A stretch of DNA of 64,000 nt from Chaetoderma sp. LZ-2023a (taxonomy: Eukaryota > Mollusca > Caudofoveata > Chaetodermatida > Chaetodermatidae), in NCBI GenBank assembly GCA_034401795.1, contig CM067372.1, forward strand, positions 35,962,351-36,026,350, given 5' to 3'. This document shows positions 1-64,000 of this stretch, piece by piece. The position numbers were made by a program, and so were the translations under genes. The notes beneath the pieces are model-generated. The model had not been told where the DNA came from. It made no database searches and worked only from the letters and a program-made list of their open reading frames with translations. Positions within the stretch are counted from its first letter, which is position 1. Each line of letters begins with the position of its first letter.

Positions 1-470
1 AGTTTCATTAAAATATCTGAAGCAGTTCTGTATGATATACTGTTTATGAGGAAATTGACAAAAATGTTGAGTTTTTGCATTAAAAAGCCCATTTTCACCC
101 AACATATTGAACGTATCAAAGTGAAAAGGCACATCTAGCTATCATAAAGAAGCCATGTGTCAAGTTTCATTAAATTATTTTAAGCGGTTTTGAATGATAT
201 GGTGTTTACGAGGAAATTGACCAAAATCATGAGTTTTTGCACTAAAATGTCAATTTTCACCAAAATATTGAACCTATAAAGGTGAATTATTCAAAAGGCA
301 CACATGCGCATCATAAATGAGGTATACACCAAGTTTCATTAAAATATCTGAAGCGGTTCTGTATGATATGCTGCTTAAGAGATATTGTAGACGGACAGAC
401 ATACACACTGATTACTATAGCGTTTCTGCACCTTCCGGTGTGGGGGGGGGCCCTAATTATCAGGGGAGGT
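1..470. repeat. Core-repeat array (about 161-170 bp units) with tail, pearl-like
   Basis: The phrase AGTTTCATTAAA recurs at 1, 162 and 332, so the unit is about 161-170 bp. Units share GAAATTGACAAAAA, GAGTTTTTGCA and TTTTCACC. The third unit is cut short and followed by a tail (GACGGACAGACATACACACT, GATTACTATAGC) and a G-run near 440. Bivalve pearl elements are known for 1-3 tandem cores of about 160 bp plus an ACGG-type microsatellite tail, and this layout fits. The family assignment is inference; the tandem structure is seen directly. The left end lies outside the window. Confidence 0.6.
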
Positions 471-1490
471 TACTCTGGTGAACATGGATGTATTTCTCTG
501 TAATACAATCCCAAGAGAGTTTATATCCACTTACCCAATTTGAATGGAATCCACGTGGGCTTCTAAAATTATGCTCCAGAAACAGGTTTTTGACGAGTTT
601 TATGTTATACAATACATTTTTTATGGGCGATAACGCTGGCGAATATAAACAGATTCAGCCAGACAACAATCCTGTGTGTGGTCAGGTACCACGGTATCCA
701 CTCACAACACTTGATGTGATTCCACCAGAGCATTTTATAAATTTATGCTCTTGAAGGGCAGTAAGTATGAATGGATTCTGTAGTTACGCAATATCAAGTG
801 AGGTTGTCTTATAGCAAAATTACTATGTTTGAAGCAAATACATGTAAGCTTTCTAGTTATATTCCAAAAAACAATCTCTATAGATGAACAAATCAATGGA
901 AGCTAATTCTTATGTACCACATCCCCGATGTCAGGTGACAAAACTAATCTTAATATAACCAGAGCTCCACAAACAGTGATGATGCCTCAAGAAGAGTGCA
1001 ATCAAAACTACACAAATTCTGTGTTTAGTCATGGTTTGCAGTTATATAGCTCAGCTAATCCATACTGGTAGCTGGTGGCATTAGCCGATTTTGGATCACT
1101 GTTGATTATGATAGATCTTTTGCAGATGTAAACTTAGAGAGTTATGTTTCAAAATGGCTGCAAATTTCTGGCAGGCATAGTGAATTTCAGATCATCATAA
1201 ATTTCAGGTAGAGTCTTTCCACAGAACGAAATCTAGGTTTCCTCAGAACGAAATCTAGGTATCTATGAAATTTCAAACTTAAACCTGATAAATAACAGCA
1301 GAGTTATTATCCACTCTTATTTTCAATATGGCTACCAATGTCTGGTGGCCATATTGGATTTTAGACACATCGTCAACAAATGGTGAGTGGTGTTATCATC
1401 ATGGAACCAATTTTTATGATGGCTGGTGATGGCTTTCAATCAAATACGATTATGAACCCGTCTCAATTTTAATATGTCTCTTTCACTCAC
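471..1490. other. Intergenic, no supported gene
   Basis: An 88-codon open frame at 488-754 has no recognisable domain and no repeat support, so it is not called. A 17-bp direct duplication containing AGAACGAAATCTAGGT lies at about 1224-1258. A short hairpin at about 1323-1356 pairs CAATATGGCTACCA with TGGTGGCCATATTG. AT-rich sequence otherwise. Confidence 0.5.
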
Positions 1491-1850
1491 CTGAGAGGTA
1501 TCTATTAGAAAAGTGTGACTATTGTTCTTTTCACTCACCTGAGAAGTGTCCATTGGACAGGTGTGACTATTGTTCTTTTCACTCACCTGAGAAGTGTCCA
1601 TTGGACAGGTGTGACTATTGTTCTTTTCACTCACCTGAGAAGTGTCCATTGGACAGGTGTGACTATTGTTCTTTTCACTCACCTAGGACGTGTCTATTGG
1701 ACAGGTATGACTATTGGTTTTTTCACTCACCTAAGACGTGTCTATTGGACAGGTGTGACTAGTGTTCTTTCGACTCACCTGAGAAGTGACTATTGGACAG
1801 GTGTGACTATTGTTCTTTCAACTCACCTGAGACGTGTCTATGCTCGAGTC
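1490..1850. repeat. 48-bp minisatellite, about 7 units
   Basis: CACTCACCTGAGAAGTGTCC starts at 1532 and again at 1580, giving a 48-bp period. Units contain GGACAGGTGTGACTATTGTT and diverge after 1680. Because 48 is a multiple of three, long open frames run on both strands (16-residue repeats). They are by-products of the period and show no other coding evidence. Confidence 0.9.
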
Positions 1851-1874
1851 CTGTATGGTGACATAGCTCCCAGA

Positions 1875-1995
1875 ACTGCTGCTTTTCTCAATACTACTGC
1901 TCGTACTGCTGCTCCGCGAACTACCTCCTCCACTACTGCTGCTTGTGCTACTGCTGCTTATGATACTACTACTGCTGCTCCTTTTGCTACAATGT
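1875..1995. repeat. Imperfect (CTG/CTA)n trinucleotide tract
   Basis: Interrupted ACTGCTGCT / ACTACTGCT triplets run for about 120 bp directly after the 48-bp minisatellite. The tract gives serine-rich open frames on the minus strand, which I regard as spurious. Confidence 0.75.
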
Positions 1996-2089
1996 CTGTA
2001 TATGTTAGCCGGATTATGTCTATACACTCCATGACTAATATCAATGTTGCCTCCACTATCTTCAGCCATTTATATTAGCCCCTGTGGTG

Positions 2090-3070
2090 ATTGATGCGAA
2101 CAGGGCCTGATATACTGCAGTCCAATTTTCTTACCTGAAAAATTAAAAACAATTATAATTTAAATAAACTGCTCAATGTGCTATTCACACAAAAATGGTT
2201 GCAAACAAAATTGTTAAAATTTTATTCTTTTAGAGACATAAATTGTGTGCCTAGATGTAATGAAATGAAATAATTCTTAGCATAGGATGATTTCAGAATG
2301 CATAAATTAATTTAATTTTTTAAGTTGTGAAATTGAATCTAAGAGACACAAGGCCCTAAATTCAACTTCATAACTAAAAGAAATTATATTAATTTATACA
2401 GAATGAAATCATTATATGCTATTAGACTTATTTCATTTCATGACATTGAGGTAGACACTTTAAGCATCTAAAAGTTTACAAATTTAACAATTTTATTTTC
2501 AACCATTTTTGTATGAATAATAATATGTACCAGGACTTTAATAATGGCAAGACCATATGGTACATCGATTGCTGTTGAAATAACCTGAAATAATGTACCA
2601 TATATTGTATTATTGTATATAAGAATGTTATCAATGTGAACTAAGTAATGTACAATGAATTTTTTCGGAATTTTCTTTCTAAAACAGTAAATAGAAAGCA
2701 TACATTTTACACAACAATGTGATCAATGCCCTATTGCCTTGACTTAAACCAGGTGTCAATTTGCAAGATCATATATGCATACACGCTAAAAATTAAAACT
2801 TTCAGTGTCCATTAAACACCTTTGCATACACATCTGTAGAGGCATTGGCATACACAGTTTTTTGGTCACTTCATGTAGAGATAATAAACCGATACATGCA
2901 TCAAATACAAGGTAAGTAAATGTAAAATGAATCATGTGAGCTAGTAGAAAATGCTATATAAAGACACACATATGAACATTCATCTCGCTAATAAAACACC
3001 TGTAATTACTGACACGTACACAAATGCGCTAAGACACAAATATACGCTTCACGCAGCCCAGTTGTTCAAA
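2090..3070. other. AT-rich intergenic, nothing recognised
   Basis: Read on both strands. There is no domain-like frame, no tandem repeat and no clear palindrome apart from short AT tracts. Confidence 0.5.
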
Positions 3071-3073
3071 ATT

Positions 3074-3484
3074 AATGGACCTTTCCAGTTTTAGCTTTGC
3101 CCCCGCCCATCTCTAGCTAAGCTCCACCCACACCTCGCTCATGTTGGGATCGATCGATCTCTGAACTTCCTGACTATCAATTTCCAGAAAACTGTTCAGG
3201 TAAGCTGTTAAATTTTTTTAACTAATTTGACTGGGTGCTGTTGCTGCCTATGACAGCAACAGCGCCCAGTTAAATTAGTTTCAAAATATTCAACAGCATG
3301 TTTATGAAATATTAGAGACATAGAATTCTTACAACATGTCAGACTTTTAAGAGCTAAAGACGGGCGTATATATATATATATATATAGAATCATTTATGAC
3401 GTAATGATTACGACGTCATCAATCACACCACTTAGCTGATTATCATGTCATATGACATCAGACGATACTCTGGAAAGGTGAATT
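3074..3484. mobile_element. MITE family A, full copy
   Basis: It starts AATGGACCTTTCCAG and ends CTGGAAAGGTGAATT, an imperfect terminal inverted repeat. Order of parts: a GC-richer arm with TAGCTAAGCTCCACCCACAC and GGATCGATCGATC; palindrome C at about 3206-3297 with the stem GCTGTTGCTGCC / GACAGCAACAGCGCC; a (TA) tract at 3367-3387; then an arm with GACGTCATCA and TATGACATCA before the right end. Similar copies lie at 20.6, 27.0 and 33.2 kb. No protein is encoded, so mobilisation would need another element's transposase. Confidence 0.85.
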
Positions 3485-3597
3485 GACCGACAGACTGAAT
3501 ATACTAATTGTGAACCTCAACTAAAATTCACAGATGTACCCTAGGATCTACACTTTAACCCTGGAAACACCACTCTCACCATATCTATACAAGTATA

Positions 3598-3680
3598 TGG
3601 TTGAATATTTTGAAACTAATTTGACTGGCATCTGTTGCTGCCGATCCCAGCCAAATTAATTTCAAAATGTTCAACGGAGT
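3598..3680. mobile_element. Palindrome C, stand-alone copy
   Basis: TTGAATATTTTGAAACTAAT on the left pairs with TTAATTTCAAAATGTTCAAC on the right around TGACTGGCATCTGTTGCTGCC. Outside it, CTTTAACCC (about 3557) and AGGGTTAA (about 3719) may be the ends of the longer C element. Confidence 0.75.
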
Positions 3681-3719
3681 ATTTCTAGCATCAAAACGAA
3701 TTTGTAACTTTTGGCGCAT

Positions 3720-4425
3720 AAGGGTTAAAATTAATTTCTTACATAAGATGGAAAAAGAGCATCCCGGGCAGACCTAAACAGTGAATAGGTTAGATTTCAT
3801 TTTTATGAACCCAAAAGCAGCTAACATTTTGCTACAAGAGAATGTATTGTTGCGCTCCCTGATATAACGATTGCAAAATATCATGTCCAGTCTATTGCTC
3901 GTCACACGATACAACTACGCAGCTGACCATAACAGCATCGATCCAGATCAGATACGATGAACGCATCCCGAGTACTGAGTACGAGAACATTGTGAATCTA
4001 AGCTGGATCCTTAGTTCTTATAAATACAGTGTGTGAAATTAACCTGTTCTAATCCGCTAACAAGCCTGTATGAACAAACATTGATTAAGTATGTGTCAAT
4101 GAGGGAGCTAGCACGCCAAATCAACACACGAATGAAACAAAGATCTAGTAACGTGACATAGCTCACTAGAAAACTTCAACAATTATTGAGTGGGCAACTA
4201 ATGGGCAAAAAGCCCTTCATATAATGAAGAAATTCATTAATTTCTTGTTTATTTGTGTATTTTTTCAGTGATTGCATCACAAGCCTGAATCCACATACTA
4301 CATTCGCATGAATTATCATATTCAACCAGACTTTCAATAGTATTTATATATATATTCTTGTCAAATTAAAAAATATAACAGCTTACTCACTGGATGACAT
4401 ATCTAAATTAAAAAGACACATTCCT
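3720..4425. other. Intergenic, nothing recognised
   Basis: Read on both strands; no gene-like frame, tandem repeat or MITE signature was found. Confidence 0.45.
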
Positions 4426-4430
4426 ATGCA

Positions 4431-4665
4431 CTTTAACCATGAAATTTGTTCAAGAAAATTTCAATTTTCTCATAGAAAGTGTCCATTTGCAGACCAAGAG
4501 AAGACTATTTTTGAAAATTTACCACTGGAATGACTGGTTCGGTTATCAAACCAGTTATTCCAGTGGTAAATTCTCAAAAATAGTCTTCTCTTACTCTGTA
4601 GATGTGTACATTTTCCATGACAATATCTAAACTTTCTTGAACAAATTTGAGGGTTAAAGGGTTAA
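4431..4665. mobile_element. MITE family B copy
   Basis: Ends CTTTAACC and GGGTTAAAGGGTTAA. The central hairpin is ACCACTGGAATGACTGGTTC / AACCAGTTATTCCAGTGGT, flanked by GCAGACCAAGAGAAGACTAT and its inverted counterpart ATAGTCTTCTCTTACTCTG. Its right half is near-identical to 30.89-30.97 kb. Confidence 0.85.
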
Positions 4666-4682
4666 GAAAAGCTGTTATATCA

Positions 4683-4934
4683 TTAACCCTTTATCCCTCA
4701 AGCCGGCAAAAACAGCTTCTGCTTTGGTATTTTAAAACAGCCATTTGCAGGCATATAAAAGTCTAGTTTTGAAAATTCACATATGAAATGACTGGCTTGA
4801 TAAATGAGCTCGTCCTCACAGTTGTGAAGCCAGTCATTCCAGTGGTAATTTCTAAAAAATAGTCTTCTCTTGGTCTGCAAAAGGACATGTCTCAAGAAGC
4901 CATTTTTGGCTGATATGAGGGTTTAAGGGTTAAC
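4683..4934. mobile_element. MITE family B copy (divergent centre)
   Basis: Begins TTAACCCTTTATCCCTCAAG and ends GGGTTTAAGGGTTAA. The centre pairs GACTGGCTTGATAAATGAG with GAAGCCAGTCATTCCAGTGG, with an insertion between the arms. Its left half recurs almost unchanged at 30990-31125. Confidence 0.8.
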
Positions 4935-5086
4935 CTTTAAATTTTCTCTAGAAAATTGTAAATTTTCACATAGAAATTTCCATTTGCAGACCAGGAGATT
5001 ATTATTCTAACTTATCGAGCCAATTATTCCCACGGTAAATTTTCAAAAATAGTCTCTTGATCTGCAAATGGACATTTGTCTATCCC
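4930..5086. mobile_element. MITE family B copy (internally deleted)
   Basis: TTAACCTTTAAATTTTCTC leads into CCATTTGCAGACCAGGAGA, a shortened hairpin (TATCGAGCCAATTATTCC) and CTCTTGATCTGCAAATGGAC. The right terminus is missing. Confidence 0.7.
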
Positions 5087-5142
5087 ACTAAAAGAACAAC
5101 ATAGATATGATAAATCTTTTACAATGTAATAAATAGACTAAT

Positions 5143-5232
5143 CAATATTTTGAAACCAATTTGACTTAAAGTTGAAGCTGTCTATAATACAGCAAGATCT
5201 TTCAGTCAAATGAGTTTCAAAATACAGAAAAA
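5143..5232. mobile_element. Palindrome C variant
   Basis: CAATATTTTGAAACCAATTTGACT pairs imperfectly with AGTCAAATGAGTTTCAAAAT around GCTGTCTATAATACAGC. Confidence 0.65.
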
Positions 5233-5239
5233 TTTACCT

Positions 5240-5815
5240 GTAAGATTGAAATTAAAATTGATCATATGCTGATATTTGCTGCATGAACGTGGGAAGGATC
5301 GTGATATGTGTTTATCCTTATGAAGTTTGAAGTATGAGATCCTTATACAATTCTAACTGAGACGACAAGTTCATGTATAATTGGATGATTATGTAAGTAC
5401 AGGACATTCGATTAATGGGTAATATATTGCCAAACAGGAAGGAAAAACTTACAAAAAGCAATTAAAACAAGAACAGTAATGTGTGATATTATGTCCCAGT
5501 GTATCTAATACATGTAAAGCTCTAGTTAGGCTTACACAATTTTTGTCTTGAAGCATCATGATCGATTTTGTAAAAAAATCAAGATTTTCAATTAAATTGT
5601 ACGTCTAAATTCCCCAAACTATAAACCGGGGTAACGTGACAAGTCGCGAAAACTGGGACATGGAATTTCTAACTAAATATATACTTGGTATTTCATGACA
5701 GACTCATGATCTGCAGCCAAAGAATGAAAATTATATGGCGATTCGACGGAGTAACTAGCTGGTTTTCTCAAATCGAAAAAACATGCAAGCCTAGCTCTAA
5801 TCATAATCAGTAATA
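5240..5815. other. Intergenic, nothing recognised
   Basis: AT-rich; no frame, repeat or palindrome I can support. Confidence 0.45.
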
Positions 5816-5819
5816 ATCG

Positions 5820-6164
5820 AGCCAGCCACAGTGATAAATCTCACCAAATACTCTTAAATTCTCTTGGCCTACAAATAGACATTTCTCAAGACAGCTGCTG
5901 ATGCCATTTATTGGCTGACTTGGCAGGTAAAGTGTTAACCCTTTAATGGTCAAGCCGGCCAAAACCGGCCCCTCTATAGGTCTTGAGGAATGTCCATTTG
6001 CAGGGCCAAGAGAACAAATTTGAAATTTTACCACTGGAATGGCTGGATCCATAACTGAGCCAGTCATTCCAGTGGTATATTTTCAAAAATTTAATTTCTT
6101 GTTCTGCAAATGGACATTCAATAAGCAGATAATTTAATTTTCTGAGGAAATTTGACCATTAAAG
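5820..6164. mobile_element. Two adjoining MITE family B copies (right half, then full)
   Basis: 5820-5934 has right-half features (CTCTTGGCCTACAAATAGAC, CATTTCTCAAGACAGCTGCTG). From 5935 a fuller copy starts TTAACCCTTTAATGGTCAAG, with hairpin ACCACTGGAATGGCTGG / GAGCCAGTCATTCCAGTGGT, and ends TTTGACCATTAAAG. Confidence 0.75.
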
Positions 6165-6221
6165 TCTTCTCATGAGTTATACTTGGGAGATGCAATGGGT
6201 TGAAACCTCATGTTCATAATA

Positions 6222-6419
6222 TTAACCCTTCAATGATCAAATTTGGTCACGAAAAAACTATTTTTGAAAATGAACCCCTGGAATGGCTGGCTCGATTATC
6301 ATGCCAGTCATTTCAGTGGTAAGTTTTCAAAAATAGTTTTTGCTAAACCTGCAAATGGACACTCCTTGAGACAACTGCTGAGGCCAGCTGTGGCCTGATT
6401 TGTCATGAAAGAGTTAAAA
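6222..6419. mobile_element. MITE family B copy
   Basis: TTAACCCTTCAATGATCAAA on the left; hairpin CCTGGAATGGCTGGCTCG / CATGCCAGTCATTTCAGTGG; right side AACCTGCAAATGGACACTCC and GAAAGAGTTAAA. Confidence 0.75.
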
Positions 6420-6469
6420 TAGCTACAATTGCATTGCTATTAATCTTGGAGAGACTCGGTATCCATGAC

Positions 6470-7215
6470 AACCAGACCCTGTCCAGTGTCTGACCGTCTG
6501 TCAATCTGACCAAGCATCAATGCTAGCATCTGGCAGTATGTCAATCTGACAACGCATCAATGCCAGCATCTAACAGTCTGTCAATCTGACCAAGCATCAA
6601 TGCTAGCATCTGACAGTCTGTCACTCTGAGCAAGCATCAATGGTAGCATCTGACAGTCTGTCAATTTGACCAAGCATCAATGCTAGCATCTGACGGTCTG
6701 TCTATCTGAGCAAGCAACCATGTTAGCATCTGTCAATCTGACCAAGCATCAATGCTAGCATCTGACAGTCTGTCAATCTGACCACGCATAAATGGTAGCA
6801 TCTGAGAGTCTATCAATCTGACCAAGCATCAATGGTGGCGTCTGACAGTCTGTCAATCTGACCAAGCATCAATGCTAGCATCTGACAGTCTGTCAATCTG
6901 AACAAGCATCAATGCCAGCATCTGACAGTCTGTTAATCTGACCAAGCATCAATAGTAGCATCTGACAGTCTGTCAATCTGACCAAGCATCAATGGTAGCA
7001 TCTAACAGTCTGTCAATCTGACCAAGCATCAATGGTAGCATCTGACAGTCTGTTAATCTGACCAATCATCAATGGTAGCATCTGACAGTCTGTCAATCTG
7101 ACCAAGCCTCAATGTTAGCATCTGCAAGTCTGTCAATCTGCCCAAGCATCAATGCTAGCATCTGACAGCCTGTCAATCTGAACAAGCATCAATGCTAGCA
7201 TCTGACAGTCAGGAG
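6470..7215. repeat. 40-bp minisatellite, about 18 units
   Basis: The unit TCTGACAGTCTGTCAATCTG plus ACCAAGCATCAATGCTAGCA repeats at an almost strict 40-bp spacing, with point variation (GGTAGCA, AACAAGC). One unit near 6720 is shortened by loss of GACAGTCTG. No unique spacers, so it is not a CRISPR array. Confidence 0.95.
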
Positions 7216-7870
7216 GACTGAAAAGGGACTCATGAGACTTGAAGAAACTTTTTCCAATACTTGGGGACTGAAAAGGACTCCTAACTCTGGTAAATTTCTA
7301 ATAATATTTGGGGACAGAAAATGGACTTCTCTGACTCATTTGCATATATTCTAGTTAAAATAGCTCTTAGACGAGTTGACCTCATGACCTGCTGAATTGG
7401 CGGTAAATTTAAAAGTCTTTGTCTTAGTATATATGTATTATGATCTATGTATACTGAATTGAATACTTTGAAAGCACTGACACCTACATGTAGCACTAGT
7501 ACCCTTTTCAGTCCTCATTTGTATAATTGGAAGGGGGCTGAAAAGGGACGCCCTAAGGAGTCCCTTTTTAGTACCCATTTGCATAATCGGAACAGGGACT
7601 GAAAAGGGACTTCATATGCAGGGTTTGATTACTAAACTGATTGAAAAGAGGCGGAGTCCTTCTCAGTCCTCATTTGCATAATTTGAATACAGTACTTAAA
7701 AGGTCCCTTTTCAGCCCTCTTTTGCATAATTGGAACATGGGCTCAAGGCACTCCATACGGAGGTTGCAATACTAAACTGATGACTGAAAAGGAAATCCTT
7801 TTTTTAGGTCCGGGGCTGAAAAGGGACTCTTTTTGGAGTCCTTGGGGGGACATAAAAGTGAGTGATTTTT
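7216..7870. repeat. Degenerate repeats with GGACTGAAAAGGGACTC and ATTTGCAT
   Basis: GGACTGAAAAGGGACT-like phrases recur at about 7213, 7265, 7595 and 7815. Inverted forms (AGTCCCTTTTTAGTACC, TCCCTTTTCAGCCCTC) occur at about 7560 and 7705. Between them CATTTGCATAATTGGAA-like phrases occur at about 7335, 7510, 7571, 7675 and 7725. The unit is roughly 100-150 bp and irregular. Family unknown. Confidence 0.7.
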
Positions 7871-8036
7871 GGCACGGGATACAGTTGACAAAGTTTGATC
7901 ATCACTGATTTTCAGCATAAGTGTTCGGAGTCAATTTTCAGGGTTTAACAACATAAATGGGCTGACAGAGTGACTCTTGGGCTTAATAGTTTTGAAAGAT
8001 TTGACAGAATATTTCTTACATTGCAAACACTGTTTA

Positions 8037-8240
8037 ACTGTCTGCCTGCTGAATTTCTGCAGACTACATTTCCATGGCATTTAACGCTGAACCCGCTTAA
8101 TATTTTCACAAAAATTTGACTAAAATTTGTTGGTGGCTAAGTCACCAACAACTTTCAGTCAAATTGTTTTCAAAATATTCGGTGGGTCCAGAATTATTGT
8201 CCATTGAAATTATTGTCTGGTGCCTTGCAGCAGCGAGACA
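8037..8240. mobile_element. Palindromic element E (C-related), copy 1
   Basis: The stem TTGTTGGTGGCTAAG / TCACCAACAACTTTC is flanked by AAAAATTTGACT and CAAATTGTTTTCAAAATATTC. The outer sequence (CTGTCTGCCTGCTGAATTTC, CCAGAATTATTGTCCATTG) matches 32220-32395, so the two are copies of one element. Confidence 0.75.
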
Positions 8241-8497
8241 TTTAATAACAGAGCAAAGGTTTCATGTCAAAATAAGTTTTCAAATATTCAATAACATAGA
8301 TGTCCTTAATTAAGAGTCTGGGAGCGTAAAATTGAAAGTATTGAGAAACAGATAGAGAATTATACCGCCAATGGACTGGTAGTGTCAAGTAGCAAAATGT
8401 GACCCTGAAAAATCTATAGACATCGATTAGTGACTGTTTGTTAGATATTGGGTATTATTTTACTTCAAACACATCTTGAGCATCGTCATATCACTCG

Positions 8498-8680
8498 TTA
8501 ACCATTTAACCCATATACACACATCACAAATCTATATGAGGTATGGAATGTTCTCTTGAAAAATCTTGAAACTAATTTGATTGGAGGTAGCGTAACAGCT
8601 TCCAGTTACATTAATTTCCAATTTTCAACAACAACCTTATTGGGGTGTTGCCTTGAATTTTATTCACTGGAATTTTAACA
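8498..8680. mobile_element. C-type element with TTAACC ends, degenerate
   Basis: TTAACCATTTAACCC at the left, then CTTGAAACTAATTTGATTGG / CCAGTTACATTAATTTCC as the hairpin, then TTTCAACAACAACC. The right end is unclear. Confidence 0.55.
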
Positions 8681-8689
8681 GCTGAGGAG

Positions 8690-9190
8690 TTGGTAAAATA
8701 TTTAAAATAAACATTGACACATAGCCTTTCTTGGCATATGAGTAAATAAATTGCTCCACACGAGTTATACGATGCTCTTTCCGCTATCTATTCCAATTTG
8801 TCCCAATTCAAACACTGCGGTCAATGTGATTTGTGCAACAGCTATTTACATACATATACAAAAAACTCACATTCTGGTGTGATTCAACGTCAAACGTGTC
8901 ACTCATGAGATAAACCCATCAAACAGCATATGTGCTACCTGACTACAGTTGAGGTGAGGACAAGTTTGATCAAACAGACTGCCTGCAGTAACAATTGATA
9001 CAGGTAATCTCTGCTGACCAGTGAGAAAACTGTGCTTCGATTGAGTGATTTAACAGATCCTATCATGCAAATGAACAGCAGAATTCCAGGTCTGCTGACA
9101 AGGAATTGTTCAGCACAATATAATATACTGTCTATTCACACCTACTTACCTAGTTACACCATACCTGTTAATTCATTATTCGCACTCACT
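8690..9190. other. Intergenic, nothing recognised
   Basis: No supported frame or repeat on either strand. A 69-codon frame at 9032-9241 runs into the neighbouring MITE and is rejected. Confidence 0.4.
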
Positions 9191-9195
9191 CTGTC

Positions 9196-9478
9196 AATGG
9201 ACCTTTCCAGATTTTGCTATGCCGTGCCCATATCTAGCTAAGCTCCGCCCCTACTTTGCTGTGTTGGGATTGATCGATCCCCGAATGCTTTAACTATCAA
9301 TTTCCTGAAAACTCTACAGGTAATCTGTTGAATATTTTGTAACTAATTTGACTGGATGCTGTTGCTGCCATTTAGTAAAGACATACACTTCAAATATGCA
9401 TTCATGACGTACTTATCTATGTCATACATGATGTCATTCATTATGATGTCATTCTACACGTCGCATAAGAGTGATTAA
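9196..9478. mobile_element. MITE family A, internally deleted
   Basis: Left end AATGGACCTTTCCAG, then the AGCTAAGCTCCGCCCC arm, TTGGGATTGATCGATCCC, and the left half of palindrome C (CTGTTGAATATTTTGTAACT to GCTGTTGCTGCC). The right half of the palindrome is lost: the sequence jumps to TTTAGTAAAGAC and the ATGACGTACTTATC / GATGTCATTC arm. No clear right terminus. Confidence 0.75.
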
Positions 9479-9479
9479 G

Positions 9480-9850
9480 AACATCAATATTTTGCTTATT
9501 GAATGTCCATTTGCACGACAACCAGTGATTATTTTTGGAAAATTTAAATCATTATTGAAGTAAATGTTCTAAAATATAGTCTTCTCTTGGCCTGAAAATA
9601 GACATCTCTTAACCCATTTAAACACTCATATCAGCCAAAAACATCTTCTGCAGTGGTCTTGGGATATGTCCATTTGCAGACCAAGAGAAGACTATTTTTG
9701 AAAATTTACCACTGGACTGACTGGCTCGATAACCGAGCTAGTCATTCCAGTGGTAAATTTTCAAAAATACTCTTCGCTTGATCTGCAAATGAATATTTTC
9801 TATGACAAAATTTTAATTTTCTTGAATAAATTTGAGGGTTAAAGGGTTAA
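9480..9850. mobile_element. MITE family B, partial plus full copy
   Basis: 9490-9608 is a degraded half (GAATGTCCATTTGCACGAC, TCTTCTCTTGGCCTGAAAATA). 9609-9850 is nearly complete: TTAACCCATTTAAACACTCA, GCAGACCAAGAGAAGACTAT, hairpin CTGACTGGCTCGATAACCGA / GAGCTAGTCATTCCAGTGG, and GAGGGTTAAAGGGTTAA. Confidence 0.8.
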
Positions 9851-9854
9851 TAAA

Positions 9855-10010
9855 ACCACTGTAGTAACCATCTTTGTCTGTCTTCACCATTTTTAATGAG
9901 CAGCTGGAGGCAGCAGTAGCTTCCAGTCAAATAAATGTCAAAATATTTAACAGTTTTCTTGTATGGTTGTCTTGAAAATGAGATAAATACGGAAGTCATC
10001 GGTGAGTGTT
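9855..10010. mobile_element. Half of a C-type element
   Basis: GCAGCAGTAGCTTCCAGTC, AATAAATGTCAAAATATTTAAC and CAGTTTTCTTGTATGGTTG match the right half of the fuller copy at 21724-21931. The left half is replaced. Confidence 0.55.
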
Positions 10011-10229
10011 AATAGCAACAAGACAATAAATCACATGGATGCTAACTAATAGCTTAATTAGGCTTATAAATTAAGTCACACTGGTATGTATACAAGTCAT
10101 ATAAAAAATTATCACCTTGTAAAAACAATTATCTTAACAAAATTAACTTGACTGATCGGTCGATGACGCGTCATCACAAATCCCCACGTTCATCACTTTG
10201 AACTTTTAACACCACACCCCTACAACCCA

Positions 10230-11075
10230 CCCCCGTGGAGGAACCACAGGTAAATGTCCTTTTGCACTCCACAATCACATGGGTAACTCACATAACGAAT
10301 TTGGTTGAATTTCATCCAACAGTGTCAGAGGAGTTGCATTACAATCAATTTCATGACCTTTTGATCTAATCCCCCAAACCCCTGGGGGTGGGGCCAAATG
10401 TAAATGTGCTCATCCACTCCACATTGATATCAGTAACTCACATTCTAAATTTGGTTGTAGTCCGTCAAACATTTTCAGAGGAGTTGCATTACAATTAATT
10501 TCTTAACTTTTGCCCCCCCCCCCCCCCCATCCCCCACCCAAAGGGGGTGGGGCCAAATATATAAATGTGCTCATCCACTCCACATTGACATGGGTAACTC
10601 ACATACCAAATTTTGTTGTATTCTGTCCAATGGTTTCAGAGGAGCTGCTTTACAATCATTTTCTTTACCTTTTGACCCCAATCCCTCACCCACCCACCCA
10701 CCCTAGGGGCGCAGCCAAATATAAACATGCTACTGTACTCCACATTGATATGGGTAACTCACATACTGAATTTGGTTGAATTCTGTTCAACAGTTTTAGA
10801 GGAGATGCGTTAAAATCAATTTCTGCAGGTTAAAATTTGACCTTTTGACCTGTACCCTGCCCTCCGGGGTGGAGCCAAATGTAAATGGACTCTTGCACTC
10901 TGCAATCATATGGGTAACTCACATATCAAATTTGGTTGAGTTCCGTTTAACAGTTTCAGAGGTGTTGCATTACAAGTGATTTGACCTTTGCCCTTGCCCC
11001 CCCCCCCCCACCAGGATAGCATGATGGATGGATGGACAGAGATGATTACAATATCCCAGCTGCTTTTTGAAAATG
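10230..11075. repeat. Core-repeat array (about 160 bp, 5 units) with tail, pearl-like
   Basis: GTAACTCACAT recurs at about 10283, 10433, 10593, 10753 and 10913. Each unit carries CCACTCCACATTGATATG, AATTTGGTTGAATTC, TTTCAGAGGAGTTGCATTAC and a C-run followed by GGGGTGGGGCCAAAT. The array ends with GGATGGATGGACAGAGATGA and TTACAATATCCCAGCTGC, a tail resembling that of the 1-470 array. Family membership is inferred from layout. Confidence 0.75.
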
Positions 11076-11296
11076 TGGAGATAATGACACACGATTAGGT
11101 ACTATGTATAACAAAGCATGCATTGTCATTCATGAAGTGCAGGTAACCTTCTCCCTGACCCCACACACTCCCACCCAACTAATAAACATGAAAACACTTG
11201 CCGAAATCAGGTCCTATTTGTAAATGTAATATGTGATAATTATCACAAAAATCTCTAAGCACATTAACAGATCTATCTTTACAGATCTAGAGCATT

Positions 11297-11515
11297 TAAC
11301 CCTCATATCTGCCAAAAGGGCTTCTGCAGTCCTCTTTTGAAATGTCCATTTGCAGACCAAGAGGAGACTATTTTTGAAAGTTTACCACTGGAATGACTGG
11401 CTTGATAACCAAGCCGATCATTCCAGCAGTAAATTTTCAAACATCTTCTGTTGGTCTGCAAATGGACATTTTCTATGAGATAATTGAAATTTTCTTATGT
11501 ACATATAACCCTCTA
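11297..11515. mobile_element. MITE family B copy
   Basis: TTTAACCCTCATATCTGCC, GCAGACCAAGAGGAGACTAT, hairpin CCACTGGAATGACTGGCTTG / CCAAGCCGATCATTCCAGC, then TTGGTCTGCAAATGGACATT. Confidence 0.85.
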
Positions 11516-11750
11516 CTGGTCTAAATTGATCATGAGTATTGACACTTTCGCTTAATCTACATCCATAAGCAAGCCAAGAAAAGACAATAATTTTGAAAAT
11601 TTACCGATGGAATTACTGCTGTGGTTATTGAACAGTCATTACAGTGTTACATGTTCAAAAATAGTCTTCTCTGACCTCTAAATGGTCATTTCTAATGACC
11701 AATGCAGAGGCCAGTTTTGACAATTACAATTGACATTTACAGGGCTAAGT
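11516..11750. mobile_element. MITE family B copy, decayed
   Basis: Recognisable pieces: CATAAGCAAGCCAAGAAAAG, TTTTGAAAATTTACCGATGG, AACAGTCATTACAGTG, TCAAAAATAGTCTTCTCTG. Ends are blurred. Confidence 0.55.
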
Positions 11751-12019
11751 AACATAATACTATCAATATAAAGATTTTACTCCAAACAAAGCACAATTAT
11801 CCAAATTTATCAGCCATAAAAACGTAAATGATATTCAAAATACAAAAATATTACTACTCTAGTAATAGTACATAAAGACATTACAGTAACGAGGTGATAG
11901 TGCATATAATGACAAGACATGATGAATGACATTAAAAATAACCTCAACAAACAATATCATAAATATTTGCACATCCATTTGTCCATCCATCTGTTTGCTC
12001 ATCTGTACTTGCATTTTAA

Positions 12020-13345
12020 GGTATATACTCAGGTGAGAGTTCTCTCACAAGAGACAGCATCTCCTGGCTCCTCCTAGCTAGGATGCATACTCATTCAGCT
12101 ATCTCACAGAAGACAGCATCTGGCTTCTCATATAAGCATCATCCCCATTCACCTCTCTCACAAGAGAAACCATCTCCTGCCTCCTCATATATGTATATGC
12201 ACCATACCTTTGCAGCTTTTTCAAAGGACACAGCATCCTCCTATCAGCTCCACACTCATCTGGCTCTCTCACAGGAGACTGCATCTCCTGTCTCCACCTA
12301 GCTAAGCTCCATACTCATTCAGTTCTCTTACAGGAGTCTCATGGATCCTCCTAGCTAAGCTCCATACTCATCAAGCTCTCTCACAGCATTTCCTAGCTCC
12401 TCCTATAAGCTCCATACTCATCCAGTTCTCTCACAGAATTCAGCACCTCCTATAAGCGCAATACCCATCCAGTTCTCACACAGGAGACATCACCTAGCTC
12501 CTCCTATAAGCTCCATACTCATCCTATTCTCTAACAGGAGACTGCATCTCCTAGCTCCTCCTATAAGCTTCATACTCATCCAGTTCTCTAACAGGAGACA
12601 CCATCTGCTAGCTCCTATAAGCTCCATACTTATCCAGTTCTCTCACAACAAAAGACATCTCTTAGCTCCTCCGATATGCTTCAGTCATCAATTTCTCTCA
12701 CAGAAGACTGCTCACCCTAGCTAAGCTCCATACTCATGCAGCTCTTTCCTAGGCGACATCATCTCACGGCTCCTCCTATAAGCTTGGTACTCATTCAGCT
12801 TTCTCACAGGTGACAGCATCTCCTGGCTCCTCTTATAAGGTACATACGCATCCAGTTCTTTTACAGAAATCTGAGCACCTCCTATAAGCTCCATACTCAT
12901 CCAGTTAATCTCACAGGAGACAGCATTCCTAGCGCCTCCTATAAGCTCCATACCCATCCAGTTCTCCCACAGGAGACAACATCCTCCATGCTACTATAAG
13001 CACCATAGTAGACCATACTCATGCAGCTCTTTCATAGGTGACAGCATCTCCTTGCTCCTCCTATAAGCTCCATACTCATCCACTTCTCTCACAGGAGACA
13101 GCATCTCCATGCCCTTATAAGCTCCATAGTAGACCATATTCAATTACTCATGCAGCTCTTTCACAGGTGACAGCATCTCTTGGCTCCTTCTATAAGCTCC
13201 ACACTCATCTAGTTCTCTCACAGGAGACTGCATCTCCATGCTCCTATATGCTCCATAGTATACTATACTCATGCAACTCTTTCATAGGCAACATCATCTC
13301 CTGGCTCTTTCATAGGCGACAGCATCTCCTACATCCTACTACAAT
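12020..13345. repeat. Minisatellite of about 57 bp, about 22 units
   Basis: The unit reads TCTCTCACAGGAGACAGCAT, CTCCTAGCTCCTCCTATAAG, CTCCATACTCATCCAGT, with unit length wandering between about 45 and 60 bp. It stops about 100 bp before the DIRS element. Open frames over it are incidental. Confidence 0.9.
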
Positions 13346-13497
13346 ATCTTTAATTGCCAGAAATTATATATAGTTCGGGAGGCCTCACAGAGAAGAATGT
13401 GTCTGAGTGATACCCAAAATTCTTCTTCCGCCTGAAACCTCCCACAGACCCCCCTTCCGGGTTGGTCTGTACTCTCATTAACCACTATAAAACATAC

Positions 13498-13785
13498 TTA
13501 CTGTTCAATCACTACTTGCTAAATCAACTAATCTGCATTTAGCCACCAGAATAAGATTTTTATGCTTGCTTACATTCCTCCTTATGCCTATTCCATATTA
13601 ATATATACCCTCAAACAGGCTACTGGTAGGGTCCACCCCCACCCCACCCCCCACCTCCTATATAACCTGATAAAGACTGGCACCAGTCTGTACTCACTCC
13701 CTGGTGACGCCTGTCACTAAGCATGCCTGCGCATGCGCATTGGAGCCCAAATAGGAAATAGATTCACTTTTCTAAATTTAAGTGT
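13498..13785 (+). repeat. DIRS left inverted terminal repeat
   Basis: Shares, in inverse orientation with 20275-20530, TAGCCACCAGAATAAGATTT, TTATGCCTATTCCATATTAA, GACGCCTGTCACTAAGCATG and CCAAATAGGAAATAGATTCA. It is longer than the right copy because of C-rich and GCATGCGCATGCGC insertions. Confidence 0.9.
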
Positions 13786-13845
13786 CAAATATTACAAACA
13801 GATTCTCAAATCATTCCCACGCGGGGTGGTTGAGGCCAGATCATA

Positions 13846-13970
13846 GTGATTGAACAGTAAGTATGTTTTATAGTGGTTAATAAAACTACAGACCAACCAA
13901 CAAGGGGTGTCTGTGGGGGGGGGGGGTTGTTATTACACCACAAAAACATCCATTACCGTTCAATCACTAC
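13846..13970. repeat. DIRS internal complementary region (ICR)
   Basis: The left half (13846-13916, from GTGATTGAACAGTAAGTATG to GTGTCTGTGGG) is the complement of the left tip (13441-13511) with scattered mismatches. The right half (about 13927-13970, TTGTTATTACACCACAAAAA to CAATCACTAC) is an exact complement of the right tip (20504-20550) over about 44 bp. A G-run of about 13 marks the junction. In DIRS elements this region is thought to template joining of the two ends into a circle. Confidence 0.92.
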
Positions 13971-14199
13971 TTGCTAAACCCGTAGATTTGGTCAGTGCCC
14001 CACTTAAACCATTGGTGGGTGGAGATTTGAGAATCCATAAACAAGGATAAAAATTAAACAAATCATATCCAAATGTTAATAACATAACATAAAAGTGCAC
14101 CTTAATCAATCACACCGTGATTATCAAATAAGGAAAACTTTAAACTTAAAGAAATAAATAAAAACCAAAGAAAACTCTCACCATTTCTCACAGACGCAC

Positions 14200-15195
14200 T
14201 TAACGAAAATGACGGAATGTGCTTGGTAAATGGTCTTCGGCTTTTTTAGTTAAAATCGTGATATTACAAAAAAAGGAGGCTGCTGCACTCTGATCCTTTA
14301 AATAAAATGAAGTAAAAGTGGATTCAGATTTCCAGCCTGCAACCTGCATGACTTCGTCTAAAGAAGAGCCAGCGAAAAGAGCAAAGGAGGTAGCCATTCC
14401 CCTAACATCGTGAGCTTTTATATGAGAAAAATTAACTTGTTAAACAAAGTTTGATGGTCTCACAAATCCAACTGACAATCGTACCCTTAGAGACTGGTCT
14501 GGCTACCTCATCCCCATACGGAACCCATAAATGGGATGGATCAGATCTTTTAAAATTGGTTCGTTGCTTGTAAACCTTTAATGCCCTGACAGGACACCAA
14601 TATTTGTCAGATGGCGAAAAAGAAAATAAGAATTTTAGCAGGGAAGTGGTTAGACTGTGTCTTTGATAAAAAATCTCTTCTGGGATATAAGACTAAACCG
14701 TCCCCAGATACGATAAATCTGTCCTTTTCAGTGGAAAGAGCATGAATTTCTGAACGTCTTCTAGCGGAAGCAGAAGCAACAAGAAAAACAGCTTTAAGAG
14801 TTAAAAGTTTAATACTAATAGAAGCAAGAGCCAAGAGGTTCAAAATGGCAGCCTGCCAAAACCTGAAGAACCAAGGCCAAATTCCAGGAAGGCAAAGGCT
14901 TAGCTACTGGAGGACGAATATTGCCCAATCCTCTGATAAAACCATTAAGAATCTTCATATTCTTAATGTGAGCATTCAAAAGACAAGGAAGAGAAGATGC
15001 CAAAGAAACTCTATAACCCCTGACTGTGCTAGCAGATAACTGTAAAGAATCAGAGATAGGATAAAATATCTAACACCTGGGGAAGAGAAAGAGAATCGGG
15101 CACAAGATCATGTTCTGAACACCATTCTCCAAAAATTTTAAGTCGACCCTTGTAAACTCGACGGGTCGACTCCCTCCTGGCAGAATCAATAATCT
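14200..15195 (-). pseudogene. DIRS tyrosine recombinase, frame-broken
   Basis: Integrates the circular DNA copy of the element. The N-terminal core-binding part begins near 15190 (ARRESTRRVYKGRLK, then FGEWCSEHDLVPDSL). The catalytic part has the first Arg in ASARRRSEIHAL (about 14750), then CPVRALKVYKQRTN (about 14590), HDVRG (about 14400, the His-Arg pair), GWKSESTF (Trp in place of the second His, common in this group) and the nucleophile in TSFYLKD (about 14300). All catalytic residues are thus visible, but spread over different frames with breaks near 14435, 14620, 14850 and 15030. It lies just upstream of the ICR, as in other DIRS elements. Confidence 0.9.
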
Positions 15196-15291
15196 CCTGA
15201 GATCTTGAAGAAACTTTGACCTAAGGGATTTGATGCTTGAAATCCTCCAAACACACAGGCTGAAGATTTATGGGTTTGGATGAAGACACGT

Positions 15292-17400
15292 TCACCTTAT
15301 TTGAGAAACTGGAAGATGAGGGAAGTCTACCAGGAGATCGAGAAGATTGACAAACCAGATCCGTTTTGGCCAAAAGGGAGCTATCAGAGCAATTTCGCAG
15401 AACTGGTCCCTGACCTTCTTCAAAACCAAAGGAATCAGGATCATTGGATGGAACGCATAAGCGAACATTCCTGTCCAGGACTGAGACAACGCCTGACTGT
15501 CCGGAAAAGGAGACATCAAAGAGGAGATCTGGGCATTTAAACAAGTCGCAAACAGATCTACGTGGGGACAATCCATGAGATTGAAAATCGCTCTGGCAAC
15601 TGACCTCTTTAACTGCCACTCTGTGTGGGCGAATTTGCTGGGCCGAGACAGTTGGTCCGCAAGAAAATTCAGAGTGCCTGGGACATGAGAGGACACAAGA
15701 AAAATCTGATTCTTGTGGCATCATAAGAGGTCCCAAATATCCATATAAAGGAGAGAGGATCTCGTTTCCCCCTGTCTGTTGATGTAAGAGACTACCATCG
15801 AATTGTCCGATCGGATCAAGATTTTGATGCCCTTTAATCAATCCGACCATGCTTGGGGAGCCTTCTTGACAGCCCACAATTCCAAGATGTTGATATGAGC
15901 TGTCGACTCCTTCAGTAACCAAAGACCTGAGACCGACAGGGAATCCCAGACCGCTCCCCATCCCTCCTGGGAAGCGTCTGTAAAGATAATCACCTGAGGG
16001 GAGGACTTGACCAGAGGGACGCCCCTCAGAAGCAGAGAACGATCTTTCCAAAAAATCTAGATGAGGAATTAAATGATCTCTTATGGGAATCTGAAGATAA
16101 ATGGAGTGGATTGACTGCTTCCATAGGGACATCTGAAAGGGTCTTCTCATCAGCGCCGCCCAAGGAATGACACTCTCGACACTGATCATCAAGCCTATCA
16201 CTCTCAGGAAGAATCTTGCTCTGACCAAGGGAACAGATGACAGAATGTCCATAGCTAATAAAATTGCCGCTACTCTTGGATCCGATGGAAAGACTAAGCC
16301 CTGAGCCAGATCAAAAGAAATGCCTAGGTGCGTGAAGACTTGAGAGGGAACTAGACTTCATTTCTTTAGATTTAAGATCCAACCTAGGCTGCATGCAAGA
16401 CTGCAGACCTCTGGAATGAGTTTTGAAAGAATTGAGGAGGATTTTGCTTTTATTAACCAATCATCTATATAAACATGAAAATGGATAGAACGACGGTGCA
16501 GGATTACTGCCACAGCTGAAACTAGACGAGTGAAGAGGAAGGGGGGCCATGGTCAGGCTGAAGGGCATGGGCCGCATGGCTTGGAACTGCCATACCCGAT
16601 CCTTGTAGGCGAACCTCATGAACTTTCGGAAAGACTGGTGAATAAGGACATGGAAGTAGGCGTCCTTGAGATCTATGGAGGAAGTCCACATGCCTGGATC
16701 TAGACTGGCGATGAACTTTGGGGTTAAAATAAGGAGGTTCACCTTTTTTAGATTGATGATAGGATGCCAACCTCCTGTTTTCTTGGGAACTAAGAAAATG
16801 GTTGAGTAGTAGCCCGGGTCTACACTCCAAAGAGGAACCTCTTCTATGGCCTCCTTGCTAATCATGGACTCCAACTCCTCCTCTAGGGCCACCAACTTCT
16901 CCAGATTGGAAGGAACTGGAGTCCACTTGGGGATAAGAGAAAGATGAGGATGATGAAGGATCCAAGGTGCATAACCCCAGTGAATCTGATTTAGGAGTCC
17001 TGAACGCGGGAATGCCAAGTCTCCCAGAACAGAGATATGTGCCCTCCAACTGGCAAGCTGGGAAGAAGGCACTGAACTGATGGATCGGAAGGCAGAAGAA
17101 GAGGAAGGGAAGAGATTGAAAGAGGACAAAGGGCTGGACCTACCTGGGTGGTGGCCACACCCTCAAACTCTCTGAGATTGAAAACCTCTGAAAGATAACC
17201 AACCTCTATACCTTGAACTAGGTTTGTAAAAATAAGCTTGGCCCCCTCTCGCTCTATGAGCCGGAGGTTGCCGAACCTTGGATCTAGAACGGTGGGTTGA
17301 GATAGAATCAAAACAATCCTCCTCCATGGATCGATCTTGGAAGTTAGAAGATCTGTTAGAGTTATTAACTATCCTGGAAGGATAAGCACCAAATTCATCA
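15292..17400 (-). pseudogene. DIRS reverse transcriptase-RNase H, frame-broken
   Basis: Copies element RNA into DNA. RT fingers: GYYSTIFLVPKKTGGWHPI (about 16800). Palm: SSIDLKDAYFHVLIH (about 16670) and then, after a frameshift at about 16560, the catalytic YIDDWLIKAK (about 16475). Beyond it, THLGISFDLAQGL (about 16330) and SVPLVRARF (about 16240) form the thumb. RNase H acidic residues appear in IFTDASQEGWGA (about 15985), INILELWAVKKAPQ (about 15880), IRSDNSMVVSYINRQG (about 15810) and LNFLADQLSR (about 15655). The tail reads CPHVDLFATCLNAQ and APFWPKRIW. There is a TGA stop between the LEL and RSDN motifs and a frameshift near 16030. The start is unclear; RT-like sequence is continuous from about 17400. 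Confidence 0.93.
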
Positions 17401-17419
17401 GGCCTGAGACTCTTCCTCC

Positions 17420-20047
17420 TAGGGGAGGAATTGGGACTCTTAACAGAGGAAGTCTCTTTTCACAGAAGGTTTAGAGAGAGAAATCTGAGCGTAAAGATCC
17501 TTAGAGGCTCTTAGGCACTCAGACTCTGACCGAATAAGACTAGAAGATGACTGGCCAAAGATATCCTGGCCGAAAGAAGGAGCTGAAATAAGAATACTCT
17601 TAAGTTTATTCAAAATATTCACCTCAACAAGCTTCCTAGACCTTCTCTTTGATGTAATAAAACCTAAAGGTTTGCAAACGGAGTTAAGAGAACCTCTAGA
17701 AACATCGGCCAAAGAATGAAAACCCTCAACAGGGACCTGCTCACCTCTCTCTTGAGCCTTAAGAACAGCTTCTGAAAGCAACGCAAGAAAATTTGCCGAC
17801 TGAAGCTGTGATCTGCCCACACAGACTCACACTTAAAAAGATCAGAAGAGGGCTAAACCTTAGAAGAATCCTTTAAATGAGAAGAAAGAACTTCCCAGGA
17901 AGGACCAGAGAGAGATTGAGGAGTGGCAACTCGCAAATAATCGTCCTTTGGAATCTGGATGAGAGCATCAAATTTGGGAGTAAGAGAAAATTCCTTACAA
18001 TGAACATCGTTCACAAAGAAATCTAACATGACAACAACCAAATTATCAACTGGTAGGATCTGAGGAGACAAAGAAGAAGAATCGGAAGATGAAAAAGCTG
18101 ACCCAAAAGAAGGAGGGTCTATAGAAAATTTGTCCTTAAGAGGAAGAGAAAGAGTAGAAGCAATCCGCCTATGAGCCAGTCTTCCAAAGAGGCCCTGACC
18201 GAACAAAACCTCTTCAGATCCCTGGCCCTGACCGATTCAGGAATTGAAGAAATAGAAGAAGTATTAGGAGAGGAAGAAGAAAGATGACGAGAAGAGTTAC
18301 TAGAGGCCAGAGATTCAACAGTTCTAGAAGAAAGAGGAGAGCAAGGCCTCCTAGATGCTTGAAGAGAAGAAACAGGAATAGAATCAGAAAAAGATGAAAA
18401 TTGATCAGAAAGAATGGGGTCAATAACATTATCCTGACCAGAAGACAAGGGAAAATGAATCAGGCCACTAGCTGAAAACCTCGAAAGAATGGAAAAATGT
18501 GCCAACATGAAAGAACGATCAAGGGAAGGATCCCTAGCCACAGAAAACAAGGAAAAATCCAGACCTGAATCAACAATTTGAAACTCTAACTCAGAGGAGA
18601 GAACAACAGAAACAATCGGGTCACGGTGATTGAAGGAAGAGGAAGCAGAAGAGGATGAAGGAGGAAGAGACGAATTAAGATGAATGGAAGAAGAAGAGGA
18701 AATAGCAGGATCTGAATATCCATGGAGAGAATTGATAGAAGGAAGACAGGAAAACCCCGAAGGAGGCGGGATAGAGGATGACTGAAAAAGAGAAGAGTTA
18801 GAAACATGACTAGAAGAAAAATCATTTGCTGAAAGAGAAGAGGAAGAAGGCAGAGACCTATGACCTTGAACTTGAGAGGAATGAGAAGGCGGGAGCCTCA
18901 CTTCAGAAGAACTCAAGACTGCATCACAAAAAGAGCGAGCAAAAGAACCGGAAGCCGCTTCAACATTAACTACTTGAGAAGGGGACTGAGATCCTAAATC
19001 CTGACCTAATTGATCACGAAGAAAATAAGTCAGAAACTTCAATAGGACAAGAAGGAGATAAGCCAGAGATAACAAAATTCCTATCTACAGAAACCTGACT
19101 CCTATCCACCAAATGCGAGTCCGAAAAATTTAACCGACAAGATGAGGAACCTGAAAGACCGGGAAGCTCTTGACCGGAAACGTAAACTCTAATCTTAGGA
19201 GAAATGGAAAATGGAAGTGGAAGTTGAGGCTGGGATAAGGCCCTAGCCAGATCTGGAAGACCATGGTTATTGACTATACCGGAAGTTTCATCAAAACCGG
19301 ATGCTTAGCCGAAGCTTTAAGACCCGGAAGTGCACCCCTCAAACTGGAAGCGGAAGAGTAAAGACCGGAATCCAAAATGGAAATGGAAGGGCGCCTACCG
19401 GATGTCCTGAAAAACTGGAAGTCAAACCGGAAGCGGAAGAAACAGAAATGGAAGCCGGAAGTAGACCCGGGTCCTGGAGACCCGAATCTACTAAGCACAA
19501 ACCGGAAGTGCTTGAAAAACCGGAAGCTACCAAACTTCCTGACTGCATTAAGCTAGACACAGGCAATCCTTTAACGTTCCTGGCTACCAGTATGACAGAA
19601 CACTTGACGTTGGCATAGGCATTATGGCCGGGGACTTCAGTCGCCGACACCACTGCTTGAGAGTAATGCCCCTCCTCAAGACACATGTGTATTTTACCCG
19701 GTGACCTGCTCGAGTTCACCTTCGAGAGCCTCTTCTTTGAGTCTCTAATTTTCTGTTTTGGTGACAGAATCTCCTGTCTAGACGTGAGGGAAGTAGGCGA
19801 TATTCGCTTATCTAATGATTTCGTCAAGACAGTCGCAAAAGACTCAAATCTAGCAAAAAGAGCTAACACGGCATCGGAATTAGCCGAAGAGGTTTCCCCC
19901 CCCCCCCCCCCCGTTGCTGGTGGATTAGATACAGAAGAATTAGCAAAAGACACAGCTGCTTTAGACTTAGAAGCAACAGGGGGGGGTTGTGAATAACAGG
20001 CTCCTGTAGTAATAGAGGGTTTGAAATGATGATGATGACTTAGGCAT
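17420..20047 (-). pseudogene. DIRS Gag-like ORF1, Ser-rich, frame-broken
   Basis: Ser-rich open frames fill this interval: 19339-19953, 18119-19075, 17853-18206 and 17440-17820. The last includes SADVSRGS-like and APSFGQDIFGQSSSS stretches of the kind that precede RT in DIRS elements, so I read the whole as one decayed ORF1. An ATG occurs at 20045-20047. The frame is interrupted by homopolymers: 8 C at about 19979 and a run of about 17 G (minus strand) at 19896-19912. No zinc knuckle seen. The function, probably a nucleoprotein, is inferred from position. Confidence 0.65.
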
Positions 20048-20274
20048 ATTAATGTTAACCACGAAAATGAGATACATCACGAAAACCGGTAACATTTTTA
20101 TACAGAGTATAAAAATCAATAAAACCATGAAATACTCCATTAACATAACTTAGGGAGGATTGACTTCATATTAGGCATTCCAAGGATTGAAAAACTCTCA
20201 AAATAGTAAGCTGACACAGCCAAAGCTATAAAAAAAACTTAGCTGGAAAATTTTGCAGTTGTTCTGCTTGCAGA

Positions 20275-20530
20275 ATAATTGAAAAGTGAATCTGTTTCCT
20301 ATTTGGGCTCCAATGCGCAACCACAGGCATGCTTAGTGACAGGCGTCACCAGGTGCCAGTCTTTATCAAGTTATATGCTGGGGGTGTACCCTAGCAGTAG
20401 CCTGGTTGAGGGTATATATTAATATGGAATAGGCATAAGGAGGAATGTAAGCAAGCATAAAAATCTTATTCTGGTGGCTAAATGTAGATTAGTTGATTTA
20501 GCATGTAGTGATTGAACGGTAATGGATGTT
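20275..20530 (-). repeat. DIRS right inverted terminal repeat
   Basis: Inverse copy of 13498-13785: TGAATCTGTTTCCTATTTGG, CATGCTTAGTGACAGGCGTC, TTAATATGGAATAGGCATAA, AAATCTTATTCTGGTGGCTA. Its outer tip (20504-20550) is copied exactly in the ICR. Confidence 0.9.
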
Positions 20531-20628
20531 TTTGTGGTGTAATAACAACAATGGATTGAGTGAGTCTGGAAAGGCAAGTCTCTGAACGGATCCTGGGAAA
20601 GGTTTAAAATTAGATACTTTTAGAAGCT

Positions 20629-21020
20629 AATTCACCTTTCCAGAGTACCCACCCACCATATGACATCATAATGAACTGTGTGATGTGTACAATGACATCA
20701 TAATGAATGACTTCATGAATGACGTCGATAAGTACGTCACGAACGCATATTTGATGACGGTCTATGGGCTGTTGTACAAATTGTTTGCTTTTACTATTTA
20801 ATAAATATTCTGTTGAATATTTTGAAACTAATTTGACTGGGCACTGTTGCTGCCTATCACCCAGTCTAATTAGTTACAAAATATTCAACAGCTTCCCTGT
20901 ATAGTTTTCAGGAAATTGATAGCTAGGGCATTTGGGGGTCGATCAATCCCAACACGGCGAGGTGTGGGTGGAGCGTAGCCAGTGATGGGCGGGGCATAGC
21001 TAAAAATGGAAAGGTCCATT
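20629..21020. mobile_element. MITE family A, full copy (inverted orientation)
   Basis: Starts AATTCACCTTTCCAG and ends GGAAAGGTCCATT. The CRE-like arm comes first (ATATGACATCATAATG, GACGTCGATAAGTACGTCAC), then palindrome C at 20809-20893 (CTGTTGAATATTTTGAAACT / AGTTACAAAATATTCAACAG), then GGTCGATCAATCCCAACAC and GTGGGTGGAGCGTAGC. It lies 79 bp beyond the DIRS right tip. Confidence 0.88.
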
Positions 21021-21389
21021 GCCTAAATAAAGTATTTTGCTTCCTAATCTTAATATCTTTAATAAGCAGAAATTCTATAGAGGCCCAGGTGACTGGGGAA
21101 CCCACTTGTAGAAGATTTGAAAATGATATACTCTGGGAAGCCATAATTTTTGTGTTTTGAGGGATAAACAAAATTCTTATTTTGCTTACTAGTATTGTCT
21201 AAATTTGCAGAAAACCTGTGTGGTGGAAAGTGTCTCTCCGTAACCAATAATACCATCTCCAGCCAGCTCCAAACTAGTCGGGCGGTTGCTTTCATTTTGT
21301 AAACACTTGCGGCCCAAGTTTGTATGTCTATGATATTAACTGTATGATATATTAATCTAAGCAGTAAACATTAAGTATATTCAACCTCT

Positions 21390-21617
21390 GACCATTAACC
21401 AATTCATGGCAAAGCAGGCTCAAGCAGTGGTCTTAAAAAATGTCCATTTATAGATCAAGAATATTTTTTAAATTTTAACACTAGAATGACTGGCTCAATA
21501 GCTGAGCTAGGCATTCCCATGGAAAATTTTCAAAAATAATCTCTTGTCCTGCAAATGGATATTTTTTATGAGAAAATTGATAGTTTACTGATCATATTTC
21601 ATCATTAAAGGGATAAA
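21390..21617. mobile_element. MITE family B, decayed
   Basis: ATTAACCAATTCATGGC, AATGTCCATTTATAGATCA, hairpin CTAGAATGACTGGCTCAATA / GCTGAGCTAGGCATTCC, TCCTGCAAATGGATATTT, CATTAAAGGGATAAA. Confidence 0.7.
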
Positions 21618-21723
21618 TTACATTTATACTTACCAAAAGCTGATGTAAATTAAGGAATATTAAGTCCTCTAAACAGTGCTCAAATTATATTTCACATAGT
21701 ATTATATACAATCATAATTGTAA

Positions 21724-21931
21724 CCCTTTAACTGACAAATCCCTGAAAAAGTATATTCTTTACGAAATAAAATCTATTCTGTTGAATATTTTGAAATGAA
21801 TTTGACTGGAAGCCATTGCTGCCTTAAGCAGCAATGACTTCCAGTCATACTAATTTCAAATTATTCAACAGTTTTCCTGTATGGTTGGCTTGAAAATCAG
21901 ATATAGGGGAGTTCATCGGGTAAAGGGTTAA
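21724..21931. mobile_element. MITE family C, full copy with B-like termini
   Basis: Begins AACCCTTTAACTGACAAATC and ends GGGTAAAGGGTTAAC, so the termini are those of family B. The centre is a near-perfect hairpin: CTGTTGAATATTTTGAAATG and TGACTGGAAGCCATTGCTGCC pair with GGCAGCAATGACTTCCAGTC-type sequence and TAATTTCAAATTATTCAACAG. This copy defines the C element's ends. Confidence 0.85.
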
Positions 21932-21934
21932 CAG

Positions 21935-22755
21935 AAAACCTCAATTTGGTCAACAATATTGATTGTATCTATATGACATTTGTCAAATAGCCAATACTGA
22001 CCCCGGATTAAATACAGTGTACGATTTATAATAATACTCATATACAGCGATCTAAACCAACATCGAAACATTGATTTCTATTGATTTGTTTGGCCATCCT
22101 ATCATGCCACTGGTTACTGGTGGTCAGGGTTGGTCAGTCAGATATAGATATAACCTGAGAAAAACTTAGAGAAACTTGTTTATTATATTGAACACTCTGT
22201 GATAAATTACCTATGTTTTCTGAAACAACGATTAAACTATAATTGGAACTTCCATGAACGATTTAATTATGAAGACACAATAGACACACTAATTAAGTTT
22301 CTGACTAAATAACAAATAATCATCTTAATTATATAATCGGAAAGCAGGAAAGTAATTTATTATTTCAAGTTGTGTCTTAGTAGTATTTAAAGTTAAAACA
22401 TCTTTATGTACACTGCTATAATGGTCAATTGGTCACCTGCCAATGAATAATGCATACCTATTACTGACCATATACCCATAATCCCATAACTTGTTCAATT
22501 TTAAATTCGGTCACTGCATGAATAAACAACACAAACTTGAGTTGTTATAAAGCATAAACCAAATGTAAACAGTTGCAAACAAACACATGCAAAATTAAAC
22601 AACAGTGGATAGAGACAAAGGCTTTGCATTATATATACGCAAACACTGCACACATTATAACATGAATATTCATGAGATTTGAACCACCTACCAGGAATTT
22701 ACTATACACTACACGTAGCTCAGAAATAACTTAGAATATTTCCGAATCAAACTAA
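21935..22755. other. AT-rich intergenic, nothing recognised
   Basis: No frame, tandem repeat or MITE signature found on either strand. Confidence 0.5.
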
Positions 22756-22762
22756 AACATAT

Positions 22763-22827
22763 TGTTGAATATTTTGAACAAATTTGATTGGAAGACAGCC
22801 TATTATGTTCAAATTATTCAACAGAGA
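22763..22827. mobile_element. Palindrome C variant (shortened stem)
   Basis: TTGTTGAATATTTTGAACAA and TTTGATTGGAAG pair with TTATGTTCAAATTATTCAAC. The GAACAA/GAACATA inner variant also appears at 26741 and 33588. Confidence 0.7.
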
Positions 22828-22843
22828 ATTTCTTAAGTTAAAC

Positions 22844-23051
22844 CTCTTCAACAAATTTGTTAAAATGTCCATTTGCAGACCACGAGATTATTTTTGAAAA
22901 TTCACCACTGGAATGACTGGCTCGGTTATTGAGCTAGTTATTCCAGTGGTTAAGTTTAAAAAATAGTCTTCTCTTGGTCTGAAAATAGACATTACTCAAG
23001 CCCACTGCAGAAGCCAATTTTGGCTGATTTGAGTGTTATTAAAAGGGTTAA
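22844..23051. mobile_element. MITE family B copy
   Basis: TGTCCATTTGCAGACCACGA, hairpin CCACTGGAATGACTGGCTCG / ATTGAGCTAGTTATTCCAGTGG, CTTCTCTTGGTCTGAAAATA, TTAAAAGGGTTAAC. Confidence 0.85.
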
Positions 23052-23300
23052 CTAACGTGTTTTCTTTTCTTTTTTTTGGAAATGTGATAACTGATCTGTG
23101 AGCTGTACTGTGTGTTATAAACAGATGCAATGCGTCTTGTGAATAATTTGTTACAGGTAGTGCAGTTAAAATTCCTCTGCGATAAGGTAGTCTTACTAAT
23201 CTTCCACATCAAAGACCTTCTCTTCAGACACTGTCAGACAGACTCACTGCTTGTTAGCAGACATTAACCCTTCCACGGTGAAGTCAGACAAAGGTCCTCA

Positions 23301-23521
23301 TTAACCCTTTAACACTCAAACAAGCCAAAAACAGCTTCTACAGTGGTCTGGAGAAATGTCCATTTGTAGACCAAGAGAAGACTATTTTTTTTTAATTTAC
23401 GACTGGATTAAACGGCTCAATAACCGAACCAGTCATCCCATCGTTAATTTTTTTTAATAGTCTTCTCTTGGTTAGCAAATGGATATTTTCTATGAGAAAA
23501 TTGAAATGTAATCATTTAACA
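23301..23521. mobile_element. MITE family B copy
   Basis: TTAACCCTTTAACACTCAAA, GTAGACCAAGAGAAGACTAT, hairpin GACTGGATTAAACGGCTCAA / CGAACCAGTCATCCCATCG, TCTTCTCTTGGTTAGC. The right end is weak. Confidence 0.8.
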
Positions 23522-23621
23522 GTGGTAAAAATGTTTAAAATCATCTCATGACAAGCAAATATGAGAAGAAAAAATTTTTCCTGACGAGATTTTACCGTTA
23601 AAAATTTAAATACATAACTCA

Positions 23622-23866
23622 TTAACGCTTTAACCCTCGGATTTGTTAAAAAATTTCAATTTTCTCTCAGAAAATGTCCATTTGCAGACCAAGAGAACAC
23701 TATTTTTGAAAATTTACCACTGGAGTGACTGGCTCGGTAACAGAGCAAGTTATTCCAGTGTTAAACTTTCAAAAATAGTCTTCTCATGCCCTGCAAATGG
23801 AGATTTACTAAGAGAGAATTTAGATTTTCTTGACCAAATTTGACCATTAAAGGGTTAAACGGTTAA
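23622..23866. mobile_element. MITE family B copy
   Basis: TTAACGCTTTAACCCTCGG, GCAGACCAAGAGAACACTAT, hairpin CCACTGGAGTGACTGGCTCG / CAGAGCAAGTTATTCCAGTG, CATTAAAGGGTTAAACGG. Confidence 0.85.
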
Positions 23867-23930
23867 GACATTTCAGCCTGGATTACCATAGAACTTATGT
23901 TTTAAGAAACTAAATACAATCTATACTAGA

Positions 23931-23966
<36 letters not shown>

Positions 23967-23980
23967 CGTTGTCATTGTCG
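23931..23980. repeat. (TTG)n microsatellite
   Basis: About 12 TTG triplets, the last ones altered to TCG and TCA. Confidence 0.95.
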
Positions 23981-24385
23981 TCACCTTATTGATGCAGCAA
24001 AAACAAATAAAAATCCTAATATTCAGCCACTCTGTCTGATAGTATGTATTAAATATAATTGCAGATTAAATAAAAAGTAGGTTAATATATTCTCTGCATG
24101 AGTTAATTTTCTAACCCATTGCACTGCTGAATTCTTCACTAGTTTTATCCCGTTTATTCAGCATAATGATGATATTGTTGCTGAATGCCGGTGCTACAGA
24201 ACACCTGAACCGTAGGGGACTTTTAATCTGAGCACCTATTCACCTTACTTTCATCAGCTGATAGAGGGTTACCTGTTCAGGTGAAACTGCCCCAAGCTAA
24301 TTACATTTAACTCTGATTACTTTATACAGGGTTAATTGATAAAACACAGCATAGAATTGCATTTAATAACAAAATATTGAAGGAA

Positions 24386-24538
24386 ATTTCAATTTCCCTT
24401 TCTCTGAGATCTAACAATACTTACCATTATCTATCAAACAAGAGAATACCAATGGCTTGCCTCCGTGGGGTTGGGAGGCAGGGTCCGTAACATAATGGTA
24501 AGTATTGTTAGATCTCAGAGAAAGGGAAATTGAAATTA
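24386..24538. repeat. Long inverted repeat beside a tyrosine-recombinase remnant
   Basis: Arms of about 46 bp are almost perfectly complementary: AATTTCAATTTCCCTTTCTC to TTACCATTAT on the left, ATAATGGTAAGTATTG to AAATTGAAATT on the right. The 58-bp loop holds a smaller hairpin (TGCCTCC / GGGAGGCA). It is probably the terminal or complementary repeat of the element represented by 24540-24830. Confidence 0.85.
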
Positions 24539-24539
24539 A

Positions 24540-24830
24540 TCGAACAGACTCTTTACGGTTGAATGATAGACATCTGTGGATCTGCCATAAGAAGCCATAT
24601 GGCATCGCCATCCATGGATTCTATCTCTCGTTGGGTAGTCGAATACATTCAGACTACCCACGGGATTGCGACTGGGCACCAGCTGCAATGTGCTAGTGCT
24701 CATGATGTTAGAGGAATAGCCGCCTTGACCACCCTATTCAATGGTGTCCCGTTAGAGGACATCATGGCCATTGTACAATGGCACTGTGAGTCCTCTTTCA
24801 TTGATTACTATATGAGGGACATGTAAAACT
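24540..24830 (+). pseudogene. Tyrosine recombinase C-terminal remnant of a DIRS-like element
   Basis: The plus-strand frame at 24563-24826 contains SMDSISRWVVEYIQ, then SAHDVRGIAALTTLF with the catalytic His-Arg pair, then IVQWHCESSFIDYYMRDM with the Trp and nucleophile Tyr positions of DIRS recombinases. It matches the HDVRG...W...Y layout of the element at 14.2 kb but is clearly a different lineage. The N-terminal domain and the first catalytic Arg are missing, and no RT is nearby, so this is a truncated relic. Confidence 0.85.
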
Positions 24831-25400
24831 CAGAGAATCCACTCGCTTTAGCTGTTTTGAGATGATAGTTAGACGGCTACACTGCCACTCTCCCTTTTGG
24901 TACTTGAAAAATCAAAACTAGTAAGAACAGACATGGTCAAGCGAGAGGAATTCAACTGTATGGAACACGTCTGGTCGAAAGTGTGTTGGTTGGTGGCTCC
25001 ACGTCTGGAATCCATAAGTCATGAGGTAATTCAAGTTAGACAGTTTTTTGTATTATGTTTATATATCATTCATCCTATATATTCATGCTCATTCCCAGGC
25101 TTATATGTGCAAAGAGCAGTTAACCCTCTTCGCATATTTGTGTTTTCAGGTGAGATGCATGTTCATGAGTTCTCTCCCTTAGGAGAAAAAGGGGGTTGGG
25201 GTGGGGGGAGCTGTGATGCGAATGTGATTCAGTCCCTAAACTTGTCGGTCCTTTTAGGTCTCCGTATGTCAAGTTTAGGGTAAACGAGGCTATGTATGGC
25301 TTGCCCATTCCCACCAGGTTACAGACTAAATCTGGTGTTATCAAAGAGTAATATAATGGTAAGTATTGATCGAAGGAGAAATATATTTCCCCAAATGGAT
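24831..25400 (+). mobile_element. 3' flank of the tyrosine-recombinase relic
   Basis: ATAATGGTAAGTATTG, the inner edge of the 24386-24538 inverted repeat, appears again at 25354. This suggests that the relic's terminal-repeat system extends to about 25390. No frame of interest within. Confidence 0.5.
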
Positions 25401-25407
25401 CTGAACA

Positions 25408-25424
25408 GTGCGTGCGTGCGTTCG

Positions 25425-25484
<60 letters not shown>

Positions 25485-25514
25485 TGTGTGTGTGTGTGTG
25501 CATGCATGCATGCG
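25408..25514. repeat. (TGCG)n microsatellite passing into (TG)n and (CATG)n
   Basis: About 20 TGCG tetramers, then a short TG run and GCATGCATGCATGCG. Potential Z-DNA former. Confidence 0.95.
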
Positions 25515-25540
25515 TTAGCTCAGTGAAAGGACTACATGCT

Positions 25541-25766
25541 ATGAATGAATGAATGAATGAATGAATGAATGAATGAATGAAGAATGAATGAATGAATGAC
25601 TGACTGACTGAATGAACGAAATAAAGAATGAATGAATGAATGAACGAAATAAAGAATGAATGAATGCATGAATGAATGAATGAATGAATGAATGAATGAA
25701 TGCATGAAAGAATGAACGACCAAAATTAAGAATGAATGACTGAATGAATGAATGAATGAATGAATT
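25541..25766. repeat. (GAAT)n tetranucleotide tract
   Basis: ATGAATGAATGAATG runs with interruptions (GACTGACTGACT, GAACGAAATAAAGAATG). The interruption GAACGAAATAAAGAATG occurs twice, showing internal duplication. Confidence 0.95.
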
Positions 25767-25769
25767 GCA

Positions 25770-26255
25770 TTGTAAATGTCTATGCTACAGGTGCATGATG
25801 ATGCTTCAAGTGTGCTGGGGTTACCATAGGACTGGGTCACCACCTGATAGAGTTAGTGAGACACAGGGTTGTAAGTAACCATGTTCTGTTACATCTGTAC
25901 ACACAGAATACAGTATTTAGTTATCAAATATGTACCTGTCATCAATAAACAGTCATGATATGAACACAGGTTTAGACTTTAAGCCTTGACATGACAAGAC
26001 AGGAATTTGAATCAAGTCTACTGATGTACATCATCTTTGTAGTCTAAATGTTTCTTGTTGGTTTAAATATCTGTCGGCATACTCTGATGTCTAGCCTTGA
26101 CCTTTGACCTTTTCTAAGCTTATTACGGCTGATATGTTAGCTCGTCTGTGCATTGTACATTGCCTCTGAACCTGACAGGCCAAACACAACAAATTCTTCA
26201 CAATCACACAAGTACCGTATTTAGTTAAATACCCTCGAATACAACTCGGAGTCGA
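25770..26255. other. Intergenic, nothing recognised
   Basis: No supported frame, repeat or palindrome. Confidence 0.4.
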
Positions 26256-26259
26256 TGTT

Positions 26260-26470
26260 CTTAACCTTACAATGGCCAAATTTGGTCAAGAAAATTCTAA
26301 CTTTTCAATGTGAAATTGGAGACTAAAAGATTATTTTAGCAAATTTACCAGTAGGATGACTGCTTCATGGTTAAAAGTAAAAGATTTGTCTGGCATTTTG
26401 AGCTGCAAATGGGCATTTCGCAAGACCACCGTAGAAGCTATACTAGGGAGAGTGAACATTAAAGAGTTCC
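26260..26470. mobile_element. MITE family B, decayed
   Basis: TTAACCTTACAATGGCCAAA, AGATTATTTTAGCAAATTTACCAGT, GATGACTGCTTCATGG, GCTGCAAATGGGCATTT, AACATTAAAGAGTT. Confidence 0.6.
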
Positions 26471-26740
26471 AAAGGTTCTTATAAATGACACCTATGCATT
26501 TTAATCCTTACCTGCAGATAACATTTTAGTTTAATGTTTAAAGATTTTCAATATGTGACTAAGGCATTATTATTTATAGCATCTGCCTTGGATTTGGTTA
26601 TGCACTTGCTTGTTGATAGACCATCAGTTAGTGCTGAAGAAGTGACCGAGATGGTCATGAAAGCTACACTCAAAACAATTTCTACATCCCGGAGAGGTAA
26701 CTAATTTTTCCTTATTAAGAAACACATTAGTTAGTGAAAA

Positions 26741-26820
26741 ATGTTCAATTGATTGTTTTGAACATATTTCGGCAGCAATGTCTGTATTCCAATCCAATTA
26801 TATTCAAAATATTCAACATT
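26741..26820. mobile_element. Palindrome C variant (GAACATA type)
   Basis: TTCAATTGATTGTTTTGAAC on the left and CCAATCCAATTATATTCAAAA, ATATTCAACA on the right around CGGCAGCAATGTCTG. Confidence 0.65.
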
Positions 26821-26953
26821 TTGATATATTTTATTTTGGATTCTGTGCTATACTGTGACCAGTTTCAATCTGATTCATTTATCCATACTCAAGATGTTAC
26901 AGATGTACTGTTGATGCCATAATGACTTAGTGGCCACTACAAACAACTCATCA

Positions 26954-27338
26954 AATTCACCTTTCCAGTTTATCCATCGATCATCCGACATCATAATTAA
27001 CTAAGTGACGTGTGTGATGACGTCATAATCATTGCGTCATGAATGATTCGATATAGTCCGTCTTTAATGCTTAATAGTCCGACACATTGTTCAAATTGCA
27101 TGTTTTTACTACTTAGTAAACAGTATGTCGAATATTGTGAAACTAATTTGACTGGGCACTGTTATAGGCAGCAACAGCACCCAGTCAAATGTGTCAAAAT
27201 ATTCAACAGCTTACATGTATAGTTTTCTGCCAATTGATGGTCAGGGGTTCAGAGATTGATTGATCACAACACGGATGTGGTGTGGGTGGAGCTTAGATTG
27301 AGATGGGCGGGGCATAGCTAAAACTGGAAAGGTCCATT
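26954..27338. mobile_element. MITE family A, full copy (inverted orientation)
   Basis: AATTCACCTTTCCAG at the left, CTGGAAAGGTCCATT at the right. CRE-like arm with GACGTGTGTGATGACGTCAT. Palindrome C at about 27128-27213 with GGGCACTGTTATAGGCAGCA. Then GATTGATTGATCACAACACGG and GTGGGTGGAGCTTAG. Confidence 0.88.
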
Positions 27339-27339
27339 A

Positions 27340-28180
27340 TTATACTGTAACCTTTTACTCAAGGAAACTTGAATGTTTCTTGTGAATACGCTGTGGAGTC
27401 TGTCTATTCTGGCTTTTTAGAAAATAGTGTAAAATTAACAAAATATTTAAAATAGTTTATTATAAAATTAGTACAATATATGTAATGGTCAATGGTCATC
27501 CAGCAAACTGACCACTCCAAGCAGAATAGAGGCATCCATTTCTAGCTAAGCTCTGCCCGTGCATACTTTGGGAACAGTTTATGTACTTTGAACCCGGACC
27601 TCCCAGAATCCTGTTTTCAGGGTAATTGTTCAGATAAGCTGTTAGATATTTGTAATCTAATTTTACTGGGTGTTATTGTCAACAGAAAGTTAATTAAATA
27701 GTAGACATATAATTTGCGATCCTCGTACACTTGATCAATGTTCATGATGGAGCTAGATTTTGATTCTGATGTCAGCTTATATGTGAAGTAATTGATAATG
27801 ACGTCATATACTTGAATGACAGATCGGATACATCCATCGAATCACCATGACAGGAGTATTTCCTGTCAAAGATTCGCAAATCTACCAAGATGATATTCAG
27901 TTGTCAAAGGAAGACTAATTGCTACACTGACTAATGGATGATGGATGAACACTATGGCATAAGCTCACCTGTCCAGCCTTCAGTTAAATACTGATTACGA
28001 GAACAAATATGAACAAATACTACCTAAACAAATTATTTTGTGTCGCCCTGTCTCACGCTGTCTGAACAGACGCCCACTCCTATCATTTATTAATTACTTA
28101 GCTGTCTGAGAAGCGAAAAAATGTTAACAAGATTAGAATTTCCGCTCTGTAAGGTTTCGGGCGGGGTAAGCACAGCATAA
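27340..28180. other. Intergenic with a decayed family A fragment
   Basis: 27535-27690 holds faint A-arm sequence: TTTCTAGCTAAGCTCTGCCC, TCCTGTTTTCAGGGTAATTG and AGCTGTTAGATATTTGTAATC. The rest shows nothing recognisable. Confidence 0.45.
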
Positions 28181-28186
28181 CCTGAC

Positions 28187-28418
28187 TTTAACCTTTGAAT
28201 TTGTTCAAGAAAATTTCAATTTTCTCATAGAAAATATCAATTTGCAAACCAAGAAGACTATTTTTGAAAATTTATCTCTAGAATGACTGGCTTGGTTATT
28301 GGGCAAGTCATCCCAGTGGTAAATTATCAAAAATAGTCTTCTCTTGGTCTGCAACTGGACATTTCTCAAGACCACTACAGAAACTGTTTTTGACTGATAT
28401 GAGTGTTGCAGTGTTAAC
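28187..28418. mobile_element. MITE family B copy
   Basis: TTTAACCTTTGAATTTGTTC, hairpin CTAGAATGACTGGCTTGGTT / GGGCAAGTCATCCCAGTGG, TCTTCTCTTGGTCTGCAACT, GAGTGTTGCAGTGTTAA. Confidence 0.85.
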
Positions 28419-28628
28419 TGACATTTCTTGTTAAATCATTCATGATAAAATCACAGCTTATTCACATGCTATTACTTTTTTGGCAGAAACAGCTTTCAGG
28501 CACACAAACAGAATTCAGCAGTACAATTTTTTTTCAAGATGGACAAATGCCTTTCATTCAGATGCTTATGTTATAACAAACATAATTTTTTCAATGGAGC
28601 AAGGATTACTCGAAATTTCAATATATTA

Positions 28629-28757
28629 TTAACCCTTCAATGCCACAGTCCAGAAATAACACATTCTTTATGAAGATTCGGGAATAATATTCTGCTAAAT
28701 ATGTTGAAACTATCCAATCAAAAATTATTTGTAAATATTCAACAGGTTCCCAGTTCT
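28629..28757. mobile_element. C-type element, shortened
   Basis: TTAACCCTTCAATGCCACAG, then CTGCTAAATATGTTGAAACT / ATTTGTAAATATTCAACAG, ending at the TTAACC of the next B copy. Confidence 0.6.
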
Positions 28758-28965
28758 TTAACCTTTTAACCCTCAAATTAGTTTTTAAAATTTTCAATTT
28801 CTCATAGAAAATGTCCATTTGCAGACCAAGAGACGACTACGTTATCGACCCAGTCATTCCAATGGTAAATTTTCAAAAATAGTCTTCTCTTGGTCTGCAA
28901 ATGGACATTTCCCAAGACCACTGCAGAAGCCGTTTTTAGCTGATATGAGTGTAAAGGTTAAATTG
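28757..28965. mobile_element. MITE family B, one hairpin arm deleted
   Basis: TTTAACCTTTTAACCCTCAA, GCAGACCAAGAGACGACTAC, then directly ATCGACCCAGTCATTCCAATGG. TCTTGGTCTGCAAATGGACA and GAGTGTAAAGGTTAAA close it. Confidence 0.8.
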
Positions 28966-29246
28966 AGACGCTGCAATTTCACAGGTTAAATGGTTAGTGA
29001 CAGAAAAACAAAAACAAGTTAGACCCTCGTCCTCCCGTCTTCCTCACATTCCAAATGGTTTTCCCGACTATTTTGATTTTCACGTTTTGTTTCAGATTTT
29101 CTTTTTCTCAAAACATGGTTGGGTAATGATGTGTCGGATAGAGTAGCTATAAGATACTCTTCAACCTGCCCATTGTGACCACCTTATGGAGAGTCAACAG
29201 TATGGCTGCTTTCGTCATCCAGCCAATCTGCTAGCCAATGATGCCA

Positions 29247-29484
29247 TTAACCCTCTAACACTCATATCAGCCAAAAATGGCTTCTGCAGAGGTATTGAGA
29301 AGAAATTTCCATTTGCAGACCAAGAGAAGACTATTTTTTTTAATTTACCACTGGAATGACTGGCTCGATAACTGAGCCAGCCATTCCAGTGGTATATTTA
29401 AAAAATAGTCTTCGCTTGGTCTGCAAATTGACATTTTCTATGAGAAAATTGAAATTTTCTTGAACAAGACTCTGGTTGTTTAAG
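29247..29484. mobile_element. MITE family B copy
   Basis: TTAACCCTCTAACACTCATA, GCAGACCAAGAGAAGACTAT, hairpin CCACTGGAATGACTGGCTCG / CTGAGCCAGCCATTCCAGTGG, TTGGTCTGCAAATTGACATT. Confidence 0.88.
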
Positions 29485-29565
29485 ACAGCTGGTCAGGCGG
29501 TACTCATCTGACCACCTGTTATCTGACCACCTGTCCTAAAGGAGCACCACCTATCCTTGTGTCAT

Positions 29566-29688
29566 CGAGCTAGTCATTCCAGTGGTAAATCTTCAAAAAT
29601 TGGAATGACTGGCTCGATAAATGAGCCAGTCATTCCAGTGATAAACTTTCAAAAATTGTCTTCTCTTGGCCTGCAAATGGACATTCTT
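29566..29688. mobile_element. MITE family B, rearranged hairpin (three arms)
   Basis: ATCGAGCTAGTCATTCCAGTGG is followed by a full second hairpin, TTGGAATGACTGGCTCGATA / ATGAGCCAGTCATTCCAGTG. Three arms in a row indicate a duplication or nested insertion. Confidence 0.7.
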
Positions 29689-29927
29689 TAACCCTTTAAT
29701 GGTCACACCTGACACAACCGACCTCTGTTATGGTCTTGTGGAATATCCATTTACAGGCCAACAGAATACAATTTTTTTTTAATTTACCACTGGAATGACT
29801 GGCTCGATAACCGAGCCTGTCATTCCAGTGATAAGCTTTCAAAAATTGTATTCTCTTGGCTTGTAAATTGACATTCAATAGGTAGATATTAACAATTTTC
29901 TTGAGCAAATTTGACCATTAAAGGGTT
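29688..29927. mobile_element. MITE family B copy
   Basis: TTTAACCCTTTAATGGTCAC, hairpin CCACTGGAATGACTGGCTCG / CCGAGCCTGTCATTCCAGTG, TTGACCATTAAAGGGTT. Confidence 0.88.
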
Positions 29928-30231
29928 CAGATGACTGCTGAATTAAATGCTTCTGACTAACTTGAACAGTAAAGGGTGAAATAGAAAATATTGACTTACC
30001 CCTGGTATAAGTTAATCCTTAGATGTGAGTGGAACTGTGATCTCTGCAGCACTGTAATAGTTATACCTTTATTTACAGGTAATAAGTCAATCTAGAGCTT
30101 AAAGTTATACCTTTATCTACAGGTAAGTCAATATAGAGCTTCTAGGGAAATCACTACAAAACAATGCGAGAAGTGAACTGAGACATGAACCGTCTCAAAA
30201 CCTGTTACATCCTGATAGCATTGTCTGACAA

Positions 30232-30455
30232 TTAACCCGTAAGCCCTCATATCAGCAAAAAATGCTTCTGCAGTGGTCTTGAGGAAAAGCTATTTGCAGA
30301 CCAAGAGAAGACTATTTTTGAAAATTTACCACTGTAATGGCTGTGTCGATAACCAGTGGAAATTTTCAAAAATAGTCTTCTCTTGGTCTGGAAATGGACA
30401 TTTTATATGAGAAAATTCTAATTTTTAAAAACAAATTTGAAGGTTAAAGGGTTAA
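30232..30455. mobile_element. MITE family B copy
   Basis: TTAACCCGTAAGCCCTCATA, GCAGACCAAGAGAAGACTAT, half hairpin CCACTGTAATGGCTGTGTCG then CCAGTGGAAATTTTC, GAAGGTTAAAGGGTTAAC. Confidence 0.83.
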
Positions 30456-30785
30456 CAGTGAATAACTTGAGTGCTGTCTTCCCTTTAGGGGTTAAAGTCA
30501 GATGACTGGAAGATTTATACACAACTGTTTTTATGTATTTTTATGCTTGAATATAATACATTATAAAATGCAATGATTTTGCAAATAATTTAACGAAACT
30601 CATCTGTGTGCAAGAAAAAGAGTCGTGTTTAATACACTTAAAGGTCACAAAGCCTAATGGTCATAATCACCTTTATAACCATTATTTTTACAGAAATATT
30701 CATGAATATCACAAAATACACAATATTCAATAACATTTCTCTAAATCTCACAACTGGTACATATGTGTAGTAATTATCAGGATTA
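30456..30785. other. AT-rich intergenic, nothing recognised
   Basis: No gene or repeat signature. Confidence 0.4.
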
Positions 30786-30789
30786 ACGA

Positions 30790-30972
30790 TTTAACCCTCA
30801 TATCAGGCAAAAACAACCTCTGCAGTGATCTTGAGATATGTCCATTTGCAGACAAAGAAGACCATTCCAGTGTTTTAAATTCTCTAAAATAGTCTTCTCT
30901 TAGTCTATAGATGTACATTTTCCATGACAATATCTAAACTTTCTTGAACAAATTTGAGGGTTAAAGGGTTAA
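30790..30972. mobile_element. MITE family B, deleted centre
   Basis: TTTAACCCTCATATCAGGC, GCAGACAAAGAAGACCATTC, TCTCTAAAATAGTCTTCTC, GAGGGTTAAAGGGTTAAG. Its right part and the following element duplicate 4.56-4.82 kb. Confidence 0.8.
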
Positions 30973-30989
30973 GAATCGGTGTTATATCA

Positions 30990-31178
30990 TTAACCCTTTA
31001 TCCCTCAAGCCGGCAAAAACAGCTTCTGCTTTGGTATTTTAAAACAGCCATTTGCAGGCATATAAAAGTCTAGTTTTGAAAATTCACATATGAAATGACT
31101 GCCTTGATAAATGAGCTTGTCGTAACAGTTGTGAATTTTTAAATATAGTCTTCTCTTCGCCTGCGTATGGAGATTGAT
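30990..31178. mobile_element. MITE family B copy (same as 4683 copy), truncated right
   Basis: TTAACCCTTTATCCCTCAAG, AACAGCTTCTGCTTTGGTAT, AAGTCTAGTTTTGAAAATTC, ATATGAAATGACTGCCTTGA, TAGTCTTCTCTTCGCCTGCG. The terminal GGGTTAA is absent. Confidence 0.8.
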
Positions 31179-31179
31179 T

Positions 31180-31955
31180 GCTCATACATTTTGAGTTCTT
31201 CCTCGGCCAATCTTGATGTCAAATGTGTTCAAAATTTCACTGACCAATCTAGATAGTAGTTGACAGTAGCAAAAATTATCTAGGCAGTTTCTTCACAGTA
31301 TCGCTCTCTGAAGATTCTGACCACGGCGCTGTGAGCTTGAGATACAAGACTGACCGATAGACATGGCATCATCACTCTCAAGAAAGACCTCTGGAGTAAT
31401 ATCAACATTCTCAAAAGATAAGCACATTAGTAGTCTTAACACCAACATTTTGAAATATTTTGTTAGAATGCATTCTTAAAATTTAACTAATTTTCATCCT
31501 AATTAATTAAGTAATTAACTAATACTTGGGCCTATCAATAAGAATAAACTAGGCCTACTTAATACACCACCAAATATTATAACCGAAACAAACGTCAAAC
31601 TGCGCAAATTTGAATCTTCAAACTATAGCGGTCTAAATACCTGAATCAGTCACTCAGACTGAGTCACCGCGGTGATGCGTAATGTATAGAACCAGCTGTT
31701 TACGGCTGATCAATAGTCTCTCTGGCGTCTTTACCTGTCAGTTTTCACCAGGCTACGCTACCAGGTAATGGGACAGGAGAGCCCGAGATGAGGTAGAACG
31801 TGTGAAACGAAAAGCACGCCAGGTATTGTTAAACTGGACTAATCATGTTAATCGCCTGTCTATAGTGTGGATCAAAATAAAGACAGGCTCCAATGAGCAG
31901 GACAACATTATCATGCCTGCTGGATAAAACCGGTCATTGGCACATTTAAACGCAT
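31180..31955. other. Intergenic, nothing recognised
   Basis: No supported frame. TCAGTCACTCAGACTGAGTCACC at about 31647 is a short palindrome only. Confidence 0.4.
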
Positions 31956-31957
31956 TG

Positions 31958-31960
<3 letters not shown>

Positions 31961-32024
<64 letters not shown>
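31961..32024. repeat. (TA)n microsatellite
   Basis: About 32 TA dinucleotides without interruption. Confidence 0.97.
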
Positions 32025-32026
<2 letters not shown>

Positions 32027-32029
<3 letters not shown>

Positions 32030-32110
32030 ACAATTTGACTGAAAGTTGTTGTTGCTGTACGAAGCAACAATTTTCTTACAAGTTGTTTCAAAATATTTGA
32101 CGTATAATAA
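32027..32110. mobile_element. Palindrome C/E variant
   Basis: GAAAACAATTTGACTGAAAG / ACAAGTTGTTTCAAAATATT around TTGTTGCTGTACGAAGCAACAA, directly after (TA)n. Confidence 0.65.
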
Positions 32111-32219
32111 TTATGTAGGTTCCATGAAATCATTTTCAAGAAGGATATCACGTCATGGCCAGAGAAGTGTCTTCTGATGTAACGGCAGAATGATTTATTA
32201 CCTAACGCAGTAGATATTA

Positions 32220-32395
32220 ACTGTCTGCCCGCTGAATTTCTACGACTACTCTGGGCCTGCTGAATATTTTGAAAACAATGTGACTGAAAATTGTTGGTGG
32301 CTAAGCCACCAACAACTTTCAATCAAATTGTTTTCAAAATATTCAGCAGGTCCAGAGTTATTGCCCATTGAAATTATTTTCTGGTAGCTTGACAG
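32220..32395. mobile_element. Palindromic element E, copy 2
   Basis: CTGTCTGCCCGCTGAATTTC, then CTGCTGAATATTTTGAAAAC and TTGTTGGTGGCTAAGCCACC, then CAATCAAATTGTTTTCAAAA, ATATTCAGCAGGTCCAGAG and TTGCCCATTGAAATTATT. The stem is more intact than in the 8.1-kb copy. Confidence 0.8.
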
Positions 32396-32410
32396 TTAAA
32401 TATCAACATT

Positions 32411-32535
32411 TTTAACCCTTTGACATTTAAAATTTCAGTGCCTCACTTTCAAGAAAGTTATACAGGAAAGCTGTTAAATATACAGGCATCAGCAGCTTTC
32501 AGTCAAAGTAGTTTTAAAAAAAATCACAATATAGA
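32411..32535. mobile_element. C-type element fragment
   Basis: TTTAACCCTTTGACATTTAA, GTTATACAGGAAAGCTGTTAAA, GCATCAGCAGCTTTCAGTCA. One stem arm is largely deleted. Confidence 0.55.
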
Positions 32536-32611
32536 AATGGGTTGTTTCTGCATGTCTGCACGGGTTAAAGTAAATAAACGCCATCAAATACCTCCCCCCC
32601 CCCCCCCCGCC

Positions 32612-32793
32612 TTTAATCCTTGAGAAGTCCAGCGTCTCTCATTCCAGACAACTATCCAGTAAATATGTAGTTTATTTTTATTTTTTAATTTGACTGCAAC
32701 TTGTTGTTCCCAGTCAAATTAGTTTCACAATATTCAACAGAATATTCCATAAAGAAATTGTTGTTTCTGCTTTGTGGCTGTTAAAGGGTTAAA
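32612..32793. mobile_element. C-type element, degenerate
   Basis: A short hairpin TTTGACTGCAACTTGTTG / CCCAGTCAAATTAGTTTC, then CACAATATTCAACAG, closing with GTTAAAGGGTTAAAC. A 20-base C-run precedes it at 32589-32608. Confidence 0.6.
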
Positions 32794-32885
32794 CTTGTAG
32801 TCTGTCAATGGCATGCCATTTCAGGCCTATACGTACAAGGATAATTAATAAGTTAACATGGTTATAAAACAAAAACTGAAACATG

Positions 32886-33171
32886 TTCTTCTTCTTCTTC
32901 TTCTTCTTCTTTTCGATCGCTGGTATCACACTTGGAGAGCCGTTCTCAAGATGAAATCTGTGGTTTTCTGCAGTTCTTCCACATGCGCATACAGCTTTTC
33001 AAGAAAAGCGGTTGACAAAGGCCAGATCTCTTCCCTCAGCAGCTGATACGTACTGAAACATTGAAGTACGTGCTCTGTGGTCTGTTCTGCTTCTCCACAA
33101 TGACAAGCGGTCGATGTCGTAAGGTGGAACCGCCTGTACATGTGTTGGTTTAGACTAAACTGAAACATGTT
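32886..33171 (-). pseudogene. 5'-truncated non-LTR retrotransposon 3' end
   Basis: The minus-strand frame has TSTACHCGEAEQTTEHVLQC, the C-x-C...H....C motif found at the C-terminus of many Jockey/I/CR1-like ORF2 proteins, followed by REEIWPLS and TTDFILRTALQV and a stop. Downstream on the minus strand the copy ends in (GAA)n (the CTT tract at 32886-32911), a typical 3' tail of such elements. Upstream it is cut exactly where MITE A begins at 33172. The clade is not certain. Confidence 0.75.
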
Positions 33172-33573
33172 AATGGACCTTTCCATTTTTAGCCATGCCC
33201 CGCCCATCACTAGCTAAGCTCCACCCACACCTCGCCGTGTTTGGATTGATCGATCTCCGAATGCCCTAGCTATAAATTCCCTGAAAGCTATACAGGGAAG
33301 CTGTTGAATATTTTGTAACTAATTAGACTGGGTGCGGTTGTGCCATAGGCAGCAACAGCGCCCAGTCAAATTAGTTTCAAAATATTCAACAGAATATTTA
33401 TTAAATAGTAAAAGCAAACAACTTGTACAACATCCCATAGACCGTCACCAAATATGCGTTCCTGACGTACTTATCGACGTCATTCATGACGTCATTCATT
33501 ATGATGTCATTGTACACATCACGCAGTTCATTATAACGTCATATGATGGGTGGGTACTCTGGAAAGGTGAATT
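33172..33573. mobile_element. MITE family A, full copy
   Basis: AATGGACCTTTCCATTTTTA at the left; CTAAGCTCCACCCACACC arm; palindrome C at about 33302-33392 (CTGTTGAATATTTTGTAACT / AGTTTCAAAATATTCAACAG) with stem GCCATAGGCAGCAACAGCGCC; GACGTACTTATCGACGTC and ATGACGTCATTC arm; right end CTGGAAAGGTGAATT. Confidence 0.9.
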
Positions 33574-33587
33574 AGTAAGAAATGTTC

Positions 33588-33676
33588 TGTTAAATATTTT
33601 GGACATAATTGGATTTGAAGACATAGCTAGACAGGAATGGCTTCCAATCCAATTATGTTCAAATATTCAACAGTAG
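33588..33676. mobile_element. Palindrome C variant (GACATAATTGGATT type)
   Basis: CTGTTAAATATTTTGGACAT and AATTGGATTTGAAG pair with GGCTTCCAATCCAATTATGT and TCAAATATTCAACAG. It immediately follows the family A copy. Confidence 0.75.
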
Positions 33677-33689
33677 GCCTACATTTCAT

Positions 33690-34140
33690 TTTATTTTGGC
33701 ATTACGTTCTTTTATTTCTCAACTAATGTGCATGTGTACAAACACTAGCAACCTGATTTAATTTCATTCATACCATAATTTTTTCTTAACTTTTCTTTTT
33801 TATGAAGCAGTTTAAAACCGGCCAATCAGCTTTTTTTTTAGATCCTGAGTGATTTCAGGAAGGCGAACGTTTGTGTCCTTCGTGGGACAGTGCTCAGTAA
33901 TGTGTCGTCTACATTACTAAACTGAAGTATATAGTGAGTATATGACACATCATTGAACACTGTTACGTAACGGAAAATTTTTTTCGCGCTCCTGAACGGC
34001 CTATTACGCGGACTAAAATACTAACTTGCGTTCTTTTTTTCTAATTAAATGTATATTCTAAAATATCGATTCTTACATGTAGGGAGGTAGCGGAAGATAA
34101 TTAATCACCAACTGTCATTCATTGTCAATGTATATACACC
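33690..34140. other. Intergenic, nothing recognised
   Basis: Short palindromic AT tracts only. Confidence 0.4.
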
Positions 34141-34149
34141 CAACAGAGA

Positions 34150-35005
34150 GGTCTCCTTCGATACCCATATAAATGCAACTGCATCAAAGGCTAACAGCAT
34201 ATAGTTGGTCTAATTAACATAACCTTCAATTACATAGATGAAAACACGCTTACCCTGTTATTCAAATCACTAGTCCGACCAATTTTGGAATACTGTAACT
34301 GCATATGGTCTCCTCGTTTTAAAAGACAATTTTGTATAATCGAAAGGGCCACTAAACTTGTTCCCCATTTGAGAAACTGCTGCTACACAGACCGGTTAAA
34401 GGCTTTGAACCTCATACCACTAAAATACAGAAGGCTTAGAGGAGACCTAATCGAAACATACACATTTATCCATGATGATTACATTGACAAAAACACATTC
34501 CTTGACCGATCAAGTAACACACGTACTAGACATTCAAGCCTAACATTAAACGCAGCAGAAAAGAAATTCGTAGGCATTTTTTCCCAAACCGAATTATTAA
34601 CACATGGAACTCACTCCCTTCTGTTGTGGTCGAGGCACCCACGCTCGGCGTGTTTAAATCAAAACTAGATATGCACCTAAATGACATAATATACGATCAT
34701 GACATAACCAACTAATAGATATATAATAATAAGACAATCTAGAAATATACCCAAATGCTAGGCGCAGAAGGGTGTAACCATGAGCGTAGGTGGCACACCG
34801 CAGCTGACGCGGGGATAACCCATCTGCCCCACAGCACCTTCCAAAGTCAACCAGGGTCCTGATTAATGTCAATGAATAATGCCAACCAAACAAATACACA
34901 ATTGTAACTAAACAAAGTACAAGCATTAGTAATACAATACCAACACAGCTCCAGAGGCAATAACAAGCCAAGGGCTTATGCCTCGTAAAATGATGATGTT
35001 GATTA
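34150..35005 (+). pseudogene. CR1/L2-like non-LTR retrotransposon, 3' end of ORF2
   Basis: Plus-strand fragments in changing frames: FDTHINATASKANS, NYIDENTLTLLFKSLVRPI, then an open run (34285-34668) with LEYCNCIWSPRF, ERATKLVPHLRN, TDRLKALNLIPLKYRRLRGD and LIETYTFIHDDY, and after a frameshift WNSLPSVVVEAPTLGVFK and SKLDMHLND. This is the region C-terminal to the RT domain in CR1-clade elements. The 3' untranslated part runs to ATGATGATGTTGATT at about 35003, and a C-run follows. The RT core and endonuclease are missing (5' truncation). Confidence 0.88.
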
Positions 35006-35010
35006 AGCAC

Positions 35011-35029
35011 GCCCCCCCCCCCCCCCCCC
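35011..35029. repeat. Poly-C run
   Basis: Nineteen consecutive C between the CR1-like 3' end and the promoter-containing block. Confidence 0.95.
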
Positions 35030-35346
35030 TGAGTAGGATAGTATGCGCATAGCGTGTATGCGCGTGCGTCAGATCTTCCCTGACAACACGTGTCGGAATT
35101 GGGAGAGAGTGTATGCCTATAGTGTACCGAGTTGGTACGTGTGATTTTCTTAAATCATACTATTCTCGTTGTTCTTGGTACCGATCAGGACCGGTATGAA
35201 ACAATGATCATAGAACTTTTTACCATTTTAAAATTGGACCAGAAATGACCGAGTTATGAACAAAACTCCCCTTAAATTATTTACAAAATATTGCTTTTGA
35301 CGTCGTAATTGCGTTTATGCATTAAATGAATAAGGAATGTGCTGTG

Positions 35347-35451
35347 CACGTGACCGCCACATCACCACTTCTAGCTGCACGTCGATTGGCTACTCCTCGG
35401 CTGCTGATTGGCTGAGACACCTACCTCTGACGTCAGGAGTAGTATAAAAGG
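35347..35451 (+). promoter_or_regulatory. Candidate RNA polymerase II promoter
   Basis: In order on the plus strand: E-box CACGTG (35347-35352), two inverted CCAAT boxes ATTGG (35385-35389 and 35407-35411), a full CRE TGACGTCA (35428-35435) and TATAAAAGG (35443-35451). Spacing is that of a classic TATA promoter and would place initiation near 35475. AATAAA lies at 35647-35652. No protein frame follows, so the product would be non-coding RNA or a retroelement transcript (LTR U3/R). Identity unproven. Confidence 0.6.
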
Positions 35452-37622
35452 GGTGAAAAATCGAAGATCGAAAGATTATTGGCGTGGACCAGCGTGGCCT
35501 AGACGTGCGCAACTACAAGCTGACTGATTCCATCGATCATCATCACGGTGCCATTCGGATTTGAGTTCACCCGCGCTGGTGAGCAGTTCTCGACTTTCCG
35601 TGATACATCATTTATGGAATCTCCCGGACGGCCATCTGGGGGCAATAATAAATTAAAGTTATAACTCCCGCATCCGGACTTTCCTAAGGGAGCTTTTCCA
35701 CGGAAGGGCCTTGCGGGCCCAATGTAATTCTACGAAATGTAGAGCTGATGGTGATTCTTGGTGGATGACTCACCAGATCTGCCGACCACGCTGAAAAGTG
35801 GAGTCAAACTTCCGCGCTGCATGTCGCGTGTGCTAATTAACTTTTAGACCACAGTCTGGTGGGACTTTGCTCGGTGCACCACAAGGGCTATGCGAGGTAT
35901 CCCGCACCGTGTGCCAGTTATTGTACATGCATAATTAATCATAACATTAGCCCTCTCTGTTAATGGGCAACCTTCAACTTTCAACTGCCGTCGCCAGACG
36001 GAAACTTTACAGCAAACTGTTTAAATCATGGATCAGTTAAAAGACTATCTAATGGACATCTTGTTATCCATTCTGTTTCACTGCCATGAGAGTGTGCTGA
36101 TATCTTCCCTGCACCAAAGATCGTGCCATTTTCTTGTTAGCGCATCAATTTCAGTGACTCATGAACTTTTACCGTACCGATGACCAAGAGGTACTCAAGT
36201 AACTATACTATTGAACATTTAATTATTTCTGTATACGGTACCGATGACTAATAGGTGCCTTACCGGTCCTAAGGCCGCATTTTTATATTTTCTGTTTCTT
36301 ACTGTGAATATTATCTTTATTTAGTGTGGGAGCTCCAACTAACAGCACCGTAAGGTCCAATGACCTGTAATATATATTGTTCTGACCGTATTAGTTAGTT
36401 GTGAATATGGCAAGCAGCCATTCTAGCTAATATGTTTTGTTTATTTATAAAAACTCTAGAACGCAGTAAGCAAAGGAAATAGTATACAGCAACATATATA
36501 TCAGCATCACTATACCCCCGCCCGCATCAATTTTACCCTGAGGTCGCTGATCATGCTCTAATAGTTTGAGCCTGACATGTTACCGCCTAAACCTGGCTAT
36601 TTAGCTCAATAGCATAGGTTTGAAGTAGTTAGGGACAATTTCTCCATGAGAGATGCATAGTGTACGCCTCTTTTCTGGTTTTAGTGGATATGTAACACCA
36701 CGCACTGGCTAGCTAGTGTAAAATTGGCCAATTACCTTAGGGCCTCTTATTTATATTGAGTTATTGTCCCTTCTACAATCCACCAGCCGCAAGGCTTTAT
36801 AATTGTCTGGATTTCCCATCGACACGTTGGCCACTATCAGAGGTTTCTGAGCAGTGATGGTTAAAGTGCCGATTCACATAAATCTCCCCCTGTATTTTCG
36901 GATACTCTTTAGTTAGATACCCCCGCCAATGTAGGAAGCACTGCGAAAAGAAATAATATTATATGTATACTGGCATGCAGTGCATCTCGTTGTAGTGTCT
37001 GGGTGAGATCTTAGAATCCGCCACGCCCTCACGGGAAGGACACTAGCGATGGATATCCTTCTCTCTATCCCCACCATAAATGACATGGCACTTTCTAAAA
37101 TTGCTTGTGTAAACTGTAAAACTTCTCCTGGTGATCTTATATGTGGTTGCGGAACAGGGTGACCGGATTGTTATTTGATTTGGGAGCTTTGCTCCATAAC
37201 ATGTACGCACGCTATCCTTCAGGGCGACCTATGGGAAGCCGAGCATCTGCGCCCATTGGTTAAATGTATCTAAAGTTAGGTAGGAATCCCTGCCACTTGC
37301 GGCCAAAACTTGTATTCGTTTCTAATAACTAAATGGTAGCAGATGGCCTGCATAAATAAAGTGGTGACTACCAATGCAATAACTTTGGACCTACATGAGA
37401 CGGTGACCTGTGAATTCTTCGGAAATCGTTCGTCCTGTCTTCATGTAAACAGTGTGCATCACATTAATTATGGCTTCACTAGGATGTTCAGCACTTAGCA
37501 TTTTCTGTTTGAACAAAAGAGTGGCCCTTTTTGCCAGCTCTTTTCCTCCGCTTCGGCATTGAAGACATTTTCCTGTGATGGAGGCCCGTGCGAGGGGCTT
37601 TCCTCTCGCAACAACAACATTT

Positions 37623-37670
37623 TGTGTGTGTGTCTGCGCGCGCGCGCATGCTTGCGTGCGTGTGTGCGTG
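37623..37670. repeat. (GT)n/(GC)n alternating purine-pyrimidine tract
   Basis: TGTGTGTGTGTCTGCGCGCGCGCGCATG and related steps; potential Z-DNA. Confidence 0.9.
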
Positions 37671-38159
37671 TGTTGTTAGGTGTGTAATTAGTTTATATTA
37701 AACTATCAAGTAGCCTCGGCGCGATGCTCCCTTGCGGGGATACCTCTGCGGATTTACAGATCTGTGTGGTATCTTCGGCGAGACCACGTAGAAAGAACAC
37801 CGGATGACCCTATGTATTGTATTATTGTGCTCATTACTGTCAAACGAGTGATATTGTTTGTATAGTGTATAAATTTGTGACTGTTTAATTATTAACATCT
37901 TGTCCGTTATTCTAAATTAGAATGGACCGTCATACCGGTGACACCAACAGTTGAGACGAGACCGTGTGGTTCAATCTCGGCGGCAATGGTCGCACGTCCC
38001 ACTGGAACATCAGTGTTCCACCGACTTTAGAGGCCAGTCTTTGTACTTTCCGGAAAGATGTGATACGGGATCCGCAACCCAGAGAACCGCAGCTAACCAG
38101 CCCTCCCACGCATCATGTATTTGCGGTACAACAGAGTGGAGTGACATGGTGGACCAGCG

Positions 38160-39850
38160 CATACACCTGTGAGTACACTACCAACACCATAGAAGTTCTC
38201 AAAACAACCGAACTAGGTATCTTGATGACCCTGTAGTAGTAAAACTATCAGCAGAGCAGAAAGTGATACAGCTGCACATCTATCAAAGTGTCCAAAGTGA
38301 TGACCGCACCAAACTACGCAGTGCGGCAGGGAACGCAATAACATTCTGCGCCACATACATCAGTGATGGCTTAAAAGATCCTGCTATTTAACAAGCAGAC
38401 TCCCTAGCAGTTGAAACTACTGCCATGGATGACTGCCACAAACTGTTTCGGGCAGCCCGATCCCTGAGAGTTACTAACCACACACCACCACCGACTGTAC
38501 ACAGCTCTGAAGGGCACTATCGGTACTGACCAGGGCAAAGCCGAGGCAATTCGAGAATGGATCAAGGAACAGTTTACTGACCACGTTCTCAGGAGACCGC
38601 AGGCCATTACTAACTCCAATTAAAACAGCAGAAGTTGAAAAGCACACAATGCTCTGAAAGATGGACGTAGAAATACGCAAGTGACATTGTCTCAAAACCG
38701 ATCAGGCACCTAATCAATTCAGCTTTTATGCACCACCTTCTCACTGATGCTGTAGGCCAAGGCACCCTTATCGCGCTAGCCAAGCCCAAGAAGCCACCTA
38801 CACCCACCACACCCCAAGCCAATCTGCGTTCCATTGTGCTCCTCAACAGCAGATATATGGTAACTCCTATCCAATGTTACTCTATGTCGCATTTGAGACG
38901 AAATCGATGACTTCAAAGGATAATGCCAAAGTGGCTTTAAACGTGTTTGTAGCTGCCCATACACTGTATGGGCTCAAGGCATGCTTGTGTTGGTAGTCAT
39001 GTCTAAACACTAGGATTTCCACAAAATGGGAATTGGCATGTCATGAGCCTTGGACACAATTAAGCGCTCAAAGATCCTAGATGTACTACGTCAGGCCAGT
39101 TGCAATGAAGATGAGCTATGACTAGTGTGGCTACTACTTGCAGACACCAAGCTGAGAGTACGACTCATGCCAGTGAATTCTGCAGTCTGAGACATCAATC
39201 GGCTCGTCACAGGGAGATGGTCTATCTCCTGTGCTTTTCACCTGCTACCTTGCTGCTACATTGAAATCCGTGCTGGAATCTTCCACAAGATCAAACCCCA
39301 GTGTCAATACTGGGTATGCCACTATAGATGGAATATGCCGACGATGTGGACTTCATAGACGAGGAAAATAAACCCATTCACGAACTTCTCTCAATTCCTG
39401 CAAGCATACTTATGAATGAATCCAAAACAGAGTTCACTAACATATACATATCTACAAAGCAAGAAACTAAAGAAAATGTCGATCCACTTCGTGGCGGCGA
39501 ACCATGGAGGAAAAGTAAAATCCTGGGCTCACTGCTTTGCAGTACTGCTAACATTTCTGCACGCTGCGTCATGGGGAACATAGCTTTCCAGTCCTTCTGG
39601 AAGCTATGGATTCGTAGATCAAAGATGCCCTTGATAAGGAGGCTACGTTTATACAATGCAACCAGCGTATTCTTGATGCTGTATAACTGTAACAGCTGGG
39701 CAGCTTCAAAGGCAGCTCTAGACAAACTCGATGCCTGCCACCGCAAACACCTACGCACCATCACTGGACACCGATGGCCAGACAGCATAATTTCCAACGA
39801 TGTACTATACAAGATGTGTAACACGTCGCCGCTGTCTGTAAAAGTAAAAA
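38160..39850 (+). pseudogene. RTE-like non-LTR element copy 1: RT with YADD, no endonuclease
   Basis: The sequence from about 38190 aligns by eye with copy 2 (55450 onward). Readable pieces in shifting frames: MDDCHKLFRAARSLRV, QGTLIALAKPKKPPTP, NLRSIVLLNSRY (about 38830), KRSKILDVLRQASCNE, the catalytic YADDVDFIDEENKP (about 39334), then GNIAFQSFWKLWIRRSKMP, LDKLDACHRKHLRTITGHRW and SDVLYKMCN-like C-terminal sequence. At least six frame breaks or stops. The 3' end is cut at about 39847, where family B sequence begins; no endonuclease precedes it. Confidence 0.85.
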
Positions 39851-39933
39851 ATATTTTTCTTGGCCTGCAAATGGACATTCAATAAGCAAATATTTGGATT
39901 TTCTTGACCACATTTAGTCATTAAAGAGTTAGT
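39848..39933. mobile_element. MITE family B, right half
   Basis: TTCTTGGCCTGCAAATGGAC, TTCTTGACCACATTTAG and CATTAAAGAGTTA; fused to the 3' break of the RTE-like copy. Confidence 0.75.
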
Positions 39934-39934
39934 G

Positions 39935-40710
39935 TATGGCGGTGAGGGTTTGACAGTATATGGAGCTGAGTGTCTACCAGTCTCGGATGGTGACTGTATG
40001 TCAGTGTAGAGCGTTGACTGTATGTCAGTTTAAGGTGGTGAGTGTGACACTGGTGGGTTCGCTGCATGGCGGTGTAGAATGTTGAGTGTATGGCAGTAGC
40101 AAACATACACTGACCACCCTACACTGTCATACACTCACCACCCTACACCTCAATACACTGACCACCATACACTGTCACACTCACCACCCCACATTGTCAT
40201 ACACTCACTAACCTAAAACGTCATATACTCAGCACCCTACACTGTCAATCACTCACGACACTACAATGCCATACACTCACCACCATGCACTGTCAATCAC
40301 TCACCACTCTAAACTGCCATACACTCACCACACTACAATGTTATACACTCACCACCATACAATGTCATACACTCACCACCCTACACTGCCATACACTCAC
40401 CACCCTACCCTGTCATACGCTCACCACCATACACCGTCAATCATCCCCATCCTACAATGTCATAAACTTACCAACCTACACTGTCAATCACCCATCACCC
40501 TACACTGTCATACACTCACCATCCTACACTGTCAATCACTCATCACCCTACACTGTTATACACTCACCACCCTACACTGTCAATCACTCATCACCCTACA
40601 CTCTTATACACTCATCACCCTACACTGTCAATCACTCATCACCCTACACTGTCATACACTCACCATCCTACACTGTCAATCACTCACCGCCCTATGCTAC
40701 CATACATACC
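39935..40710. repeat. 24-bp minisatellite with a strand switch
   Basis: From about 40110 to 40705 the unit CACCCTACACTGTCATACAC plus TCAC/TCAT repeats at 24-bp spacing (about 25 units). From 39935 to about 40100 the same motif runs in the opposite orientation (GGTGAGTGTGACACT, GTTGAGTGTATGGCAGT) and is more diverged. Open frames of up to 165 codons here are products of the 24-bp period. Confidence 0.92.
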
Positions 40711-40739
40711 GGGTTACTGACACGACAGTTATAAGAGAC

Positions 40740-42000
40740 TACTCTAAATGGACAGGTAATTAATTACATGGGTGTCGCCACCATGATTTATTTAATCCGA
40801 AGTTTTTCTGACTACTCTTAATAAGTATTTCTGTTGTAATATGATAATTTTATCATAATACGATTATTCGTTAATTACTGTTTAGTTGTCTGTCACACTA
40901 AACATGATTTATTTCCTAATGAAAGAGAAGGAACGGAGTTCATTTACTACTAATCAGTATTAGGCATGAATATAGTATGGAAATCAAGTGTAATAGTTTA
41001 AGTATAATGGCCTTTTACTGGTTAACCTTTGCTAAGAGGATCAAAATGTTTATTTAGCGAATGCCCATTTGCAGGATAAATCCCCTAAAAGACATTTTAA
41101 AAACGTATCGCTGGACGGTCGGTCAATGACCAGCTAAGTACAAATAATTACAATACAATAAATGCTTGATATCTATAAATGTATCCTTCTCAGCAAAAAC
41201 ACCGATAATCTAAAACAGCAGATAATCGCGCTCACGTTTCGGCACATTGTAAAGATTTTTTTAGATTTTAGAGATACCAGCCACAGTTGTGTGATCTTAT
41301 AGCGTACGGTTACATCCTTTCTGATGTTAAAATTTGAACCAAATCGGGCCAGTAACTGCCAAAATACCCATAGATCCAGAATTTAATCCAGGTGATCAAA
41401 TGACCATCATAAAGGGGATCACAAATGTGAATTAGATTTCACTAAACACCACCGAAAATAAGATTTTATCATATTTTATAAATTAAAAAGAAGTTGACAG
41501 ATTTTCACACACTCTATCTTAGTTAAAATTCCGGTTAAAGCCATTAATTTTGACACGCCATGAAATTCATGGGTTGACGTCATCGCGTGATTCATCAATC
41601 ACCGGGATTCCGAGTATGCCACACGTCCTTTCACATTAGAAGATACTAGCGTCTTAAAGTTACGTATCAGAACATCAGCTCTGATTCAAGCTCCAATTTA
41701 ACAAATGCTAGTATTTCTCTTGCATTTCATTAATATGTTGGTGCCTGAACGAGCTGCTGTGAGCTATCTATATAAGAATGGCTAGTACGCGAAGCTGACT
41801 GGTCCAGAATGGTTGAGGTTAGAGTCAACTGTGCTCAAATCGACCTTCATACTGCGGTATCACTCATTATTACAATAAATTCAGAAAGGTGCCCATCGAT
41901 TCCAACACGGCTGAAGCGTATAAACCACGTGCTTGTCAATCAGTGAAGTGTGTCATTAATCATATGACAACTAACATGTGTGTTAAGTGAATAGTAGCTG
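40740..42000. other. Intergenic; weak family B trace at 41030-41120
   Basis: GGTTAACCTTTGC, TGCCCATTTGCAGGATAAAT and ATCGCTGGACGGTCGGTCAA suggest a decayed MITE. TATATAAG at 41769-41776 lies about 250 bp before the decayed gene and might have been its promoter. Otherwise nothing. Confidence 0.4.
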
Positions 42001-45000
42001 ACCTGTATACTATCTACATCCAAAATGCTTGCCATCTAACGAGAAAGAAGATGCTCATACAGTTGACTGACCATGTCGGTGAGGAGATTGTAGTGTTGCA
42101 TTTAGAAGTCTTTCGAAATTTGTCCAGCAGCCCCTTATTTCAGATGATGATGATGTTGACCACATGGTCAGAGAGGTCAAGGCAGAAGTCAACAGCATTC
42201 CCTTGCATCGAGATTACAACCTGAATAACTTTCGGTATGAGAAAATTGTTCAAGGTATAAGTGCAACTCCTAACATTTGTCTCTATTCTTGTGTTTAACG
42301 GTGATACCTCCAACGCGTCAGTCACTCAATTTCAGCGTATCCAGCGGCATGATAGCAACTGATCCAAGAAAACCTGATGGAACTAGCAATAGTACTGCAG
42401 CATACGTTCGAAAGCTCAGATCTCATCAACACTTTGAACACGCATGGCATCCTTTCTTCATATGATGAAGTTTTGCGCTTCCGGAAATCTCACACGGATG
42501 CATCTCAAAATACTGAAGTGTACCACAGAACACTAGGTCTCGAATGCTACATTGGTCTGGTATTCAGATGATGTGGCAACTATGACTTGATCGTCTTCAC
42601 TCTGAATAGGCGTCACGCTACTCCCGTTATGGCAACACAGTTCACATAGCATTCCATGGCAATCATAAACCCTGACAGAGGTATTCCTGGTGTGATGCAA
42701 CTGAAGATCACTTGTCTGCAAAAGGAAGAAGTAGCCAAACTCTGCCTCGCTCAAAGATCACTCCCAATTGAGCATTACACCGGACCAAAGAAGATGAATC
42801 CACCGGCCCTCCCGGAGGTTCTTCAACCTCGGACTGACAGCTAACTGCTCTCAGCAAGCTTAGCCAACGCCCAGAGAAAGGATGCAGCATATTTCTCCCA
42901 GCTTCATATTTCATAGTCCCTTCACTCTGAGAGCCCAATTGAATAGTCTGGATTAAATGCCCTCAAAGACTATGTTCAGGTTGGCATTCACGAGTCCAAG
43001 ACTCACTGCGGCTTCAGTACAACCATCGACTCCCCTCCATCTCATCCAGACTGCAACGACTTGCTTCGATCAGATGCTCAAAAGCATTGGCATGCGCCAT
43101 GCATGTCCAGCTGACATTGGACATGCAGCTCTACACCATCTAATTCCTCATCAAGTGGAATGATCCTGGATGATGGAAAAGACCAGGAACGATGCACACT
43201 TTGATAGCTTTCATTGGCAGAATCGCATACAACATGCCCGCTACAGGTGCTAAGGAGCTCGTCTGTGATGTGTATGGAGGTATCGCCAACATCTTCAATT
43301 GAAAGGCGTGGCCGAACGCAATGCAGGCCTTTGGTATGGTTGCCGCTGCACTTCTTCATGATTTCTTGCAGGAGGGAGAAACAAGTCATGCAGATATTGT
43401 TGCATACCTCTGGAAGGCTAGAGCACAATCCCACGGGCAAACTCTTGGTGGACTGCTTTATCACGCCGACCACGCTTCCCCACCACTTCCTGAGGGCTGA
43501 ACGTGATGGTGACTGGCTACTACAGCAGCACAGCCTGGAGATGATGCTCTTGTATTTCCTTGCAACTGGGCATCATCATTATGTGTGGTACATCAGCTTG
43601 CACCAGCTGGACATGCAGAACCTACTACAAGATGGCGAGAAGGATCTTCTCCATTGAGCTCATGTTTGTCGTCACTCTGAACGAGCTGCTGCTGTATCTG
43701 CGACCAGTTTGAGGAGCAGACGCACATAAAACAAGGCAAGCAAGATGGAGGCATGAAGGTTCTCCACTAACACCGAACAAGTTGCTGTCTGGATTGGGTC
43801 ACTCTGTGCATGCTCTTCGTTATCCATGGGCATGGAGAACATGCACAGCCCTGATAGAGAAACTATATCTGCATCTGCCAAACCGGAAGAAGGAAGGGAA
43901 AAAAGATGGGAGCTTAACAGAGAGGACCAAAAGAAGATATTGGATGATCTGTGGAGTTATTCTCATCCACTCACTGAAAATCAACATCCTTGTACAACAT
44001 CAATGGACACGTGGCATCTGTAGGAGATGGCAGCGTTCAAGATACAGGTGAGATTAAACAGAACATGCAGAAAGCTTTTGCTGCATACCTTCCTGCAGAC
44101 TTTCACAATCCGATCAAGAGCTGGATAAATGTATTGAAGCATTGTGTGAAAGTGAGAAACAAAACTGTCTATGAATCGGAAACCATATTCGTGCATCTCC
44201 TGGTCGTTGGATAGAAGAGGAACCTCGAGTTGCCTGCTGTCTTCCAGCATGAGCTGAGCCCTGTGCCTGCGTCACTCATCGACGAGTATGACTGTGTCCG
44301 AAAATGTAACAAGTCGGTGCTGGAAAACCGCCTGGCGTCATCATAATGTACCTTCCCACTTCTACGGTCGATGCTTCTCAGCTGCTCTACCACATTGTCT
44401 GGCCATCCTCAGATACAGTGGGCGAGGTTGCTAACTGAATGGAATATCGTCTCACCAGATCAATACAGAGAAGCAGAAACCTATGCCATTTTAGTTAGTA
44501 CAACGGTGTCAGTGCAAAGGATTACGAGAGGCAGAGCAGAGCTGAATAGGACTCTGACTGGATATCAGCTGACTCTGAACACAACTCTACCTGGACGTGA
44601 TACCATTATGAAAAACAAGGACAACAATCAGAAACTCTCACACGTACTCTGCACATATGACCTTTGTACTAACATTGAGCTTGTGAGCTGAGCTGACAGA
44701 ATCGAGTGACATGATGAAGCAGCCATACTACTCATCAGCTACATGCTGCAAGCTGCAGTAGGCGGAGCTTGGCATGTGTGCATTCTTAGTGATGACACAG
44801 ATGTGGTCGTGCTACTCGTCTGCTGGTGCTGGAAAGCTGATGTCTCTTGTGATGTTCAGATGGAGAAGTGTGATGGATTCACGCTTGACAGCAATGCCAC
44901 TGTTACCAACCTCGGGGAGAAATGCAAGAAAATGGGAATGCATGCGCTCTCAAGCAACACGGTGTCCTACCATTTTGGCAAAGGCAAGGTATCCGCCCTG

Positions 45001-45510
45001 GAAGTGCTCACACTGACCGACATCACTGGACTAGACTCATTTCTGGGAGAAGAGGACGCTGCACGGAGTGATATGATAGCAACTGGAGCAACCTTCTTAC
45101 CGGAGTTCTACTGCCAGAAGAGCGAGATCGATTTCATGAATGCCGCTCGGTATGAGATTTTTCACAAGCGAAATAATCTGAAGTCTCATTCACCAACATG
45201 ACCCTTCATCTCCAGACGGCACATCATCAAATGATACTGTGGAAGGCTGCAGACAATGTTTAGTCTCCTACTGTCTAAATCTCTTGACTATGGATGGGAA
45301 GTTCGTGAAAATGATCAAGTGATGCCAGTTCTGTCCAAGAAACCCGTCACACCAGAAAATCTTATGGATGTCATTAGCTGCAGCTGTCGACCGAAATGGA
45401 AGGCATGTAGCTGGAAGTGTAGTTGTGCCATAAATGGATTGCCATGTACCAGTTACTGAGTGTGTGAAGGATGGGACGTGTACGAGTGTTGTAACTCATT
45501 AACACGACGA
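42000..45510 (+). pseudogene. Decayed gene: FEN/PIN-like nuclease region plus C-terminal Cys motif
   Basis: A 3.5-kb intronless stretch carries homologous pieces in order through three frames. MLIQLTDHVGEEIVVLH (42050). DDDVDHMVREVKAEVNSI (42145). LAIVLQHTFESSDLINTL and HGILSSYDEVLRF (42380). TPVMATQFT-like (42620). RAERDGDWLLQQHSLEM (43495). ISAKDYERQSRAELNRTL (44505). HDEAAILLISYMLQAA (44710). SDDTDVVVLLVCWCWKA (44788). MHALSSNTVSYHFGKGK (44940). Then SCSCRPKWKACSWKCSC (45376) and VCEGW...CCNSLT. I recognise this as a multicopy uncharacterised family of molluscs, cnidarians and crustaceans. The spaced acidic residues resemble FEN/XPG-type PIN nucleases, but function is unproven. Many stops and frameshifts. 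Confidence 0.8.
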
Positions 45511-45531
45511 GGAGAGGGATTGCGCCCATGG

Positions 45532-45533
<2 letters not shown>

Positions 45534-45594
<61 letters not shown>

Positions 45595-45597
45595 GGT
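45534..45597. repeat. (GA)n microsatellite ending in poly-G
   Basis: About 25 GA dinucleotides followed by about 13 G, directly after the decayed gene. Confidence 0.97.
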
Positions 45598-45599
45598 GA

Positions 45600-47170
45600 G
45601 GGAGTGAGGAAGGGAGAGACGACATGCTTTTTGGGGGCCAAAAGACGGTGGTTCTCTTTAGCCCCAATAGCTATTCATCAGGTGAAATCAGCTCTATAAT
45701 GTGACCATTTTCTGTGACCGTAATTTGAAGGCCCATGTAGTGTTCGCCATAGACAGGTTTCCTTGTAATAGATTGATGTCTTTGTATCAACTATCATACT
45801 ATGGCTTAGTATTGGCGTCTTGATAATTCAGTATTAAATGATACTCTGCCCACATATAAGGTTCCAGCGTGTTTATTGGATTGAGCTGAAAACATGGGTT
45901 CAAGCATCAAATCAAAGTCTTTATCGTCAATGGTTTCTGAGTTACGACGATTGTATGATTGACCTCACTATGCAGGGCGGGCATATTTGATTTCAAACAT
46001 TTGGATTGATGGTATAATCCTGACATTACGCTAGATAGATTCATTTGGCCCCGAAAACATCTGTCTAGACACCAAAACGAAGTCTCTAGGTGGCTTTCTA
46101 AAGAAGATATTCTTGATTTAGTTATTTTACCTAATTAGTAGGCTAAGTAGGTCAATTATGCAAAAGGATACACATGTGGAGATTAGCATCCGGCAGTTTC
46201 GGAGACCTAAATATTGCGTATCCAGCATCAAACCTTACAGTTCTCAACATTTCTAGTTCACCCTCCTGGCTAGTAGACTATGATAAGCTTTGCTAAACGC
46301 ACACACTTAACATTGAAACATAACAAAGATTTGTAGAGATCAGAATGACCCTGAGCTTTGACTGTGGTCTCCCTATCATCAACCTGCCGGTGGCCGGCGG
46401 CTATATATCATCTTCAATATGGATAGGTTTCTTCCCCAGACCTAGTCCAAACACCTTATGACGTTTCAACGCGATCTGATAAACGGTACCAGAGTTATAA
46501 CCACGCTGCTGCCACCACCACCACCCCCCCCCCCCCCCTCCCCCACCCCCACCCGGCGCCATCACATAATAGGCCTATATAAATCACAATTCTTTGGCGG
46601 GGTATAACACCTGGAGGGCGAGGGCTTTCAATCTTTGATTGCTCAGGTAGAAATTTAAGACTGTATTTATATGATAATCATTGAGAAATATATAGACATT
46701 ATAAATTGCTGGTTCCAGACAACAAGACATTGCATTATAAAATCACATCATTAATAGATAGAGATGTCACACGGTAACTGTCACCAACAAAGCAAAGATG
46801 TTCAATTCAAACTCTTCCAGCAAACATAGAGATGTCTAAATACAAACAGTAGTCCAGTATCACGGTAAATAGATCACCCTCGATAAGCCAGGGGAAGAGC
46901 TTTGTCAAACATCATGACACTGTGATCACACAACAGATCGCCAACATTAAACCGAACTCTCAGCTTTGTCCGGTTCACAAAATCAGAATTTAATGACTTC
47001 AGAGCTGGACATGAGAATAATGGTACATACTTGAAGACTGGTCACACAATGCCCACAAAAAGCCACTTTGGTGAGGCACAGCAGAGGAGCAAATTAAAGC
47101 AATACTATTCAGAGAGCCTTCTTTGCAGAACAGCACACAATGGCATTGAAAGTGAGAATTTGACCTTTAG
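45600..47170. other. Intergenic; C-rich tract at 46509-46556
   Basis: A CCACCACCACC plus long C-run occurs at 46509-46556. No gene or MITE seen elsewhere in the interval. Confidence 0.45.
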
Positions 47171-47175
47171 ACGTA

Positions 47176-47495
47176 ATTAACCTTTCTATCAATCTTACGT
47201 CATATGACGTCATATTCAGCTAAATGGCGCGTATGCTGACGTCATAAGCATTACATCATAAATTATTCTATTCAGCTCCTCTATTACTCTTAATAGTCCG
47301 ACACGTTGTAAGAATTGTATGTCTCTACTATTTAATAAACATGCTGTTGAATATTTTGAAACTAATTTGACTAGACGCGGTTGCTGCCATAGGTAGTCAG
47401 AGAGTTCAGAGATCGATCGATCCCAAACACGAGCTAGGTGTGGGTGGAGCTTAAATAGAGATGGGCGGGGCATAGCTAAAAATGGAAAGCTCCAT
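47176..47495. mobile_element. MITE family A, right palindrome arm deleted
   Basis: ATTAACCTTTCTATC at the left; CATATGACGTCATATTC and GCTGACGTCATAAGC (two full CREs); CTGTTGAATATTTTGAAACT to GGTTGCTGCCATAGG without the partner arm; GATCGATCGATCCCAAACAC; GTGGGTGGAGCTTAAATAG; GGAAAGCTCCATTAA. Confidence 0.83.
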
Positions 47496-47717
47496 TAACC
47501 CCTTACTGGTGAAGGAAAGCCCAATCTCTGCTTAGTTTAGGTTCATGTGCACATCAAGAGCTAGGAGTATTATGCAAAATGTGTTTCCACCGGATCCTGT
47601 AACAGAGTCAGTCATTCCAGAAGCAAAATTAAACAAAATATCTTTCTCTTGACCTGCAAATGGACATTTCTCAAGACCCGCTGCAAAGGCTGGTTTTGTC
47701 CTAAATAAAGGGTTAAT
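47494..47717. mobile_element. MITE family B, decayed left arm
   Basis: TTAACCCCTTACTGGTG, CAGAGTCAGTCATTCCAG, CTTGACCTGCAAATGGACAT, TTCTCAAGACCCGCTGC, AATAAAGGGTTAA. It abuts the family A copy, sharing the TTAA. Confidence 0.75.
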
Positions 47718-47719
47718 TC

Positions 47720-49815
47720 AAGTTCTGTAGCATATTAAAACTTCTGACGAAAGTTTACAGATTTTATTGAGATGTGTAAAAAAAAACCAACATTTAAGGT
47801 GTAAGAAAACACTTCTGTAAACTGGCTTTGATATGTTTGTAAGACGATTTAATTTTAATGCAACGAAATTGTTTTGTTTTGAAAGAACAAATATTCTTTA
47901 AAATTTTGAAAATAATTTGACTGCAAGTTGTCATCAGCGAAATCTTTCAGTTAATTTAACATTCAGCAGCTAGACAGAAATGTTACATTGAACCAGCAGT
48001 GCTTGGATGAAAGTGAGGTATATGCGAGATTAAACTATTTAGAAAGTTGATGCAGAAAATGAAGACTCAATCACGATGTGAACAGAGATGATTTAAATCC
48101 CACTGTTTAAAATCAACCCTCACTCGTGAAAAATGATGTTAAATTCCTAAATGTTCTCATAGAACATGAATCGGGGTAAATAAAAGGTGACTTACTAGTA
48201 CTATAGCATCTTAGCACAAGCCCACGCTGTGCTGTCAACCGCTCAACTTCCATTGTCCAGTTCAATGTAGTAAGAAAGGGCTGGCGATCATTTCAAACTA
48301 CTAGCTTGAAAGATAGAAAAACAAGAGCGCTAATTTTACTTTCATAATTAACAACAACACTCATTTAGCTAAGAATATACAGTTTTAAGATCCGGAATGG
48401 ATCTCGATAGCTTGGTCATGGCACATTTGAAACAAAACTGGCGCTAAGGATCCTGTTCTTGTTCGTATTCTTGTTGTTGCTGCTGCCATTTTGTTTCCTT
48501 TGACTACTCCTCATTCAGGATAGCCTAAGTATCGACATTAGGATGGAGGCCGATTTTCGATTCACTGCCACGCTGAGTTTTAGTAGGACATCATGCATTA
48601 CGTTTTTAAATCGCTACTCCTCTAATCCTGTAGAACGGGGTTTGCTAAAATTTGGTAAATATTTATTGGGCGTGAGCAAAAGAACAGTGAATGTTGCAGT
48701 TAGAGGTGACCTAGGCTAACTCCCGGTATTAACAACTCTCATCTCGCAAGCAGTACAATTTTGTTTCGATTTGCATCATTGATTGGTCGTGGCTGGTACG
48801 AAAGGCATGTTTGGAATTATATGCATCTCTTAGCAGTAGCACTAATTGGCCTGCCTGTTTAAAACGTATGTTATCTCGCTACAATTTAGCAGACGTTTTG
48901 GACAACTAAGGGTCAGCTCATCCAGGAAAATATGCAGACCCCCCCCCCCACCCCACCCCACCCCAAGCCACTCGAATAGGATTATGTCTTCCAATGGTTA
49001 AAGCATGTTAATGATTCTGTTAGTACTCCGGTCCTACAAATTATACAAGCACACATTTAGTCTAGTACACTTTATCCTGCTACAGCCTGATGTCGCCAAA
49101 CGCAGAGAGTTGTCAAAGTTACGACTAAGCGCCTACTCTCTTCAAATTGAAACCGGCAGATACAGTCAAGATACCAGCGAATTCTAGACTGCGCAATATT
49201 TGTGATTCTGGTTTTTAAAAAGACATTTTGTGCTACAATGCCATGTATTCTCAAAGGAGACCCTTTTAAAGAACTTTCCGAATGCTCCTCATCTTATAGC
49301 TCGCTAAGTATGTCAGAACAATTCTAATTTATAATGATTACTAATGAAGGTGATACATGCATAGCAAAAATAGTGTTTAGATTTATAAATCTGATTACTG
49401 AAAAAAGAAAGGCCTTGTGTTGTGCGCAAGATACATAATTGTTACGTTTTCAAGCGAACGAACAAATAACATCAGCCTTCTCTTGGGCAGCGGAAATTGC
49501 CACGTAGCCAATTGACACAGTCCACTCCTAGTTATCCAATTATTTCCACACGATAAGTGTGGTGCGTAATTATAGGTGGTCGCGGTACTGCATATGATAA
49601 CTACTGTGCTCATCGATGACAACATATATGATGTCACGGTCTGACGTTGGCAAAATTAATAACTGAGAAACAGGATTGTTGGAACCATGGTCAATTGATT
49701 GTCAACTCTTTGTATAAGACATACTCAAATGTAACAATTATTTTTGCACTACTGACACACACGAACTCGCACTCATCCAGTCAATCCTGACGAACATGTG
49801 CCACCCTATTGGAGA
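47720..49815. other. Intergenic; one palindrome C trace, one C-rich tract
   Basis: 47897-47970 has AAATTTTGAAAATAATTTGACTGC and TCTTTCAGTTAATTTAACATTCAGC, a faint C palindrome. 48939-48964 is a C-rich run. No supported gene. Confidence 0.45.
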
Positions 49816-49819
49816 GATC

Positions 49820-50105
49820 CGATATGTCGCTCAACTATATGACGTCATAATCAAACACGCCACGCGTCTGATGACGTCATAATCAAAACGATGTGACAAT
49901 CCGTCACCAAACACGAATAGTCCGTCAGTAGCTAACATCAGTGTACGAATTGTATGTCCTGGGTGAATTTATGATTTATTAAACATCCTGTTGAATGTTT
50001 TGAGGTTAGTTTGCCTGTGGGATGTTGCTGTCGTAGTAGGCAGCATCAGTGCCCAGTCAAGATAGTTTCAAAATATTTAACGGCTTCTAGGCCCTTATGG
50101 ATAGT
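49820..50105. mobile_element. MITE family A, decayed
   Basis: Two full CREs (ATATGACGTCATAATC, GATGACGTCATAATC), TAGTCCGTCAGTAGC, TTATTAAACATCCTGTTG, palindrome C remnant GTTTTGAGGTTAGTTTGCC / AAGATAGTTTCAAAATATTT around GTAGTAGGCAGCATCAG. The arms nearest the termini have lost similarity. Confidence 0.7.
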
Positions 50106-50156
50106 TGAAATGGATCCCTCCATTTAAGTTCTTTAATGTCCGACAAACCAAAAGGG

Positions 50157-50186
50157 CGGTCCGGGGGTCCGGGGGTCCGGGGGTCC
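50157..50186. repeat. (GGTCCGGG)n short tandem
   Basis: GGTCCGGGGGTCCGGGGGTC: three to four units of an 8-9-bp G-rich motif. Confidence 0.85.
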
Positions 50187-50851
50187 TCACCCGAAAAACT
50201 TTGAAATCTAGATGCTCGTTTTTTTTAGCCATTTAATTTTACTTTTTTGTTCATTCACTTTTTTGAGCCGTTCATTTGTGAAAACAGGACTGGATAAAAA
50301 GCTGAATGAACAAAGAAAATGACATTAAATATCTAAAAATATAATAATTTAGCAGCCAACTGAAGTGCCATATTTACCTCTGGAAGTTCAGGTGGTGCCA
50401 TCTGAGAGCATCTAGAAGATAAAAAATAATATTAAACCTGTTTGAACCATCTGACCCCTAAAACATTAGAAAAGTCTAAAAAACAAACAATGTTTAATAA
50501 GAATAATAGTGAAACAATATACAATGGACAAATAAGACAATAAGACACCCCCGAACCCTACGCCATCGCCTTACTATATGAAGGCGCGTATGGTTATATG
50601 GTCATACTGTCATAAGGTTATATGGTACATATTTCATACAATGAATAACTTAAATGACTAGTTTTTCACGTGGGCTAGAGGGACGCTGAATGACCACTCG
50701 CCACTACGGTTTGTCATCACTCATCATCAGAAAACTCAAACAAAAAAGGAACCCATTACTAAAGCATAATACTGAAACAATAAATAATAGACTATATGAC
50801 GAACATTGTCAGTCTGTAACAGAATCTCCATTCCATTATAGTTTTCATCTT

Positions 50852-51415
50852 CTGAGGCGGATCCAGAATTTATTGAAAGGGTGACTCTTGGGGTAGGTCT
50901 TGGAGGGAATCTGGGAGGTGGTGTCCCCCTTCCAAAAAGAGGGATGGTGAGTTTCGTGGGGTGTATGGGATTCTGCAATGCACACTTCATAGGTTTCTTG
51001 GTATTTTGTATTACTTAAAGTAATGTGAATAGGTCAATAGATAGGTCTGTGGGGGTGATTCCATGACCTAGAGATGGACAAATACTGGGATTCCTGCCAA
51101 AATCTTTAACCATTTAAACATGAAAGACCAAATTTCAAGAAGAATCCTTTATAATTAAATAATCTCTTGGAAATAACAAATCCCCAAGTTTGTACCATAT
51201 CCTGTTATGCAGTTTCTCTCTTTACAAACGAAAATAGCTCTCTGGACATCATATCCAGACAGCTATTCTCGTGTGTAAAAATATAAAACATATTATTCAC
51301 TTCCAAACAATTTTTGATGGAAAAAATTGAGGGTTGGTCAAGATCTGGGGCCTAGGTGGGCGGGGGGGGGGGGAGGCAAATGCCCCCCCGCTGCCCCTAT
51401 TATAATCCGCCACTG
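50852..51415. mobile_element. Possible hAT-like non-autonomous element
   Basis: The left end CTGAGGCGGATCCAGAATTT and right end ATAATCCGCCACTG form an imperfect terminal inverted repeat of the CAGTGGCGGATCC type known from many hAT-related MITEs. A poly-G run (51361-51373) and TGCCCCCCC lie near the right end. I see no matching 8-bp target duplication, so this is tentative. Confidence 0.4.
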
Positions 51416-51419
51416 ATTA

Positions 51420-52020
51420 CAGAGCTCAATTTTCGATTCATCATCCGTGTAGGTTTTGTAATGACACCCACTCGCTCCATATTTACGGAATCCAATTTTT
51501 GTTTCTCTGACCTGCTGGCTTTTAGAAGGGTGGCCAACCTTTAAAATTTTAAATTGTTAAGTACTCGTCTAATACTGATGAAAGGATCTTGGAAAACCTG
51601 ACAATGATATTCTATGGGCCACTCGCGTCATTATTATAAAGCCTGTTTTTGTGTTCATTGTCACGTTTGGTTTTAGAAGGGTGGCCAACCTTAAATTTTA
51701 AAATTACTTTATTAACGAACGGATCTGGATAAGACTTCAGGCGGTATTCTACCAGTAACTATATTTACCTAATAACGGAGCCGATTTTCGATTCACCACA
51801 TGATGGGGTTTAGAAAGGCGTAACTTTAAAATCTCTGTATCTGGAATGTTCATGATCTTAAGCTCCCATACATGCTTTTTCTCTAGTCGATTCAGTGGTC
51901 GGAAAAGAATTGTGCTTGTTGTTGGTGGCGGTGGTGTGGGTGAGTGCGTAGTTGGTGATAATGTTGTCATCTTGTTGTGATGAAAACAAGAGGACCATGG
52001 GCCTGCGCCCCCTCACTTGG
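51420..52020. other. Intergenic with an imprecise duplication
   Basis: TTTTAGAAGGGTGGCCAACC occurs at about 51521 and again at about 51672. GAGC...AATTTTCGATTCA and GAGCCGATTTTCGATTCA occur at about 51423 and 51779. A loose duplication of about 150-350 bp of unknown nature; no gene. Confidence 0.5.
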
Positions 52021-52021
52021 A

Positions 52022-52205
52022 AAATGGACCTTTCCAGGTTATCCATCCACCATATGACGTCATATGGCGTCATAATCAGTCACGTGACGCGTATGATGAC
52101 GTCATAATCAATTACACCATTAAGGACTCGATTTAGTCCGTCTTAAATGCTTAATAGTCTAACATGTTGTACGAATTGTATGTCTTTACTATTTAATAAA
52201 CATTG
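52022..52205. mobile_element. MITE family A, half copy
   Basis: AATGGACCTTTCCAGGTTAT, ATATGACGTCATATGGCGTC, GTCACGTGACGCGTATGATG, ACGTCATAATCA, TTTACTATTTAATAAACAT, then it stops at the point where palindrome C would begin. The terminus here has the GGACC version at the CRE end, unlike the full copies. Confidence 0.8.
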
Positions 52206-52289
52206 ACCACAGAGTAGGATTATGTAAATTTGACCATGATTCGAAAAAAATCTTAAAAATTCCAAAAAATCTGGGGGAAAAAAATCAGG

Positions 52290-53095
52290 AACAAATCTTT
52301 ACAATGTGGCAATGTCTACAATGTGACAATGTTTCATGTGACAATGCTTACATAGTGACAATGTTTGCAATGTGGCAATTCCTACAATGTTTAAAATGTC
52401 ACAATGCTTACAATGTGACAATGTTCACAATGTGACAGTCTTTACCATGTTTACAATGCGACAATGTTTACAATGTGACAATGTGACACTGTTTACAACG
52501 TAGCAATGTTTGCAATGTGACACTGTTTACAACGTAGCAATGTTTGCAATGTGACAATGTTACAATGTGACAATGTTTACAATGTGACAATGTGACGCTG
52601 TTTACAATGTGACAATCTTTACAATGTGACAATGTTTACAATGTGACACTGTTTACAATGTGGCAATGTTTGCAATGTGACAATGTTTACAATGTGACAA
52701 TGTTTACAATGTGATAATGTTTTCAATGTGGCAATACTTACAATGTGGCAATGCTTGCAATGTGGCAATGTTTACAATCTGACAATGTTTACAATGTTTT
52801 CAATGTGGCAATGCTTACAATGTGGCAATGCTTACAATGTGGAAATGCTTACAATGTGGCAATGCTTACAATGTGACACTGTTTACAATGTGGCAATGCT
52901 TACAATGTTTACAATGTCATAATGCTTACAATGTGACAATGTTCACAATGTGACAGTCTTTACCATGTTTACAATGTGACAATGTTTACAATGTGACGAT
53001 GTTTTCAATGTGGCAATGCTTACAATGTGGCAATGCTTACAATGTGGCAATGCTTACAATGTGACAATGTTTACAATGTTTACAATGTGACAAAA
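52290..53095. repeat. 17-bp minisatellite, about 45 units
   Basis: The unit ACAATGTGACAATGTTT (variant ACAATGTGGCAATGCTT) repeats with occasional half units (ACAATGTTT added). An internal block around CAATGTTCACAATGTGACAG / TCTTTACCATGTTTACAATG appears twice (about 52420 and 52940), so a higher-order duplication of about 520 bp is likely. Confidence 0.93.
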
Positions 53096-53099
53096 TCAG

Positions 53100-53575
53100 G
53101 AACCTGTTTGCAATCTCTGATTGCTCTTGATTTATTTTCGGATTATATGAAAACATATTCAAAATTAAAAATACATTATAATGACTCTTGAAGCATGCAA
53201 ATAAATAAGAACATATATTTATATTATTATACTGGAAGTATTGAAACATATATAGATATATACATGTACGCGTGAGTGGTATATCTAAACATACAAGACT
53301 TGTTTGATCATGTATAGCAATCTAGGACATTGGACATCCATACATTGAATAAACCCGGTTTAAAAAAATTGATTATGTCTTTCCATAAACGGAGAAACTA
53401 TGACTGACTGTGTGGCAGATGAATAATAAATATTGATTACTATTAAGCAAATTCAGCTCAGTAAATATCACCTGTGTACCTAAGGCTTACACGAGGTCAC
53501 ATAGCAGAAGTTAACCTCATAAGGTAAAAATGTGAATTAACATTTCATCTTCCATGTGACCTTCAGTAAAGGTAC
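53100..53575. other. AT-rich intergenic, nothing recognised
   Basis: No gene or repeat signature. Confidence 0.4.
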
Positions 53576-53579
53576 AACT

Positions 53580-53812
53580 CTTCACCCATCAAATTTGTTC
53601 CAGAAAACCTGAATTTTCTCAGGGAAAATGTTCATTTGCAGACCAAGAGCGGATTATTTAAAAAAAAATGTACTACTGGAATGATTGGCTCGATTATCGA
53701 GCCAATTATTCCAGTCGTAAATTTTCAAAAATAGTTTTCTCTTGGTCAATGGACATTTCTCAAGACTACTGCAGAACACGTTTTTGCGATTTTGGAGTGT
53801 TAAATAGTTATA
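53580..53812. mobile_element. MITE family B copy
   Basis: CATTTGCAGACCAAGAGCGG, hairpin CTACTGGAATGATTGGCTCG / ATCGAGCCAATTATTCCAGTCG, TTCTCTTGGTCAATGGACAT, TTCTCAAGACTACTGCAG. Confidence 0.82.
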
Positions 53813-53896
53813 TTATTATCCTAGGAGCTATTCAAAGGTGGCCTAATAACCACCTCACCACATGTACACATAGTCTCACTATGAAGTCTCGGGACT

Positions 53897-53968
53897 GCGC
53901 GTGCGTGCATGCGTGTGCGTGCGTCCGTGCATGTGCATTCATGTGCGTGTGCGCCTGCGCGCGTGGTC

Positions 53969-54010
<42 letters not shown>

Positions 54011-54060
54011 GTGAGTGCGGTGCGTGTGTGCGTGCGTGTGTGCGTGTGTGTGTGTGTCCG
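53897..54060. repeat. GT/GC-rich tract with (TCTG)n
   Basis: GTGCGTGCATGCGTGTGCG-type sequence flanks about ten TCTG tetramers at 53969-54008. Confidence 0.93.
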
Positions 54061-54359
54061 GGGTGGATAAGTTGAATTTGTGGTCACAATGAAGTGGATC
54101 CATTTTTTGGGTCAAAATATCCTAGGTCATTGACACGGTACAAAACATCTGGCGGGATAACTCAGGTTCTACTTGAGGGATCTTCACCAGACATCTACTC
54201 AGGTGGCAGGTTGAGTTAGTGGTCCTCAAGAAGTGGATTGATTTTGAGGTCAAAGTCAAGGTTAATAAAAGGGTGGGATGACGAAACACACAATTACCCA
54301 AAAGTACTTGTTCTTTGACACCTTCACCCCGGTCTCCTCCGTAAGTACCAACTTGTCAT

Positions 54360-56530
54360 CAAGGATTATGTCTACCCTTCTTCAAATAAGAAACTGTGCT
54401 CGACATCCTCGGACGACGCAATCTTCCCAGGAGCTTACCATAGCTACGTAGAATGTACGTGGTCTGAGTGCAACATCAAAGAGGCAAACCTTAGGTGCAG
54501 ACTGTGAACACTATAACATCGATGTTGCATGCATTCGAGAGACTAAAGTAACTAAACACTCAGAGCAGCAACTACAGACAGGCTATAAGCTCGTGCTCAT
54601 GGAGCAAAAACAGGCCACATACCGGGGCTTAGGCTTCGTAATCGGACGAAGGGTCTTGGTTCATGTCATTAGCTTTGGATACGTCAGTGATCGCGTTGCA
54701 TTCATCGACCTGGCGAAAACACACCACGACTAAGTGTCGAATTGTCAACGCATACGGCCCAACTACGGAAAAAGCCAAAGAGAATCCAGCAATATTAGAT
54801 TCCTTCTATGCAGAACTGAGCTCCGCCATTACACTCCCAGCTAGATGGCAACTGTTCGTGTGTGGAGATTTCAACTTCAAGCTGGGTAAAATCGGAATTG
54901 CGGACAAAAGTTCAGGACTTGGCTTATGCATGGGATCCTATGGAGAGGGCACACGCAACAGCAATGGAAATGTTCTGGTGGCATTCCTTAGTTCCAATGG
55001 CCTATTTGTCACAAATACGGCTTTCAAACACCCATGCCGTCACCGGGCAACTTGGACTGGACACATTACTGATCGCAAAGTCCCAAAAGGTTCTAGGGCT
55101 ACAACAGCTGTCTTCAACCAAATAGACTTCATACTATGCAAGACAGAAGCGAAACCCTTACTCCGGAACGCTCGTTCGTATTGAGGCACAGACCTCAATT
55201 CTGACCATAAGCTAGTCATTACATGCCTTCAGATGAACAGTCTCTACCTAATATATAAACACCATATCAGGCAAGAGGGTAGAGTCATATACAACCTACC
55301 CAAGCTTATCAGCGACTCTGACACTCAAATATCATTCAAAAAAGCCCTTGGGGAGCAGATAGCTAACATCGATGTCAGCTCCGATCCAAACGAAGCCCTA
55401 CCCAAATACTGAAATCTATGGAGTCATCCGCTGCCAGCACCATAGCTGGTCTATAAAACTACCAAACTAGGTATCCTGACGACCATCTGGTAGTAAAACT
55501 GTCAGCAGAGCAGAAAGCGTTATGGCTGCGCATCTATCAAAGTGGCCAAAGTGAAGACCGCACCAAACTATGCCAGGAGCGCAATATTATTCTGCGCCAC
55601 ATTAGCAAACGCTTAAAAGATCTTGCTATTCAACAGGCAGACTCGCTAGCAGATGAAATCACTGCCATGGATGACTGTCACAAAATGTTTCGGGCAGCCC
55701 GAGCCCTGAGAGTTACTGACTACACACCACCACTCATAGTACACTACTCTGAAGGGCACTTTATCGGGAATGACCAGGGAAAAGCCGAGGCGATCCAAGA
55801 ATGGTTCAAGGAACGGTTCACTGACAACGATGATGAGCCCTTGCACCCGTTCTCAGGAGACCACGGGCCATTACTAACACCAATTAAAACAGCAGAGGTT
55901 GAGAAGGCCATGGAGGAAAAGTAAAATCCTGGGCTCACTGCGTTACTGCTGACATTTCTGCACGCTGCATCATGGGGAACATAGCTGTCCAGTCCTTCTG
56001 GAAGCTATGGATTCGTAGATCAAAGATGCCCTTGATAAAGAGGCTACGTTTATACAATGCAACCAGCGTATCCTTGATACTGTATAACTGTAACAGCTGG
56101 GCAGCTCCAAAGGCAGCTCTAGACAAACTCGATGCCTGCCATCGCAAACCCCTACACACCACTGGACACCGATGGCCAGACAGCATAATTTCCAATGATG
56201 CACTATACAAGATGTGTAATACGTTGCCGCTGTCTGTAAAAGTCGCCCAGCAAGGATGGACCATGTTTGGCCATGTGCTAAGAATGCCAGAAGAGCCAGC
56301 AAATGCAAAGCCAGGAGAGGAAGTCATTGCATAAATCTGCTAAGCGTGCTACGAGGTGACTTCAAGAAAGCAGGTCTCGGTACACTCAAGTCAAGATTGG
56401 ACCTGAGGAAACTAAGGATTTCGGCTGAGGACAAGACACAGTGGGAAAAAGCGAAGAAGGACTGATTGCAGCTGTAGGATGTTTCTACTACTACAGCCGC
56501 AGAATACAGTAATCATACATACTTGTTCTT
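54360..56530 (+). pseudogene. RTE-like non-LTR element copy 2: endonuclease plus C-terminus, RT core deleted
   Basis: APE-type endonuclease, 54440-55235: the WNVRG motif with the Trp codon mutated to TAG, VACIRETKVTKHSE, VNAYGPTTEKAKEN, LFVCGDFNFKLG, FVTNTAFKHPCRHRATWTG, QIDFILCKTEAKP and NSDHKLVITCL, so the nicking domain is almost whole. Linker 55480-55924: one open run with MDDCHKMFRAARALRV and IQEWFKERFTDND. At about 55915 it joins directly to the C-terminal part (GNIAVQSFWKLWIRR, LDKLDACHRK, FGHVLRMPEEPANA, TLKSRLDLRKLRI), skipping about 860 bp present in copy 1, including YADD. The 3' end has a CTGTAG...CTACAG hairpin near 56480-56500. Confidence 0.9.
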
Positions 56531-56544
56531 TATATTTAAAAAAT

Positions 56545-56600
56545 ATTCAATAGAAACAGCTTCCAGTCAACTTATTATCAATGTATTCAACGTTGTGCCT
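56545..56600. mobile_element. Half of palindrome C
   Basis: CAATAGAAACAGCTTCCAGTC, TTATTATCAATGTATTCAACG. Confidence 0.5.
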
Positions 56601-56764
56601 TACAATTGCCTTAGAGCTGAGATTATGTGGTGTTAGCGCTGCATGGGTTAATTATAGTACAACTATGTTACCATAACAAACATTCTCTAACCACCGGATA
56701 GTGCCTATTTAAGATGAATAACTCTCTCTTAGGGAACCACAATTTATTGTCCCCAAAATAAAGG

Positions 56765-56892
56765 TGGTATCTTCAAGCCCGTCATTCCAGTGGTGAACTT
56801 TTAAAAGTAATCTTTTATTGAAACGCAAATGGCCATTTCTCAAAACCATTGCAGAAGCGGCGTTTGTCTGGTTTGGCCATTAAAGCATTACG
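56765..56892. mobile_element. MITE family B, right half
   Basis: AAGCCCGTCATTCCAGTGGT, AACGCAAATGGCCATTTCTC, CATTGCAGAAGCGGCG, TGGCCATTAAAGCATTA. Confidence 0.7.
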
Positions 56893-56894
56893 GT

Positions 56895-57580
56895 GTTGCG
56901 TGTTATTTTCCTATTTACATTCATACGCGAGTAGGTTAGCAAACAGGCATATTAGAACACATGAACATATCTTGGCTAATCTATGTACACACATTCTGAC
57001 CGAGAATATAGCATATTTACACAATCTGGTTAAATGTGAAAGTCAATATGCCGGGCAAAGGCACAATGAAAGCTATATAGGCCTACAATAATATCGACGT
57101 ACAACATTTTGAGAACAATAATGATTATTATCATCACCAAGAGGTTATTGCACATTCAGGTATGCGCGTATGTGTGTGCATGCATGCGTGCGTGCGAACG
57201 TGCATGTTTTGGAGCTTACCATGAAACTGCTATTCCAGACATGAAATGTCCTCAGGTGGGATCAAATTCTGGATCTATAGATATCTCATAAACTACTGGT
57301 CGGCTTTGGATTATATCTAGAAAGGGTGTGATGCTATAGTAGGACACCACAACATAATAAATCATGAGCAACAAAATCTAGAAATTGGAAAAAGTATGCA
57401 AATTTTTTTTAAAATCTGTGAAATGTGAAAAAATGGGAAGACAAGGTTTACAATAGCTGATGGCTATTTTATTTATTGTTTTTGTCAATATTCTTAGGAT
57501 TAGTGAATATTTTGGCATACAAGACACTCCATGTTTGTCATTTATAAACATGCACTCTACTGACCACACTGACAACATTA
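56895..57580. other. Intergenic, nothing recognised
   Basis: A short TGCATGCATGCGTGCGTGCG tract at about 57178-57200; no gene. Confidence 0.4.
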
Positions 57581-57589
57581 GATGGACAC

Positions 57590-58972
57590 AAGATGTGCCC
57601 CATAAAGATAGGTGGCCTCCTGATAGAGGGACATCACACCTAGACATACCCCTGCAATGATACCATATCTGGTGGCCTCGTGATAGAGGGACATCACACC
57701 TAGACGTACCATTGCAATGATACTATATCTGGTGGTTTCATGATAGAGGGACATCACCCCTAGACGTACCACTGCAATGATACCATATCTGGTGGCGTCC
57801 TGATAGTGGGACATCACCCCTAGACGTACCACTGCAATGATACCATATCTGGTGGCCTCTTGATAGAGGGACATCACACCTAGACATACCACTGCAATGA
57901 TACCATATCTGGTGGTCTTCTGATAGAGGGACATCACACCTAGACGTACCACTGCAATGATATCATATATGGTGGCCTCCTGATAGAGGGGCATCACCCC
58001 TAGACGTACCACTGCAATGATACCATATCCGGTGGCTTCCTGATAGAGGGGCATCACACCTAAACGTACCACTGCAATGATACCATGTCTGGTGGCGTCC
58101 TGATAGAGAGACATCACCCCTAGACGTACCACTCAAATGATACCATAGCTGGTGGACTCCTGATAGAGGGACATCACACCTAGAGATACCACTGCAATGA
58201 TACCATATCTGGTGGCGTCCTGATAGAGGGGCATCACCCCTAGACGTACCACTGCAATGATACCATACCTGGTGGCCGCCTGATAGAGGGACATCACACC
58301 TAGACGTATCACTGCAATGATATCATATCTGGTGATCTCCTGATAGAGGGACATCACATCTAGACATAGCACAGCAATGCTACCATATCTGGTGCTCTCA
58401 TGATAGAGGGACAGCGCACCTAGATGTACCACTACAATGATACCATATCTGGTGGTCTCCTGGTAGAGGGACAGCGCACCTAGACATACCACTGCAATGA
58501 TGCCATACCTTGTGGCCTCCTGATAAGCGACATCACCCCTAGACGTACCACTGCAATCATGCCATACCTGGTGGCCTCCTGATAGAGGGGCATCACCCTA
58601 GACATACCACTGCAATGATACCATATCTGGTGGCTTCCTGATAGAGGGACAGCGCACCTAGATGTACCACTGCAATGATGCCATACCTGGTGGCCTTCTG
58701 ATAGAGAGACATCACCCCTAGACGTACCACTGCAATGATACCATATCTGGTGGCTTCCTGATAGAGCGACAATAAACCTAGACGTACCACTGCAATGATA
58801 CCATATCTGGTGGCGTCTTGATAGAGGAACATCACCCCTAGATATACCACTGCAATGATACCATATCTGGTGATCTCCTGATAGAGGGACAGCGCACCTA
58901 GGCGTACTACTGCAATGATACCATATCTGGTGGCCTCCTGATAGAGGGACAACGCACCTAGACGTAAGTGAA
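57590..58972. repeat. 60-bp minisatellite, about 23 units
   Basis: The unit CACTGCAATGATACCATATC, TGGTGGCCTCCTGATAGAGG, GACATCACACCTAGACGTAC repeats at a strict 60-bp period; single-base indels near 58524 and 58600 shift the phase. Variants CAGCGCACC versus CATCACCCC alternate in blocks. Minus-strand open frames read a 20-residue repeat (GIIAVVRLGVMSLYQEATRY) but break at the indels. I treat them as incidental. Confidence 0.95.
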
Positions 58973-58984
58973 TACCCGGTCATG

Positions 58985-59110
58985 CGCGATTGCGATTTAC
59001 TGAACTGCTCGGCGGCCGCGACAACTATAGCCCCCATGGTTGAGGTATGAGCATGCGCCATCTAGCCAGTATATAAACGATATCTATGATTTTAAGCAAG
59101 TCAATAAGAA
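58985..59110. repeat. Array flank with TATATAA, duplicated at 60.25 kb
   Basis: TACTGAACTGCTCGG, TATGAGCATGCGCCATCTAG and CCAGTATATAAACGATATC, ATGATTTTAA resemble 60250-60340 (TACTGAACTCGG, CATGAGCGATTTAGCCGGTA, TATATAGGATATCTATG). Confidence 0.6.
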
Positions 59111-59232
59111 GGGAGACAATTCATAAAAGGAACTCTGACAATGTAAGGGTCAACTTTATAGATGTGGACCCGGATGATATTTGTGTTTTATGTGGCCGGT
59201 TACCTAGATGAGAGCATGGATTTACACCCATA

Positions 59233-59478
<246 letters not shown>

Positions 59479-59484
59479 TTCCTA

Positions 59485-59553
59485 GTCCGAGTTCTCTGAC
59501 TAGTACACCGACATATCAAAAACGGCATAGGGCGGAGTTAGAGAACTCGGACT
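59485..59553. repeat. Short inverted repeat
   Basis: GTCCGAGTTCTCTGA (59487) and TAGAGAACTCGGAC (59539) form a hairpin of about 14 bp with a loop of about 35 bp. Confidence 0.75.
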
Positions 59554-59734
59554 ACCATAATCCATTCATATAAGGTTTAGTAAAATTTGTTCCAAGTAAT
59601 GACAATATATGTATAGCGCTGAAATCTGTTAATATTTCATATGAGAGTTGTCTCCGTTCACCTGCTCTTAGCTTATTATCTGAAACAGATGGAGCTGACG
59701 AAGGATAAGAATGCTCTAGCACTCCTGAGATATG

Positions 59735-59810
59735 TCATCATTGCAGTGGTACGTCTAGGGGTGAAGTCCCTCTATCAGGACGCCACCAGATATGGTATCA
59801 TTGCAATAGA
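59735..59810. repeat. Orphan inverted unit of the 60-bp minisatellite
   Basis: CATTGCAGTGGTACGTCTAG, GGGTGAAGTCCCTCTATCAG, GACGCCACCAGATATGGTAT, CATTGCA is one and a quarter units of the 57.6-kb array in opposite orientation, about 760 bp away. Confidence 0.9.
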
Positions 59811-59824
59811 GTTATCAATATAAC

Positions 59825-60245
59825 TGCCTCTATGCTCAGTTACTGGCTGGGTGAACGCTATTTTAGCCGATCAGCTGCATATCTAACGTTCAATAATGGC
59901 TAAATTATCTTTATGTAATTTGAAAAGAAATTGAACAGACGCAAATTTACATATTTTTATCAGAAATAAAATTGTCTTGGCCATATTAATATGACACTTT
60001 ATTCTACCACGTAACAGGTTTAAAAGCCAAAAGATGTCGTGTATAAATCTACATTGAAGACATTTGAATAGCGTCTGGACAGACACTGGCAATATCAAGA
60101 AATTGTCTATAAACATGATGCCCCGATAGACATTTTGTAGCATAACATGGCAACAGTTGTGAGTACACATAAAGAGGGTGGAGATATGGACTCATATGAC
60201 TTACCTTTCGCTCAGAAACTACTTATGAAACTATACATCCGGGGA
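59825..60245. other. Intergenic, nothing recognised
   Basis: No supported frame or repeat. Confidence 0.4.
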
Positions 60246-60371
60246 GAAAATACTGAACTCGGAAATGCCGCTCAAATGAAATGGCCATGAGCGATTTAGC
60301 CGGTATATATAGGATATCTATGCTTAAAATTCAATCGTGTTCTCGTGAGATGATGATGATGATGATGTAGG

Positions 60372-60641
60372 CTATATTCCTCCGCTGTCCGAAGAACCGC
60401 TGAAGCAGCGTGATAGTTTCTTCTTTAATCGGTACACGTCGATGATATTACTCCTGCAGGTTGACGGCACACGTATATATCGGAATTGCACTGTAATGTT
60501 TACTACTGTTTGAAAATAGGGTAATGTCTTCGTGGCCAAGCTGTCAGTGGATGTATGACACAAGGTGGTGGAGGCCTACTATACTGGGAATTGACTAGAT
60601 CCAACACGGCAGTAGTAGTAGTAGTAGTAGTAGTAGTAGTT

Positions 60642-60696
<55 letters not shown>

Positions 60697-61300
60697 GTAT
60701 TTCATTACTCAGTTGGTTCAGCAGTAACGTTCTTTCACGGTGCAATGCATAGCAGAGGCCCCTACCCAGGCTTTCTAGATGTGATATGAGAGACTTGGGT
60801 AAATATGAAATTCCTGAGCAGTCCAGTACGAGTTGAGTGAACATTGTTCCATCCGCTGTAGCATCATTAATAGTTCTTTCGCCTACCCCGGCGTCCTTAA
60901 GCAGTCCTTTCATGTCTAAGGTGAAGGGCTTCCGGATGTGTGAACATCTGGAGATGAAGTGTATTCATGGTAATTCCTAAGTGTGTTGCAGTATTTTCAA
61001 CTCATATGGGTGACACATTGACCTGAAGATCTGGAAGGGTATTGCTGCTGTTAAAGCAAACAACTGATGATTTGCCTTCACTGGTGATATAACGTTCACG
61101 GTAAGCATAGTCTTGCTGTGTATAGAGAAGTGACTGCAAGTCTTCGATATTACCAGCTACGAGGCACGCATCGTTTGCAACAGTCAGGGAGCTGCAGTGA
61201 GAAGTACCGATCTTGCTTTCTATGCCTTGTTCCAGGATATTGTCAAGCAATGGGTTAGGTAGTCGGAGACCATACGCCTCCTTGTCTCAATCCTTGTTGT
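60372..61300 (-). pseudogene. Non-LTR reverse transcriptase relic
   Basis: Minus strand. RQGGVWSP-like sequence near 61275 and LLDNILEQGIESKIG lead to LTVANDACLVAGNIEDLQSL at about 61160, in the position of the RT YADD box but with both metal-binding residues altered or lost. Then YRERYITSEGKSSVVCFNSS. Further pieces (SYLPKSLISHLESLG at about 60790, SQYSRPPPPC at about 60580) fit the post-RT region in broken frames. Interrupted by the (TAG)n tract. Clade uncertain; a dead relic. Confidence 0.6.
60612..60695. repeat. (TAG)n microsatellite
   Basis: About 28 TAG triplets with one TTG interruption at about 60640. Confidence 0.97.
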
Positions 61301-61348
61301 TCCTGGAAACTTGCTGATAGTGTTCCATCCCATTTCACGCAGGGCTGC

Positions 61349-61368
61349 ATGTGTGTGTGTGTGTGTGT
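61349..61368. repeat. (TG)n microsatellite
   Basis: About ten TG dinucleotides. Confidence 0.9.
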
Positions 61369-61429
61369 ACCAATCTTTCATTATCGCCTACGCTAACGGA
61401 AGCAAGGTATTATTATTACAACATAATTT

Positions 61430-61530
61430 CTTAAAGCAGGGCAAATGTACATGTCCCATTGGAGACCAAAATTATTTGAAAAAATGTATCAATAGAATAA
61501 CTGGCTCTGTAAGCATCGCGTTGTTTGCTA
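61430..61530. mobile_element. MITE family B fragment, decayed
   Basis: TGTCCCATTGGAGACCAAAA, TTATTTGAAAAAATGTATCA, ATAGAATAACTGGCTCTG align loosely with the left half of B. Confidence 0.4.
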
Positions 61531-61609
61531 ACAAGAGACCCCACATGAGGCCCACGGGGCCTGTGTCGCTTACCTGGAAGGAACATAGGCATTTCAAATA
61601 GCAAGACCA

Positions 61610-62660
61610 TCACCTATTAGTAGAACCATAGGTTTTGGCCAGAAGGGCAATAAGAACAAGGAAGTGTCTTGTCAAAATCTGGCTAAAATTGGTCCAGTGG
61701 TTGTCGAGGAGAAATTGAAAATTTCCCGTTGTCTTACTATGGGAGTTTTTCCCAGAAAAAAGCCCAAGACCGCCCCGCCAACTGGGAAGCCGTTTATACG
61801 ATTGTTTCGAAAATGGCAACTTTGAAATCAGCATACTAAAAAACCTAAGCAAAACAAATTTCTGCTTCAAACAACAACAAACAAAATGTTCCAGTATGGC
61901 CACCAAAATCTGATTAGACTATGACGGCCATGTTTTAGCATATTAGCTTCCCTTGAACGAACTTGAATAACCCTTATTCCTAATGATATTTCCCGAATTT
62001 GGGCCTAATCCCTTTAGCAGTTCAGCCGAAGTCGCTTTCGTGAAAAGTAGGTCATCGTTTGAAGGACCGTAGATCGCTATGCCCTGAGGATGCTTCTTGC
62101 CAAAAGTAATTGAAATCGGTCCAGCGGTACTCGAGAAGACATTTTAAATTTCGTATTGCTTTAGTAAAGATTTTGGCGGGAAGAGTATCCAATATGGCCG
62201 CCAACCCATTTATCTGACAGCTTCGAAAGTGGCAAATATGAAATCAGCACACTGAAAAACCTATATAAACCCAATTTCGGTTTCAAAACCCATTAAATAA
62301 AAAAAATCGAATATGACCGCTAAGCACGCTATATGCTATTTTCATTGAGCCAAGGGGGTGGGGAGGGGGGGGGGGGGAGCTGTAGTCGCTAATAATATCT
62401 CCCATACTGTTACCCGATCAATTCAGCGGCTCTGAAGAACAAACCGTTTTAACGAAAACTAGGTCATCCAAGATTCCTGTTTGAAGCATTTGGCCAATCA
62501 GGTTCACTGGAACAAACTTGGGTCAGCTGTTGGATGTTTGATGAGTTTTGAATCGATCCTCCAAGCGGTTTCGGAGATGATTTTTAAAGATGTTTCTAAA
62601 AATCGGCCTAAATCCAAGATGACAGCCAGCCGAATTGGACTATTGGTTACATTTCAACAA
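61610..62660. repeat. Degenerate direct repeats of about 430 bp
   Basis: Matching order of phrases. First copy: AATTGGTCCAGTGGTTGTCGAGGAG (about 61688), TTTCGAAAATGGCAACTTTG and AAATCAGCATACTAAAAAACC (about 61805), AGTATGGCCACCAAAATC (about 61893). Second copy: ATCGGTCCAGCGGTACTCGAGAAG (about 62124), CTTCGAAAGTGGCAAATATG and AAATCAGCACACTGAAAAACC (about 62222), GAATATGACCGCTAAGC (about 62310). A third, weaker start lies at about 62552. A poly-G run lies at 62356-62378. Nature unknown. Confidence 0.75.
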
Positions 62661-62839
62661 ACTAATATCCCCTTAAAAAACAGGATTTTCCCTGGACAAA
62701 TTTGCTTAGAAAATTCGGAGATATCCTAGGATTTCCGGGTTTCTTGAGCCCGGAGAAACTGGGACAGAAGTTGGAACGAATGTCCGAGTTTGTCTGGGCT
62801 AGGTATGAGCCCGGACAGTCTCGCACAACGTCAGACCTT

Positions 62840-63085
62840 TGCATAGAATATTTGGGGATATCCTAGGATTATCCACGTTCATGCAAGCTCGGAAAACCTC
62901 GGACAACCCCAGACTTTTGAGAATTTGCGATATCCGGGCTTTTCAGGTTTCATGCAAGCACGGAAAACCTCGGACAATCCCAGACTTTTGAGAATTTGCG
63001 ATATCCGGGCTTTTCAGGTTTCATGCAAGCACGGAAAACCTCGGACATTCCCAGTCTTTTGGATGCCCGAGGTCGTCCGGACCTT
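62840..63085. repeat. 71-bp tandem repeat, about 3 units
   Basis: GAATTTGCGATATCCGGGCT recurs at 62921 and 62992 (71 bp). CATGCAAGCTCGGAAAACCT / CATGCAAGCACGGAAAACCT occurs three times. Flanked by related GGATATCCTAGGATT phrases at 62720 and 62860. Confidence 0.9.
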
Positions 63086-63129
63086 GCCGGTTTGTCAAGC
63101 CGGGACAGCTAAAGAATACTAGGTTACAC

Positions 63130-63695
63130 AATTTGTGTTTGTGCACTCCAGACAATCCTGTGATATTCATGGATCTATCACAGGATTTCCGAGCTGATGT
63201 TTGAACGCTCAGCCGATTTTTCATAGGGAATGGATCTCTATGCTCTAATGACGCCTTCTGTCGAATAGAATTGAAATCGGAATCGGCCCAGTGGGTCTAG
63301 ATGTCGTTTAAGGAAATTGGCAGATGGATTGACGGATGTTCACCACGGCATGAGCTCAATTGGCCTGTCAGGCCGGAGGAACTAACAATATAGGCGGAAC
63401 CATTATATCCAAGTTTAGCTCCAAAAAGAGTCAAACAAGCCAGAAATGTCAGGCGAGACAGCATCATCGCAAACTCATCGGAAGACTGATATATAGGTCT
63501 ATTTCATACGTCCAGACAAAACCTAACAGCAGCACCGACAATCACAAGAAATTAGATTGATCTAAATCCTAGTTATCAGTGAAGAAACATTGGTATACAT
63601 TACATTGGCGATACAGGATTGGGCCGACCCTGCCATTGATCATTACTAGGATACACATTCGACAAAGTAATTGTGCTTAAGATGGAGGGATCAGA
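63130..63695. other. Intergenic, nothing recognised
   Basis: No supported frame or repeat. Confidence 0.4.
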
Positions 63696-63696
63696 T

Positions 63697-63810
63697 ATGT
63701 CACTCAAGTATCTAACGTTATAATCAAATTGCATGTATGTCACATGTTAGCTGAGGTCACTAGGCAGCAATAGCTTCCCGTCAAATTAGTTTCAAAATAT
63801 TCAACACAAA
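63697..63810. mobile_element. Family A/palindrome C remnant
   Basis: GATATGTCACTCAAGTATCTAACG resembles the copy at 49.82 kb. GGCAGCAATAGCTTCCCGTC and AAATTAGTTTCAAAATATTC, AACAC is the right half of C. Confidence 0.6.
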
Positions 63811-63877
63811 AATTATTAAATCATAAAGGATTTTGGTATCTTGGCCTTGCGCGTTCAAGGGGGGTAATAACAATTGT

Positions 63878-63925
63878 GGCAGCAACAGCTCCTAGTGAAA
63901 TTTGTTTCAAAATATTCAACAGCTT
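63878..63925. mobile_element. Half of palindrome C
   Basis: GCAGCAACAGCTCCTAGTG, TTGTTTCAAAATATTCAACAG, then CTTACCTGTATAGTT as in family A. Confidence 0.6.
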
Positions 63926-64000
63926 ACCTGTATAGTTATCTTGAAATTTAGATTCTGGGACTTCAGGTTTCAAAGTTTCAAATCGATTCTAACACCGTAA

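Follow-up and report, generated by a model that had tools for sequence, protein, structure and literature searches.

The question raised by this locus is whether the stretch reported in a preliminary description at 13441..20550 is a DIRS retrotransposon with an inverted repeat at each end and an internal complementary region (ICR), and in what state it has survived. We analyzed it within a window comprising the whole 64,000-nucleotide stretch of Chaetoderma sp. DNA. The minus strand of 13436-20549 was identified as a DIRS1-like tyrosine-recombinase retrotransposon of 7114 bp with its 5' end at 20549, so that the span first proposed was right to within 5 bases. The locus is very probably an inactivated genomic copy, a minus-strand insertion of an element of this type (order DIRS). 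Its terminal repeats and ICR delimit the element, and the word common to both outer edges is exactly AAC.

Terminal repeats, internal complementary region and junction

The left (5') inverted terminal repeat lies at 20277..20543 and aligned to the reverse complement of the right (3') repeat at 13477..13778; the 5' terminus of the element starts with GTTGTTATTA at 20549. This alignment revealed 252 identical columns out of 304, gap columns included, and a local score of 366; single-base shuffling of one side, repeated 200 times, never gave more than 31. The 242 ungapped positions contain 11 substitutions, and the right repeat carries two short stretches missing from the left. Beyond it, the 3' tip at 13436..13476 is complementary to the ICR and falls outside the left-repeat alignment, and thus represents the right extension as defined in PMC3266345 section 10.

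A two-part ICR spans 13844-13978, near the 3' end of the element. The left part (13926..13978) is complementary to the 5' tip at 20497-20549, with 52 of 53 positions matching and a score of 101 (shuffle maximum 25), and the right part (13844..13920) is complementary to the 3' tip at 13438-13514, with 69 of 77 positions matching, 8 mismatches and a score of 114 (shuffle maximum 26). Both controls consisted of 200 single-base shuffles for each part. The originally claimed match of the ICR to both tips therefore stands, with all three alignments far above their shuffles. The two parts meet at AAC, and both element tips are GTT. This circular junction (13915..13928) comprises AAC, in element sense, at 13926-13928 followed by a run of 12 C, longer than the C run in the 3' tip. 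A 12-base word, GTTCAATCACTA, is common to both repeats and both ICR parts; elements of this kind share a word of at least 10 bases between repeats and ICR parts (PMC3266345). Inverted terminal repeats, a two-part ICR and a 3-bp junction complementary to the tips are the end structures of DIRS1-like elements, and all were found here.

PAT-like, Ngaro-like and VIPER-like elements resemble this one in having reverse transcriptase (RT), RNase H and tyrosine recombinase (YR) domains, and a PAT-like or Ngaro-like element, another YR retrotransposon with split direct repeats, was considered as an alternative. We regard this as very improbable. The terminal repeats are inverted and accompanied by a two-part ICR, with no split direct repeats found, and the sole direct self-match at E <= 1e-3 was a 36-base one (13489-13523 versus 13943-13978) that arises from the ICR and the repeats. 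PAT has split direct repeats, and Ngaro and VIPER a similar pattern, so that these three groups have in common an arrangement other than the one seen here, as set out in PMC6681497. The methyltransferase (MT) is absent from Ngaro and VIPER (PMC3266345 section 3).

Coding domains and their broken frames

The RT region (16361..17162, minus strand) is read in two frames and contains DLKDAY (16656-16673), PMPFSL (16554-16571) and YIDD (16460-16471), the last conforming to the YL/IDD motif of DIRS1-like RTs. RVT_1 matched in two collinear pieces (E=0.0022, profile 1-99; E=3e-5, profile 127-188), each under the curated cut-off. Comparison of the RT piece with sequences of solved structures gave HIV-2 RT chains as the best matches (E=0.003-0.004); up to E=1 it listed 16 PDB sequences, ending with an unrelated deacetylase. 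The YIDD piece alone had no PDB match at E <= 1. RNase H follows at 15643..16056 with two in-frame stops, and its acidic motifs occur in order: FTDAS (15970-15984, within FTDASQEGWG), NILEL (15877-15891), RSDN (within 15724-15840) and ADQLSR (15643-15660). Its profile matches were weak (RT_RNaseH_2, E=0.058; RT_RNaseH, E=0.12). We also examined published pol motifs. Five were found in order on the minus strand, an outcome seen in none of 300 first-order Markov simulations, with mismatch limits that had been chosen after the motifs of the element were seen; one of them occurs on the plus strand. Three others, left out of this test and examined afterwards, were LTTDAS (matched as IFTDAS), LGFLIN, which matched at 3 of 6 positions at the expected place (LGWILN, 16370), a match that dozens of other words across these frames equalled or bettered, and IRLHCD, named for shrimp elements, which had no match with two or fewer mismatches.

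A putative MT region (15295..15642) lies after RNase H, with DLFAT at 15544-15558 and APFWP at 15367-15381. The former is of the DLFAS type, a motif specific to DIRS1-like pol (PMC2685390). Profile matches for this region were at chance level (DMRT-like, E=0.14, and others), and a single-sequence fold of the piece was useless (mean pLDDT 41.5). A separate frame, overlapping RNase H and MT, stays open for 378 codons at 15224..16357; none of 500 first-order Markov strands had an open frame as long, the simulated maximum being 247 open codons. It presumably represents the end of the RT frame plus the overlap of the YR ORF. Half of the 28 elements in PMC3266345 likewise have two frames open over one stretch.

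The YR region occupies 14203..15220, in pieces spread over all three frames. Its R, HxxR, W, Y series, which we take to be the tyrosine recombinase motif, appears in order as RRRSEI (within 14610-14903), HDVR (14401-14412), W (14332-14334, within WKS at 14326-14334) and Y (14302-14304), with 26 codons from H to W. This identification is weak and its frames are broken. Profile matches were also weak, with Phage_integrase at E=0.074 (positions 125-169 of 172) and E=0.046 (125-166) and a PHROG integrase at E=0.026; the same piece scored nearly as well with unrelated families (terminase PHROG, E=0.067; Ig_GlcNase, E=0.18). The sole profile match of the RRRSEI piece was DUF2016 (E=0.042).

On one strand the order is thus RT, RNase H, MT motif, YR, ICR and 3' repeat. 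This bears on whether retrotransposon and integrase-like fragments came by chance to be enclosed by an inverted repeat unrelated to them, the window being rich in dispersed repeats. Inverted pairs between dispersed repeats are indeed frequent there (380 pairs), yet no part of the element matched the rest of the window (E <= 1e-3), a single internal region matches both tips, its parts meet at the trinucleotide found at both outer edges, and the domains follow the order of the family on a single strand; such a composite origin is extremely improbable. Tandem repeats within the element are short ones only.

By our reading of the frames, pol and YR are distributed over three frames with at least 6 frame changes and 4 in-frame stops, and because of these breaks we infer that the element is inactive. 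That it is still active, its frame breaks being sequencing or assembly errors, could draw on the near-identity of the 5' tip to the left part of the ICR (1 difference in 53), but is scarcely credible against this number of frame changes and stops, the substitutions between the repeats and the two stretches present in one repeat only. The element is therefore end-to-end but dead, with clear end structures and broken genes: an ordinary genomic fossil of a known kind. Its description as structurally near-complete holds in that ends, ICR and ordered domains are present.

Gag region, length and related elements

A putative Gag region (17443..20076, minus strand) was assigned by position only. Open stretches occur here in each of the three frames, with a Ser-rich portion at 18119-19075. 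Three pieces of the region matched nothing in Pfam at E <= 1, nor did its 318-aa ORF at E <= 0.01. Of the diagnostic parts initially listed, the RT with YIDD, the RNase H and the YR residues were thus recovered, and the Gag-like ORF was not supported beyond its position. The stretch from RT to the 5' repeat (17163-20276) measures about 3.1 kb, and at 7114 bp the element is longer than those in Table 3 of PMC3266345 (3793-6283 bp) and those of PMC9210276 (4146-6224 bp). Membership in a long-Gag DIRS1-like lineage is conceivable, though we consider it unlikely. Old insertions in the single copy at 13436-20549 would account for the 7.1 kb equally well.

By tabulated features, the element is most readily likened to GaDIRS1 and GaDIRS2 (Gasterosteus), TnDIRS1a (Tetraodon) and SkoDIRS2 (Saccoglossus), which share its AAC junction, its GTT start and an extension on the right only; the end is also GTT in GaDIRS1, GaDIRS2 and SkoDIRS2, and GAT in TnDIRS1a (PMC3266345 Table 3). 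A long ORF overlap is found here and in GaDIRS1, GaDIRS2 and TnDIRS1a, whereas SkoDIRS2 has no ORF overlap. These four elements are shorter (5322-6283 bp), with a right extension of 26-27 bases compared with about 41 here and a right ICR part of 56-65 bases compared with 77. DIRS-like families of Xenopus (PMC9210276) have the order gag, RT/RH/MT and YR that is read here with a putative Gag and MT, inverted repeats, a two-part ICR and an ORF2/ORF3 overlap, but differ in their TTT tips, length and inverted repeats of about 120 bp. Dictyostelium DIRS1 (PMC3266345) has inverted repeats, an ICR, a right extension, RT-RH-MT and YR; in contrast, its YR is counted as the second ORF, and DIRS1-2 has TTA tips and 3793 bp.

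The proposal that whole copies are uncommon was overstated, as thousands of well-conserved copies have been published: across 32 species, section 5 of PMC3266345 counts 4310 putative copies in which RT, MT and YR could be recognized, although two of these species later proved to have PAT elements only. Copies could enter this count without intact ends, and in Daphnia only 19 of 218 copies are intact (cited there), both of which speak in favor of rarity. Use of this copy as a reference for its lineage was not supported, at least for proteins, given the many breaks in pol and YR and a Gag assigned solely by its place in the element.

Insertion site and surroundings

Under the published model of the family, by analogy with which circle formation and recombination are proposed here, RNA of the element would have been reverse-transcribed, both tips would have paired with the ICR and been bridged by it, giving a circle whose 3-bp junction is AAC, and the tyrosine recombinase would have inserted this circle at a host AAC with no target duplication. 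There is no target duplication beyond AAC, and no longer word is common to both edges. The predicted insertion site is one in which the flanks meet at a single AAC; when the flanks were joined and compared with the window in search of an empty site, none of the 54 resulting match rows crossed the junction by at least 5 bases on both sides. The right flank is part of a dispersed repeat family starting 77 bases from the element.

Scanning the window with Rfam (gathering threshold) and for tRNAs gave no hits. Outside the element there are 26 ORFs of at least 110 aa; the 8 put to Pfam gave one weak endonuclease match. Pattern stretches turned up in three scans of viral contigs for DIRS relatives (5, 29 and 30), but not one was confirmed; the MT piece gave 25 stretches in prokaryotic genome contigs, again none confirmed, and tblastn of a 233-aa RT piece in phages gave no match. 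These misses weigh little for an animal-type retrotransposon, since the collections are viral and prokaryotic.

The value of the locus lies chiefly in annotation, with the ends, ICR and junction of one DIRS1-like copy fixed to the base. Its AAC/GTT signature, in line with that of some fish and acorn-worm elements, may help to place the family of the element.

Terminal repeats, internal complementary region and insertion edges

The DIRS1-like element occupies 13436-20549 on the minus strand (7114 bp), its ends lying no more than 5 bases from those of the preliminary description (13441-20550). A repeat search revealed three inverted pairs between its two terminal repeats, at 13498-13641/20379-20522 (144 nt, 96%), 13700-13772/20281-20353 (73 nt, 95%) and 13660-13684/20352-20376 (25 nt, 96%), and two pairs between the tips and the internal complementary region (ICR), at 13438-13514/13844-13920 (77 nt, 90%) and 13926-13978/20497-20549 (53 nt, 98%). 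When the repeats (13477-13778 and 20277-20543) were aligned with gaps, 252 of 304 columns were identical. The inverted repeats and ICR proposed earlier were borne out by alignment scores of 366 (terminal repeats), 101 (left ICR) and 114 (right ICR); the best of 200 single-base shuffles for each reached 31, 25 and 26, respectively. Two short stretches of the right repeat are absent from the left. Across the ungapped blocks of the repeats, 11 of 242 positions are mismatched (two right-arm bases being counted in two blocks), and the ICR differs from the tips at 1/53 positions on the left and 8/77 on the right.

In element sense, the 5′ tip reads GTTGTTATTACACC, the 3′ tip ...CTGTGGGAGGTT and the ICR ...TAATAACAACCCCCC...CACAGACACC. 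Both ICR parts meet at AAC, the complement of the GTT found at both tips, and the adjacent C run extends further in the ICR than at the 3′ tip. On the window strand AAC lies at both outer edges; as the two edges share no longer word, there is no target-site duplication beyond those three bases. No empty insertion site was identified in the window. In the published description of DIRS1-like elements, the circular junction is 3 bp long, most elements have a right extension, and integration causes no target duplication (PMC3266345). They also conserve a short word across both repeats and both ICRs (PMC3266345); here GTTCAATCACTA is common to both repeats and both ICR parts. The same AAC junction occurs in two stickleback, one pufferfish and one acorn-worm element (Table 3, PMC3266345). 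The tips of Xenopus families are TTT (PMC9210276), in contrast to the GTT of this element.

Coding region and its decay

The minus strand carries, in this order, five pol motifs drawn from PMC2685390, one or two mismatches being permitted: PMPFSL (16554), YIDD (16460), ASQEGWG (15955), ADQLSR (15643) and DLFAT (15544). In 300 simulated first-order Markov strands the five never occurred in order within 1300 bases, under mismatch limits fixed once the element's motifs were already known. Taken singly, RMPFGL-, YLDD- and DLFAS-like words are frequent chance products, arising in 199, 248 and 154 of the 300 simulated strands; the ASQEGWG and ADQLSR types are not, with 24 and 10. The plus strand gave one match, to YLDD. 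LGFLIN, DLFAS and ASKSGWG are reported as specific to DIRS1-like pol (PMC2685390); LGFLIN has a half match at its expected place (LGWILN, 16370), and equally good words are common in the element. LTTDAS has the counterpart IFTDAS, and IRLHCD, a motif of shrimp elements, had no match in the element at up to two mismatches. Profile searches matched RVT_1 to two pieces in different frames (profile 1-99, E = 0.0022; 127-188, E = 3e-5), collinear along the profile and each below the curated cut-off. The methyltransferase-like (MT) stretch gave only chance-level profile matches and a predicted fold of mean pLDDT 41.5.

The tyrosine recombinase (YR) region contains, in order, RRRSEI, HDVR, W (26 codons past H) and Y, the R-HxxR-W-Y pattern of tyrosine recombinases. 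The residues claimed for RT (YIDD) and YR were present and in order. The YR profile matches were weak: Phage_integrase at E = 0.074 and 0.046 (profile end), and a PHROG integrase at E = 0.026; the piece that gave the latter also matched a terminase PHROG (E = 0.067). An open frame of 378 codons (15224-16357), a length attained by 0/500 simulated strands, runs across RNase H and MT in a frame different from theirs, consistent with the long overlap between pol and YR found in half of 28 elements (PMC3266345). The identity of the Gag-like ORF is a guess based on where it lies, and the pieces tested had no Pfam match.

By our reading, pol is spread over all three frames and interrupted by stops at 16358-16360, 15838-15840 and 15721-15723, and YR pieces lie in frames 1, 2, 0, 1 and 2 with a stop at 15221-15223. 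We count six or more shifts of frame and at least four stops, with the assignment of pieces to proteins partly inferred. Judged from sequence, this copy most likely could not make its own proteins.

Classification, length and surroundings

The DIRS assignment was correct as far as could be tested, and the observation is real; the window holds an ordinary example of a DIRS1-like copy. DIRS reference proteins were not found in the viral_contigs, genome_contigs and phages collections, which are viral and prokaryotic. The claim that whole copies are uncommon was overstated: the kind is well documented, with 4310 putative well-conserved copies in 32 species (two of these species later PAT only), although intact copies may make up only a small share, as with 19 of 218 in Daphnia (PMC3266345). 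Length is the sole mild oddity: this copy has 7114 bp, and the longest elements in Table 3 of PMC3266345 and in the Xenopus set (PMC9210276) have 6283 bp and 6224 bp, respectively. The inside of the element had no match to the rest of the window at E ≤ 1e-3, so local repeats do not explain the excess.

Other repeats were also observed. A degenerate tandem array of ~54-57-nt units (12043-13330) ends ~100 bases from the 3′ end of the element. On the right flank, a dispersed repeat (20627-21020) with an internal hairpin (20810-20841/20860-20891) has relatives including 33172-33575 (93%, inverted), 26954-27338, 3074-3336, 9195-9465 and 47305-47496, and looks like a MITE-type family. Another dispersed family (D7, ~86 nt and longer; 4526-31176, 53677-53762, 56753-56838) has at least 18 copies at ≥60% identity, with inverted pairs also among related stretches. 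A 60-nt tandem array (57611-58966; 22.6 copies, 87% matches) has long stretches open in one frame, and ORFs 39328-39885 and 55972-56334 encode peptides alike by eye. An endonuclease-reverse-transcriptase type match (54663-55184; Exo_endo_phos_2, E = 0.00095, below cut-off) is probably a LINE fragment.

Relation to the published integration model

In the published model, each tip matches its part of the ICR and the tips are joined to form a circle, which goes on to recombine with the genome at an identical trinucleotide (PMC3266345). By this model, the tips of the present element would pair with their own ICR parts to give a circle, which would then recombine with an identical genomic trinucleotide. 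The anatomy of the element fits those sequence-level predictions of the model that could be checked.
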